This document shows, piece by piece, positions 1-64,000 of a DNA stretch of 64,000 nt; the first letter of the stretch is position 1, and every line of letters begins with the position of its first letter. The translations under genes were made by a program, and so were the position numbers. Origin of the DNA: Deroplatys truncata (taxonomy: Eukaryota > Arthropoda > Insecta > Mantodea > Mantidae); assembly GCA_030765065.1 (NCBI GenBank), contig CM060988.1, positions 173,951,065-174,015,064 of the forward strand, written 5' to 3'. The notes under the pieces were generated by a model. It ran no database searches and was not told where the DNA came from. It saw nothing but the letters and a program-made list of their open reading frames with translations.

Positions 1-4
1 GCTA

Positions 5-440
5 TGTCCCAAGATTATCGGGAGGTCAGCTCCGGATAAATAGTACTCTCTCCGGCGTAAACACCGGAGGAGCTATCGTTAGATAATCAGAATCTTCTGG
101 ATGTTTCCTCTTCTCGAACGTTCTGGAACTGTGGAAATTTCCAATGGGTATATAAGGGAGCGCTCTAGCAAGTTAGCGAGTGCGTTTCTGGTGCGATGAA
201 AAGTGCTGTCCTAGCGAGTTTGTGACGATTACTGTGATGTGTAGTGAGTACTCTACTGCAGGAGAGATTGGAAAAGTCTTGTGTTCGACTCCCCAGCGTG
301 TGAACCGTCCGAAAAATAGACTATGTCGTGCGTATTTCGTTATGTCACGAAGAAAGTGAAGTGACAGTGCAACTAGATCACCTTAACGAAGTGACCGTGA
401 GAATTTATTGAAGTGACAGGGAAAACTGGACAAAGTCACA
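5..440 (+). mobile_element. LTR-A copy 1 (LTR retrotransposon long terminal repeat)
   Basis: This segment is homologous along its length to 653-1170. Both share a GGGAGGTC block near the left end, a TATATAAG core-promoter box followed by GAGCGCTC, a GTGTTCGA...CCC block, several GTGAAGTGA repeats, and a right end in ACTGGA..AAAGTCACA. The left end TGT lies only four bases from the window edge, so no target duplication can be tested. No gag or pol reading frame is attached, so it is a solo LTR or one end of an element lying outside the window. Confidence 0.75.
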
Positions 441-652
441 ATACTCTTCGCATAGCCATCAGAAAAAAACCAATGGTGACTTAGCACTTACTAATATATA
501 TATATAAGTATATGAGAATTCAAACCAGTTACAATGAATATCCCGGAAATGAAAATGTATTTGACATAAATTGTTTGTTTTAACGAGTTTTGCAGTTTCG
601 TTTAGTAAGTTTTGTCTGTCTGTTACGGTTCAACAATTATACAAAAGTATAT
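441..652 (-). repeat. Fragment of old TTTCTCTACT-family repeat, left of LTR-A copy 2
   Basis: Bases 530-652 match the interior of the reverse-oriented dominant repeat (ACATAAATTGT, TTTTAACGAG, a CTGTTACGGTT block). The match resumes at 1171, so LTR-A copy 2 inserted into this repeat. A short (TA)n run lies near 496-508. Confidence 0.7.
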
Positions 653-1170
653 TGTGACCCAAGGTTTTCGGGAGGTCGACGCCGGGCGATCGGTGTAAAC
701 AAGATTCGGAGTAAACAAGAAGCTGTTCATGCCCCCTCCTCCAAGAAGTGTGTCGAAATATTCTAAAACGTTCGAGAACCTGTGGACAGATTCCTTTGAC
801 TATATAAGAGAGCGCTCTTGCAGGAGCGAGTGAGAGGTGAGGGGAGTTGAGTCAGTGAGCGAGCAAGTTATAATGACTGCGTTTCTGTTGCGACATCAAG
901 AGCGATTTTTCGAGCGAGTTGGTGACAACTGTTATGAAGTGCAGAGAGTGCTATTGCGGAGCGACGGGTTGTGCAGGTCCTGTGTTCGATTCCCGAGTGA
1001 AGTGAACCGTCCGGCATGAAGAGACTTCGTCAGGAGGGAAGTGAAGTGACAGAGAAGTGAACTAGTTCACCTTAGTGAAGTGAACTCCCAATGAGGGTGA
1101 ACTACATAAAAACGAAACGTGACAGTGAGAATTGAGAAAAGCGACTGTTGAAAAACTGGATAGAGTCGCA
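653..1170 (+). mobile_element. LTR-A copy 2, solo LTR
   Basis: The segment starts TGTGACCC and ends GAGTCGCA, giving near-complementary TGTGAC/GTCGCA termini. It is bracketed by the 4-bp duplication ATAT (649-652 and 1171-1174). The interrupted sequence on both sides is the same TTTCTCTACT-family repeat, which independently confirms the boundaries. It carries a TATA box at 801-808 and no internal coding region, which fits a solo LTR left by LTR-LTR recombination. The class (Ty3-like, from a 4-bp duplication) is an inference. Confidence 0.85.
801..808 (+). promoter_or_regulatory. TATA box of LTR-A copy 2
   Basis: TATATAAG is followed by GAGAGCGCTC. The same arrangement is conserved in LTR-A copy 1 at 149-156, so selection on the former retrotransposon promoter is the simplest explanation. 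Start sites would be expected about 25-30 bases downstream. No downstream element gene remains. Confidence 0.6.
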
Positions 1171-2300
1171 ATATAAAGTTAATTCAGAATAATTAGGACT
1201 CCGCAGTCTATTCAGAAAATTCAGGATATATGTTTTATTTGCCATCAAACATACTAAATGGGCATTTTAATCAGAAATCAGAGACTTTTAAGAGCACTTG
1301 GTAGAGATCGCAGGGTATTTTTAAGCTTTTTTCAATTGAAAGAAAGACGGTTTTCCCTAGAATTTCACCAACTAGGACGAACGTTTTACTGCTTATTAAA
1401 GAACCCTTTTTGAGTATACTAGTATCAAGATTTTTAGCTAGCTTTAGATCTTTTAATTATAAAATATTTAAATAGCTATCGTAAAATAATTTCTAAAAAA
1501 AGTTTACTTTCATTTATAGGTACAATTTTCTCTGAAAATACAGATCAGAACTCTGCCAATTTTTGTATTATGAGTTACTTATTTTATAAGTAGCTTAAGA
1601 TAGCCGGTTAACTATTTTGAGGAACTAATTTAATTTAAAAAAATAGTCATAGGAAAATACTTTTTGATGTAATATTTTTTTTATATTTATACTTTTTTGT
1701 GGACACCATGTAATTTGGAATCACAATTTTTAACCTACTAAATGCATCTAAATATTCTGTACAACCACAAAAAGTTTCAAACTTCTAAGTTTAACAGATT
1801 TTAAGAAAAGTGCACATGAAGTTTAAATAATATAGCAATGGCAAAAAAAAAGGGGGTGAAAAGGTTGTTACATGCCAATATACTATAACATCTCGGGTCA
1901 TAAGAGACCTATAAAGATCCAAATAACAAAAAAATTACATAAATATGCTCCTCATACCATTTATAATCCATTACAACAAAAAAACAAAAAAGTCAATTTT
2001 TTTAACCCAAGTGTCCTTAAGAAAATAAACTAGCGTAGAATTTTCCATCTATAGCTTGGTTTGGGGTGGGAGATTTTCTTGAAATATTTCATGTCGCATC
2101 CTTGGGAATTTTTTCTTCTATTGCCGTATCAAGGATTGGGTATTTGTCCCGTTCCGCATCTAAAGTTATCGAAATGATCTCTCCATATCGGCGAATTTTG
2201 ACGTTCAAATTTCACTTAAAGCATAATGAAATGTTACATGCATGGATCTCGGTTGCAAATTGTACAGTTTGCACTATGTTAATATTTTCATAAAGCTAAA
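1171..2300 (-). repeat. Diverged TTTCTCTACT-family sequence with unassigned AT-rich filler
   Basis: 1185-1265 and 2030-2110 match reverse-oriented dominant-repeat landmarks (ATTCAGAAAATTCAGGATATA; TTTGGGGTGGGAGATTTTC; ATGTCGCATC). The sequence between them (about 1270-2025) is AT-rich, with poly-A/T runs and no gene or repeat that I recognise. Confidence 0.55.
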
Positions 2301-2429
2301 AAATTGATAATAATTGCTTTTTCGCACAAAGCTTGTGTAGCACAAGGTTGGAAATGTAGAATCAGGCTGAAAAATTCAATGCCATAGTCAGAATTTGAAT
2401 CCCGGATCTTTCGTTTTTTTTTTCCAGTT

Positions 2430-3392
2430 TGAGGCAGTATTTCTAACACTTAAATGATTTCAGTCTAATTATATAATATATAAATTCAATAACCGCCCGC
2501 GTTAAAGTAATATGTGTATGTAACAATATATAAAAAGCGTATATTACAGCCATTGTATATGTTAATATTATTGTAAACATGTTAATAATGTTATGTGAGT
2601 GTATTACGTAATTTAATAATGTAGGAGCTGTGAGAATAATAGGTTAAAAGTTGCTAACAATGAGGTAACCTTGAGGCAATAATGAGTTTGAGAGTTTAAT
2701 AATGCTACTTGTGATTCTTGGAAGCAATAATGTAATTTTTGTGAGTTTATAAAATAGCCAATCAACAACCAGAAAAAGCTTTAGTTAAATGAAGGTATTC
2801 TATTGGACTAGGATTAGCCAATCAGAAACTAAAAAGAAGCAAAATTTACAAATTCAGAAGTCAGCTACTAGTAGACAAGTGTCGTAACAGGGTGTGAGAT
2901 GCGTCCTCGAGACATTTTATACGTATTCGTGTGAGACAAAAATAGTTTACGTGTTAAAAAGTGCAAGTATTTAATAAAAAATTCTCACAGCTCTCTCTCT
3001 ATATCAGTGAAGTGTTATTTAAATCGTGTCACGCATCAATAAAAGGAGTGAAGTAAAATTATAATCTGTGTAAGCCTACATTGTTGTCGCACCACAACCC
3101 TACAAAGAGAAACGTGTCTCTAACAATAATACTGACGCAGCCGAGGCAAACATAAATATTTAATATTTGAAGAAACAGTCAAATTACAAAGTTAATATTT
3201 TAAAACATTTTTTGGGGCAAAGGCCACCGGAAAGTACAGTTGGGGTCAAGGCTACCGGAAACTGTTTACCGTACGCGCGGTTGCAAATAACTTCAAGTTC
3301 GGCTCCCAACAGTTGAAATATAATACAACTCCTTCAATACAACCTTCTTCAAATTGGCGTCCATACGTGAGGCCAACAAAGTATCTTCTTCA
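2430..3392 (+). mobile_element. LTR-B copy 1, solo LTR
   Basis: It starts TGAGGCAGTATT and ends ATCTTCTTCA, flanked by the exact 4-bp duplication AGTT (2426-2429, 3393-3396). Inside are a TTTATAAAATAG promoter-like box at 2746-2757, CCAATCA boxes, and AATAAAAGG polyadenylation-type signals near 2975 and 3038. The right part has two PBS-like blocks (GGCTCCCAACAG and TTGGCGTCCATACGTG). No gag-pol is attached. Six further copies lie in this window. Confidence 0.9.
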
Positions 3393-3492
3393 AGTTACTC
3401 TGCCAACTGTTGATTTTACAAATTTTTATTTCTCTCGAAGCATTTAGATAAATTCCAATTTTAATATTTAGCGAATTTTAGCAATCTCACTT

Positions 3493-3975
3493 ATACTTCT
3501 CTACCACGTACATAGTAGGTAGACTAGGTACCTCATGCATTCCATCCAAAAGTTGGATATTGAGGTTCCATCGGCAATGCATGTTTTGAGTTCCTCCCAA
3601 ATGAAAAATCGTTTTTAGAAAAATGCCCGCGCATTTTTGCAGCTTAAAACACACAACTCAAAAAATGAAAAGTACGATAAATACCAAGCTTTGTATTGAG
3701 GTTCAGTATCTTCCAAAGATGCGGCACGAAGATTTCCAAGAAACTCCCCACTCTCCACTTTCCTTCCCATGGAATATTTTTCGAAATTTTATAAAAAGTG
3801 ACTAACAATTTGATTAAAGTACCGTATACAAGTATCTTGTATATTCAAGATAGAGGTACAAATAAAATGTATACCTTGAATTGTTTGGGAGTAGCCTGTG
3901 AAGTCCTCTTCATTCGGAAGAAATTTTGCATAGCTGGTAAATGTTAAGCGGTAAAGAAAACGCATTGTACAGTAA
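3493..3975 (+). repeat. Older TTTCTCTACT-family copy, 5' part
   Basis: It begins ACTTCTCTACCACGTAC, the diverged form of the family's left end. It runs through the CATTCCA(T/C)CCAAAA, GGATATTGAGGTT and TTCAGTATCTTCCAAAGATG landmarks. A LINE then interrupts it at 3976; the repeat resumes near 6405 and ends near 6780. Confidence 0.75.
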
Positions 3976-6404
3976 AGAATGAATGAATAAATGATTTATT
4001 GTCTGCTTTAAACTTTACATACAATTTATACAACGTAACAATTGAGTTTCTCTTTCTCTTATATGTAACATTCTGTTGTAACTCACGGACTTCGAACGTG
4101 GTCAGGTGATTGGGTGTCACTTGTGTCAGAAGTCTGTACGCGAGATTTCCACACACCTAAACATCCCTAGGTCCACTGTTTCTGATGTGATAGTCAAGTG
4201 AAAACGTGAAGGGACATGTACATCACAAAAGCGTACAGGCCGACCTCGTCTGTTGACTGACAGAGACCGCCGACATTTGAAGAGGGTCTTAAAGAGTAAT
4301 AGGCAGACATCTATACAGACTATCACACAGGAATTCCAAACTGCATCAGGATCCACTCCAAGTACTATGACAGGCGTGAAGTGAGAAACCTTGAATTCCA
4401 TGGGAGCGGCTGCTCATAAGCCACACATCACGCAGGAAAATGCCAAACGACGCCTCGCTTGGTGTAAGGAGCGTAAACATTACACGATTGAACAGTAGCA
4501 AAACGTTGTATGGAGTGACGAATCACGGCACACAATGTGGCGATCCGATGGCAGAGTGTGGGTATGGCGAATGCCCGGTGAACGTCATCTGCCAGCGTGT
4601 GTAGTGCCAACAGTGAAATTCGGAGGTGGTGTTATGGTGTGGCCATGTTTCTCCTGGAGGAGGCCTGCACCACTTGTTGTTTTGCGTAGCACGATCACAG
4701 CGCAGACCTACATTGATATTTTAAGCACCTTCTGGCTTCCCACTGTTGAAGAGCAATTCGGGGATGGCGATGGCATCTTTCAACACGATCGAGCACCTGT
4801 TCATACTGCACGGACTGTGGCGGAGTGGTTACACGACAATAACATTCCTGTAATGGACTGGCCTGCACAGAGTCCTGACTTGAATCCTTTATGATGTTTT
4901 GGAACGCCGACTTCGTGCCAGGCCTCACCGACCTACGTCGATACCTCTCCTCAGTTCCGCACTCCTGAAGAATGGGCTGTCATTCCCCAAAAAACCTTCC
5001 AGCACCTGATTGAAAGTGTGCCTGTGAGAGTGAACGCTGTCATTAGGGCTAAGGGTGGGTCAACACCATATTGACTTCCAGCATTACCCATGGAGGGCGT
5101 CATGAACTTGTACGTCATTTTCAGCCGGGTGTCCGGATACTTTTGATCACGTAGTATATATATAACATGGAGATGTATAATGTATCCACTAATTTACTTT
5201 TTTGGCTTATTACCCTTTCCATATTTTTTCCAATTTGCTTCACATTTCTTTTAACTGTTTCGACCTTGTTTTTCTTAAATGTTTTCCTGCTTTCTCCATA
5301 TATTCATTTGATCTTGTATTAAAAATCTTCCTAGCTTTTAGCTCTATTGGTAATATTTTCCATTTTTGTGGTATTAAACTCTCTCTTCCTTTATCCGCAT
5401 CCTCGCATTCCAGAATATAATGCCAATTGTCATGTAATCCATTACATTTAGTACATCTCTCCCCCTTCTTCTCCCTGTTAGACTACCTAAATTCACTACA
5501 CCTGTCTTCGCCCATGTATACCCCATTCTAGCCTCTTTGTTGCTTACTTCGGTGTATCTTTCTTTTCTCATTCCGTTTTAAAATATAACCTATTAACACA
5601 TTTCTTCCTTGAAATTGCTTATAATTTTTTGCTTTTCAATATTCCTCTCTCTTATTCTAATTTGTTTCCAGAAACCCTTACTTTTGTTGATTCTTTCTGC
5701 CCATGTTTCCCCATTCCTATTTCACCCAATGTTGTCTGTATCTTGTGCATCCAAGTCTCTTTTTTCCCCGGTTTCTCCTGTACAACCAAGCATTGCTTTA
5801 CTGTATCACTTTCCTCTAGTAGCTTTATTCTGAACGAGGATTTCATTGCCCTTTCTACATTTTGCCTTTAGCTCCCACCCTCCCTAGTTCTGCTTGTGCT
5901 ACTCCATTCGGAGAACTTCTTGGTAATCCTAGGCTTATTTTGCAAAAATTCCTATGTATAGTACCTACATTTTCCCATCGTTTTTCCAGCCTCCATATCT
6001 CTGCTCCGTATAACACCCTTGCTTCCACCACTGTGCTGTATATCCTTTCTAGCCACGTAATTTGATTTATGATATTGTGTTCACACATGCTCTGATTACC
6101 TGTATTGCTTGTTTCTCCTTTGATAGTAATTTTTTCTTAGTTCTCCCCAATCCCCTGCGCTATTGAGCCTTACTCCTAGATAGTCAGTTTTCCTTACTAC
6201 TTCCAACCCTGATTTTCGATTTCTTTTTGTTTGTTCTCGCACCCAATCTTTATAGTATTTCCCAAGCTTCACTTAACCCCACAATCGAAATGGAACCTGC
6301 CACTAGATTATCTGCAAACAATCCTGGTATTCCCCTATTATCTAAATGGTAAATGGTTATTAATTTTTTTATCTTATCTAGAATATCATCTGTAAATAGC
6401 ACTG
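3976..6404 (-). mobile_element. 5'-truncated LINE fragment interrupted by a Tc1 element
   Basis: Read on the minus strand from 6404 to 5153, broken frames encode a reverse-transcriptase thumb motif (LYGAEIW), then LGLPRSSPNGVAQAELGR. They end in a Cys/His C-terminal knuckle (CTKCNGLHDNWHYILEC) near 5390-5460. The 3' end is an (ATTCA)n-type tail at 3976-3990. Frames are split by many stops, so the copy is dead. Sequence 48514-50167 is a second copy of the same family and confirms that 4080-5152 is a later insertion. A diverged flank pair (about CATTGTACA / CACTGCACA) may be the target duplication. Which LINE clade is not certain. Confidence 0.75.
4080..5152 (+). pseudogene. Tc1-like transposase, inactivated, left TIR missing
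   Basis: Tc1-family transposases cut and paste DNA at TA sites using a DDE catalytic triad in an RNase H fold. In frame pieces, the N-terminal paired-type helix-turn-helix (SVREISTHLNIPRSTVSDVI) and GRPR linker lie near 4095-4260, followed by VWSDES with the first Asp near 4510. The domain FGGGVMVW...YIDIL and FQHDRAPVHTA with the second Asp follow at 4535-4894. After SPDLNP a deletion and stop near 4890 remove the expected ENVW, so the catalytic Glu is lost; the C-terminus continues in another frame to about 5075. A TGA stop also breaks the linker near 4197. The right TIR (TCCGGATACTTTTGATCACG, 5132-5151) is present, while no left TIR is found next to the LINE at 4080. It is non-functional. 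Confidence 0.85.
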
Positions 6405-6780
6405 CACAAGAAATGTAGATCTCTTTAAAACACAATTTATTTCAAACAACTTTTGTTGTAGTATCAGCCATTTCCGACATATCCATTACAAATGGTTCGA
6501 ATTGTTCAATACTTGTCGATTTTCAGCTGTTTCTCACGATGTCATGGAAACAGTATTGAATTTTAAGGCCAGCATATAGCGTCCAGTTGTTAAACATTTG
6601 ACTGTCGCTGTTCCATTTTTATCTGTAACGAAATGTGTAATGTACGAGCTATTTCCGGAAAGGTTTATCTCGATTAAAATGAAGTAGATAGGAAAATAAA
6701 GTTTCGTAAGAATAATTTATATACCTACTAATAAGCGATAGAGGATAGGGAAAGTCATAAGAATGTAACACATCAAATGT
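6405..6780 (+). repeat. Older TTTCTCTACT-family copy, 3' part
   Basis: This continues the copy begun at 3493 after the LINE. It has the CTGTTTCTCACGATGTCATGG, TTAAACATTTGACTGTCGCTG and GTAACGAAATGTGTAATG landmarks, then the family right end GGGAAAGTCATAAGAATG and TAACACATCA. Confidence 0.75.
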
Positions 6781-6799
6781 TTTACTCTTACTTCACCTC

Positions 6800-7045
6800 T
6801 GCCTTACTTATTTGATCATTTTCCACCCAAAAATTGGATATCAAGATTTCATTAGAAATACGGGATTTGATGCCTTCCTGAATCCCAAAAGGACATTTTT
6901 ACAAAAACATAACTCAAATTCGTATTTAAGTTCAACATATTTCAAGTATTCAAAGCAATTTTTTTACGAAATCCCGTTATCTCTAAAACATTTACACGTA
7001 AAAGTTGGTTATTTTTTAAAACGCCTCAAATAATTTTAATTAACA
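6800..7045 (+). repeat. TTTCTCTACT-family 5' fragment
   Basis: The TTCCACCCAAAAATTGGATAT, GATTTCATTAGAAATA and TTAAGTTCAACATATTTC landmarks are visible. The left terminus is degraded and the right part is missing. Confidence 0.6.
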
Positions 7046-7887
7046 CTTCGTATGTTACGGGTACTGACGCGGCCAAGTTTGGAATTATAAGAAATAAACC
7101 GAAATTGATATAGAAAAAATATATAACTTTATAGAATGTATAGTTTACACCAAGGAACCTTTTTGTAGCCATAGCCGTTTATGCTTTCGTTTGAATTTTC
7201 TTGTGTTTTAAACATACGAGTGTTTTTGCAGCGTTCGCCGTTTACTATATATTTCCTGTTGATAATTTGAATTACTGTTAAATATGTTAAGCAGTGCGCT
7301 TTTAAAATACTATGTTCACATACTTGCCAGCTTTTATGGTTTTCCCGTAAAAAATAGCGGAGGCCTTTACGAGTTTACGATAAAGGAGGCGTTTTTACGG
7401 CTTTTGTAGGCAGTTTTAAAGTGTTGCGGATTTTCATCACAGACAAGACAAAGAATTAAATTGTATTGCAACTTAAGATTGCAGGCTGAACGTAATTACA
7501 GTGTTATGATTGGCCAGAGCTTATCTGTGTATCTATTCCTCATCACGATCATGGTCTCTCTTCACTGGGCTGTAACAAAGTGCACAACGTGCGGATTTAA
7601 ACTTTGAATGACCTCTAGAAACAGGAGTTAATGGGCGCGAACATTCAGTAATGGACATCAACTGTAAAATCAACTCCCTCACGTAAATTGCTTATCTTAT
7701 TCGTGCTTTGTGGCTGTAAAGTATGGACTAGAAATCTGTGTATGGCTTAGGAAGTGGGTTCTTTTATTTTAATACGTGTTTATTGTAATGTCAGGAAGAA
7801 TTTCAGCATATGTGATGGAAAGAAGCACCACCCAGTCTTCAAACAGAATTGCCATTTATTTTACAAATAATTTTAGTGCTTTTACTG
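7046..7887. other. No gene seen (7046-7887)
   Basis: This is AT-rich sequence without a convincing reading frame, known repeat landmark or structural RNA. It may be unique DNA or an old element I do not recognise. Confidence 0.4.
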
Positions 7888-9640
7888 GATGTATTGTATT
7901 CCACCCAAAATTGGATATCGATATTTCACTGTAAATAAACGTTTTGAGGTCCCTGGATATAAAAAGAAGTATTTTTAGAAAACAATCCGTGTGTGTGAAC
8001 AGAAAACTCAAAAATGAAAAGTCGGTTAAATAGCAACCTTGGTAAGTTCAGCGTCTACCAAGAATGCACCATGAAGATTTTTTTAAAGAAAGTACCCTAC
8101 CCCAAACTACCCTTTACATGGAACAAATTTTCTTATTTTTTATTTTCTCAAAATTGTCTTCAACCATTTTTATTAAAATACCATATGTTTAAGATATTTA
8201 TGACAAATGAAACTTATATCTTGAATTACTTGGGAATAGCCTCTGAAGTCCTCTTCATTCTGAATGATTTTTGCATAACTGGTAAACTGTAAGACATAGA
8301 CAAAATCATGCTGTGTAGATCTCGTTAAAGCACACAATTTATGTAAAACAAACTTTTTATGACCTTAACCATTTCCGAGATAATCTTTATTTGAATTTAC
8401 TAAATTATTACTTTGAATTTTCAAATGCTTAAAACTTTTTCAAGTGGTAGGATAAGATAGGATAGGACTAATTAACGGAGGGGACACCTAGCCCCTAGAC
8501 CTCCAATGGAGGAAAGGATGAGATAGGGAACAGCAGCAGACGTAGAGTTGCAGATCGAGGCCGGCGCAAGTCGACAGAGACGCGGAGAGTTCCCTAATAG
8601 TTCCAGGCTTGACCACTCGGCCACGTGAGGGTCGCTCGGAGACGTCCCTCTAGTGGGACCGAGGAAACATTACAAACACTACCCAACAGTGGAGGCTCGA
8701 CAAGCTTCCCTCTAGCAGGGCCGAGAAGAAGTTTCAAATCGCAAGCCTTTGCGCAATCTGCCCGAACCGCAGCCCCGGAGTCAACCTGAAACATGATAGG
8801 GAAATGGGGGGGCACGGGACCGGGTCTGACAACTCAGACCACACTCTCCGAACCTGGGAGACAAGTCTCGCAGAGTTTTTCCATTAGGGACAGTGCCTAT
8901 TTTATATACTGACCCCCCCCTGCGTGGTCGAGGTCATCTCTTCCAGACAGGGATGGAAGTGGATACGCCACTTACGCGCGTCACGCCAATAGGGGAATAC
9001 CCTATTGGGGGAGACTACTGAACAACCTCGGTGGGGGCGACAGTACCTAGCTACCATCTACCAGCTCTCCCTCATGGCTGGTGCCGGAGAACATCGGGGC
9101 GTCTCACAACCCCGCCTGGGCGGATAAACCAGCCAGGCGTACCCAGTCTCCCATGGGTATCGGGAACCACTGCCCGCCGAATCCAACCCAATCCGAACAA
9201 CTCCCTATCGGGAGGGGCTCGAATGTTCGACCGGCGTCTTCTAGTAACGTCAGAAGTACCACGGGTGCTCAGGGTGCGCAGAGCCCGTACCACGGTAGAA
9301 TATACCCCTCCGACATTCGCCTGTGTCAACCAGGGAAGACCACGAAAAATCTATGGCTAGAATGGGTGGCCGCTGGGAATCGAATCCGGGATTCCCTTAG
9401 TGCGAACTTCACGCGTTACCAGGGGCCATTTCGCTCGGTTTCCAAGTCGTAAATCGCTATTCGTCTATTCTCGTGATCATACAAAGAACATGGAATTTGA
9501 AAGGCATCACTTAGCGACCTGCTTTTTAAAAATCTGACTATCACCTTACTGTATCCTTATACACGCAAAAAATGTATAATGAAAGTTTATCTCAATTAAG
9601 AATATGGAAGAATAGGATTTGTAGGAATAGTTTGTAAGGG
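7888..9640 (+). repeat. TTTCTCTACT-family copy split by a SINE
   Basis: The 5' half (7888-8450) runs from GTATTCCACCCAAAATTGGAT through TTGAATTACTTGGGAATAGC to the ATTTTCAAATGC stretch. The 3' half resumes at 9463 (TGATCATACAAAGAACATGG; GAAAGTTTATCTCAATTAAG). The SINE 8451-9462 sits between them. The element's left and right ends are degraded. Confidence 0.65.
8451..9462 (-). mobile_element. tRNA-related SINE-like retroposon, long copy
   Basis: Read on the minus strand, the head at about 9460-9365 contains a B-box-like block (GGATTCGATTCCC) and a plausible A box, as in a tRNA-derived pol III promoter. It is followed by a GTGGTCTTCCCTGGTT-type core also present in the copies at 17145, 38380 and 40690. 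The element ends with GGTGTCCCCTCC and a (TATCC)n-type tail at 8451-8477. Short open frames inside (for example 9072-9452) arise from its high GC content and are not taken as genes. At about 1 kb it is long for a SINE, so a composite or a LINE-tailed retroposon is possible. Confidence 0.6.
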
Positions 9641-9644
9641 AATC

Positions 9645-10905
9645 AGTAGATAGATAAGGTATCTTTATTGCTTTTAAATTATTGAAGTTATTTCACAAGT
9701 ATTTAGTGGGTCATTGACCGTACATGCATATTTAAGATACAATAGGGTGATAAAATAAACAACAAAGAAAGAAAACGCAACAAAAAGGAACAAGAAAAAG
9801 GGAAATAGACATAAATTAACTTTGTCTAACTGAACAAATTTGACCTAGCTTCGGGCACTTTAGCCAAAAAATTGCCCATGTTTTGCCAGTTCCTCTGGTC
9901 AGCCAGTAGCTCCCAACATGCCAATCTCTTTCTTGAGGGACTTAAGGATTTTTCGTTCAGTTTAATCGTTTACTGGTTCTCCCACTGTGCACATTCCGAC
10001 AAAATATGTACCCAGTCCTCATCCAAATGGGCAGATTCTCCTGCCAGAATCGTCAGTCACTTTCTGTGCCCTCCAGCTCCCAGTCTAAACCATGCCATTC
10101 CTGATCTTTTCTTTCTTCCTAAATTAAGTATGTATGTCTCTTTCCCCAATTCAATTTTATTTAATTTGCTAGACTTAGAGAAGGTTTAATTTTACAATCC
10201 GATTCTATTTCCTATTGGTTGATCTCTCTTAGTCTTCTTTTGACACCTTTCCATATGTTTTTGTCATTTGTTTCAGCTCTTAGCCATACTGACCCCATTC
10301 CTATTCTCCTCAAACCCCTTTCCAAATCAGCTGACCAAAACTTAGGAGACAGGTTTTCTGGCTAGTATTTATAACATTTGGATCGTAGTGTGGAGTTACC
10401 CCCCCCCCCTGCATCAGCCTCAGACAGTACTTCACTGCTCTTATTTTACAGTGTATTATGTCTTCATAACATCCCACCTCCCTCAATAGCCCCAAATTTG
10501 ATGTGCCTTGTGAAATTCCAAGAATTCTTTTCCAAAATGCTCCCTGCGTTTTATTTACGTGCTCTGCTCTTTCCCATCCCCAGATTTCACTTCCGTATAA
10601 CAAAATCGGCCTTATCATTAGAGTTATACATCTTTTCTAATGTATCTACAGGTACATCCGGTATCCGCGAAAGGGTACGTAATAATTCATTTAATTGCCC
10701 TCGTGCTTTATAGTTAGTTACTGATAGATGTTTGTTCCATTTTCCTCTCATATTAAACACTACTCCTAAATAGGAGAGATGTTTAACGTTTTGTAGTTCT
10801 AGTAGAAATTCATGTAAATTCAGTACATAACATTTTTGAAGACTGCCATCAGCCACCATCACTACGCCAACTGATATGTGTGTCGTAATAAAGTACGACA
10901 TATGG
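9645..10905 (-). mobile_element. 5'-truncated LINE fragment (reverse transcriptase C-terminus)
   Basis: On the minus strand, 10901-10587 encodes a palm/thumb segment (HLSYLGVVFNMRGKWNKHL). The frame continues after a shift at 10618-10310 with MIRPILLYGSEIWGWE and a WKRILGI block, the standard LINE sequence between the RT and the C-terminal Cys/His region. A HILSEC-type remnant lies near 9990. The 3' end is near the TAGATAGATAAGG run at 9648. Frameshifts and stops make it inactive. Confidence 0.75.
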
Positions 10906-11520
10906 TGGTTTTAAATATAATGTATCCGCCACACCTCCCATTCTTTTAAAGTTATATTCTACGTCCATTGTGTGCTAATTAGCCAATCAGGGCTGCGTAA
11001 AAGCTATTCTCATTGACATGGTTCTTACTTTTACGGCCATTTTTAAAATTAATAATTGAATTTGATGCGTTATTGTTGGAGAAGGTCGTTCGAATCAACT
11101 CAAGCGTGATATATTGTTGGGAAAGGAAGGGGAAAGGTTGGTTGGTAACACTGCAATAACTTTATCTGCTGTAATAAAACCGATAAGTTTTATTGCTCTT
11201 CATTTGAAAGACAGTTTAGATACAGGTAATGTGTGCTTATATAACATTAGTTATGAAATGCGATTACAATGATCTTCGAGATGCGATCTTGAGGGCGGAA
11301 AGGGATGCTGTATGCTCCATAGGTGGGTTCTAATAATATCCGCTTCAACGGCGTGAGATGATGCTATGTTGGATGTCTAGATGTGTGGACCCTGCAAGCA
11401 ATAACAAATACAATAGCTTTAATAAAGCATTCTAAAAATATTAGGTTCTATATCTATACTAATATCATTATTGTTACTAATAATATGATTATTATTCTAT
11501 AACTTTCTCTTCTGCTTATC
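10906..11520. other. No gene seen (10906-11520)
   Basis: No reading frame, terminal repeat or known family landmark is recognised. A short CCAATCAGGGC motif occurs near 10983, but there is no associated gene. Confidence 0.4.
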
Positions 11521-11529
11521 TATAGAAAG

Positions 11530-11611
11530 ACAGATTTGTATTGCACCAAAAATTCTATGTCGATATTTCACCAGAAATACATATTTTGAGGCCCCCTGAA
11601 TCAAAAAGAAA
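11530..11611 (+). repeat. TTTCTCTACT-family 5' fragment
   Basis: It matches the first ~90 bases of the family after the terminus (TTGCACCAAAAATTCTATG, GATATTTCACCAGAAATACA, TTTTGAGGCCCCCTGAAT), then breaks at a reverse-oriented copy. Confidence 0.65.
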
Positions 11612-13125
11612 CACATTTCATGTGATACATTCATATGACTTTCGTTACCCTCTAACGTTTATTAGTGGCTACTGCATCCTTACTTTCTCTACTACGTAGT
11701 AAGTAGGGGAAGTATTGCATTCCACCCAAAAATTCGATACGGAGATTTCACCGGAAATACATGTCTTCAGAACCCCTGAATAAAAAAAAAAGCATTTTTG
11801 GAAACATGTCCGTGTGTGTGTCTGTGTGCCTGTGAACAGCATAACTCAGAAACGAACAGTCGGATAAACACCAAACTTGTTATTTAGGTTCAGTATCTTC
11901 CAAAGATGCGACACGAAGGTTTTCAAGAAAATCTCCCCACCCAAGACTACCTTTTACATGGAACATTTTTCGAAAATTTTAATTTTCTCAAAAATGGCTC
12001 TAACGATTTTAATTAAAATATCATGTGTTTAAGATATTTTCATGACAAATAAAATGTATATGTCGAATTTTCTGGGAATGTCTCCAAAAGTGTTCTTCAG
12101 TGTGAACGACTTTTGCATAACTGGTAAACCATAAGAGATAGACAAAATTTTACTACACAAAAAATGTAGATCGCGTTAAAATACACAACTTATGTTATAT
12201 ACATTTTTTGTTGTTGAGTGAAGCATTTTCGAGATATTGCTTGTTATTTCTTTAAATTTTCCAATACTTATACTTTTTCTCAAATTCGTTATTCATTTTT
12301 TTTTGTCCTGGTAATGCAACATGAAGCATATGGAGAATAAGCGTTTGTAAAAATTGTTTGTACAAGAGTAGAGAAAGTCATCTGAGTATAACACATCAGA
12401 TTTTTATCCAAATAAACCTTTGCAGAAATAGCTGCATTACACATTTCGTTATAGATACAAAAGGAAAAGCGACAGTCAAATGTTTAAGAACTGGACGCTA
12501 TACGCTGGCATTAAAATTCCATACTGTTTCCATGGAATCTGAGAAACAACTGAATGTTGGCAGGACATTAAAAGAATGAGCATGTAATGAACCTTTAGTA
12601 ACGGATATCTCATCTCAGAAGTGGCTTATGCACAAAAAGCACTTATTTGAAATAAATTGTGTGTTTTAAAGAGATCTACATTTTTTGTATAGTACGTTTT
12701 CGTCTATTACTTAACGTTTACGAGTTATACAAGATTATACAAAACCCCTCCCAATGAAGAGGGCTTCAGGGTCTATTCCCAGAAACTTCAAGATGTACAT
12801 TTTATTTGTCATGTAAATATCTTTCATATATGGTATTTTAATAAAAACCCTTAGAGCCATTTTTTAGGAAATCAAAATTTTCGAAAAATGTTCCATGTAA
12901 AGGATAGTCTTGGGTGGGGGGATTTTCTTGAAAACCTTCGTGTCGCATCTTTGGAAGATACTGAACTTAAATACCGAGTTTAGTATTTATTTGACTTTTC
13001 GGTTTTGAATTATGCTGTTCACAGACACGCACACGGAACTTTATTCTAATTTCCGGTGAAATCTAGACATCGAGTTTTTTGCTGGAATAAAACACTTCTA
13101 CTTACTATACGTAGTAGGGAAATAA
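11612..13125 (-). repeat. Older reverse TTTCTCTACT-family copy carrying a younger forward copy
   Basis: The 3'-type end (TGTGATACATTCATATGACT) is at 11619-11640. The interior resumes at 12401 after the nested copy and runs to CTACTTACTATACGTAGTAG at 13091-13110, the reverse of the family's left end. Its subfamily has an extra central block (CTGTTTCCATGGAATCTGAG, 12524-12543) absent from short young copies. Confidence 0.75.
11682..12400 (+). mobile_element. TTTCTCTACT-family HINE-like element, near full length
   Basis: Left end ACTTTCTCTACTACGTAG, GT/TCTG microsatellite at about 11810-11832, right end GTAGAGAAAGTCATCTGAG then ACACATCAGA. About 150-200 bp of the central right part is deleted relative to 43052-43926 (the join is at GTCCTGGTAATGCAACATGA). 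It is nested in an older reverse copy of the same family. Confidence 0.8.
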
Positions 13126-13901
13126 AAAATGTACTACCCAAAAATTCTAGAACTCTAATATTTCTTGTGTCATTAACCATTTGCAAGATATTCTTTATTT
13201 TTCCTTTTATTAGGTTGTCGCACATGTAATGTCACCTTTTTGACTGGGTTTGTATCGTACGCATATATACTTTTATTTTTGTCAATACCTATTTATAGGT
13301 TGCTATGGTTATTGTTCCGTATTGTTAACATGTTGGCAGCCAGCAGTTGGTAATACAAGATTTTAAAATGGAGGCAACAAAGTTTGAGGTTAGAGTCCTT
13401 CTGAAGCACTACTGGAAACAAGATTATAAAGCTGCTGCCGCGGCTCGAAGATATAAGGTGAAGGTGTCGTTAGTTACGGAGTAGCACAAGGATGGTTCCA
13501 GCGTTTCAATAATGGAGACGAAAACATTAAAGATTTACAACGTTCTGGTAGACCCAAGTTATGGAATATTGAGAATACACGCAGAGTTTTGGGGGAAAAA
13601 ATCCATAGACAAGCACTCGGAGGTTATCAGAAGAGCTTGGAGCTTCAAAAGATACTATAAATCGTCATATTAATACAGTTAACAAATCTTTCAGAAACTG
13701 TAAGTTTGTACCACATGAATTGACACCTGATCAAGCTTAGCGTAGGGGGATATCTGTCGTCAGTTTATCGCTAATCCCTGGGATGATAGATTTATCAGGA
13801 GAATTGTCACATGTGATGAAACGTGGGTGTATTACAGCAACCCTGACAACTCGAAACAGTGGCTCGATACCCGTGAGCTTGCAAACATTGTCATTAAAAA
13901 C

Positions 13902-14739
13902 ATCTGATGTGTTACACTCACATGACTTTCTCTACTCTTGTACAAACTATTTTTACAAACGATTATTCTCCATATGCTTCATGTTAATCGAGATGTTAAT
14001 CTTATTGCTAATTTTCTTGTAGATGCAACGGGAATTGGTAGGCTTTAGGCGATAGTCAAATATTTTAAGAGCTGGTTGCTATGTGGCGCATTCCATTCTC
14101 TTTGTTTGTCCAGGACGTAAAAAAAATGAATAACGAATTCGAGAAAAAGTATAAGTATTGGAAAATTTAAGGGAATAACAAGCAATACCTCACTCAAGCA
14201 ATAGTTCACTCAACAAAAAAAATGTATATGACATAAACTGTGTATTTTAACGCGATCTACATTTTTTGTGTAGTAATATTTTGTCTATCTCTTATGGTTT
14301 ACCAGTTATGCAAAAGTCGTTCACAATGAAGAATACTTTTGGAGACATTCCCAGAAAATTCGAGATATACATTTCATTTGTCATGAAAATATCTTAAACA
14401 TATGATACTTTAATCAAAATCGTTAGAGCTATTTTTGAGAAAATTAAAATTTTCGTATAATGTTCCATGTAAAGGGTAATCTGGGGTGGGGAGATTTTCT
14501 TGAAAACCTTCGTGTCGCATCTCTGGAAGATACTGAACCTAAATACCAGGTTTGGTGTTTATCCGACTGTTCGTTTTTGAGCTATGCACACACACAGACA
14601 CACACTCGGACATGTTTCCAAAAATGTTTTTTTTTGGATTCAGAGGGTCTCAAAACATGTATTTCCGGTGAAATCTCGGTATCGAATTTTTGGGTGGAAT
14701 ACAATACTTCCCCTACTTACTATACGTAGTAGAGAAAGT
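13902..14739 (-). mobile_element. TTTCTCTACT-family HINE-like element inside the mariner
   Basis: On the plus strand it starts with the reversed right end TCTGATGTGTTACACTCACA and closes with CTATACGTAGTAGAGAAAGT. The flanks are the mariner coding sequence with A-runs (T-runs on the element strand) on both sides. The internal microsatellite is short (CACACACAGACACACAC, 14585-14601). It is younger than the mariner. Confidence 0.85.
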
Positions 14740-14997
14740 AAAAATCGGGTCGGCTCAAAAATAATATGTGTCTGGTGAAATTTTGAAGATGATATTGACT
14801 GAATTTTTTTCCAAATAGACGTGCACTCGATTCGGGTCTTTATTCTCAACAACTGGCACGAGTTCTTCAAGGTTTGGGGCATTCGTTAATGGAAGCAGGG
14901 TTCTCTTGCAGCAGGACAATGCGAGACCTCTTACAGCCCAGAGAGCAATGGACAAAATTCAGGAATTGGATGCTACCGCATTCAGTATATAGCCCTG

Positions 14998-16234
14998 GGT
15001 GGTGCTAAGCAAGCAGTGGAAGAGAGTGGACGTTTGAGGAGGAAGCTCCTGGAGTGGAAGAAAGAAGGGCTCAAGTAACCATGGGAATTAGTATTGAGGT
15101 GTACAGAGCAAGAATTGGAGCATTTAACAAGTTAAAATGGAAGGATTCTAAAACAAATTGATAAGTCAAGTGATGGTTTTATCGAATTTTGTGAAGTGAA
15201 GATATATTGAACGGTAAATATGGAGATGATTTGGAGGAAAAATGTTATATGGAAGTGAAATATGGGGAGTAGAACGAGGCTGGGAAGGGATAGATATGGT
15301 ACATAGGAGCTTTTGTAGAGACGTTTTAGGTCTGCCAAATGCTACAGTTAAGGAATTTGCTCTAATTGAAATGCAGAGAGGGGGGAAAAGGGGTAATAAT
15401 GGAGAGAGCTCTTAAATATTGGTACAGACTATTAAATTTAGAAGAGAAGAACTTGCTGAGGCAGCGTTTGGAATCACAAGAAAGGAGCTTAAAGAAAAAT
15501 AGGTGGAGTTATAGTATACAAACTAATTTGGAAAATAGTGGCCTGGGAGAAATTTGGAGAAGGAGGGAAAGTAATGTTATGGGTTTTTGGAAAGAAGCTA
15601 GGCAGAGGTTAGAAAATATAGAGATATAAAATTTATTTAGTAACATTGGGAAGAAAAGTTCCTTGGAATCATATATATTAATAAAAAATATATGGGCTAG
15701 AGAACAGTATGTAGATAACTCAAATAAGGAACAAAGAGAAAGTATAGCCTGGGTACGAGCAGGTGTATGGAGACTAACAGGAATAAGAAATGGGTTCCCA
15801 CAGAACCAGTGTCCAATATGTGGGGAAAGAGAAGATTTAGAACATATCGTTTTTTATTGTAAAGGTACACAGCATTGGAGAAAGCTATAAATGCGAAATG
15901 GTTAAAACTGGACAGGAAAGTAGCTTTAAGCAAGATTTTTAACAAAGATAGTAAAAAGGTAGGAGAGTACCTGTCCAAAGTAAAGAAGAAATGGTTATGG
16001 ACAATAAAAAGAGATGTGAATTAGTTGAATCATGAGATGTTATGTTATGTAATTATATTATTATAATATTAGTATTATAAGATTATTTTTTTTGGTATCA
16101 TTACTATTATTATCATGTTTTATGTTATAATTAAAGAGTGTAATATGGGTAGAATATGGCAAGATAACAGCTTGGGCTGATGTATAGCCTTATTCTAAGG
16201 AAGATTGCTAGCACAAATAAATAAATAAAATAAA
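14998..16234 (+). mobile_element. 5'-truncated LINE insertion with 11-bp target duplication
   Basis: It is bracketed by ATATAGCCCTG at 14987-14997 and 16235-16245 and ends in a (AAATA)n tail (16214-16234), the hallmarks of target-primed reverse transcription. Broken frames encode LYGSEIWGVE and FCRDVLGLPNATVKEFALIE (about 15245-15370). The C-terminal zinc knuckle CPICGEREDLEHIVFYC lies at 15811-15861. Only the last part of ORF2 arrived, so it never could have been autonomous. Confidence 0.9.
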
Positions 16235-16591
16235 ATATAGCCCTGATCTTGAGCCATCAGATAACCATCTGTTTAGATCCATGGCTGATTTCCTAAGTGG
16301 AAGAAATTTTGAAAACATTGAAGCAGTTGAAATCGGAATCAACAAATTCTTCGCATCAAAACCCAGATGAAAGGTGGCTCAGGACTGTAGAATCTAATGG
16401 CCTTTACTTTTAGGATTAGAATCATTTCCTATGACAACACATTTGAAATAAATGTTTGCTGAAAAACTGACATTAGTTATGACTATGAGACATCATCTAT
16501 AATTGTCATTTTTTGAACGGATTTCAAAGCCTTCACATAGTGTTCTGCTTTAAAAGCGTTTGAATATCACTTTATGCTGTAAGATGTGTTT

Positions 16592-17230
16592 ATCGGAGGG
16601 GGACACCGCGCACACTGCGACCATCTTTGTCTATTGTAGCTGTACTTCTCCCGGGAGGCAGAGATAAGAAGAAGGAGTCGGAGGAAATGCCAGGTCCGCA
16701 GGCATACAGAGACTCACAGAAGTCCCTAATATTTCCAGTTTGAACACCTGCGCACCAGTGAGCGAGGAATCCTCAAGAGGGCGACGCAGTAACCCTAAAT
16801 GGCGGCACAGCTCATTCTGGCGTACACGGAGAGAAATCTTTTCAATGCGCACGCATCCACGCCATCTGGCTGGCACCGCAGGACCTGAAATCACACATCA
16901 CCCCGGCATTTGCCTTGGCGACCAGGGAAAACCACGAAAAGCACCGGTCGTCTTCTGTGGTGTAGTAGTTACCATGCTAGCCTCTAGTTCCCGTAGATTT
17001 ACGGCACGTAAAATAACCTCAAGCCGGATAAAGAGGCCTCTGAGCAAAATTATCGATCTTTCACGCTCAATATAGAATGGGACGCTAAGGACCACAGCAG
17101 TTAAAGAGCGTCCATAAATAAAACTCAATTTAATTTGATTTACGAAAAGCATCATGGTCAGAATGGGCGGTCACCGGGAATCAACCCGAGATCTCCCGAA
17201 TATGAGCTTCCTGAGCAATCTCACTCGCTT
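16592..17230 (-). mobile_element. tRNA-related SINE-like retroposon
   Basis: On the minus strand the head at about 17225-17165 has GAGATTGCTCAGGAAG (A-box-like) and GGGTTGATTCCCGG (B-box). The shared core CGTGGTTTTCCCTGG follows at about 16939-16925, then a TGGAAATATTAGGGAC block near 16722-16737. It is the same family as 8451-9462, 38303-38811 and 40331-40770. The sequence near 17100-17160 contains an A-rich stretch. Confidence 0.6.
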
Positions 17231-17393
17231 AAGCCTATTGTATTCTCCTTGTACCCGCAACGAAATATACAATAAAACCATTTCTGCAGATGTTTATCTC
17301 GAGTAACATGAGGGACGTAGAAAAATAAGCCTTTATAAGAATAGTTTGTAGAAAAGTGGGCGGAAAAGTTATGTGAATGTAACACATCAGCCT
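17228..17393 (+). repeat. TTTCTCTACT-family 3' fragment
   Basis: It holds the last ~165 bases of the family: CTCCTTGTACCCGCAACG, ATGTTTATCTCGAGTAACAT, AGAATAGTTTGTAG and the terminus GTTATGTGAATGTAACACATC. Confidence 0.65.
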
Positions 17394-17502
17394 TTCCCCC
17401 CCCCTCAAAGATAATATTGTGCAGGGAAGCTTTCAATTCTTTCTTATGTAACTAAGTTTATAATGTATGTTTTATTTAATGTGGTCCTCTTTTTACTTTC
17501 CC

Positions 17503-18341
17503 TACCGCGTACCAGATAGTAGATAGAGCAGATATTGCATTCCACCCAAAAATTCGATACCCATATTTCACCGTAAATACATGTTTTGAGACCCCTTAAT
17601 TTAAAAAAATTTAGAAAAATTTCCGTGTGTGTGTCTGTGAACGCATAACTCAAAAACGAAATATCGTATAAATACCAAACTTGGTATTTAAGTTCAGTAA
17701 CTTCCAAAGATGCACACGAAGATTTTCAAGAAAATCCTCCACCCTAAACTACCCTTTACATTGAGCATTTTTCGAATTTTTGGATTTTCTGAAAAATGGC
17801 TCTATAAAATACCATATATTAAATATATTTACATGACAAGTAAAATGTATAGCTTCAAGTTTCTGGGAATACCTTTCGAAGTCCTCTTCATTCCGAAGCA
17901 ATTTTGAATCTTGTATAACTGGTAAACGTTAAGCGATAGATGGAAACATACTGTCCAAAAATTTTAGATGTATTTATAACACAGAATTTATTTCCAAAAA
18001 GCTTTCTGTAGCAGGTGCCATTTTCGAGATATCTGTTATTAATTGTTCGAACTTTTTTATACCTGGTCATTCTTTTAAAGTCCTGTCGATTATCACCTGT
18101 TTCTCGCGATGCCATGGAAACAGTATGGAATTTTAAGGCCAGCATATACCGTCCAGTTGTTAAACATTTGACTATCGCTGTTCTCTTTGTATCTATAACG
18201 AAATGTGTAATGTAGCTATTTCTGCTAAGGTTTTGGATTAAAATGAAGTAGACAGGAAGATTAACTTTCGTAAGAATAATGCGTATCACCACTAATAAGC
18301 GATAGAAGGTAGAGAAATTCATGTGAATGAATCACATCAGA
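17503..18341 (+). mobile_element. TTTCTCTACT-family element, older subfamily, complete ends
   Basis: Left end ACTTTCCCTACCGCGTACC, right end GGTAGAGAAATTCATGTGAA then TCACATCAGA. It contains the older-subfamily block TCTCGCGATGCCATGGAAAC. A second complete copy begins five T bases downstream, giving a head-to-tail pair. Confidence 0.8.
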
Positions 18342-18346
18342 TTTTT

Positions 18347-19141
18347 ACTTTCTCTACTACATATAGTAAGTAGGGGAAGTATTGTATTCCACCCAAAAAT
18401 TCGATACCGAGATTTCACCGGAAATGCACGTTTTGAGGCATTTTTAGAAACATGTCCGTGTGTGTGTCTGTGAACAGCATAACTCAGAAACGAACAGTCG
18501 GATAAACACCAAACTTGGTATTTAGGTTCAGTATCTTCCAGAGATGCGACACGAAGGTTTTCAAGAAAATCCCCCCACCCCAGATTACCCTTTACATGGA
18601 ACATTTTTCGAAAATTTTAACTTTCTCAAAAATGGCTCTAACGATTTTGATTAAAGTATCTCATGTTTAAGATATTTTCATGACAAATGAAATCTATATA
18701 TCTCGAATTTTCTGGGAATGTCTCCAAAAGTATTCTTCATTGTGAACGACTTTTGCATAACTGGTAAACTATAACAGATAGACAAACTTTTACTGCACAA
18801 TAAATGTTGATCGCGTTAAAATACACAACTTATGTCATATACATTTTTGTTGTTGAGTGAACCGTTTTCGAGATATTGCTTGTTATTTCTTTATGTTTTC
18901 CAATACTAAACTTTTTCTCAAATTCGTTATTCATTTTTTTGTCCTGGTAATGCAAAGAGAATGCAATACTCCACATAGCAACCACCTCTAAAAATATTTG
19001 ACTATCGCTAAAAGCCTACCAATTCCCCTTGCATCTACAAGAAAATTAGCAATAAGATTAACATGAAGCATATGGAGAATAAGCGTTTGTAAAAATAGTT
19101 TGTACAAGAGTAGAGAAAGTCACGTGAGTGTAACACATCAA
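18347..19141 (+). mobile_element. TTTCTCTACT-family HINE-like element
   Basis: Left end ACTTTCTCTACTACATATAG, short GTGTGTGTGTCTGTG tract at 18460, right end AGTAGAGAAAGTCACGTGAG then TAACACATCA. It ends about 100 bases from the splice donor of the cuticle-type gene, on that gene's 3' side. Confidence 0.85.
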
Positions 19142-19243
19142 ATTTTTAGGCTTTTGCTTATGATGTTACGTTTCTCACAAACGAAAATAGTTCATCGTGA
19201 TTGAGAAAAGGGGGGATATGACTTCTAAGAAGTTAGGAAGAAA

Positions 19244-19261
19244 GGTCACTCACCTGAGAGT
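19244..19261 (-). other. Putative splice donor after the stop codon
   Basis: On the minus strand, eight bases after the TGA stop, ACTCTCAG is followed by GTGAGTGACC, a near-consensus donor (CAG/GTGAGT). If used, the coding exon ends at 19254 and the 3' UTR or an alternative last exon lies to the left, beyond or within the HINE-like copies. This is a motif match only. Confidence 0.5.
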
Positions 19262-20251
19262 TCAGTGTTTGGAATGGATGCTAGTGATGTAACTTGGAGA
19301 ATAGGATGCGGCATACCCGCCATGCAGCCCTTCGCTAAGTCCACTGCTAAATCCGTGACTATAGGACGATCCGTACCCAGCACTTCCAAGGCTCAAGGAG
19401 CTGCTTGATGAGCCCAGCTTGTAGCCAGCCAGTCCCGAATAGCCAGAGGAGCCCAGACTTCCACCGCCAAGTCCCAGACTTCCACCTCCGAATCCTAGAC
19501 TTCCTCTACCAATTCCCAGACTTCCACCTCCAAGTCCCAGACTTCCTCCGCCAAATCCTCCAAGTCCACCGCCTACTCCCAAGCCTACAGCTGCCTGAGG
19601 TACAGCAACAGCTACAGGTTGGGGTACAGAGACAGCGACAGGTTGGGGTACGGCGATAGGGACTGCTACAGGTTGTGGTACGGGGACAGGGACGGGTCTA
19701 GGGACCGGCACAGGTACGGGCTGGGCCACAGGGACGGGAACGGGACGGGGAACGGACACGGGGACGGGTCTGACTACTGTAACTGGCACTGCCTGGGGTA
19801 CCGCCACTGGTACTGGCCTGGGAACTTCAACGGGATAAGGTGCAGGGACTGCAACGGGCACTGGGCGGTTGATGGTGACAGGGACGGGCTGGGGTACAGG
19901 TACGGCGACTTGTCGCGTGATGGTGGTCACTGCAGGAGCGGCAGCAATTGCGGGGGCGGCCACTGCAGCCGGAGCGGCGGCAGGCAGAAGTGCTGCCCCA
20001 CCAGAGAAAACCGAAGGACCTGCCGAAACTATCGAAGCCGGAGCGGCGGCGGACAGAAACGCCGCCCCACCAGATGCTAGTGCAGGCGCTGCATGGGAAG
20101 ACAGCAGTGAACCTCCTCCAGACACAATAGCTGGACCACCTAGACCATATCCATGGCCTCCGAAGAAAATACCACGTTTGTCTCTAGTGTCTGCTTCACC
20201 GCAGTGCGCCCTAGCGGAGATGTAGAGCGTGACCACACATATCTGAAACAT
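19262..20251 (-). CDS. Low-complexity structural (cuticular) protein, PV- and GGGSLG-repeat rich
   Basis: An uninterrupted 329-codon frame with strong compositional bias, typical of insect cuticle or eggshell structural proteins that are secreted and assemble extracellularly. Residues 1-17 may be the end of a signal peptide, followed by a dibasic DKRG at 24-27. Residues 30-110 are Ala/Gly/Ser-rich with AAPA units; 115-219 are a run of (R/Q)PVPV(A/P)VP units; 224-267 repeat GGGSLGLG-type units; 268-329 are Ser/Gly/Tyr-rich and end in SIHSKH. No chitin-binding R&R motif is visible, so a low-complexity proline-rich cuticle class (CPLCP-like) is the best guess. The ATG at 20251 lies inside a pyrimidine-rich TTTCAG acceptor-like context. 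The true start may therefore be in an upstream exon, with this exon beginning at 20242 (ATATGTGTGG). It is the only well-supported host gene here, with no disabling mutation. Confidence 0.75.
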   Translation of the reverse strand: MFQICVVTLYISARAHCGEADTRDKRGIFFGGHGYGLGGPAIVSGGGSLLSSHAAPALASGGAAFLSAAAPASIVSAGPSVFSGGAALLPAAAPAAVAAPAIAAAPAVTTITRQVAVPVPQPVPVTINRPVPVAVPAPYPVEVPRPVPVAVPQAVPVTVVRPVPVSVPRPVPVPVAQPVPVPVPRPVPVPVPQPVAVPIAVPQPVAVSVPQPVAVAVPQAAVGLGVGGGLGGFGGGSLGLGGGSLGIGRGSLGFGGGSLGLGGGSLGSSGYSGLAGYKLGSSSSSLSLGSAGYGSSYSHGFSSGLSEGLHGGYAASYSPSYITSIHSKH

Positions 20252-20262
20252 ACAGCAAACAA
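20243..20262 (-). other. Putative splice acceptor at the 5' end of the cuticle-type exon
   Basis: On the minus strand TTGTTTGCTGTATGTTTCAG ends at 20243. The tract and CAG match an insect 3' splice site. Cuticle genes commonly have a tiny first exon carrying the start codon and the first signal-peptide residues, which would lie to the right. I could not identify that exon with confidence between 20263 and 20480. Confidence 0.5.
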
Positions 20263-20485
20263 GGTCTTCAGACTTCGCGTCCTGCTCCGGTTCAGTGTGT
20301 TAATTTAGCTCAAAATTCACCAGCACTCCAAAAAGGCTAAGTAGATTTCATATAGCAAATCCGATGGACTTGGATGCGCAGTTTTAACGGTCACCCCACT
20401 AGAAAACTTTCAGCCAATCAGAATTAATTATGTCTTTCAGCTCATGCCATGCGGTCCTTTCCAATTAAGCAGTCTTGAGTACGTA

Positions 20486-20574
20486 TTGCATTTCACCAAC
20501 AAATCCATATCGAGATCTCATCGAAAATAGATGTTTTAAGGATAGTTGAACTCGGATAAAATTTTAATAAAAAG

Positions 20575-20610
<36 letters not shown>

Positions 20611-21420
20611 GCGTGTGTGCACCTGTGAACAATATAAGAAAGCTACACCAGATTTTAAGGAAAAACCCCAAACTACCCTTTACATAGAAGATTTTTCGAA
20701 ATGTTAATTTTTTCGAAAATATCTCTAACATTTTTGATTAAAATAGCATATATTTAAGATATTTATATGATAAATAAAATTTACATCTTGAGTTTTCTGG
20801 GAATAAAGGCAGTACCGTGGCCGACAGGTCGCCTCTCACCAACACGGCCCGGGTTCGATCCCAGGGACCCGCATTTGGGATTTGTGTTGGACAAAGCGGC
20901 GTCTGGGCTGGTTTTCTCCGGGTGCTCCGATTTCCCCCGCCATTCATTCCTCCAACTGCTTCATCATCATCTTTCCTTTCATCCATATCACCATCATCTC
21001 ATACCATCTACTTCCTGTTGTTGTACCAGACATCGGCTGATCACCCATCTCCTGGACACACATCTATACCAAAGTGCCTGCTTCTTGACAGGTCTCTGAC
21101 CCCAGGCATCCGTTTGCAAGCCCTGGGGGTGTAAGTCCTTCCTAAATACGAGGGGAGTAAACAGCGAAAGAAGCAGAAGAATAAGTTTTTTGGGGAATAG
21201 CTTGTAAGGTCCTCTTCGTTCTGAAGGAATCTTATGCAGTTCAGTTCAGTTGAGTATCGCTGTTTCCTTTGCATCTGTACCGAAATGTGTTAGGTAGCTA
21301 TTTCTGGTTTATCTCAATTAAAATGAAGCAAATAGAAAAATAAACTTTCGTAAGAATAATTTTAATAGCCATTATTAAACGATAGAGGGTAGAGAAAGTC
21401 ATGTGAATGTAACACATAAG
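20486..21420 (+). repeat. TTTCTCTACT-family copy split by a SINE
   Basis: It runs from GTATTGCATTTCACCAACAA through a long (GT)n at 20578-20618 to TTGAGTTTTCTGGGAATA (20789-20806). The SINE follows, then the repeat continues (TTTTTGGGGAATAGCTTGTA) to the right end GGTAGAGAAAGTCATGTGAA, TAACACATAAG. The left terminus is degraded. Confidence 0.75.
20806..21183 (+). mobile_element. tRNA-derived SINE with target duplication
   Basis: The head carries an A-box-like ACCGTGGCCGACAGGTCG and a B box GGGTTCGATCCC (20850-20861). A GGTTTTCTCCGGGTGCTCCG core follows at 20911, reminiscent of conserved central domains shared by several invertebrate SINEs. The tail is purine-rich (GCGAAAGAAGCAGAAGAATA). The flanks AGTTTTCTGGGAATA (20791-20805) and AGTTTTTTGGGGAATA (21184-21199) are an imperfect ~15-bp target duplication. 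It is distinct in sequence from the 8451/16592/38303/40331 SINE-like family. Confidence 0.8.
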
Positions 21421-22104
21421 CATTTTTATAGATATATCCGTGTGCGTGTGTGTGGGTGTCTGAACAGTATAACTCAAAAACTAAAAGTTTGATAAATGCT
21501 AAACTTTGTATTTAAGTTCAATATCTTCCAAATATGCTATTTGAAGATTTCAGCAAACTTTCACCATCGCAAATTACACTTTACACGGAAAATGTTTCGT
21601 TAATTTTGATTTTCTCAAAAATGGCTCTAGCAATTTGTATAAAAATGCCACATATTTAAAATATTTACATGAAATTTCAGTGAATAGCTTATGAATTCTT
21701 CTTCATTCTCAATTAATTTTGCATATCTGGTAAACCATAACAGTTAGACAAAAGTTTACTACGAAAGAAATGTAATCAGTTGAAAGCACACAGTTGTATT
21801 TCAAATAAACTTTTTGTGTCAATAACCGTTTCCGAGATAATCGTTGATAATGTTCTGAAGCATACGTGGGCTGAAGTATAGAAGTATACAGAAGGCTAAA
21901 GCGATAGTCAGATTTTTGAAAAGCAAGTCGCTATGTTATGACTTTAAAATTCCACGCTCTTTGCGTGACCACGAGAAAGAAAGCGAATGTTGACTTAGCT
22001 ATTTGGTACTTCAAACTAATAACAAACAATATTTCAGAAATGGTTAACGCCACAAACAATTGTGCTTGACATAAAGTGAGTGCTTTAACGAGTTATACAT
22101 TTTT
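21421..22104. repeat. TTTCTCTACT-family fragments, forward then reverse
   Basis: 21421-21850 is a forward interior piece (GTGTGTGGGTGTCTGAACAG to GAGATAATCGTTGATAATG). 21851-22104 is a reverse-orientation piece of the older subfamily (AGGCTAAAGCGATAGTCAG; TGACATAAAGTGAGTGCTTT). Confidence 0.65.
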
Positions 22105-22861
22105 ACTTCCTCTACTACGTACAGTAAGTAGGGGAAGTATTGCATTCCGCCCAAAATTTCGATACCGAGACTTCACCGGACCCCTGAATCCAAATAAAGC
22201 ATTTTTGGAAACATCTCCGTGGGTGTATCTGTGTGTCTGTGAAAAGCATAACTTACAAAAAACAACGTCGGGTAAGTAACAAACTTGGTATTTAAGTTCA
22301 GTATCTTCCACGTATGCTACGCGAAACTTTTCAAGAAAATCCCTCCACCCCGACTGCCCTTTAAATGGAACATTTTTCGAAATTTTTTATTTTCTAATGA
22401 ATAAAATGTAGGATAATTTTAATTTTCTGGAAATAACCTTTGAAGTCCTTTTCATTCAGGCAGAATTTTGTTTAATCTTGTGTAACTGGTAACCGTTAAG
22501 CGATAGACGAAAACGTACTACACAAAATTGCATGACAAATAAAATTGTGGCACAAGCCGTTTCTGAGATATCCGATATTAAAGGTTCGAGTTGTTCATTT
22601 CTTGGCCATTCTTTAAAGTTATTTCACATTCGCGATGTCATGGGAACAGTATGGAATTTTAAGGCCAGCGTATGATGTCCAGTTCTTAAACGTTTGACTA
22701 TCGCTGTTCCCTTGCGTCTATAACGAAATGTGTAACATAGCTACTTTTGCAAAGGTTTATTTGGATTAAAATATAGTAGATAGAAAAATAAGCTTGAGTA
22801 AGAAATACCTACTAATAAACAATGAAGGGTAGAGAAAGTCATGCGAAAGTACCGCATCAGA
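22105..22861 (+). mobile_element. TTTCTCTACT-family HINE-like element
   Basis: Left end ACTTCCTCTACTACGTACAG after TTTT; right end GGTAGAGAAAGTCATGCGAA then CCGCATCAGA followed by a T-run. Its interior is shortened. It sits inside a reverse older copy whose halves lie at 21851-22104 and 22862-23230. Confidence 0.75.
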
Positions 22862-23885
22862 AATTTTTTTTATGCACAGCAAGATTTTGTTCATCTGTTA
22901 CTGTTTACGAATTATACAAAACTCATGCGCAATGAAGAGGGATCCACAAGGTATTCGAAGAAAATTCAAGATATACATTTTATTTGTCATGCAAATATCT
23001 TAGACATAAGGCATTTTAATCAGAATTCTTAGACCCATTTTTGAGAATTTCAAAAATAATGAACATGTTTCTATGTAAAGTTAGTTTGAGGCAGGGTAGG
23101 GGTGTTTACTTGAAAGTCTTCGTGTCGCATATTTGGAAGATATTGAGCTTAAATACCAGTTTTGCTATTTAATAGATTTTTCGTTTTGAGTTATGCTATT
23201 CACAGACACGAATACAGAGCGTTTATAGATAAACCTTCATTAAAGATTTTAACATTTCTTGTAGATATAAGAAGTTTACAGTAGGCTAAAGCTATAGTCA
23301 GATTTTTAAAAACCAGATAGGTATGTAATAGCTTTGAAATTCCATATTCTTTGCATGACCAGAAGAAAAGAAAACGAATAATAACTTACCTTTTCAAACT
23401 AATAACAAACACTATCTCGGAAATTGTTATTGCCACACGATTATTCCACATTAAATTGTGTGGTTTACGACTTAAACAAATTTATGCAAATTTCCTTCTG
23501 AATAAGGAGGACTTCATGGGATGTTCCCACAAAGTTCAAGTTATACATTTTATTTTTCATATAACTGTCTTAAATATAGGTATTTTAATCAGAATCGTTA
23601 ATGCCATTTTTGAGAAAAACAAAAATTTCGAAAAAGTCCAAAATAGGATAGTTATGGGTAGGGAGAATTTTCTTGAAACATACGTTCGGTATTCATCTAA
23701 CATTTTCTTTTTGAATTAAGTTTTTCTCAGATGGACAGACGCACAAATGCACCTTTTTCTAAAAATGTTTTTTATTTACTCAGAGAGAGCACAAAACGTG
23801 TATTTTCTGTGTAATCTCGGTATGATGTATTTGGGTGGAAAACAATATTTCCTCTGCTTATTAAGGTAAGCAGTAGAAAGAGTAA
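22862..23885 (-). repeat. Reverse TTTCTCTACT-family fragments
   Basis: Two reverse pieces lie here: 22862-23230 (GCACAGCAAGATTTTGTTCA to TGCTATTCACAGACACG) and 23231-23885 (older subfamily, ending ATTTGGGTGGAAAACAATA and a degraded GTAGAAAGAGT). Confidence 0.65.
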
Positions 23886-23967
23886 AAAATATCTGATGTG
23901 ATGCATTCACATGACTTTCTCTACCCTCTATCCTTTATTAGTGGGTATACAAACTATTCTTACAAAA

Positions 23968-24278
23968 GCTTATTACACTTTTTTCTATATGCTACATTTA
24001 ATCTAAATAAACATTTGCAGAAATAGCTACATTACACATTTCGTTATAGATACAAAGAGAACAGCGATAGTCATATGTTTAAGAACTGAACGTTTTATGC
24101 TAGCCTTAAAATGTCAACTGTTTCTGTGCAACCGCGAGAAACAGCTGAATGTAGACAGGACTTTGAAATAATGACCAGAAATGATAATTCCAGCCTTTAA
24201 TAACGGTATCTCAGAAATAGCTTAAGCTCCCTAAAAATGTTTTAATAAACTGTGTGCTTTAAAGAGATCTACATTTTT
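23968..24278 (-). repeat. Left arm of a ~300-bp direct duplication around a HINE-like copy
   Basis: From TTTTTTCTATATGCTACATT to GAGATCTACATTTTT, this segment reappears at 25139-25445 in the same order and orientation with only scattered differences (for example TTTCGTTATAGATACAAAGA in both). The young element 24279-25138 lies exactly between the arms. Confidence 0.8.
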
Positions 24279-25138
24279 ACTTTCTCTACTACGTATAGTA
24301 AGTAGGGGAAGTATTGCATTCCACCCAAAAATTCGATACCGAGATTTCACCGGAAATATATGTTCTGAGACCCCCTGAATCCAAAAAGAGCATTTTTGGA
24401 AACATGTCCGTGTGTGTGTCTGTCTGTGTGTCTGTGTGTGTCTGTGAACAAAATAACTCAGAAACGAACAGTGGGATAAACACCAAACTTGGTATTTAGG
24501 TTCAGTATCTTCCAGAGATCCGACACGAAGGTTTTCAAGAAAATCCCCCCACCCCAGACTACCCTTTACATGGAACATTTTTCGAAAATTTTAATTTTCT
24601 CTAAAACGGCTCTAACGATTTTGATTAAAATATCATGTGTTTAAGATATTTTCATGAGAAACGAAATGTATATCTCGAATTTTCTGGGAATGTCTCCAAA
24701 AGTATTCTTCATTGTGAACGACTTTTGCATAACTGGTAAACCATAAGAGATAGACAAAAGTTTACTACACAAAAAATGTAGATGGCGTTAAAATATACAA
24801 TTTATGTCAAGTACATTTTTTTTGTTGTGTGAACCGTTTTCGATATATTGCTTGTTATTCCCTTAAATTTTCCAATACTTATACTTTTTCTCAAATTCGT
24901 TATTCGTTTTTCTATGTCCTGGACATGTAAAGAGAATGGAATACTCCACATAGCAACCAGCGCTTAAAATATTTGACTATCGCTTAAAACCTACCATATT
25001 CCCCTTGCATCTACAAGAAAATTATCAATAAGATTGACATCTCGATATCTCCATTAACATGAAGCATATGGAGAATAAGCGTTTGTAAAAATAGTTTGTA
25101 CAAGAGTAGAGAAATTCATGTGAGTGTAACACATCATA
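24279..25138 (+). mobile_element. TTTCTCTACT-family HINE-like element, near full length
   Basis: Left end ACTTTCTCTACTACGTATAG after TTTTT; GTGTGTGTGTCTGTCTGTG tract at 24411; right end AGTAGAGAAATTCATGTGAG then TAACACATCATA and a T-run. It is flanked by the ~300-bp direct duplication of the older host repeat. Confidence 0.85.
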
Positions 25139-25445
25139 TTTTTTTCTATGTGCTACGTTTTAATCCAAATAAACCTTTGCAGTAACAGCTACATTACACA
25201 TTTCGTTATAGATACAAAGAGAATAGCGATAGTCAAATGTTTAACAACTGGACGCTATATGCTGGCCTTAAAATTCCATACTGTTTCCATGCAACCGCGA
25301 GAAACAACTGAATGTAGATAGGAGTTTGAAATAATGACCAGAAATGATAATTCGAGCCTTTAATAACGGTATCTCAGAAATAGCTTAAGCTCCCTAAAAA
25401 TGTTTAAATAAACTGTGTGCTTTAAAGAGATCTACATTTTTTTTG
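25139..25445 (-). repeat. Right arm of the ~300-bp direct duplication
   Basis: This is the counterpart of 23968-24278, here continuing uninterrupted past GAGATCTACATTTTTTTTGT into the rest of the host repeat. Confidence 0.8.
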
Positions 25446-25638
25446 TAGTACGTTTACCAGTTACACAAGATTATACAACTGCCTTCCGAATGAAGTGGAC
25501 TTCACAGGCTATTCTCAGAAAATTCAACACATAAATTTATTTTTCATGTAAATAACTTTAATGTACGGCATTTTAATCAAAATCTTTAGAGCTATTTTTT
25601 TTAAAAATAAAGCATTTCGAAAAATGTTTCATGTAAAG

Positions 25639-26162
25639 AGTAGTTGTAGTTGTAGTTTGAAAAAGGGGTGGGTTTTATGCCCAAGAACTGCGACCTCAAA
25701 GATCTATTGCGCATCCCCCCTTTCATCAGTTAAGTAGTCTGTTGCTCGTTATGAACTTAACCAGACTGCTAACTGAGGCTTTCGATAGTTCATCAATCTT
25801 TGGAAAGTGATTGCCAAAAATACTTGCTCTTTGATTCGCAAGAGCAGGGCAATCACATAGCAGATGAGTAACAGTCTCATCTCCTTCTAGACATCTACTA
25901 CAGATAGGGTTGTTAAACAATGCCATTCTGTATAGATTAAACTTTAGAGCACAGTGTCCTGTAATGAATCCTGTTGCCTATGCAAGTCTTCTTCTACTAA
26001 GACCGCGCAGGTACTTTGCCCTGCTGTTATCCAGGTCTGTAATAAACAACTTGGAATGTCTACAACCCTCAATGGAGTTCCAGTAGTTCTTGTGTTCTGC
26101 TTGAGCCCAGCACTTAATAGCCTGTTTCACTGGTCTGTAGGACACCCCCAGTACAGGCTCCG
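25639..26162 (-). mobile_element. 5'-truncated jockey-like LINE insertion with 10-bp target duplication
   Basis: The flanks TCATGTAAAG at 25629-25638 and 26163-26172 are exact duplicates within the host repeat. The minus strand encodes the end of a LINE ORF2. The YWNSIEGCRHSKLFI...RGLSRRRLA segment, then a stop, is followed by TGHCALKFNLYRMALF and a C-terminal zinc knuckle CSRCLEGDETVTHLLCDCP at about 25925-25840, with the terminus near 25726. The 3' tail is a (CTACAA)n microsatellite (seen as TAGTTG repeats, 25640-25658). Stops and a frame change show it is dead. Confidence 0.9.
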
Positions 26163-26429
26163 TCATGTAAAGATTAGTTTGGGGTGAAGGGATTTTCTTG
26201 AATATCTTCGAGTCGCAACTTTGGAAGCTATTGAACCTAAATACCAAACTTGGTATTTATTGGACTGTTCGTTTTCGGGTTATACTGTTCAAAGACCAAT
26301 ACAGACACATACAAATACATAGACACACACTCACCTTTCCAAAATATTATCTTTTTGGATTGAGCGGGCCTCAAAACATGTCTTTCCGTTGATTGCAATA
26401 CCTTATCTACCTACTATGTACGTGGCAGA

Positions 26430-26968
26430 GAGAAAACAAAACTGATGAAAAAGAACTCAGATGTTTAATGTATTGTATATAAACCTGCACCATTAGCTAA
26501 TGTGGAGAAAACTTGGACTTTTCCGGTCTCCAGGAAGAACGTCCGGATGAGTTTTTAAACAGTTTGAAGGACATGTTTTAGTTACAGTGTGTACTTACCA
26601 GCAAAGTCCTCATGTTGGTATGGTATGTTACAGGAGCTCTTGGTCTCTGAACTAGGATTCCACGAACCTATCAATTTATAGTGAACAAGCACACGACAAT
26701 CTAGATGACATCACTTTCACTAATCTCAGCGCCTCGTCTGTTGAGGTCATCGGGTTGTTACATTTTCCAGATTTATGTGTTAGGAGAACACTTCATTCCA
26801 TACCCTATACACAGACTCCACAGCGCCATACTTGGAGGTCGGCGCACACTATAACAAGTGCAAATCTCCGCACCTTATGATAATGTGTATACTTGCTCTG
26901 TTTACTCAATTAAATTCGGTTGACAGTTTATCTGAAATTTATTATACGTAAACACTGAACAGTTTTAT
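26430..26968. other. No gene seen (26430-26968)
   Basis: No open frame of note or repeat landmark is recognised. It may be unique sequence. Confidence 0.4.
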
Positions 26969-26970
26969 AT

Positions 26971-27431
26971 AGGACTATTCAAAAAGAAGGAACTTAATTT
27001 AAATGTTTATTTCCAATGAACGACAATAGATGGCGACACTTGCGTTACATCCCTGAATAGAGAAATGTTCAAATTGTTATTTTATGTGTTCAAAATGAGC
27101 GCGTACGACTAGTGCTTTTCCGTTTGCATACGCAACCATCTTCTACGAATTTATGACATGGCGGCTCGTTGTTGAACTTACAACGAAACGCACGCTGCAA
27201 TGAAACAACAGATTCATTCTTTGCATAATGCAGCACACAAAATGACTTTTCCTGTGGCGTCGCCATTTTCTCGTAAAAAAACAGCGCCGCTGTAGGTACT
27301 GAATGGAACTAATAGGTGGGGCTTAAAACTTTGAACTTTACCCTATTCAATGATGAGTCGTATGTGTCGCTATCTATTGTCGTTCATTAAAACTGAATAT
27401 TTAAAATCTCTTCCTTCTTTTTGAATAGCAC
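26971..27431. mobile_element. MITE with ~90-bp imperfect terminal inverted repeats
   Basis: The left end reads GGACTATTCAAAAAGAAGGA. The complement of the right end reads GTGCTATTCAAAAAGAAGGA, and the match extends to AATGAACGACAATAGAT(G/A)G near 27030 / 27370. TATA lies outside both ends, consistent with a TA target duplication. No transposase is encoded, so it is non-autonomous, probably mobilised by a Tc1/mariner-type enzyme. Confidence 0.8.
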
Positions 27432-27577
27432 TATATTTCATTTCGATGTACTCTTCGGGTTATTTTACTGTCCTATGACAAATGCTACCTTTGTGTATTC
27501 GTGTTTTATTCAGCAGAATGAAAACTACAACCTTAAGGGTTGCTGAAAAACACAAACTTTACCACTATAATTAAAAC

Positions 27578-28430
27578 AATCTGCTGTGTTACACTCACAT
27601 GACTTTCTCTACTCTTGTACAAACTGTTTTTACAAACGCTCATTCTCCATATGCTTCATGTTAATCGAGATATCGAGATGTCAATCTTATTGATAATTTT
27701 CTTGTAGATGCAAGGGGAATATGGTAGGTTTTAATCGATAGTCAAATATTTTAACGCTGGTTGCTATGTGGCGCATTGCATTCTCTTTGCATGTCCAGAA
27801 CATAAAAAAAATGAATAACGAATTTGAGAAAAAAGTATAAGTATTGGAAAATTTAAGGGAATAACAAGCAATATCTCGAAAACGGTTCACTCAACAAAAG
27901 AAATGTATATGACATACATTGTGTATTTTAAGGCGATCTACATTTTTTGTGTAGTAACATTTTGTCTATCTCTTATGGTTTACCAGTTATGCAAAAGTCG
28001 TTCACAATGAAGAATACTTTCGGAGCCATTCCCAGAAAATTCGAGATATACATTTAATTTCTCATGACAATATCTTAAACATATGATATTTTAATCAAAA
28101 TCGTTAGAGCCATTTTTGAGAAAATTAAAATCTTCGAAAAATGTTCCATGTAAAGGGTAGTCTGGGGTGGGGGGATTTTCTTGAAAACCTTCGTGTCGCA
28201 TCTCTGGAAGATACTGAACCCAAATACCAAGTTTGGTGTTTATTCGACTGTTCGTTTCTGAGTTATGCTGTTCACAGACACACAGTCAGACACACACACG
28301 GACATGTTTCCAAAAATGCTTTTTTTGGATTCAGGGTGTCTCAAAACATGTACTTCCGGTGAAATCTCGGTATCGAATTTTTGGGTGAAATACAATACTT
28401 CCCCTACTTACTATACGTAGTAGAGAAAGT
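27578..28430 (-). mobile_element. TTTCTCTACT-family HINE-like element, reverse, near full length
   Basis: It starts (reversed right end) CTGCTGTGTTACACTCACAT and ends CTATACGTAGTAGAGAAAGT. The T-run in GCTTTTTTTGGATTC (28318-28329) is intact; this is the empty-site counterpart of the nested insertion at 36822. Confidence 0.85.
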
Positions 28431-28552
28431 AAACATATTAGGACTTAAATATTGTAAATAAACGAATAAAAAATAAGAGAGAAAACACTAAAAAGGACAA
28501 TTTATATAAAGTATACCAATATAAAGATATACGAGAGTGTGTCAATAAATAA

Positions 28553-30760
28553 GTCGCTTGTCGTAGCGGGTGCACGGCATCACGTAGGTACCTGATCAAT
28601 CAGTGGCAGCCAGAAGAAATTGGGGGTGTGTTACAGGAGTGTATACGAGTTTTATTTTTCAGGAATAGGATGTGATTGTGGGAGTGGAGTAGAAGGGAGT
28701 AGTTAGGAGGAATATCGGGGTTCCGCTGCTGCACCCTCGTTAGTGCGGAAGGATAACTGCCTGCAGGCAGTGGGAGTAAGGAATGACCGGGTGAGGACCA
28801 TGACCATAGGGTCCTGGTCACCACACACGGGGAGTTGCGTTGAAAGGGATTGGAAGGAAGTGTGGCGTTTGTCTTTATTGGTTTTTAATTCGGGCACGTG
28901 AATAATGGTGTTGATTTATCAGAAGTTTGAACCCATCACCGTTAGTATTGATTCGATGTGTTTCCGGACGTGAGCTAGGCTTTATGGAGTTTCTGGTGGT
29001 TGGCATGTATATGTGAGAGGTAGTTGATTATGTCGGTATGTGATTGATATTGTTGCGTCCGCATCTCGGCGACTGAGGCCTCCAAGCCTCTCAGCCGCTC
29101 GCTGGATTCTTGTAGAATGCCTGGTGGTGGCAGGTGTGGAATGGCGGAGTTGACTAAGGTGGTTTCTATGCGCTGGAGCTTCCTCTGTATGGTTGTGGTG
29201 GCTTCTGGGTTCTGTTCTGGTGTTATCTTGTGGATGTTCAGTTTTGCAAGTTGTCTGGAGGCGGCGGAGAAGTTTCTTGTGGTGGCTCTCCAGGTGTCTG
29301 TTAATGCACAATCGTGCAGTGACTGTGGTTGAAGCCTCGTTCAGGATGTTGCGTTGGACCTCAATGGCCCCAAGGGCAGTGATGGTGGCGTCTGTTTGGT
29401 GTTGTATAGCTGCCTCCGCCGGCGGCTGCGACTTAGTGGCCGTGACGGTTGGTGTCGCGGCGGCGGCGTCGAGGTGAAGCGAATGACCGAGGATAAAGCG
29501 GGCAGAACAGCTTGGCCAGTGTAGTGGTCCGTCCTGCCGCAGGTGGCGCAGAGCCTCTGTGTGTGAGGTCGTGCTGCTGGCAGGAGGACGTGAGTGAGGG
29601 TTCGCAGCGTAATGGCACAATGGCGGCACGATGTCGTCCAGATGATCTTGCTGGTTTTGATGTTGATCGTGCGGCCCAGGAAGGTCATCTCCAAATTTAC
29701 TGCGGCGTCGTATTGCGCTCTATCTCGAAAGACAAGTCGCTCCATAAGACTAGGTCCACGTCGGTTGTGTATTCTGGTCACAGAGACCAAGGAGTTCCAG
29801 AGGCGCTGTGTCTCCTCCAGAAGGATCTCCTTGGCATCGGTGGCGTTGGATGAAGTGCTTCTGCTGGCAGAGGTGACAGCTCCTGTCCCGGCCGAGGCAT
29901 GGCTAGCCCCTGGTAGTGGCGGTGAAGCGGCTGCGGTCCCGGCAGGTTCGAGTCGGCAATGGCTGTGTCAGGTGTCGGCGGGCGACGGATATCGACCTCG
30001 GCGATTGCTGGGGGAGCTGCGGTGGTTTCTTATTGAGCGGATTCGGGATCACGGCGGTGCTTCTTCATTCCCATCTCTCCCTGTACACGAGAAGAACAGC
30101 GTGCGGTTGCTTTTGTTTTGACTAAAGGATTTCCACAGAAGAAGTGCATCGCGAAACGCGTCCCATATATGGTGAGAACTGTTTCTCACTGAAATTCAAT
30201 TGGATTCAAAAGTTTAACACGGTAAGGCGAAGCATAAGAGATCAGAAGCGTCCTGGTCGTCCTACGGAAGTATCAACTGAACCCACAGTGCAGCGTGTGG
30301 AACAAATATTCGTAATGACAGGCGTGTGACGTGTAGCGCGTGCTGTAGATTGTTCACATGGAACTGCTTACATCATCATCCATGAGTAGCTGAAGTTTCG
30401 TAAAGTTTGTGCACAGTGGGAAACATCTCATCACACATCCCCTCCAAAACGTTAAAGACGATTCCATCATCTCGCAAGATTTTGTTCACTATTTTGGGAC
30501 ACGCAATGCGTCGTGCTGTTGACACATCTGCAGGACCACATGGACGCTTCTTTTCTCTGATCCTTCGCCTTCCGTGTTAAACTTCTGAATCCAATTGAAC
30601 ACAGCTTTCCATGATGAAGGGTTCTCACCATACAAGGGACGCAATTCGCGATTCCTACAACACCCCATAAACTTCTGGCTGTTACTGACTGACCAGATGG
30701 CTACGAGATGTCGTGCACCCGCTACGACAAGCATACATATGCCGTTATCTGCTGAAATGT
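28553..30760 (+). mobile_element. Fold-back mariner remnant (inverted N-terminal coding arms)
   Basis: 28553-28635 (GCTTGTCGTAGCGGGTGCAC...) is the inverted counterpart of 30760-30655. 30134-30330 (FNWIQKFNT, RPGRPTEVST) is the inverted counterpart of 30660-30480. The two arms therefore both encode the helix-turn-helix end of a mariner-like transposase, head to head, around a short loop near 30430-30480. On the plus arm, the frame goes on through VARAVDCSHGTAYIII and LKFRKVCAQW with stops. The left arm is split by the GC-rich insert 28641-30120. It is non-coding as it stands. Confidence 0.7.
28641..30120 (-). mobile_element. GC-rich insertion with broken coding sequence, gag/ORF1-like?
   Basis: This block is much more GC-rich than its surroundings and interrupts the left arm of the fold-back mariner. 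On the minus strand one frame (29790-29341) encodes MVSVTRIHNRRGPSLMERL and a short Cys/His knuckle, CATCGRTDHY, near 29560-29530. Another frame gives a SSERLRGLEASVAEMRTQQ segment (about 29110-29050) that looks coiled-coil-like. An AATAAA lies near its minus-strand 3' end (about 28655). These traits would suit a retroelement gag or ORF1, but I do not recognise the family. Target duplication is not clear (ACAGGAGTG versus ACAGAAGAAGTG). Confidence 0.45.
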
Positions 30761-30840
30761 ATATACGTATGCACACATGTAGAATTTAAATGTGATATAC
30801 GGTAAACTGACGTTAGTGACTTATTTATTTACTCACTCTG

Positions 30841-33003
30841 GGGTCACTAGATATGTATTGAGACACAGAAAATTGGCCACCCCTGGAAAAGCATTGTTTA
30901 TTTGTCGTAATAGCTGTCTCATTGGTCATGCAATGGTACCAGGCAGACCATTGTTGCGCCGTTCATTTTTGCTCAGTTTATGTTTGAAGTCTGGAAAATG
31001 TGGACGTTTTTTTCAAATGCAATGGAGTTGTAGAGAGAGCATTTTCTGCAATTACTTTGTACGACTTCAAATGTGGCTTAAATGAAACGCAGTCACTTGA
31101 GCGTTTGAGGGAGGCTTTTGGGGACTATTCTCCGTCACGTGTCACTGTACTCCGCTGGTTTGCAGAATTTAACAGGGGCGGCAATCTCTTAAAGATGAAG
31201 AGAAGAGCGGCAGGCCAGCAACAGTAGTGACTGACGCAAACATCACTGCTGTGGAAACAATAATTAGGGAAGATTCAAGAACTAACCTACAAGGACATTG
31301 AGTTGGCATTAGGGATTAGTTCGCCGAATGTTTCAACCATTCTTCATGAACACGTTCGTATAAAAAAATTCTTCAAGATGGGTGTCCCATAATTTATCTG
31401 AATTTGTCGCGGTATCGTTCGTGTTATCTTATTTGCTGAGCACCTGTTATTGTTTTACTATTTTGAATTTTGAGTTCTTTGTCCTCCGGCTAGCTATTAT
31501 TACTCAGTCGAGCAAATCTCTTAAACAGGGTGTGTAAACCGAAAGGAGTTGTTACTAAAAGATAACACTGGTAAAAGAATTTGTTTTTACACTTTTATTG
31601 CCGTCACAATTAATTAATTTCACATATTTACTCTTGATACACGCCCGACTGAAATTGTTATATTTTCGAATGTAACTATAATCACTTATTTGCCGCGCAT
31701 TATTAATTCGCGTACTTCACATTTTATAACTAACTTTACGACGCGAGAGATTCTGTAGAACTGAGCGACGTGTAACCCGTGGATGATTCTGTTGAACTGC
31801 GCGACGTTTGCCTTGTGAATGATTCTGTAAAACTGCGCGTTACAGCAATCCAGCAATCGAGAACAGGTCGCCCAGGTTCACCTGGGTGGAATGTAATTCG
31901 TCTCTGGCTCGGAATTTATACTCCCTCACCCCGATATGCCTAAACATTATAACAGAGCTGCTATTGGTTAATAAAGCGCGCCAACATTAGCGTCTATTTT
32001 TATATCCAATCAAAATTACGAACACATATGCTCTAGGGAAAATATTCCCTCCATTTCTACAGAAAAGTACGCTACTCTGACGTCATTTGTTTGTCTTTTT
32101 AATTGATAAACAACTCACCCCCGCTCCTATTGTCAGTTTCAGCGAGGCCGTGTAAACTTATTTCCTAACAATGCTTATAATTAACAAACATCTAAAATCA
32201 TTGTCATACAATAATGTTAATTTACACTACAATCACTCTGGCATTCACAGTGTTGTGATATAGAATACTGCCTCAAAGTATAGAAACTCCATAGGGTGCG
32301 AAGAAATGCTGAAAAGATTTAACTGTAGAGAGTCTGGCCGTGTTTCAGATATTTTTACAGGTGACGAAACATGCATCTATCAGTTTGACCCTGAAACAAA
32401 ATGCCAGTGCTCCATTTGAGCGTTCCCAGATGACCAACCACCAGTCAAGGTCAAGAGAACAAGGAGTGCCGGAAAGAAAGTGGTTGCTTCTTTCTTCTCC
32501 ACAAGTGGCCACTTGGCAACAGTTGTGCTCGAAAATCAGAAAACTGTTACTGCAAAATGGTAAACAGAATTTGTCTTCCGAAAGCGTTTTAAAGAATCCA
32601 AGAAGCGTCCAAAGACAGGACTAAGGGGCGCATTGCTGCATCATGACAATGCATCAGCTTACAGCGCTAATGTCACAATGGAGTTTCTGCAAGGGACTGA
32701 GGCAAAACTATTGACTCATCCACCCTATAGTCCCGATCTGGCACCATGTGATTTCTTCCTGTTCCCTACGGTGAAGAATCGACTTCGATGTCACCGATTT
32801 TCTAGCCTTGAAGGAGCAGTTTCTGCATACGAAGAGGAGTTATCTGCATTGCCAGAAACTGAGTGGCGTGGATGCTTCCAGAAGTGGTTCCGGAGGATGG
32901 AAAGCTGCATACAGTGCCAGGGAGAATACATCGAATAAACGGGATAAACAAAACGTTTTGTGACTATTCGTATTTTGCTGTCTCAATACATATCTAGTGA
33001 CCC
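30841..33003 (+). pseudogene. Mariner (DD34D) transposase, split by LTR-C
   Basis: The TIRs GGGTCACTAGATATGTATTG match at 30841 and, inverted, at 33003. The N-terminal HTH region (ITLYDFKCGLNETQSLERLR) starts near 31040. A 1-base shift follows FAEFNRGG, after which SGRPATVV and an SPNVSTILHEH segment are readable. LTR-C (31405-32275) interrupts just after SRWVSHNLSE. Coding resumes with GRVSDIFTGDETCIYQFDPE (first Asp, near 32360), then LLHHDNASAY (second Asp, 32638) and YSPDLAPCDFFLFP, with 34 residues between the last two Asp. The C-terminus is WFRRMESCIQCQGEYIE with a stop at 32936-32938. Catalytic residues are intact, but the insertion and frameshifts abolish function. Confidence 0.9.
31405..32275 (-). 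mobile_element. LTR-C copy 1, solo LTR inside a mariner
   Basis: On the minus strand it runs from TGAGGCAGTATTCTATATCA to ACGATACCGCGACA. The flanks are AATT and AAGT, a 4-bp duplication with one mismatch. It shares long blocks with 63013-63895 (ATAAAAATAGACGCTAATG, AGGCATATCGG, TTACACACCCTG, AGCCGGAGGACA). A CCAATAGCAG box and TATAAATTCC promoter-like box lie around 31950-31910, and CAATAAAAGTG acts as a candidate polyA signal. No internal region is present. Confidence 0.85.
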
Positions 33004-33217
33004 TCGTAATAAGGTGTTTTTACCCATGATTGTGTACATGATTCCTCAAAATTGAAATTGAGCCTTTTAGTCTTGTAATGTCTATTTGTTTAACGATTTT
33101 TTTTAAATTTAAAATCACTCGCCGAACGTTAAGCCATGTATAGGGTCTTTCAACAAGAGTGTCCTAGCTTTAACATGTGATAGCTGCCGTTGTTATTGAG
33201 TTACAACAGTCATTTTT

Positions 33218-34133
33218 ACTTTCTCTACTACGTATAGTAAGTAGGGGAAGTATTGTATTCCACCCAAAAATTCGATACCAAGATTTCACCGGAAATACAT
33301 GTTTTGAGACCCCCTGAATCCAAAAAAAGCATTTTTGGAAACATGTCCGTGTATGTGTGTCTGTGTGTCTGCCTGTGTGTGTCTGTCTGTGAACAGCATA
33401 ACTCAGAAACGAACAGTCGGATAAACACCAATGTTGGTACTTAGATTCAGTATCTTCCAGAGATGCGACACGAAGGTTTTCAAGATAATCCCCCCACCCC
33501 AGATTACCCTTTACATGGAAGATTTTTCGAAAAGTTTAATTTTCTCAAAAATGCCTCTAACGATTTTGGTTAAAATAACATAGGTTTAAGATATTTTCAT
33601 GACAAATAAAATGTATATCTTGAATTTTCTGGGAATGTCTCCAAAAGTATTCTTCATTGTGAACGGCTTTTACATAACTGGTAAACCATAAGAGATGGAC
33701 AAAATTTTACTACACACAAAATGTAGATCGCGTTAAAATACTCAATTTATGTCATATACATTTTTTTTTGTTGAGTGAACCATTTTCGAGATATTGCTTG
33801 TTATTCCCTTACATTTTTCAATACTTATTTTCTAAAATGGGAATTCGTTATTCATTTTTTTGTGTTCGATATGCAAAGAGTTATAATCTGTGGCAAAGGG
33901 AATGGTGCTGCACCTAGCAACCAGCTATTAAGAGATATGTATGTGCTTAAAGGCTACTGTTTTTCTGTATTGCCCTTGTAAATATATTTTACCCTTACAT
34001 CTACAAGAAAATTAGCAATAAGATAGAGTCTGCAAATGTGTTTTTCGATTAACATGAAGTAGATGGAGAATAAGCGTTTGTAAAAATAGTTTGTACAAGA
34101 GTAGAGAAAGTCATGTGAGTGTAACACATCAGA
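33218..34133 (+). mobile_element. TTTCTCTACT-family HINE-like element in a mariner 5' UTR
   Basis: Left end ACTTTCTCTACTACGTATAG after five T; a GTGTGTCTGTGTGTCTGCCTG-type tract near 33356; right end AGTAGAGAAAGTCATGTGAG then TAACACATCAGA followed by seven T. This subfamily has a private block (AGAGTTATAATCTGTGGCAA, 33877) shared with 36183-36300 and 57992-58887. Confidence 0.9.
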
Positions 34134-34172
34134 TTTTTTTCATGTGGTTACAGATGTTATTGACAAATAGCC

Positions 34173-35243
34173 ATGAAACGTTACAGCATTCAGCAACCCG
34201 TAGAAATTGTGAAAATTTATTATCAAAATGGATCATCTGTTCGCCAAGGTTTCTGTGTATTGCGTGAAGTTTACGGTGTGCATAATCGTCCCTGCGAGAG
34301 AACGATTCGGCGTTTGATCGATAAATATGAAAGAAGTGGTTCTGTCAGCGATCAAAGAACGCCTGTACGTAATCGACGTAAGTGCTCCAACGAAAACATA
34401 GGCGCCGTTCGTGAGAGTATACGCGAGAATGGAAACAAATCAATTGCTCGTCGAGAGCAAGAATTGGGGCTTTCGCCGACCACAACTTGGCGAATCCTAC
34501 ATCTGGACTTGAAGTTTCACGCTTACAAAATGGTGTTAACTCAAGAACTAAAGCCCAAAGAACATAGGTTGCGCCGTGTATTCGCTGACTGGGTTATGGA
34601 ACAAACGGAAGCTGACCCGGATTTTTGTCCAAAAATCATCTTCAGCGACGAAGCCCACTTTTGGATGGATGGTTGTGTTAGCAAACAAAATTGCCGCTAT
34701 TGGAGCAATCACAATCCAATGCAGATCCAAGAACGACCACTTCATCACCAAAAGGTTACTGTGTGGTGTGGATTTTGCTATGGTAGAATCATTGGTCCAT
34801 ATTTTTTCCAAGATGAAGATGGAGAAGCTCTGTCATTGGAGAAAGATACCGGGCTCTTATAAGGGACTAGTTTTGGCTTCAATTAGATGGTGTGGATCTC
34901 AGAAACATCCCGTTCCAGCAAGATGGTGCCACATGCCATACTGCTCTCGAAACAATCGATCTTTTGAAGGAGAAGTTCAGAGGTTTCATCATCTCCCGTG
35001 TGGTGATGTTAACTGGCCTCCGATGTCATGTGATTTAACGCCGTTGGATTACTTCTTGTGGGGTTATGTTAAATCTCGAGTTTATGTCAACAAGCCAGAA
35101 ACAGTAAATGATCTTATGAATAACACCACGCGTGTTATTCGTGAAGTTGGACCTAATTTACGTTCTTCTGTCATTGAAAATTAGGTCAACCGTAGTCGCG
35201 CAACCCAACGAAGTCGCGGTGGTCACTTAACTGATGTTCTCTT
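34173..35243 (+). pseudogene. Mariner-like transposase, inactivated by frameshifts
   Basis: Starts MKRYSIQQPVEIVKIYYQNG, a helix-turn-helix segment with RTIRRLIDKYERSGSV, followed by a second DNA-binding helix region (SIARREQELGLSPTTTWRIL). IIFSDEAHFWMDG (first Asp near 34650) and VTVWCGF follow. The frame ends at 34862; NIPFQQDGATCHTALETIDL (second Asp near 34923) lies in the frame entered after a shift. Another shift leads to DVNWPPMSCDLTPLDYFLWG (third Asp near 35037) and KSRVYVNKPETV. A TAG interrupts at 35182-35184 before RSRGGHLTDVLFHT. The Asp spacing is close to 36 residues, unlike the DD34D mariners elsewhere in the window, so it is a different clade. Two frameshifts and one nonsense codon make it recent but dead. 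Confidence 0.85.
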
Positions 35244-35365
35244 CCACACGTAATGACATTAATTATGTTTCAAAATAAAAAATAAATAAACCTCTATCGT
35301 TTATAGAACGTGTTTTACTTAAGTTCAAAGATAGGACACTCTTGTTGAAAGACCTTATATATAGC

Positions 35366-36030
35366 AGGTAGAGAAGGTATTGCATTCCACCCAAAAGTTC
35401 GATACCGAGATTTCACCGGAAGTATATGTTTTGAGGCCTCCTGAATCCAAAAGAATCATTTTTAGAAAAAAAAGGACAGTGTGTGTGTGTATCTGTGGAC
35501 AGCATAACTCAAAAACCAAAAGTCGGATAAATATCAAACTGTGTATTTGGATTCAGTACCTTCAAAAGATGCGCTACGAAGATTTTCAATAACATCCATC
35601 ACCCCAAAATACCGTTTTAAATTTTCTGGGAATAGCCTGTAAAGTCCTCTTCTTTTACAAGGAATTGTGTATAATCTAGTATAACTGATAAATGAAGTGA
35701 TAGACGAAAACTTACTGCACAAAAAATGTAGATCTCTTTAAAACACACAATTTATTTTAAATAACACTTTTTATGGCATCAGCCATTTCCGACAAATCCG
35801 TTGCTAATGGTTTGAGTTGTTCAATAGATAGTCATTCTGTTTAATTCCTGTCACTTTTCAGTTGTTTCTCGCGATGTCGTGGAAAGGGTATAGAATTTTA
35901 AGACCAGCGTATAGCGTCCACTTCTTAAACATTTGACTATCGCATTCTCCTTGTTACTGTAACGAAATGTACAATGCAGCTATTTCTGCAAAGGTTTATC
36001 TCGATTAAAATGAATTAGTTAGAAAACAAA
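35366..36030 (+). repeat. TTTCTCTACT-family older copy, both ends damaged
   Basis: It runs from GTAGAGAAGGTATTGCATTC next to the mariner right TIR to CTCGATTAAAATGAATTAG. It then abuts the reversed right end of the next copy at 36031. Confidence 0.7.
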
Positions 36031-36821
36031 TCTGATGTGTTACACTCACATGACTTTCTCTACTCTTGTACAAACTATTTTTACAAGCGCTTATTCTCCA
36101 TATGCTTCATGTTAAACGAGATAAGCATTTGCAGAAACTATCTTATTGCTAATTTTCTTGTAGATGTAAGGGGAATATATATTTACAAGGGCAATATAGA
36201 AATACAGTAGCCTTTAAGCACATACATGTCTCTTAATAGCTGATTGCTAGGTGCAGCACTATTTCCTTTGCCACAGATTAATACTCTTTGCATATCCAAG
36301 ACAAAAAAAATGAATAACGAATTCCCATTTGTGAAAATAAGTATTGAAAAATTTAAGGGAATAACAAGCAATATCTCGAAAATGGTTCACTCAACAACAA
36401 AAATGTATATGCCATAAATTGTGTATTTTAACGCGATCTACATTGTTTGTCTAGTAAAATTTTGTCTATCTCTTATGGTTTACCAGTTATGCAAAAGTCG
36501 TTCACAATGAAGAATACTTTTGGAGACATTCCCAGAAAATTCAAGATATACATTTTATTTGTCATGAAAATATCTTAAACATATGATATTTTAATCAAAA
36601 TCGTTAGAGCCATTTTTGAGAAAATTAAAATTTTCGAAAAATGTTCCATGTAAAGGATAATCTGGAGTGGGGGGATTTTCTTGAAAACCTTCGTGTCTCA
36701 TCTCTGGAAGATACTGAACCTAAATACCAAGTTTGGTGTTTATCCGACTGTTTGTTTCTGAGTTATGCTGTTCACAGACAGACAGACACACACCCGGAAA
36801 TGTTTCCAAAAATGCTTTTTT

Positions 36822-37719
36822 ACTTTCTCTACTACGTATAGTAAGTAGGGGAAGTATTGCATTCCACCCAAAAATTCGATACCGAGATTTCACCGGAAAT
36901 ACATGTTTTGAGACTCACTGAATCCAAAAAAATCATTTTTGGAAACATGTCCGTGTGTGTGTCTGTCTGTGTGTCTGTCTGTGTGTCTGTGTGTCTGTCT
37001 GTGTGTCTGTGTGTCTGTGTGTCTGTGAACAGCATAACTCAAAAACGAAGAGTCGGATAAACACCAAACTTGGTATTTGGGTTCAGTATCTTCCAGAGAT
37101 GCGACACGAAGGTTTTCAAGAAAATCCCCCTACCCCAGACTACGCTTTACATGGAACATTTTTCGAAAATGTTAATTTTCTCAAAAACGGCTCTAACGAT
37201 TTTGATTAAAATATCATATGTTTAAGATATTGTCATGACAAATAAAATGTATATCTCGAATTTTCTGGGAATGTCTCCAAAAGTATTCTTCATTATGAAC
37301 GACTTTTTCATAACTGGTAAACCATAAGAGATAGACAAAATTTTACTACACAAAAAATGTAGATCGCGTTAAAATACTCAACTTATGTCATATACATTTC
37401 TTTTGTTGAGTGAACCGTTTGCGATATATTGCTTGTTATTCCCTTAAATTTTCCAATACTTATACTTTTCCTCAAATTCTTTATTCATTTTTTTTAAGTC
37501 CTGGACATGCAAAGAGAATGGAATGCGCCACACAGCAACCAGCGTTAAAATATTTGACTATCACTTAAAAGCTACCATATTCCCCTTGCATCTACAAGAA
37601 AATTACCAATAAGATTGACATCTCGATATCTCGATTAACATGAACCATATGGAGAATAGGCGTTTGTAAAAATAGATTGTACAAGAGTAGAGAAAGTCAT
37701 GTGAGTGTAACACATCAGA
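36822..37719 (+). mobile_element. TTTCTCTACT-family HINE-like element nested in its own family
   Basis: Complete: left end ACTTTCTCTACTACGTATAG, right end AGTAGAGAAAGTCATGTGAG then TAACACATCAGA. It is inserted inside the T-run of the reverse copy 36031-37852. Six T remain on the left and seven on the right, while the unoccupied site in the copy at 27578-28430 has seven T. Confidence 0.9.
36952..37027 (+). repeat. GTGT/GTCT microsatellite inside the HINE-like element
   Basis: Interspersed TGTG and TCTG units form the longest version of the tract carried by almost every copy of the family at this position. Length varies between copies, as expected for a hypermutable repeat. In Drosophila DINE-1 elements a GTCY tract occupies a comparable position. 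Confidence 0.85.
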
Positions 37720-37852
37720 TTTTTTTGGATTCAGGGGATCCCAAAACATGTATTTCCGGTGAAATCTCGGTATCGAATTTTTGGGTGGAATACAATTTTT
37801 CCCCTACTTACTATACGTAGTAGAGAAGGTCATGTGAATGTAGCACATCAGA

Positions 37853-38282
37853 TTTTCTTTTTCTTTGTAGTGCTGGATGGTGGATGCATAACTAATAGTT
37901 TTCTCCAGATTGACGTCACAGGGTTGGGCACTTTAAGATTCCATCGTGATTGGTGGATCTATTATGGTGTTGATTCTGGTAGTGTGATCCGTGGCGATCA
38001 TATCATTCCTGGTACTGCCGGTTTCAGAGACGCCCTGAACTTCCTCGTGTACTGAAAGATTTTTCCTACGTAGTTCCTCAGCTATCAAAGATCTTATTTT
38101 ATTATGTCTAGAATTTCGCAACAATTCGTCATATGGACAGGATCCCAGAACGTGTCCAAGGGTTTCACGCTCTCTCAGGCTGCAGTCGTTATCGTTTTTC
38201 ATTCTGCCAAGAGTGATTCCTAGAGCGCAAACATTGGCAGCCAAAAGAAAATGATTTTTAGAAACTTGTTGCACATTTTTAT
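37853..38282 (-). mobile_element. LINE fragment, R2-like C-terminus
   Basis: The minus-strand frame 38274-37933 encodes ETLGHVLGSCP, RHNKIRSLIAEELRR, VHEEVQGVSETGSTRNDMI and IIDPPITMES. This ordering (Cys/His-type ETLGHVL..C, RHN..R, EEV, IIDP) is characteristic of the region after the RT domain in R2-related LINEs, including part of the restriction-like endonuclease domain. It is 5'-truncated and carries no RT motif. The first Cys of the knuckle appears altered. Confidence 0.7.
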
Positions 38283-39512
38283 TCCTTCTCTACTGCTTAT
38301 AGTAACGAGTGAGGTTGCGCAGCGGTGACGTGCGCGACTCGCATTCGTGACGTCACCGGCGACCGCCCACTCTGATCCATGGGTTTTTCTTGGTTTCCCC
38401 GGGTCGATAGGCGAATGCTGGGGTGGTCCATCTTCTACCACGACTCTCCTAACCCTCATTTCCCGTATCCATCATCTTCCTTGTCAGGTTTAAGGGTTGC
38501 AGGACCATGCGACGGTGTTTGGTGGGTTGCGGCTGGGCAGTGGCTATGCACTCTGTGGACTTTTCTTCCTGGCGTCGTCCAGAGACCACTCGGTTGGATA
38601 CCCGCCTCTGGGTGCTTTCGTGTAGGCGCTCCTTAGGGACCCAATGGGTGGGCTCAGGCGGCGTTGGAGACGTTCAATCTGGAAACATTAGGGACCCCGT
38701 CCGTGCTTGCGACCGCCGTCATCCCTTCGGATTTCTCCCCTCATACCTCTCTCACTTCCTCACAGGGTGCTCTGCCCCGGTTTCTTGGGCCCCCTCCGTT
38801 CGTGCCTTTATCTTACCTATAGTAGGTAGAGGAGGATTGCATTCCACCCAAAATTTCGGTACCGAGATTTCACCGGAAATACACCGTTTGAAGCATTTAA
38901 GTCCATTATCCTCCAAGGATACGACACGAAGATTTTCAAGAAAGTACGGGCTTTAGACTTTACATCGAATATCTTTCAAAGTTGTTGATTTTCTCTAAAA
39001 TGGCTGTTTTTTTTATTGAAATACAGTATGATAATAATATTATTTTGATGATAAATAAAAAGGAAAACTCCAATTTTCTGTCAATAGCCTGTGCATTCAT
39101 CTTCATTCGGAGCGAATTTTGTAATATTGCAAAATTAAAAGATAGAGATAGCTCTTTGCATAAAAAAGTGGATATTTTTAAAACACATCAACTACTGCCG
39201 AGATATCCGTTATTATTGGTTTCAATGTTTCAATGCTTTGTCATGCTTTTAAATAGTTGTTGCTATTCAGTTATTTTTCGCCATTTCATTTCCAGCATAT
39301 AGCCACTCGCTTTTAAACATCTAACTACCGATTTGGTTTCCTCTATTCCCATTGTACCCACAAATAAATGCCAATGAAACTATTTCTGCAAAATTTTTTC
39401 TCAATTAATGTGGGCATAGCGAGAAAAATAAGCCTTGGTAAGAATTGTTTGCAGAATACATATAATTATAAACAACGATAGTGAGTAGAGAAAGTTGTCC
39501 GAATGTAACACA
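38283..39512 (+). repeat. Older TTTCTCTACT copy with a SINE near its left end
   Basis: CCTTCTCTACTGCTTATAGT at 38283 is the left end. After the SINE it continues CTATAGTAGGTAGAGGAGGA and runs to the right end GAGTAGAGAAAGTTGTCCGA, TAACACATCATAA near 39512. Confidence 0.75.
38303..38811 (+). mobile_element. tRNA-related SINE-like retroposon
   Basis: The head GAGGTTGCGCAGCGGTGACG (38311) resembles a pol III A box. Further along are TGGGTTTTTCTTGGTTTCCC, the core shared with the other copies, and CTGGAAACATTAGGGACCCC (38682). The minus-strand copy at 40331-40770 matches over most of its length. The flanking TTATAGTAA / CTATAGTAG inside the host repeat is an imperfect target duplication. Open frames 38379-38956 are by-products of its composition. 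Confidence 0.7.
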
Positions 39513-40040
39513 TCATAATTTTTTTTTCTACTGGTAAGTCGCAGGAGGATGGTCCACATTACATTTGTGTTTTGTCTATTTTACTCCACATGTGTGCATG
39601 GACTATATTAAATCCTCTTACGTTTGATACATTTATTATTGTAGAAATGGAATATAATAATGCCTATTTGATATTTGAATTTAAATTTTACCTGGGCCTT
39701 TACTTCATTGTTATTTGTTAATATTAACGATTTAATTTATGCAGCACCTAAGTATGGACTGCAAGTTGTTGATTTGTTTAAGGTCAACAACCAAGCGTGA
39801 ATAATTGATCTCCAATTCGCCACCAATATTAATGTTAGTGAACTTGCTATTGTAACTACTATGCCCAACAGTTGTTAGTAATTAACTTTGTTTTCACGCA
39901 AGCACTATTTGTGTTATTTACTATCATCAAATACATTACACATGGGTTAAGTTCATTACAGAATCTTCGTCTCGTATTTTTAAAATCTTCCTCGCTTTCC
40001 ATTAATGGACTTAGCGCCGTTGTATCGTAATGTACTACTT
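39513..40040. other. No gene seen (39513-40040)
   Basis: AT-rich sequence without recognisable genes or family landmarks. Confidence 0.4.
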
Positions 40041-40330
40041 TTGTGGAGCTTACCGTTTCCGAGGTATTCGTTGCTATTTTTTCCAGTATAAAAATGCTTT
40101 ATCATTACACATTTTGAATGCTAGATCACCATTCATTTGTTTCTCGTGATTTGGAAAAAGTATAGAGTTTCAAAGCTAGCATATAACTACACACTTTTTA
40201 GTTTGGCTGTCACTTCAACCTCCTGTATGCGCTTTATACCTACAACTTTAACTCGATTAACAAGAATAAGCTGTCATGAGAATATTTTGTTAAAGAGTTA
40301 TAGAAATAAATGACACTGGGTAAATGTAAA
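40041..40330 (+). repeat. TTTCTCTACT-family 3' fragment
   Basis: ACCGTTTCCGAGGTATTCGT, TTGTTTCTCGTGATTTGG and AACTCGATTAACAAGAATAA are diverged family landmarks. The SINE at 40331 follows. Confidence 0.55.
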
Positions 40331-40770
40331 GGTACTGATGAACGGGGGGGGGCCCGAAACTGGGGCAGAGAACTACTGTGACCCCTGGGAGGGAGAGATG
40401 AGGGGAGAGACCCGAAAGGCGGCCAGATCCGGATGACGACGGCGCAAGCACGGACGGGGTCCCTAATGTTTCCAGATTGAACACCGCCCGAGCCCACCAA
40501 TTGGACCCCCAGCCTCTGGGGGATCCCCGAAGGAGCCACAATCCGCCGACCACCGTCGCCTGACCCTACAACCCTGAAGCAGATGACAAGGAAGATGATG
40601 AGTACAGGAAATGAGGTACAGGAGAGCCTTGGTAGCAGATGGACCGCTCCAGCATTCGCTGCCGACCCGGGGAAACCACAAAGAACCCATGGGTCAGAGT
40701 GGGCTTTCGCCGGGCATGGGATCTCATGAATGTGATGATCACATGGTACACACTTATCTAGCACCGAACC
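40331..40770 (-). mobile_element. tRNA-related SINE-like retroposon
   Basis: On the minus strand it has the core TGGTTTCCCCGGGTCGGCAG (about 40681-40662), CTGGAAACATTAGGGACCCC (40476-40457) and CTCTGCCCCAGTTTCGGGCC (about 40369-40350), as in 38303-38811. The tRNA-like head near 40770 is less well preserved. The overlapping long frames (40240-40893 minus) are compositional and lack any domain I recognise. Confidence 0.65.
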
Positions 40771-40971
40771 TTGTAACATATCTTTTTTACATCGTGTGTA
40801 TATTCCAGTGGAGGTTTTAACGACGTGAAAGTAGTGCTCACGCAGCCTGGTGGGTAATGAACGTATCAATGAATTATTATCGTCATCTCTCACCAGATGT
40901 CCGTGCTCTAAGATTTCGCAACATCCTTTTAAACTGTAACAGTAGCGGTAAATCGGTCACGGTCGGCCAAA

Positions 40972-41012
40972 GAGAGAGAGAGAGGGAGAGAGAGAGAGAG
41001 AGAGAGAGAGGA
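40972..41012 (+). repeat. (GA)n microsatellite
   Basis: About 40 bases of GA units with one GG interruption. Confidence 0.95.
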
Positions 41013-41212
41013 ATAATTCTTCAGCCGAGTTGATTACTGCGGTCTCGACTTGACGAACCGACTGATGATTATCTGGTTTATATTACCATTTCTTCGTTTC
41101 AGGAAGCTCTGAGAATGCAAACTGCCAATTTCAACTACATGAGGGTTAACTATAGATTGCAATGTGATTTCCGCCCCCTTTGTAATGGGGAATGCCACCT
41201 GCCACTGAACAA

Positions 41213-41216
41213 CATC

Positions 41217-41258
<42 letters not shown>

Positions 41259-41259
41259 C
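41213..41259 (+). repeat. (AAT)n microsatellite
   Basis: About 14 perfect AAT/ATA units, giving an Asn run in one frame and an Ile run on the other strand. Neither frame is a gene. Confidence 0.95.
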
Positions 41260-41269
41260 GTCTTCAAGG

Positions 41270-41660
41270 ATTAGGCCTTTCTGTCTGTTCCGCTTCAGAA
41301 TTGTTCACGCCATAAAGGACGTCCAATGTTCCTCTTTCCTGTTGGGCTGTATTGCATTGCAGCTTTTGTAATTCTATTATTTGACATTTAGTTATTGTCT
41401 AATATCAGTGTTTCTTTTGTGATCCAATAACGAATATCCTGCTACAAAAGCCGAGGAATTTCATCTCTGATGATTCAGTTTGTCGTAATTGATCTCATGT
41501 TAGTGTCCAACATTCACTACCATGCAGAACCAAAGGCAAGGTTATTACTTTGTAAAATTTAATTAATGTTTCTTTTCGCACATTATGTTTGAATGTACGT
41601 TGTATGGTTCCACAGAAATGTCTGGATCTAGCCAATTTTAGCTCTACATCATCTGGCTTA
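41270..41660 (-). mobile_element. LINE fragment (RT thumb region)
   Basis: The minus strand encodes DDVELKLARSRHFCGTIQRT, FYKVITLPLVLHGSECWTLT and SEMKFLG, the typical post-RT segment of a LINE ORF2 (GSE.W signature). Both ends are lost, and a TGA interrupts after WTLT. Confidence 0.75.
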
Positions 41661-41689
41661 GTAAATTTAAAATAATAATTGTAAAAATA

Positions 41690-42988
41690 ATAATAAAAAT
41701 AATGCAGATACCTTGAAATAGCTATACACGTTTAAGATATTATGTTACTAATAAAATATAGGTATATCTTGAGGCAGTATTTTTAGCATTTAAATAATTT
41801 CAGTCTAATTATATAATATGTAAATTCAATAACAGCCCGCCTTGAAGCAATATGTGTAAGTAATAATTTGTAAAATGTATGTAACAGTCATTGCATATGC
41901 TTATATTATTGTAAACATGTTCAATAATGTTATGTGAATGCATTGCGTAATTTAAGAATGTAGGAGCTGTGAGAACAATAATCAAAAGTTGCTAACAATG
42001 AGGTAACCTTGAGACAATAATGAATGTGAGAGTTTAACAATACTACTTGTGATTCTTGGAAGCAATAATGTAATTTTTAGTGACAGTTTATAAAATAGCC
42101 AATTAACAACCAGAAAAAGCTTTAGTTAAATTAAGGTATTCTATTGGACTAGGATTAGCCAATCAGGAACTAAAAAGGAGAAAAATTTACAAATTTAGAA
42201 GTCAGTTGCCTGCAAACAGTGTTCCTAACCAGACGCAAAAAGTGTCCTCAAGAAATATAAAATGTATTCTTGTGAGACGAAAAATAAGTTTACGTGTTAA
42301 AAAGTGTAATTAATTAATAAAAAGAATCCCACAGCTCTCTATATCAGTGAAGTGTTATTTAAATCGTATCAAGCATTAATAAAAGGAGTGAAGTAAAATT
42401 ATAATCTGTGTAAGCCTACATTCTTGTCGCATCACAATCCTACTAAGAGAAACGTGTCTCTAACAATAATACTGATGCAGCCGAGGCAAACATAAATATA
42501 TAATATTTAAAGAAAAAGTCAAATTACAAAGTTATTAATTTTTTAAAAACTTGGGGCAAAGGCTACCGTCTACCATACGTGCGGTTGCAACTACTACAAG
42601 TTCGGCTCCCCAACAGTTGAAATATAATACAACTCCATCAATACAACAATACAAACTACTTCAAATTCACGCCCAACGCGTGGTACAAATAACGTAACAA
42701 ACCATCTTCAAATTGGCTTCCGTAAGTGGAGCTAATAAATTTCTTCTTCAATCTTGAATTTTCTGGGTATAGCCGGCGAAGTCCTCTTTATTCTGAATGA
42801 CTTTTGTATAATTGGTGAACCGTAAGAGATAGATAAAGCATCACTGCACCCAAAAAAAAAAAAACTCACACAATTTATATCAACATTTTTTGTGGAGTTA
42901 ATCATTTTCAAGTTATTCTTGTTATTGTTTGAATTTTCAAATACTTATACCTTTCTTAACTGGTAAGTAGGTATGCTTTTTACTTTTT
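41690..42988 (+). repeat. TTTCTCTACT-family fragment hosting LTR-B copy 2
   Basis: The family sequence TTTAAGATATTATGTTACTA...GTATATCT (to 41769) is interrupted by LTR-B. It resumes ATCTTGAATTTTCTGGGTAT at 42751 and runs to about 42980. Confidence 0.75.
41770..42750 (+). mobile_element. LTR-B copy 2, solo LTR
   Basis: TGAGGCAGTATT to TTCTTCTTCA with the exact duplication ATCT (41766-41769, 42751-42754). The host repeat reads continuously across when the LTR and one ATCT are removed. The right part holds two TTCAAATT(C/G).C(G/T)(C/T)CC-type blocks, at 42660 and 42713. Confidence 0.95.
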
Positions 42989-43051
42989 GTGGGTCACACA
43001 AAGTTTTGAGAATGGGCAACAATGAGCGGGGTAAGCCAAAGCAGCTTTTTT

Positions 43052-43926
43052 ACTTTCTCTACTACGTATAGTAAGTAGGGGAAGTATTGTATTCCACCCA
43101 AAATTTCGATACCGAGATTTCACCGGAAATACATGTTTTGAGACCCCTGAAGCCAAAAAAAGCATTTTGGAAACATGTCCGTGTGAGTGTCTGTGTGTCT
43201 GTCTGTGTGTGTGTCTGTCTGTGTGTGTCTGTGAACAGCATAACTCAGAAAGGAACAGTCGGATAAACACCAAACTTGGTATTTAGGTTCAGTATCTTCC
43301 AAGGATGCGACACGAAGGTTTTCAAGAAAATCCCTCCACCCCAGAGTACCCTTTACATGGAAGATTTTCCGAAAATTTTAATTTTCTCAAAAATGGCTCT
43401 AACGATTTTGATTAAAATATCATATGTTTAAGATATTTTTATGACAAATAAAATGTATATCTTGAATTTTCTGGGAATGTCTCCAAAAGTATTCTTCATT
43501 GTGAACGACTTTTTCATAACTGGTAAACCATAAGAGATAGACAAAATTTTACTACACAAAAAACGTAGATCGCGTTAAAATACACAATTTATGTCATATA
43601 CATTTTTTTTAGTTGAGTGAACCATCTTCGAGATATTGCTTGTTATTCCCTTAAATTTTCCAATACTTATACTTTTTCTCAAATTCGTTATTCAATTTTT
43701 TATATCCTGGATATGCAAACAGAATGGAATGCGCCACATAGCAACCAGCGCTTAAAAGATTTGTCTATCGCTTATAACCTACCATGTTCCCCTTGCATCT
43801 ACAAGAAAATTAACAATAAGATTGACATCTCGATATCTCGAGTAACATGAAGCATATGGAGAATAAATGTTTGTAAAAATAGTTTGTACAAGAGTAGAGA
43901 AAGTCATGTGAGTGTAACACATCAGA
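43052..43926 (+). mobile_element. TTTCTCTACT-family HINE-like element in a mariner 5' UTR
   Basis: Complete ends (ACTTTCTCTACTACGTATAG; AGTAGAGAAAGTCATGTGAG then TAACACATCAGA) with six T on each side. A GTCTGTGTGTGTGTCTGTC tract lies at 43191. The mariner sequence resumes directly with TCTTTAGATTGAAGTTCAGA. Confidence 0.9.
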
Positions 43927-45012
43927 TTTTTTATCTTTAGATTGAAGTTCAGATAGCAAGATGTGCAAGTCTGTGCGCGCATCGTCAGCACCGCGTGTAT
44001 CTGTATAGCAGGTGTCTCTACGCCATACGCTGGGATGGATCTCAAGCGAGAGCATTTCCATGCTAAGATTTTCTATCACTTTAAACTCCGTTTAGGGCAG
44101 AGAGAATTCCTTGAAGGACTGCATCGTGCACTTGGGGATCTTTGCCCTTCACAATGCATCATTTATCGATGGTATGCAGAGTTTGGAAGAGGAAGGGATT
44201 CCCTCGACGATGAAGACCGAACAGGACGGCCAACTACGGCAACAATTGATGAAAATGTGGTGAAAGCAGAGCGCATGTTGCTGAAAGATCATCGTTGCAC
44301 ATCTGGTCAGATTAAGAAGCCCTAAATGTTGGATCGGCAGCAGTGAAAACAATTCTGAAAGAAAAACTTGACGACAGAATGCTCTGCAGTCCCTGGATCC
44401 CCCACCACTTCCCAAATGAGCAGAAACAAGCGCGTGTGCAATAGTGCCAGGAAATTATTGAAAAATTCAATGCAGGAAGATCCAAAAACATATTTAACAT
44501 TGTAACAGGTGACGAAACTGGATTTACCAGTATGATCCAGAAATTAAACGACAGTCACCGGTCTGGGTCTTCCCAGGAAAAGATCCCCCTACAAAAGTAA
44601 ACGAACGAGAAGTGTTGGCAAGAAGATGATCTGTTTCTTCTTCTCAGCAAGTGGCCACATTGTGACGATTCCGCTTGAGGGATAAAAGACTGTTACTGCT
44701 AGATGGTGCACTACAAAATGTCTGCCACAAGTGTTCAATGAACTGAGGAAAAAGGCGTCCTAAGACTGGTCTGTGTTGAATTTTGTTACACCATGGCAAT
44801 GCCTCTGCCCACACTGCACAAGAAACAACCCAATTTCTGCAGGAGTCGGATATTTGTCCCATCCTCCCTACGGTCAGATCTGGCCCCATGCGACTTTTTT
44901 CTACTCCACAAAATGAAATAAAAAGTTCGAGGTCAAGGATTTGAGTCACCAGAAGCTGCAGTAGCTGCTTACGAAGAATGTATTTACACTCTCTCCAAAG
45001 AAGAATGGTGTT

Positions 45013-45925
45013 TGAGGAACGTAGTTTCTGCCGCACGTATGGAAAGCTAATTTGAAGCAGGTTGTATTATATTTCGAATGTTGGGGAGCCGAGCTTGAAG
45101 TATTGCAACCGCACGAATGGTAAAAAGTCTCCGATAGCCTTCGCCCCAAGTTTAAAAATATTAACTTTGTAATTTGACTGTTTCTTTAAATATTATATAT
45201 TTGTGTTTGCTTCGGCTGTGTCAGTATTATTGTTAGAGACACGTTTTTCTTAGCAGGGTTGTGATGCGACAAGAAGGTAGTATTACACAGATTATAATTT
45301 TACTTCACTCCTTTTATTAGTGCTTGACACGATTTAAATAACGCTTCACTGATATAGAGAGCTGTGAGATTATTTATTAATTACTTGCACTTTTTAACAC
45401 GTAAACTATTTTTGTCTTACACTGAATACGTATTGAACTTCTCGAGGACGCGTCTCGCGCCCGGCTAGGAACGCAGTCTTACTAGCAACTGAATTCTGGA
45501 TTTGTACAATTTTCACTATTTCAGTTTCTGTTTGGCTATTACTACTCCAATAGTATACTTTTATTTAACTTAAGCTTTTTCTGGTTGTTGATTGGCTATT
45601 TTATAAACTGTCTAAAAAATTACATTATTGTTGCTGCAAGAATTACCAGTAGCATTATTCAACTTTCTAATTAATTATTGCCTCAAGGTTACCTCATTGT
45701 TACCTCATTGTTAGCAACTTTTAACCTATTATTTCTCACAGCTCCTACATTATTAAATTACGTAATACATTCACATAACATTATTAAACATGTACATAAT
45801 AATATAAACATATACAATGACTGTAATATACACTTTTTATATATTGTTATATACACATATTGCTTTAAGGCGGGCTGTTATTGAATTTTATATTATATAC
45901 TTTGACTGAAATCATTTAAGTGTTA
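45013..45925 (-). mobile_element. LTR-B copy 3, solo LTR inside a mariner
   Basis: Plus strand begins TGAGGAACGTAG after TGTT and ends near AAAAATAC. The expected TGCCTCA terminus and part of the right duplication are deleted, leaving GTTCAGCATTT, which is then repeated once (45921-45952) before mariner coding resumes. The interior has the standard family blocks (AGGTTACCTCATTGTTA, CACAGCTCCTACATTATTAA). Confidence 0.85.
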
Positions 45926-46104
45926 AAAATACGTTCAGCATTTCACGTTCAGCATTTGAAAAAATGGTTTGAAAGGATGAGACGGTGTATAAAATGCATT
46001 CGAGAATATTTTGAGAAGATGCAATGATCAGATCTAGATTTTTAATATTTTATTCCGTACATTCTCAAAACTTTTGGAGTGACCCTATGTGCCTACATAC
46101 TTAC

Positions 46105-46260
46105 AAGTAGAGAAAGTATTGCATGCCACCCAAAAATTGCATGTCGTGATTTCACCGGAAATACACGTTTTGAGGCTCCCTGAATTAAAACAGCATTCTT
46201 AGGAAAAGGTCCACGCGCACCTAAGTGTATGCGCTCGCGCATGTGTGTGTGCGTGCGGTT
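46105..46260 (+). repeat. TTTCTCTACT-family 5' fragment
   Basis: AGTAGAGAAAGTATTGCATG, TTTCACCGGAAATACACGTT, then a GC-richer (TG/CG)n tract; truncated on the right at about 46260. Confidence 0.65.
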
Positions 46261-46326
46261 TTATTTTATTATTCCAGATGTTCCATTACAATGCGTAATA
46301 CTACGTGTTTGATTTGCTTCTATATA

Positions 46327-47344
46327 CGAGGAGCGTCCAATAAGTAAGTTTCCCTATTTTATAAAAAAAACATTACACAAAATTGATCATATTGAATTAA
46401 TTTTATTTGTGTTTTACAATCCTTCTGTTACTTTTCTACATAGTCAACGTGTCTTTCCAAGCATTTTTGGGGACGTGACACAAGTTTCTCTACCCGTGTT
46501 GTACCAGGTGGGGTCTTGTGCTCGCAACCAGCTGTTCACTGATCTAACTTCATCATTCGTGTTAAAAGTGCTTGCCTTTGAGTTGGAGGAACATATGAAA
46601 ATCACTTGGGGCAAGCTCCGGTGAATACGGAGAATACGAGAAAACTTCCAAGTTGAATCTTGACCCAGGCGGAGCTCAGAAGATTCAACTGGGAAGTTTT
46701 CTCGCATCCTCCATATACACCAGATCTTTTCCCAAGTGATTTTCACATGTTCCCCTGACTCAAAGGTCATCTTGGAGATAAGCACTTTAACATCGTGACA
46801 ATATGAATCAGAAGTGAACCAGAAGTCGGGTCCTGTGCTCGTAACCAGCTGTTCACTTCTAATTCATTTTCGCCACGGTGTTAAAGTGCTTTCCTCCAAG
46901 ATGACCTTAGAGTCAGGGGAACATGTGAAAATCACTTGGGAAAAGCCCCGATGAATATGGAGGATGTGAGAAAACTTCCCAGTTGAATCTTCTGAGGTCC
47001 GTCTGGGTCAAGATTCAACTTGGAAGTTTTCTCGTATCCTCCGTATTGACCGGAGCTTGTCCCAAGTGATTTTCACATGTTCCTCCAACTCAAAGGTAAG
47101 CACTTTTAACACGATGATGAAGTCAAATCAGTGAACAGCTGGTTGCGAGCACAGGACCCGACCTGGTACAACACTGGCTTGGAAAAACTTGTGTCACGTC
47201 CCCAAAAATGCTTGGAAAAACATGTTGACTATGTAGAAAAGTAACAGAAGGATTGTAAAAATATAAATAAAATTAATTTAACATGATCAATTGTGTGTAA
47301 TGCTTTTTATAAAATAGGTAAACTTACTTATTGTACGAGCCTCG
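46327..47344. mobile_element. Fold-back mariner-derived element (palindrome of 3' coding ends)
   Basis: Left end CGAGGAGCGTCCAATAAGTA and complement of right end CGAGGCTCGTACAATAAGTA, with TA at 46325. The arms match inward for hundreds of bases. In both arms the reading towards the terminus encodes the end of a mariner-type transposase (SEQ like NSWLRAQDPTWYNTG...PKMLGK / QKCLEKHVDYVEK). Internal secondary inverted repeats (CACTTGGG.AAG...) make the centre multiply folded. The catalytic region is gone. Confidence 0.8.
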
Positions 47345-47803
47345 TGGTATAGAATCCTTTACATTCTAATTTCTATATCAGATATGTCATTTTCATTATG
47401 TTTACGTTGAAATATTGTCGTACTGTTTCTGTTTTAGTTGGTGGCCATGCTCTCGTCTCAGAATTATTTTTCTTCTCAACATTTTCCTTTTCTTCTCCGG
47501 TTTGCTTGGTTGTTTGCTCACCTCCATTGCAGGGACAGTTTGGATCTTCCGTGATGTGAAATCTGTAATAGCATGCCTTAATTCTTGTGTCCTGTCAGCA
47601 TTGTAGTAAGATTTGTTTTTAGTTTCACTCTTAGCTTCAATCTTTCCGCAACGGTAAAAAAGTATTTTTTTTTTGTCTCTTGGGCATTCGTAGTATTATG
47701 CCATTCCTTTTCCGAATTTGTTAGACTTTGGCATTTTTTTAATGGTGCTCTTTGGAATTCCTATATAGTGATCTATTCCCTCATTTAGATTAATTGCTTA
47801 TTT
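47345..47803. other. No gene seen (47345-47803)
   Basis: T-rich sequence with short open frames that show no domain. No repeat landmark is recognised. Confidence 0.4.
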
Positions 47804-48500
47804 ACTTTTTCTACTACGTATAGTAAGTAGGGGAAGTATTGTATTCCATCCAAAAATTCGATACCGACGGAAATGCACGTTTTGAAGTGCATTTTTGGAA
47901 ACATGTGTGTGTCTGTCTGTGTCTGTCCGTGAACAGCATAACTAAAAAACGAAAAGTCAAATAAATACCAAACTTGGTATTTAAGTTAATTATTTTCCAA
48001 AGATGAGACAATAAGTTTTTCAATAAAATCTCCCCACCGCAAACTATCCTTTACATGGAAACTTTTTAGAAAATGTTTATTTTCTCAACAATCGCTCTAA
48101 CGATTTTGATTAAAATATCATATTTTTAAGATATTTTTATGGCAAATGAAATGTATATCTTGAATTTTCTGTGAATGTCCCCAAAAGTCCTTTTCATTCT
48201 GAATGGCTTTCGCATAACTGGTAAACCGTAAGAAATACACAAAAGTTTACTAACTAAAAATGTACATCCCGTTAAAACACGCAATTTGTGTCACTATATT
48301 TTTTTTTGTCGAGTGACCGACCCATTTCCGAAATATTCCTTGCTATTTGTTTGAATTTTCCAATACTCTCAAATGGGAATTCGTTATTCGATTTTTTATG
48401 TTCTGGACATGCAAAAAGAATGGAATGCGCCACATAGCAACCAGCTCTTAAAAGATTTGACTATCCCTTAAAGTGAAAGTAAAAAGTATAGATATTTGAA
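47804..48500 (+). repeat. TTTCTCTACT-family copy, right end missing
   Basis: Left end ACTTTTTCTACTACGTATAG, short GTGTGTCTGTCTGTG tract, extends to GCAACCAGCTCTTAAAAGAT near 48460, then passes into reverse-oriented older repeat sequence where the LINE inserted. Confidence 0.75.
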
Positions 48501-48513
48501 AATTAAACTAATA

Positions 48514-50167
48514 TGAATGAATGAATGGTTTATTGGCTACTTAGTACTTACATGCAATTTATACAAAGTTTACAATACAATGGAGTAGCGTATTATTTAT
48601 CTTCCCCTTATACTTAACATTCTGTTGTATATATAATGGGAAAGTGTAGCTCTTCATTATTTATTTTTTGCCTTGTTATCGTTTTTCCGTATTTTCTCCA
48701 ATTTGCTTCACATTTCTTTTAACCACTTTAACCTAATTTTTCCTAAATATTTTCCTGCTTTCTCTATATATTCATTTGATCTTGTATTACAAATCTTCCT
48801 AACTTTTAGCTCTATTGGTAAATTTGAAGAAGATATTTTGTTGTAGTTGTTTATTAGCACCACGATGGACGCCAATTTGAGAAAATTATTGTTTCACGTA
48901 TGGAAACTCAGTTTGAAGTAGGAGTTGTATTATATTTCAACTGTTGGGGAGCCGAACTTGTAGTAGTTGCAACAGCACGTATAGTGAACAGCTTCCAGTA
49001 GCCTTCGCTTCACATGTATTTTCAGGTGGCCTTTGCCCCAAGTTTAAAAAAAAAATATTAAATTTGTAATTAAACTGTTTCTTTAAGTATTAAATATTTA
49101 TGTTTGCCTCGGCTGCGTCAGTATTATTGTTTGAGACACGTTTCTCTTAGCTGGGTTGTGGTGCAACAAGAATGTAGGCTTACAAGATTATAATTTTACT
49201 TCACTCCTTTTATTAATACTTGATACGATTTAAATAACACTTCATTGTTATAGAGAGCTGTGAGATTCTTTTTATTAATTAATTACACTTTTTAACACGT
49301 AAACTATTTTTCGTCTCACACGAATACATATTAAATCTCTCGAGGATGTGTCTCGCGTCCGGTTAGGAACACTGTTTGCAGGCAACTGACTTAGATTTCA
49401 ACCGTCTAAACTTGTAACTTTCTGTATTTCAAGTCTCTGATTGGCTATTTTTACTCCAATAGAATACCTGCATTTAACTAAAGTTTTTTCTGGTTGTTGA
49501 TTGGCTATTTTTTTAAACTGTCACTAAAATTACATTAATGCTTCCAAGAATCACAAATAACATTTAAACTCTCAAACTCATTATTGCCTCAAGGTTACCT
49601 CATTGTTAGCAACGTTTAACTTATTATTCTCACAGCTCCTACATTATTAAATTACGTAATATATTCACATAACATTATTGAACATGTTTACAATAATATA
49701 AGCATATACAATGACTGTTACATACATTTTACAAATTTTTACATACACATATTGCTTTAAGGCGGGCTGTTACTGAATTTACATATTATATAATTAGACT
49801 GAAATCATTTAAATGTTAAAAATACTGCCTCAAATTTTTCCATTTCTCTAGTCTTAAATTCGCTCTTCCTTTATCCGTGTCATCGCATTCCAGAATATAA
49901 TGTCAATTGTCACGTAATCCATTACATTTATTACATATCCCCCCCATTCTTCTCCCTGTCAGACCACTTAAATTCATTACACCTGTCCTTGCCCATGCAT
50001 ACCCCATTCTGACCTCTTTGTGGCATACTACGATCTATCTTTGTTTTCCCATTCCATTTTTAAATATCTGTAATTCATTAATGACCTTTTTTCCTTGAAA
50101 CTACTCATAATTTCTTTCTTTTCAATATCCTCCACTCTTGTTCTAATTTCTTTCCAGAAACCCTTAC
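48514..50167 (-). mobile_element. LINE fragment with 13-bp target duplication, carrying LTR-B
   Basis: Flanked by AATTAAACTAATA at 48501-48513 and 50168-50180 (exact). The 3' tail is (CATT)n, seen as TGAATGAATGAATGG at 48514. Same family as 3976-6404, so the region after the LTR aligns with 5370-5670. The C-terminal Cys/His knuckle remnant lies near 49880-49950. LTR-B at 48825-49832 is a later insertion. Confidence 0.9.
48825..49832 (-). mobile_element. LTR-B copy 4, solo LTR inside a LINE
   Basis: Plus strand TGAAGAAGATAT to ATACTGCCTCA, exact duplication AATT (48821-48824, 49833-49836). Promoter and CCAAT-type boxes are present on the minus strand (ATAGCCAATCAACAACC near 49510). No internal region. 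Confidence 0.95.
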
Positions 50168-50251
50168 AATTAAACTAATAACAAACAATGTCTCCGTTAA
50201 CTCCACAAAAATGATTATTTGATATAAATTATGTGCTTTAACAATATTTTT

Positions 50252-51089
50252 ACTTTCTCTACTATAGTAAGTATAGTACTGCATTCCACCCAAAAATTTG
50301 ATACAGAGTTTTCACCGAAAATACATGTTTTGAGGCGCCCTAAATCCAAATCAAGCATTTTTGGAAACATGTCCATGTGTGTATGCATGCGTGTCTATCT
50401 GTGGACACTATAACTCAAAAACGAAAATTCAGGCTAATACCAAACTTGGTATTTATGTTCAATAACTTTGAAAGACGAGACAAGAAGATTTTCAATAAAA
50501 TCTCCCTACCCCAAACTACCCTTACATGGAATATTTTTGAAAATTTTTTATTTTCTAAAAAGTGACTCCAACGATTTTCATTAAAATACCATATATGAGA
50601 GATCTTTGCATGACAAATAAAATGTAGATCTTGAATTTTATGGAAATAGCCTGTGAAGTCCTCTTCATTACGAAGGAGTTCTGTACTAACTTGTGTAAGT
50701 GGTAAACCTTAAGCGACAGACGATAACGTACTGCACAAACAATGTAGGCCTCTTTGAAACATACAACTTACTGTCAATAAATTTTTTTGTGGCATAAGTC
50801 ATTTCTGAGATATCCGTGATTGATGATTCGAATTGTTCATTTCTTGGTCATTCTCTTAAAGACCGCTCAACATTCAGTTGTTTCTCACAATTGCATGATA
50901 ACAGTATGGAATTTTAAGGCCAGTTCTTAAACATTTGACTATCGCTGTTCGCTTTGTATCTATAACGAAATGTGTAATTTAGCTATTTCTGCAAAACTTT
51001 ATTTGGATTAAAATATAGGGAAGGAAAATAAACTTTAGAAAGAATAGTTTGTATACATAGGGTGGAGAAAGTCATGTGAATGTATCAGA
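50252..51089 (+). mobile_element. TTTCTCTACT-family element, nearly full length
   Basis: Left end ACTTTCTCTACTATAGTAAG after TTTTT; right end GGTGGAGAAAGTCATGTGAA then TGTATCAGATAAG. A short reverse 5' piece (51098-51210, ATTTTTGGTTGGAATGCAAT) follows. Confidence 0.75.
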
Positions 51090-51210
51090 TAAGACTTTTC
51101 TAAAATGTTTTTTTTATTCAGTGGATCTCAAAACGTGTATATTTCGAATTTTTGGTTGGAATGCAATACTTCGATAATTATTATGTAGGTAAGAAAATAA
51201 AAGTATGTTC

Positions 51211-51677
51211 TTCCTGTTTTGGATTTAGAAATTTTCAGTCTAACCTCACTGGGTGGAATGCAATATTTCCTCTGGCTTAGTTAAGCGGCGGAGGAAACGA
51301 GAATTTCAAACACCGTTTTTGAGATCAAGCTGCCTTGCGGAAATTAACTGTTGTATACACGAGGCTTAAAGGTTCGAGTCCAAACGGAAATTGCTACACA
51401 ATCGACCACTTTCGTGAAAGTATCAGCTCACCGCAGGCGGTGCTCAATATCACACGTGCAGTGCTAGGAAAGGTGATTTGTGGTTCTCTTGGGGTGTTGC
51501 GTAGAACTGCATATCCGTAATTTAGAATATGGGTGAGATAAATCAGAAGACCTCAGTTTCATAGTTGTCTCCCTGCAACATCTAGTTTGTTACGATTCCA
51601 TTCATCGGATGCTGGGCTTTTGCGGTCGTGGAGCAGAAAAGGTGGTCAATTCCTCCAATGATATTTCTTGTTTCGTA
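51211..51677. other. No gene seen (51211-51677)
   Basis: Slightly GC-richer sequence; a GGTTCGAGTCC motif at 51371 resembles a pol III B box, but no tRNA or SINE fold could be assembled around it. Confidence 0.35.
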
Positions 51678-52683
51678 TGAAGAAGATTGTTGCTTCTTAT
51701 GGAAAGCCAGTTTGAAGAAGATGGTATCTTTACGTCATTTGCACCATGCTTTGGGCGTCAGTTTTAAGTAGGTTGTATTATATTTCAACTGTTGGGGAAC
51801 CGAACTTCTAGTAGTTGCAACCGCACGTATAGTAAACAGTTTCCGGTAGCCTTCGCCCCAAATGTACTTTCAGGTGGCCTTTGCCCCAAGTTTAAAAAAA
51901 ATATTAACTCTGAATTTTTACTGTTTCTTTAAATATTATATTTATGTTTGCCTCGGCTGCGTCAGTATTTATTTTATAGACATGGATGTCTTGGCAGGGT
52001 TGTGGTGCGACAAGAATGTAGGCTTACACAGATTATAATTTTACTTCACTCCTTTTATTAATGATTGATACGAATTAAATAACACTTCACTGATATAGAT
52101 CGGTGAGATTCTTTTATGAATTACTTGCACTTTTTTAACACGTAAACTATGTTTGTCTCACACGAATACGTATTATACTTCTCGAGGACGTGTCTCGCGT
52201 CCGGTTAGGAACACTGTTTGCAGGCAACTGAATTGATTTTAACCGCCTAAACTTGTAAATTTCTGTATTTAAAGTCTCTGATTGGCTATTCCTTTTTCAA
52301 TAAAATACCTTCATTTAACTAAAGCTTTTTCTGGTTGTTGATTGGCTATTTTTAAACTGTCTCAAAATTTACATCATTGTTGCTCCAATAATGGCTAGTA
52401 GCATTTAAACTTTCAAATTCATTATTGCCTCAAGGTTACCTCATTGTTACCTCATTGTTAGCAACTTTTAACTTATTATTCTCACAGCTCCTACATTATT
52501 ACATTACGTAATATATTCACATAACATTATTACACATGGATACAATAATACAAACATATACAATGACTGTTACATACATTTTTTATGTTGTTATATACAC
52601 ATATTGCTTTAAGGCGGGCTGTTTGAATTATGTATATTATACAATTAGACTGAAATCATTTTAGTGTTAAAAATCCTGTCTCA
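51678..52683 (-). mobile_element. LTR-B copy 5, solo LTR
   Basis: Plus strand TGAAGAAGATTG to AAATCCTGTCTCA; flanks CGTA (51674-51677) and AGTA (52684-52687), a 4-bp duplication with one mismatch. It has two or three TTCAAA(C/T)TGG-type blocks near its 3' end. Confidence 0.85.
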
Positions 52684-52954
52684 AGTAAGATTTCCACATT
52701 TATCTAACCAACACGTTTCCACCCAGCCCTTATCGCTTCTCTTTATGACTGCTTGAAACAAATCCTAAGAAACAAATATGAGCCGATGAGCGATGTTATA
52801 CTTGGTGTGAAACGAAGGAGGGGTCAGAAATAACCTACCTTAATGAATTCTGCTCCGTGTGAAGTTGCAAGTCTCCCATCGGACGCCTCGCCGAGTGGCG
52901 GATAGGGAATCGCTGCCAGGGAAATAAAAAACTCGGGGCGGACCAAAACTAGCA
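52684..52954. other. Unassigned sequence between LTR-B and a LINE tail
   Basis: No gene is seen. The GC-richer stretch 52870-52940 (CTCGCCGAGTGGCGGATAGG) could be a SINE remnant, but I cannot define its ends. Confidence 0.3.
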
Positions 52955-53740
52955 TAGATTAGATTAGATTAGATTGTATTCTGCGAGTTCACTAGCAGCC
53001 GTAAAGGCTTGTGAACATAGAACATGTCAAGGAAATGTACAAAAATTACATATAAACATAAATATTACACAGAATATGGAACGTTTGAAATAAAATAGAC
53101 ACATACTATATGCGTGTCAAGGAAATGTACAATAAGGTTACATATGTACATAAATATTACATAGTATACAGAACATTTAAAATAAAATAAAGACATATTA
53201 CATACAAAATGAGGCAAAACTAGCGTAATTTTGTACAGAGTTGAATAGCTCCTTACTGTTATAAGGTTAACATACGTATAGGCAAGAACAGTTATTTTAA
53301 CATTCACTAGGATTTTACCTTTGTTCGTCTGATCATTTTGTTCTATTTGATTTGTAATGCACAGCATTTACTGTCAGTTCTTAATATACATACATTTAAA
53401 TAGCTTCATTAATTCTAGAGCAGGCATCAAATATGACTGGCAATTGTCATTAATATATACTAATACTACTTACAGAGCTATATAAGTATTATCATCAGGA
53501 TAATTTGTCATTTAGATAATCTTGTACAGAATAATATGCTTTTGAGCATACGTACTCTTTAACAGCAGTTTTAAAGACATTGAAATTGTCAACTTTTCTC
53601 TTAATATCTCTCCCTTGTAGAGAGATATTGGATTATCAAAGGCTAAAGGAAGAAAACCTTGATTAAAAATCACCAGACTTACGAATATTCGAACCAATTA
53701 TGGTTAGATTTAAAATTGACGGAAATTAGACCTATTTTGA
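52955..53740 (-). mobile_element. CR1-like LINE 3' end with pentanucleotide tail
   Basis: On the minus strand a C-terminal ORF2 remnant at about 53700-53510 reads FNQGFLPLAFDN and then, after a shift, FKTAVKEYVCSKAYYSVQDY, the conserved end of CR1/L2-like ORF2 proteins. The 3' UTR contains an imperfect ~90-bp tandem duplication (GTCAAGGAAATGTAC at 53026 and 53117). The tail is a (TAATC)n microsatellite (GATTAGATTAGATTAGATT at 52960-52978), typical of CR1/L2-type LINEs that end in short repeats instead of poly-A. Confidence 0.7.
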
Positions 53741-53800
53741 TAAGAGCAATTCAAAATGTATGCAAAAAATGCATATGTAAAAGTAAAAATGGGAAAATAT

Positions 53801-54492
53801 AAGGGGTGTCCAATAAGTAAGTTTCCCTATGTTATACAAAACATTACACATAATTTATCATGTTGACATAATTTTTTAACATCGTACAATCCTTCTGCTT
53901 CTTTTCTACATAGTCGCCAGGTTTTCCAAGCATTTTTGGTAACGTGACACAAATTTCTCCAAACCACTGTTGTACCAAGTCGGGTCCTGTGCTCGTAACC
54001 AGCTGTTCACGTCTGATTTGACTTCGTCATCGATGTTTAGTGCTTACCTCCAAGATGACCTTTGAGTTGGGAGAATGTGTGAAAATCACTTGGGGCAAGA
54101 GCCTGGTGAATATGGAAGATGCGAGAAAACATCCCAGTTGAATCTTCCAAGCTCCGAATGGTCATTCGTGCTGTGTAAGGCCGAGCATTGTTATGAAAGA
54201 AGAGAACTTTGCGAGACAAAAGTCCAGGACATTTTCTTTTGATGGCATATGTAGTATTACACCGAAGATGAAGTCAAATCAGAAGTGAACAGCACAGGAC
54301 CCGACCTGGTACAACACTGGTTTGGAAAAACTTGTGTCACGTTACCAAAACTTCTTGAAAAAACATGGTAACTACGTAGAAAAGTAACAGAAGGATTGTA
54401 AAATGCAAAAACAAGAACGAAAAAAATACAACAAAATAAATTGTGTGTAATGTTTTATAAAATAGGGACACTTACTTATTGGACGCCCCTCG
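53801..54492. mobile_element. Fold-back mariner-derived element, second copy
   Basis: Left AGGGGTGTCCAATAAGTAAG and complement of right CGAGGGGCGTCCAATAAGTA, flanked by TA. The minus-strand segment 54219-54037 keeps a catalytic-domain piece (VLFFHNNARPYTARMTIRSL, with Asn where Asp is expected, and PSDFHTFSQLKGHL). Both arms carry the C-terminal AQDPTWYNTG-type sequence (minus arm near 53975; plus-arm complement near 54310). It is less deleted than 46327-47344 and shows the parent was a mariner-type gene. Confidence 0.85.
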
Positions 54493-54499
54493 TATTTGT

Positions 54500-55340
54500 C
54501 AAGCGGATTTCATGTTAATAAAGGATTACGACAGGGATGCTGTATATCTCCTAATTATATAACATTTACACAGAAAAAGCTATGGAAGGTTGGAAAAATA
54601 AGTATAAATATGCGAATCCCAATAGTTGATGGCTCAACAATATACTCCCTGCAATGCTGTCCCAAGAATATGAAGACGTAAAATATCTTACAAGGAAATT
54701 GATTCAAGAATACAACAAATGGGACCTAAAAGTAAATATGGATAAATACAAATATATGGCCATTGGAGTGTTCATCAAGATTTTGTATTGGAGGACGAAA
54801 TGGGGATAATTAAACACACAGGGGGATATAAATAGGTACTGTGAATAAAGATTACACTAGTTGGGAAACAAGAAAAGGAAATAAGATCAAAGATACTCAG
54901 GAAAGTATTCTATATCTACTTTGAATGGAATATTATGGGATAAACAGGTCTCAAAAGAAACTAAGTCTACAATTTTTAAAACAATAGTTGAAGTATTTGT
55001 AACCTATGGCTCCGACGTGTGCACTCTGAACCTTCAGTTGAAAAGAAAATTATTGGCAACAAAAATAGATTATTGGAGGAGATTTGCTAGGATATCTAAA
55101 AGAGAAAATGTTAGAAATGAGATTGTAAAAGAAAATATTAAAGTTCAAAATCAATTTTAGATTTTATTCAACTGAAACAATTAGAATGGCATGGGCACAC
55201 TAAATGAATGGAAGATGAAAGATTACACAAAAGAATAATGGAGTGGACGCCACCAGGAAGGACGACAAAAGGAAGACGCATAGCACGTGGATTCAAGGAA
55301 TTAGAGGGCAATGATGGTTGGGAAATTGAAGAAGATCTAT
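54500..55340 (+). mobile_element. LINE fragment (RT palm to C-terminus), rearranged
   Basis: VNKGLRQGCCISP (54508-54550) is RT motif 4. AMLSQEYEDVKYLTRKLIQ and KWDLKVNMDKYKYMAIG (54650-54765) follow, with the FADD box deleted between. The frame 54921-55160 encodes LNGILWDKQVSK...FVTYGSDVCTL...WRRFARISKRENVRNE, the standard post-RT region. WTPPGRTTKGR-type sequence follows to 55290. It is 5'-truncated with frameshifts and internal deletions. Confidence 0.8.
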
Positions 55341-55611
55341 AGTCCAACAGGCAAGATGGAGAAAGTGATAAAATATGTTAAAAACTGTAGTCTTGGGTGC
55401 TAGAAAAATGCTTTTACATTATAAATATATCCCCGTTATAACATGATTAGCAACTAGACCTTGCAAAGGGAAGGGTGGTTTAGAAATGAGTTACCTGCAG
55501 TACTGAAATGCAGAACAGCCACAGTATTTTTGCCTAGCGTTTGTCTTGAAGTAGACATGGAAATGAACTGTAAAATTATTACCACGAAGAATCTATTATT
55601 TTAATATATTT

Positions 55612-56619
55612 TGAGGCAGTATTTTTAACACTTAAATGATTTTAGTCTAATTATATAATATATAAATTCAATACAACCCGCTTTAAAGCAATGTGTATCT
55701 AACACTATATAAAAAGTGTATATTACAGTCATTGTATATATTTATATTATTGTATACATGTTCAATAATGTTATGTGAATGTATTACGTAATTTAATAAT
55801 GTAGGAGCTGTGAGAATGATAGGTTGGAAGTTGCCAACAATGAGGTAGCCTTGAGGAAATAATGAATTTGAAAGTTGAATGCTACTAGTCATTATTGGAG
55901 CAACAATAATGCAAATTTTGTGACAGTTTTTAAAATAGCCAATCTACAACCAGAAAAAAAGCTTTAGTTAAATGAAGGTATTCTATTGGATTAGGAATAG
56001 CCAATCAGAGACTTGAAATACATAAATTTACAAATTTAGGCGGTAGAAATCAAGTCAGTTGCTTGTAGACAGCGCTCATAACTGGAGGTGTTGGTTGTAG
56101 ACAGTGTTCCTAACCGGACGCGAGATGTGTCCTCGAGAAATTTAATACGTATTTTGTGTGAGAAAATAGTTTACGTGTTTAAAAAGTGCAAGTATTTAAT
56201 AAAAAAACTTATAGCTCTCTATATCAGTGAAGTTTTATTTAAAATAGCGTCAAGAATTAATAAAAAGGAGTGAAGTAAAAATTATAATCTGTGTAAGCCT
56301 ACATTCTTCAGTCGCACCACCTCCCTGCTATGAAATCCATGTCTCTAACAATAATACTGACGCACCCGAGGCAAACATAAATATATAATATTTAAAGAAA
56401 TAGCCAAAATTACAAAGTGAATACTTTTTTAAACATTTGGAACGAGGGCTATTGGGTACCATACGTGCGGTTGCAACTAATTCAAGTTGGGCTCCCCAAC
56501 AGTTGAACTACAATACAACTCCTACTTCAAATTGGCTTTCCATACGTGAAACAAACATTCTTCAAATTGGCTCCCAAAACGCGTGGGCAAATAACAATAC
56601 AACAAACCTACCTACTTCA
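55612..56619 (+). mobile_element. LTR-B copy 6, solo LTR
   Basis: TGAGGCAGTATT to CCTACTTCA with the exact duplication ATTT (55608-55611, 56620-56623). The 3' part carries two TTCAAATTGGCT blocks, the second followed by CCCAAAACGCGTGG, and an insertion-like GGAGGTGTTGGTTGTAGACA repeat near 56080. Confidence 0.95.
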
Positions 56620-56699
56620 ATTTGTCAATTAATTTTGGCACATAAGTCCTTAGATACAATCATAATAATACTATACAGACATTTACAATGGCATTACAA

Positions 56700-57105
56700 A
56701 ACAAAGGTTAAGTTTTTCTGGATATATTAAACGAATGATCTCAAACAGGCTCACAAAACAAATAATGGAGTTCTACGAACATAGACATAAAGCACAACTA
56801 AATACTACAAAGTGGATTGGTCAATTAAAAGCTACATAAAATTGACAGGATTTACTCAAGAAGATATCCTAAACAAAGATATGTTTAGAATCAAAGTGCA
56901 TAAGCGACAGGTTGACCAAGAGAACAAACCGAAGAAGAAAACTGGAACATGGACAGACGCGAGAAAGAAAGCTCAAAGCCAAAGAATGAGAGAACTACGG
57001 ATTCAAAGGAAAACAAAGACACGTCTCTAAGTACTTTGCATAGTCCTACATGGGCTCATTCGCAATCAAAAATAAATACAATAAAAATAAACAATAAATA
57101 AGGAC
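56700..57105 (+). mobile_element. LINE fragment (C-terminal basic tail)
   Basis: The frame RMISNRLTKQIMEFYEHRHK, then after a shift DWSIKSYIKLTGFTQEDIL and GTWTDARKKAQSQRMRELRI, ending 57030. This matches the WTEERKKAHSERM-type C-terminus of RTE/jockey-like ORF2 proteins. The 3' end is near an (AATAA)n-like stretch at 57072-57100. Confidence 0.7.
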
Positions 57106-57367
57106 TAAGTGGTCTGGCCTGTTCCAACTTCAAGAGGCTATCCATCCTGACATCCTTGTTCTGCCCTCTTATTCTGCCATCATCAGGCATGAATACTAAA
57201 CACTAAAGCCAGGACGGAAAGAAATAAGGTTGAACTGTAATTGGACTATAAGCAAGGGCGTCTTAGATAACAAACCACCCGTCATCACTTTACATTCTTT
57301 TGGCGTTTGCAGACAGTACTCGGACCGGTTTTTACCTGCCTGTCACTGAACCTTGGCCTCTCTTCTT
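57106..57367. other. No gene seen (57106-57367)
   Basis: No recognisable feature. Confidence 0.4.
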
Positions 57368-59065
57368 ACTTTCTCTACTACGTAGAGTAAGTAGGGGAAG
57401 TATAGCATTCCATCCAAAAATTCTATATAGAGATTTCATTCGGAAATACATGTTTTGAGGTGCCCTGAAACCAAATAAACAATTTTTGGAAACATACCCA
57501 TGTATGTGACTATGTGCCTGTCTGTGAACAGCATAACTCAAAAATGAAAAGTCAGATATATACCAAACGTGGTACTTGAGTTTAGTATCTTCCGAAAATG
57601 CGATACGAAGATTTTTAAGAAAATCCTCCCCACCCCAGACTACCCTTTATATGGAACGTTTTTGCGGAGATTTTGATTTTCTCAAAAATGGCTCTAAGGA
57701 TTTTGATTAAAATACCATAGGTTTAAGATATTTTCATGGCAAATGAAATATATATCTAGAATTTTCTGGGACTGTCCACAAAAGTTCTCTTCATTCTGAA
57801 TGACTTTCGCACAACTGATAAACCGTGAGAGATAGACAAAATTTTACCACACAAAATATTAGATCTCGTTAAAACACACAGTTTATGTCACATGCATTTA
57901 TTTTCTCGAGTGAACCATTTCCGAGATATTCCTTGTTATTTCTTTGAATTTTCCAATACTTATACTTTTTCTCAAATGGGAATTCGTTATTATTTTCTCT
58001 ACCACGTATAGTAAGTAGGGGAAGTATTGTATTCCACCCAAAATTTCGATACCGAGATTTCACCGGAAATACATGTTTTGAGACCCCTGAATCCAAAAAA
58101 AGCATTTTTGGAAACATGTCCGTGTGTGTGTCTGTGTGTGTCTGTGAACAGCATAACTCAGAAACGAACAGTCGGATAAACACCAAACTTGGTATTTGGG
58201 TTCAGTATCTTCCAAGGATGCGACACGAAGGTTTTCAAGAAAATCCCCCACCCCACATTACCCTTTACATGGAAGATTTTTCTAAAATTTTAATTTTCTC
58301 AAAAATGGCTTTAACCATTTTGATTAAAATATCATATGTTTAAGATATTTTTATGACAAATAAAATGTATATCTGGAATTTCCTGGGAATGTCTCCAAAA
58401 GTATTCTTTATTGTGAACGACTTTTGCATAATTGGTAAACCATAAGAGATAGACAAAATTTTACTACACAAAAAATGTAGATCGCGTTAAAATACGCAAT
58501 TTATGTCATTTACATTTTTTTTGTTGAGTGAACCATTTTCGAGATATTGCTTGTTATTCCCTTAAATTTTTCAATACTTATTTTCTCAAATGGGAATTCG
58601 TTATTCATTTTTTTTTGTTTTGTATATGCAAAGAGTATTAATCTGTGGCAAAGGGAATGGTGCTGCACCTAGCAACCAGCTATTAAGAGATATGTATGTG
58701 CTTAAAGGCTACTGTTTTTCTATATTGCCCTCGTAAATATATTTTCCCCTACATCTACAAGAAAATTAGCAATAAGATAGAGTTTGCAAATGTTTATCTC
58801 GATTAACATGAACTAGATGGAGAATAAGCGTTTGTAAAAATACTTTGTACAAGAGTAGAGAAAGTCATGTGAGTGTAACACATCAGATTTTTCGTTTTTT
58901 TATGTCATGGACGCACAAAGAGAATGGAGTGCCCTACATAGCAACCAGCGCTTAAAAGATTTGACTATCGCTTATAACCTACCATGTTCCCCTTGCACGT
59001 ACAGGAAAATTAGCAATGAGATAGTTTCTGCAAATGTTTATCTCGATTAACATGATGCAGATGAA
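57368..59065 (+). repeat. TTTCTCTACT-family copy with a nested young copy
   Basis: Left end ACTTTCTCTACTACGTAGAG at 57368. It is interrupted at 57991 and continues at 58888 with TTTTTCGTTTTTTTATGTCA through GCAACCAGCGCTTAAAAGAT to TCTCGATTAACATGATGCAG. The right terminus is missing. Confidence 0.8.
57992..58887 (+). mobile_element. TTTCTCTACT-family HINE-like element nested in its own family
   Basis: Left end ATTTTCTCTACCACGTATAG (one terminal change), GTGTGTGTGTCTGTGTGTG tract at 58122, right end AGTAGAGAAAGTCATGTGAG then TAACACATCAGA. It belongs to the subfamily with the AATCTGTGGCAAAGGGAATG block. Confidence 0.85.
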
Positions 59066-59976
59066 TTTTACTGTATTTTACTATAATTCTACTGTATTAT
59101 TATTGCATAATGACACTGTTATTATTTATTTATTGTTTAAAGTTATATTCAAAATAAAATGTTAAGTTGGACATATAGGGAGGGTCAACTCCTAAAGTTA
59201 GGCCTATGGACTATGGGTATAAGTAAAGGTTTGATGCCAGCGCCACAATCTGCTCTGTGCTACGCTTGGTCAACTAGAAGCCTGTGCTAGCGCACGCTCG
59301 ACTACCAGGAGCGCTAATTGCACGTCTACTTTTTGCCGTAGCGCGGCGCCTTGTTCCAGATCCGTCAGTTGGCGAGTATGTATGGCCAATCAGAGGCTTG
59401 TGCTCGCGGTCAGTGGATGTTGCGGATGACACACCTGCCCGCAGAAGGTGAAAGTTGTTGCCGCGCATGAAAACGAAACCAGATCTGCCATAGAGTGGAC
59501 AAGCAAGTGATGGGTCAGACGGAATATGGAAGCGTGACCAGCCTTTCTCGAGTCACGAGGTCCTTCCTGTACTGACTCACCAGTCGGCGGTACCTTTCTA
59601 TCAATAATTTGCACCTCTTTTTATGCTTCGGTCAGGCCTTTGATTCCTCATTTAAAAATTAGTACATGAAAATGTTTCCTACCGATATGGAGTTATGTAA
59701 CGGTGAAAGTATACACTTAGCTTCACCTACGTGATTTTTGATTCGAGTAACAATTAAGGCGTGGCTCCTCATCTTTGTTGTTGCTACATTGTAATACAAC
59801 TTTACCGTTCGGCTTCAAGAAACTACCAGGACACCTCTATTCCAAGATGTGCTCTTAAAAGGTCGTTGCACTCCAGTGGCATAAAGCCGCCCTTGTGTCT
59901 CCCCACTCTGCAATCTTTATTCTGTATTCGTAGACAAACCCTAAACCAGTGAACACCCCCTCTGGTCATCGTCCAC
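59066..59976. other. No gene supported (59066-59976)
   Basis: Moderately GC-rich from 59220 to 59620. Short minus-strand frames at 59274-59614 lack recognisable domains. It could be unique DNA or the remains of an element not seen elsewhere in the window. Confidence 0.35.
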
Positions 59977-60944
59977 TGAGACAGTATTATTAACACTTAA
60001 ATGATTTCAGTCAAATTATATAATATATAAATTCAATAACAACCTGCCTTGAAGCAATATGTGTATGTAATAATTTGTAAAATGTATGTAACAGTCATTG
60101 CATATGCTTATATTATTGTAAACATGTTCAATAATGTTATGTGAATGTATTACGTAATTTAATAATGTAGGAGCTGTGAGAATAATAAGTTAAACTTTGC
60201 TAACAATGAGGTAACCTTGAGGCAATAATGAGTTTTAGATTTTAATAATACTACTTCTGATTATTGGAGTAACAATAATGTAATTTTAGTGACAGTTTAT
60301 AAAAGTAGCCAATCAACATCCAAAAAAAGCTTTAGTTAAACGCAGGTATTCTATTGGAGTAAAAATAGCCAATCAGAGACTTGAAATACAGAAATTTACA
60401 AGTTTAGGCGCTTGAAATCAGTTCAGTTGCCTCCAAACAGTGATTATAACCAGACGCGAGATGTGTCCTCGAGAAATTAATTACGTATTCGTGTGAGACG
60501 GAAATAGTATACGTGTTAAAAAGTGCAAGTATTAAATAAAATAATCTCACAGCTCTCTATATCAGTGAAGTGCTATTTAATTTGTGTCAAGGATTAATAA
60601 AAAGGAGTGAATTAAAATTATAATCTGTGTAAGCCTACATTCTTGTCGCATCACGCCCTGCCAAGATATCATTCTCTAACAATAATACTGACGCTGCCGA
60701 GGCGAGCATAAATAAAATATTTAAAGAAACAGTTTAATTACAAAGTTAATGTACATTTGGGGCGAAGGCTACCGGAAACTGTTTAACATACGTGCGGTTG
60801 CAACTACTTCAAGTGTTCGGCTCCCCAACAGTTGAACTATAATACAGCATCTACAAACTGACTTGCAATAAGTAGCAGCAACCACCTACTTCAAATTGAC
60901 GCCCAAAGCGTGGTGCAAATAACGTAAAGAAAATATCTACTTCA
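59977..60944 (+). mobile_element. LTR-B copy 7, solo LTR
   Basis: TGAGACAGTATT to ATCTACTTCA with the exact duplication CCAC (59973-59976, 60945-60948). It contains one TTCAAATTGACGCCCAAAGC block. No internal region. Confidence 0.95.
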
Positions 60945-60948
60945 CCAC

Positions 60949-61575
60949 CAACAGCGGAAAGTACACATTTACGGAATTAATATCTTTAATGCTTTCAGAA
61001 CTTGAATTTTGAGTATCATCCTGGTTGATAGGAATGGTTTCTCGTCTACCACGATTTCTGTCCATAATTTCCATTTTATTCCGTTTCCTTCTCATCTTCC
61101 AGGCGTGCTTCTAGTTTTCGTAGCGTATGGTGGTGCCGGACAGATGCCGCGGATGTTTACTCAAAGGACACTAGAGGGCTGCTTGGTCCACGGGTCGTTC
61201 ATCGTCTTCTCTAGGTAGCTGCAGCAGTGGGACGGGTCTTCGAAGCTAGAATTGTTTGAGACTTCCGCGCGTCTCTGTGGCCTGTCTGCCTGAGGCCTAT
61301 AATATCTTGTAGTTCCCTCACTTTACATTTTCCTCCTGTGGGTTATAGCCTCAATAGAGCTATGTAGGTGTCAGTGCGCGAGGTGTCCCCCTCTGTTGTA
61401 TTGTCACATATATTTATATTATAAACAAAAAAAAATTGTGTGCGGGGTGCGCGCTTGCTGCAGCCAGTTTTATTAAGGCTTTCTCTATTGGAAATAATTG
61501 TTCTTCCCGACGGACACAGGCTATAATACACCTTCTAATATCAATTCCTAAATGACTGAAAGACTGAAGAGGATA
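60949..61575. other. No gene seen (60949-61575)
   Basis: A stretch around 61120-61300 is GC-richer, with a short open frame at 61009-61218 that shows no domain. An A-run lies at 61426-61435. Confidence 0.35.
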
Positions 61576-62749
61576 CACGAGGGCGGTCCCAGAAGTACCC
61601 ATAATTGTTTGGCAGCCATCAATAGTGAACTCTCTCAGCGAATTTGTAAACATGGATGAAACTGGCCATCGTTATGTGATACAATACTTTCATTTGAAAG
61701 ATCTTAGTCCAACTAATATTAATGCTGAGCTAGATTCTACTCTGGGGGAGTCTGCTCCTTCGTTTACAACAGTAAAATATTGGGTGGCAGAGTTTAAGCG
61801 AGGCCGTACGAGCTGCCAAGACGAACATCGCAATGGTCAACCAAATGAGGTGACCACGCCAGAAATTGTGAAGAAAATCTACAAAATTGTGTTGGATGAC
61901 TGTCGACTGAAAGTGCGCGAGCTAGCAGACATCATAGGCATTTCAAAAAGTGCTGTACATCGCATACTGACTGAAAATTTAGACATGAGAAAGCTGTGAG
62001 CAAGGTGGGTGCCGCGTTTACTCACAATGGAACAACAGCAGCATCGTGAGGATGTTTCAGTCGAGTGCTGCAATAAAGCCAAGTTTTTGCGTCGATTCAT
62101 AACCATGGATGAAACATGGGTCTATCACTTCACACCTGAGACGAAGGAACAGACAAAGCAATGGATTGAAAGGGGAGAATCAGCTTCAAAGAAGGCGAAG
62201 ACAGTACCATCTGCAGGCAAGGTCATGGCGTCAGATTTTTGGGATGTGCGTGGGATAATTTTTATTGATTATCTTCAAAAAGAAAAAGCAATCAATGACG
62301 AGTATTATGGAACTTATTGCAGCGTTTGAATAACGAAATCAAGAAAAAACGGCCGCATTTAGCGAAAAATAAAGTTCTGTTTCATCAAGACAATGCACCA
62401 GTTCATACATCCATTATCGCCATGGCCAAAATCAATGAATTAAAGTTCGAATTGCTTCCTCGTACACCCTATTCGCCAGACTTAGCCCCCTCTGATTATT
62501 TTCTGTTTCCAAAGTTCAAGAAATGGCTTGGTGGTAAAAGATTTGCCAACAATGAATAGCTGGAGTTTGCAGTTGATGGCTATTTTGCAGAACACGACGG
62601 TTCTCACTATAAACAGGGTATCGAAGCTGTTGAGCATTGCTGAGAAAAGTGTATCGAACTGAAAGGAGACTATGTAGAGAAATAAAAATGTTTTTTCCCA
62701 ATATTTTTTGTTTTCTTTGTTAGGTCGGGTACCCCTGGGGCAGCCCTCG
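61576..62749 (+). pseudogene. Mariner (DD34D) transposase, best-preserved copy
   Basis: TIRs CGAGGGCGGTCCCAGAAGTA (left) and, inverted, CGAGGGCTGCCCCAGGGGTA (right) are near TA sites. Translation starts at 61652 with MDETGHRYVIQYFHLKDLSP; the HTH region includes SAPSFTTVKYWVAEFKRG and LADIIGISKSAVHRILTENL. A TGA at 61997-61999 replaces the expected Cys codon before ARWVPRLL. FLRRFITMDETWVYHF (first Asp near 62110), SAGKVMASDFW, VLFHQDNAPVHTS (second Asp near 62389) and PYSPDLAPSDYFLFP (third Asp) are intact, with 34 residues between the last two. There is a small deletion near 62067, a frameshift near 62307, and TAG/TGA stops at 62557 and 62641, before CIELKGDYVEK. Few lesions suggest a comparatively recent loss. 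Confidence 0.95.
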
Positions 62750-62751
62750 TA

Positions 62752-63012
62752 CCAGACCTGTATACCAGAATTCGAACACCTTGTATTTATAAAAGAGCAT
62801 ACTTACAAAGAAGGCTTTCACTTTCATTTGAGAATGCCATGGAGTAGAAAATAGTTGTTATTACTCCACATAAAATTCAGGTAGAAATGAAGCAAAATTC
62901 GCAGATATTTCGTTCTAGGCAACATACATAAATTGTCACGATTTAGCAACTAAGAAGACAACACACAGCAAACCAAAATATAATCGGATCTCTTATGTCC
63001 CGCGATATGTAT
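62752..63012. other. No gene seen (62752-63012)
   Basis: AT-rich spacer between the mariner and LTR-C. Confidence 0.4.
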
Positions 63013-63895
63013 TGATGCAGTAATTTGTATCACAAATTATTTAAATGTAAAGAGTGATTATAGTATGAATATGCATTATTATGTGACATTGATTTGAGAT
63101 GTTTGTTTATTGTAATTATTGTTGAGAAGTAAGTTTATACTGCCTTACTGAAACTGACAATAATAGCGTGCAATAATGCAGCGAGGGGGTGAGCTGTTTA
63201 TCATTATTGGAAACGAGGAAGTTACGTAATGTTGGCGCGTTTTTCCTTGAGAATCTTCTGGAACGTTTCCCTAGAGCATATGTATTCATAATTTTCATTG
63301 GATATAAAAATAGACGCTAATGTTGGCGCGTTTTATTAGCCAATAGTAACTCAGTTATAATCTTTAGGCATATCGGTGTGTATGGGTATAAAAGCAGTAG
63401 GTTAGAGGTAAAGTCTGTCAGTTCATCAAAAATCTGTGTACACTACACGTCGTCTTCATTCAGTCAGTTCGTCGAAAGTATTTGTACGGCAAACGTCGGG
63501 TATCGATTCACAAGTTACGCGCAGCAGAATTATGAATAATCTAAAGTGTTGTAAGGTTAATTATACAAAAAGTTGAAGTACGCAAATTAAGAGTGATCAG
63601 TAATGAAGTTATTATAACAGTTTCAGTTTGGCGAGTGTCAAGATCAATATGTAAATGTGATAGTGACTGTGTTTCGACAATAAAAGTGTATAATAAATTT
63701 CTTCATCAGTGTTATCTTTGGATAAAAGATTCCTTTCCGTTTACACACCCTGATCAAGAGATATGTTCGACCGAGAAATAATAGCCAGCCGGAGGACAGT
63801 AAACCAAAATTAATTAAGATAACAATAGCGTTCTTTCAAACGAACACTAACACTGCTGCAAATTGCTAACACCAGATGGAGCTACGAACCTAACA
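63013..63895 (+). mobile_element. LTR-C copy 2
   Basis: Starts TGATGCAGTAATTTGTATCA and shares ordered blocks with the complement of 31405-32275. A CCAATAGTAA box lies at 63341, a TATAAAAG box at 63387-63394, and CAATAAAAGTG at 63678 is a candidate polyA signal. The right boundary is uncertain (about 63860-63895). No matching 4-bp duplication is seen, so it may be the 5' LTR of an element that continues past the window. 63896-64000 shows no gene. Confidence 0.75.
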
Positions 63896-64000
63896 AAGAA
63901 TTACGTCACAAGATGGCTTCACATGAAGTAAACACACATACACAAACATTATAAGTAATACCACTTCAGTATGTAATGCTTATGTGAAATAAATATGATG

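Follow-up and report, generated by a model that had tools for sequence, protein, structure and literature searches.

A non-coding, very probably Helentron-mobilised element family in Deroplatys truncata and the endonuclease-encoding Helentrons that share its ends

Within the 64,000-nucleotide stretch of Deroplatys truncata DNA analysed here (the window), a complete 916-bp copy of a non-coding mobile element of about 0.9 kb lies on the plus strand at 33218-34133, inserted in a DNA transposon that carries a DUF4817 helix-turn-helix (Table 1). A preliminary description had reported a fixed architecture for complete copies of this element, and in the window copy all of its parts are in place: a TACTA-CGTA-TAGTA stem-loop overlapping the left end, a GT/GTCT tract that had been put at about 120-200 bp in and lies 127-174 bp in, and on the right side an inverted 12-mer followed by the ATGTG-CACAT hairpin and by CAGA at a T-run. 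On the left the inverted repeat forms the very end of the element, and on the right it lies 22 bp inside. Allowing up to two mismatches, we counted 57 occurrences of the 12-mer in the window where 7.6 were expected, and none of 100 shuffles reached 57. An imperfect hairpin, in which ACTTTCTCTACT pairs with AGTAGGGGAAGT, is formed by the first 34 nt of the element (z -2.05). In stability the 3' hairpin does not surpass shuffled sequences (z -0.22 over 22 nt and -0.72 over 40 nt), so that its support comes from conservation and not from folding energy.

Table 1. Features of the element copy at 33218-34133, of its host and of related copies in the window.
Feature	Position	Strand	Basis or remark
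Left inverted end of host DNA transposon	33133..33171	+	Inverted match to 35327-35365, 89.7%
T5 left of element	33213..33217	+	Target and/or element-borne
Complete element copy, very probably a HINE (non-autonomous Helentron)	33218..34133	+	End sequences, genome matches
5' inverted repeat ACTTTCTCTACT	33218..33229	+	
5' imperfect hairpin	33218..33251	+	Folding; includes TACTA-CGTA-TAGTA (33226-33239)
GT/GTCT (GTCY-like) microsatellite	33344..33391	+	127-174 bp in from left end
Internal T7	33855..33861	+	Recurrent insertion site for other copies in related elements
3' inverted repeat AGTAGAGAAAGT	34100..34111	+	Exact inverted 12-mer
3' hairpin ATGTG-7 nt-CACAT	34113..34129	+	
3' terminal CAGA	34130..34133	+	Followed by seven T
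T7 right of element	34134..34140	+	
Rest of host DNA transposon	34134..35365	+	DUF4817 helix-turn-helix, frame 34167-34859
Full copy	36822..37719	+	Nested in inverted older copy (36031-36821 and 37720-37830)
Full copy	43052..43926	+	84.6% to the 33218 copy
Full copy	57992..58887	+	Inserted at TTATT^CG of older copy beginning 57368
Mos1-type fragment (HTH_48)	61568-61996		Second mariner-like relic

The architecture recurs beyond this copy. Among 38 distinct two-ended copies from the window and from fetched loci, which were picked by their end sequences with up to six differences allowed, so that the scores of the ends are biased upward, the left 12-mer was present with at most one mismatch in 37, the TACTA-CGTA-TAGTA stem with at most one mismatch in all 38, the microsatellite in 37, the right 12-mer with at most one mismatch in 36, the exact ATGTG-CACAT hairpin in 32 and the CAGA end in 33, and 25 of the 38 had all six features together.

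With the window copy as query, 6108 first-look candidates were obtained in the 4.29-Gb genome, not every one of which need be a member, and all 40 that were scored proved near full length at 91-100% identity. The copy at 43052-43926, used as a second query, gave 5769 candidates, a set that surely overlaps with the first, and again 40 of 40 scored were near full length. The family makes up 27.8% of the window and is dominant there, as had been claimed. Its dominance is shown for the window only: the family accounted for 6.7% of 20 random 1-kb stretches (bootstrap interval 0-18%; 0% in reversed controls), being present in two of them and in none of the other 18. Abundance alone would not be new, because Helitron-rich orthopteran genomes, in which these elements reach 17-22% of assemblies, are already recorded in the part of PMC7754599 at hand. 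As for the nesting described earlier, the copies inside older copies of the element and the 33218 copy inside the DUF4817 transposon stand; of the copies said to lie in two mariners, the second, Mos1-type fragment is present, but an element inside it could not be confirmed. In a fetched locus (L027) both flanks of the element match overlapping parts (about 546-608) of one and the same element, and for this reason that host is considered rearranged. Elsewhere in the window, tandem repeats of 21-30 bp at 19452-19693 lie within a minus-strand open frame of 345 aa (19262-20299) that has no Pfam match.

Flanks were counted at 62 left and 51 right ends, which remained of 72 and 60, respectively, after removal of duplicates and of ends without ACT or CAGA. 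The insertion between Ts that had been proposed is borne out, T being found at -1 and -2 in all 62 left flanks, with a sharp T5 edge and a run exactly five long in 30, and at positions 1-5 in 90-98% of the right flanks, five of which do not start with T. Because L004 and L020 each enter with two 3' ends, the 41 end pairs represent 39 distinct 5' ends. TTTTT flanks the element on either side in 25 of the pairs. In seven others, from six distinct 5' ends, the left flank has A at -3 and the right flank is TTTTT, and the remaining nine depart from T5 on one side (eight pairs) or on both (GTTTT/ATTTT). The non-T letters of the left 5-mer are not mirrored on the right.

Empty sites tell what is gained on insertion. 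The host transposon of the window copy lacks the element at this site in all 14 fetched copies, which have T7 (11 copies), T8 (one) or T7 with one substitution (two), and its filled site has five plus seven T. A second host has the empty site CTATTTTTT, with CTATTTTTTAGG in six of eight fetched copies and T7 in the other two, and reads CTATT, element, T10 AGG when filled. The empty-site search gave 14 matches, eight of which were dropped: L001, which is the window copy and so repeats another match, L003, which was weak, four with the element's own junction in the same locus (L006, L025, L063 and the second copy of L030) and two with another element at the same place (L015 and the first copy of L030). 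The second host joins the six clean cases that remained as a seventh. Five letters were gained at four sites (the host transposon, window 57992, L004 and the element nested in L069), four at L028, seven at window 36822 and six at the second host. At window 57992, TTATT^CG became TTATT plus TTTTTCG; at L004 the element has TTTTT on its left and TTATT on its right, so one gained letter is A. At these seven clean sites, with gains of 4-7 letters that are mostly T, no clear sequence duplication was seen, and the joined flanks of L011 gave no contiguous empty site among the 40 places listed. We read the gained Ts as borne by the element, without target duplication, although part of the count may be slippage. 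For HINEs, likewise, Ts carried by the element and no target duplication are described in the part of PMC4067079 at hand. A fixed-length duplication with symmetric terminal inverted repeats, against which the preliminary description had set its own reading, was not found, the inverted repeat being asymmetric and the flank letters unmirrored.

A profile search for Helitron_like_N gave 152 matches (150 of the 291 candidates being scored) and revealed two kinds of Rep in the genome, Helentron-type with RGSPHEH and Helitron-type with RGL. All ten loci L051-L060 have EFQMRGSPHEH, in agreement with the ExQxRGSPHxH motif of Helentrons (S, not L), and stop-to-stop open frames of at least 2000 aa, the longest of 2543 aa, were found in at least 18 Helentron-type matches among those listed. 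Both sides were read in six Helentron copies with long frames, and in two further copies the 3' side alone; these two had been picked as possible other lineages, and both turned out to be of the same lineage as the rest (99% over 1.1-1.2 kb). The element's first 747-767 bp open the 5' sides of all six at 88-90% (BLAST), one Helentron being identical to the 5' 767 bp of the element in 708 of 766 aligned columns (MAFFT), and the element's last 33 bp close all eight 3' sides at 94%. The preliminary description had asked for an autonomous Rep/helicase partner with the same termini, and such a partner therefore exists. Of the inverted repeat, 11 of 12 bp, contiguous, are present in the Helentron. 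One Helentron unit measures 10.4 kb and lies within the T-run of an older element, whose sequence continues on the far side. The last 1190 bp of the six Helentrons have pairwise identities of 99.2-99.8%, and they are recent on that account. Over the last 60 bp, Helentron and window copy are identical at 38 of 60 positions, outside the published subfamily rule, by which, judging from these alignments, the two belong to the same family and to different subfamilies. In none of the eight Helentron 3' ends did we find element positions 768-883, and because of this and of the 38/60 match we do not regard the direct parent as found. In L069 a full element (1978-2926) is nested in the 5' region, after base 747, of a Helentron with a 2408-aa open frame, and the leaders of the Helentron gene in L063, L065, L067, L071 and C5 contain inverted element pieces in two arrangements. 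A Rep match beside an element fragment at L040 was set aside as a chance neighbour, the gene being on the opposite strand.

The protein of the C5 copy, in a frame of 2326 aa counted from the first Met, comprises a tegument-like protease region, charged 21-aa repeats, DUF6570, Rep and a PIF1 helicase, with Pfam E-values of 1.6e-9 (Herpes_teg_N), 4.5e-11 (DUF6570), 5.9e-29 (Helitron_like_N) and 2.4e-29 (PIF1). Solved structures matched by the Rep/helicase part are PIF1-type helicases and Helraiser, all in the helicase part, and PDB sequence matches of the protease region are weak (E 0.01 for the best, a tegument protein, and 0.017 for 8add_A, which we take to be a structure from the study of VTD-containing zebrafish Helentrons). 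The protease region has the motifs QCTSN and FDPH, the latter fitting the Asp-x-His described in the part of PMC9741609 at hand. In the open frame of L061+L062, a long array of charged 21-aa tandem repeats extends over about aa 320-740 of the 2326-aa frame; open-frame lengths vary among Helentron copies, perhaps through this array. An endonuclease lies C-terminal to the helicase. It is frameshifted in the C5 copy; the other five of the 3' regions initially read have its second half in one open frame, and in L115 the endonuclease joins the helicase in frame and without interruption, so that the AP-type endonuclease fused C-terminally to Rep/helicase by which Helentrons are defined is found there, with an Exo_endo_phos_2 score (2e-6, 28.1 bits) just above the cut-off of 27.4 bits. 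The second half alone in L068 scored 23.3 bits, under that cut-off. A genome-wide endonuclease search, with 150 of 25627 candidates scored, made no Helentron stand out among these, and the matches among the 150 are taken for LINE endonucleases. No RPA gene was recognised in the scanned parts of the Helentron, a 100-aa frame in its 3' region had no Pfam match, no part of the Helentron protein is encoded in the window (E 1e-3), and no relative was found among the viral contigs scanned.

In four of the six Helentrons (L063, L065, L067 and L069) an element piece cut at the internal T-run precedes the Helentron. These outer pieces are mutually 97.4-99.4% identical; independent copies are 92.0-96.6% identical (60 pairs from 31 copies). 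The flanks upstream of the outer piece are unrelated (42-50% among L063, L065 and L067), in L069 another element ends directly upstream of it, and L071 and the C5 copy have different outer pieces, at 91.9-94.3% to the rest. Downstream, the element resumes in L066 and L070, the 3' sides of L065 and L069, and its remainder is absent, within the 1.2 kb read, from L064 and L068, the 3' sides of L063 and L067. Most simply, L065 would resemble a nested donor, and the others would be units that started from the 5' end of the element and ended at the 3' end of the Helentron; a start/stop model of this type has been proposed for Fusarium elements with several 5' termini, according to the part of PMC5148889 at hand. 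These composite units support the idea that the Helentron machinery can use the 5' end of the element. Helentron units occupy the same internal T-run in the C5, L065, L069 and L071 loci. Element sequence from the T-run on was found at the 3' side of 7 of 40 scored copies with the 43052 query and of 2 of 40 with the 33218 query, and the 3' end of another copy lay at most 25 bp upstream in 7 of 40 (43052 query). Tandem rolling-circle arrays were rejected as the sole cause of head-to-tail copies, several of which are insertions into T7 (element positions 638-644).

With high confidence we regard the element as a HINE, non-coding and related to a resident endonuclease-encoding Helentron that very probably copies it by rolling circle. 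The genome has the shared ends, the Rep, helicase and endonuclease domains in frame, the empty sites, the nesting and the composite unit at several places; the enzymology, and the movement of these copies by this Helentron protein, we infer from the sequences. The protein would very probably recognise the shared 5' end, one strand would be unwound up to the first shared 3' end (12-mer, ATGTG..CACAT hairpin and CAGA), and the copy would be joined into a T-run with about five T added and the target otherwise unchanged. Against this explanation count the 38/60 match of the last 60 bp, the lack of element positions 768-883 in the eight Helentron 3' ends, the frameshift in the C5 endonuclease, the near-cut-off endonuclease score and the L004 flanks (TTTTT left, TTATT right). 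The Helentron association proposed in the preliminary description is accordingly supported by the shared ends and the C-terminal endonuclease of the partner, and qualified by the difference in subfamily and by the gain of about five T.

The flanks could also be those of a MITE that a DDE transposase moves by cut and paste, duplicating a 5-bp TTTTT target, given that exactly five letters were gained at four of the seven clean empty sites, that the left T-run is sharply five long (30 of 62) and that TTTTT/TTATT at L004 is also expected from a duplication with one mutation. However, TTTTT follows on the right in each of the seven pairs whose left flank has A at -3, and the CTATT host site is followed by T10 and not by a copy of CTATT; on the unmirrored letters and on this site the duplication was dismissed. 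The element also lacks the terminal inverted repeats at both ends and the fixed duplication of DDE MITEs, its inverted repeats not being both terminal, and the partner found is a Rep/helicase, which leaves a DDE MITE very improbable. That a canonical Helitron, inserting at A^T and ending in CTRR, is the mover we find scarcely credible. The RGL Rep motif is indeed present in 9 of the 20 loci L031-L050 (RGLPHAH in 7, the pattern being unmatched in the other 11), but 17 of the 20 highest-scoring Rep matches have stop codons, and a canonical partner was dismissed on these and on the Rep motif types. Moreover, where a canonical Helitron has 5' TC, 3' CTRR and an A^T target, the element has 5' ACTTT, 3' CAGA(T) and a T-run, and the shared ends sit on the Helentron type.

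As a variant of the HINE explanation, it is a substantial possibility, though not the one we favour, that the element is mobilised mainly by another Helentron subfamily, extinct or unsampled, and that the Helentrons found are close cousins: the 38/60 match and the lack of positions 768-883 in the eight 3' ends speak for it, whereas the agreement of the 5' 767 bp in 708 of 766 columns, and the composite unit, which is consistent with joint use of an element 5' end and a Helentron 3' end, speak against it. Segmental duplication, which can copy nested elements too, might instead of composite transposition have spread the outer piece common to four Helentrons, but on the left the resemblance goes no further than the 5' end of the element, and L064 and L068 have different 3' flanks beyond CAGA, and we consider it unlikely.

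Returning to a HINE copied by a Helentron, we tentatively propose a cycle in which Helentrons would enter the T-run of older elements, exit from those elements' 5' ends and stop at their own 3' end, the gene riding on element-derived 5' ends and being rebuilt repeatedly on its non-coding relatives. To our knowledge, Helentron movement has not yet been reconstituted. This genome offers near-identical Helentrons with in-frame domains, exact ends, an abundant non-coding partner and clean empty sites, as well as the nested locus L065/L066 beside its composite relatives L063/L064, L067/L068 and L069/L070, and with these copies and loci a model of one-ended start and stop at the first terminator becomes testable. 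The family illustrates a way in which rolling-circle elements may add DNA to a large genome, and it is well suited to tests of where these elements begin and end their copying.

The family appears to be new, in a class that is already known. By title, no name for it was found in the openly accessible Helentron and Orthoptera literature, and of the openly accessible papers matched by its terminal sequences none was, by title, on a transposon. The properties that define HINEs are found in it: subterminal inverted repeats that agree over at least 11 bp (in the window copy over all 12), a palindromic sequence close to the 3' end (ATGTG-CACAT, unaltered in 32 of 38 copies), a T-rich target with at least two T on each side, no target site duplication, provided that the 4-7 T gained are attributed to Ts brought in by the element and to slippage, and ends shared with an endonuclease-encoding Helentron.

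The comparisons that follow rest on the parts of the cited sources at hand. VTD-containing zebrafish Helentrons (PMC9741609) likewise have a tegument-like deubiquitinase with Asp-x-His in the Helentron open frame, the counterpart here being one predicted domain. The FoHeli Helitron2 elements of Fusarium (PMC5148889) also occur as composites that combine several 5' termini with a single 3' terminus, which that study attributes to self-insertion followed by termination at the first 3' end, but they are fungal elements without an endonuclease domain, and their duplicated 5' pieces are typically shorter than 200 bp, against about 640 bp here. DINE-1/INE-1 of Drosophila, as described in PMC4067079, shares the asymmetric inverted repeats, with a short inverted repeat nested in the 5' repeat, the microsatellite, the 3' stem-loop and the TT target. 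HINE-Mo and HINE-Cq, from a mite and from Culex (Thomas et al. 2014, PMC4067079), differ in their terminal sequence, as far as seen; unlike theirs, the 3' likeness to the Helentron is limited here to 33 bp, and unlike their partners, the Helentron here has a tegument-like protease region and charged repeats, and an RPA gene was not recognised in the parts scanned. In the rest they are alike, with palindromic subterminal inverted repeats of 12-15 bp, the 3' one more internal, a 3' hairpin, a microsatellite in some copies, a T-run target, element-borne Ts without target duplication, and an origin from an endonuclease-encoding Rep/helicase element.
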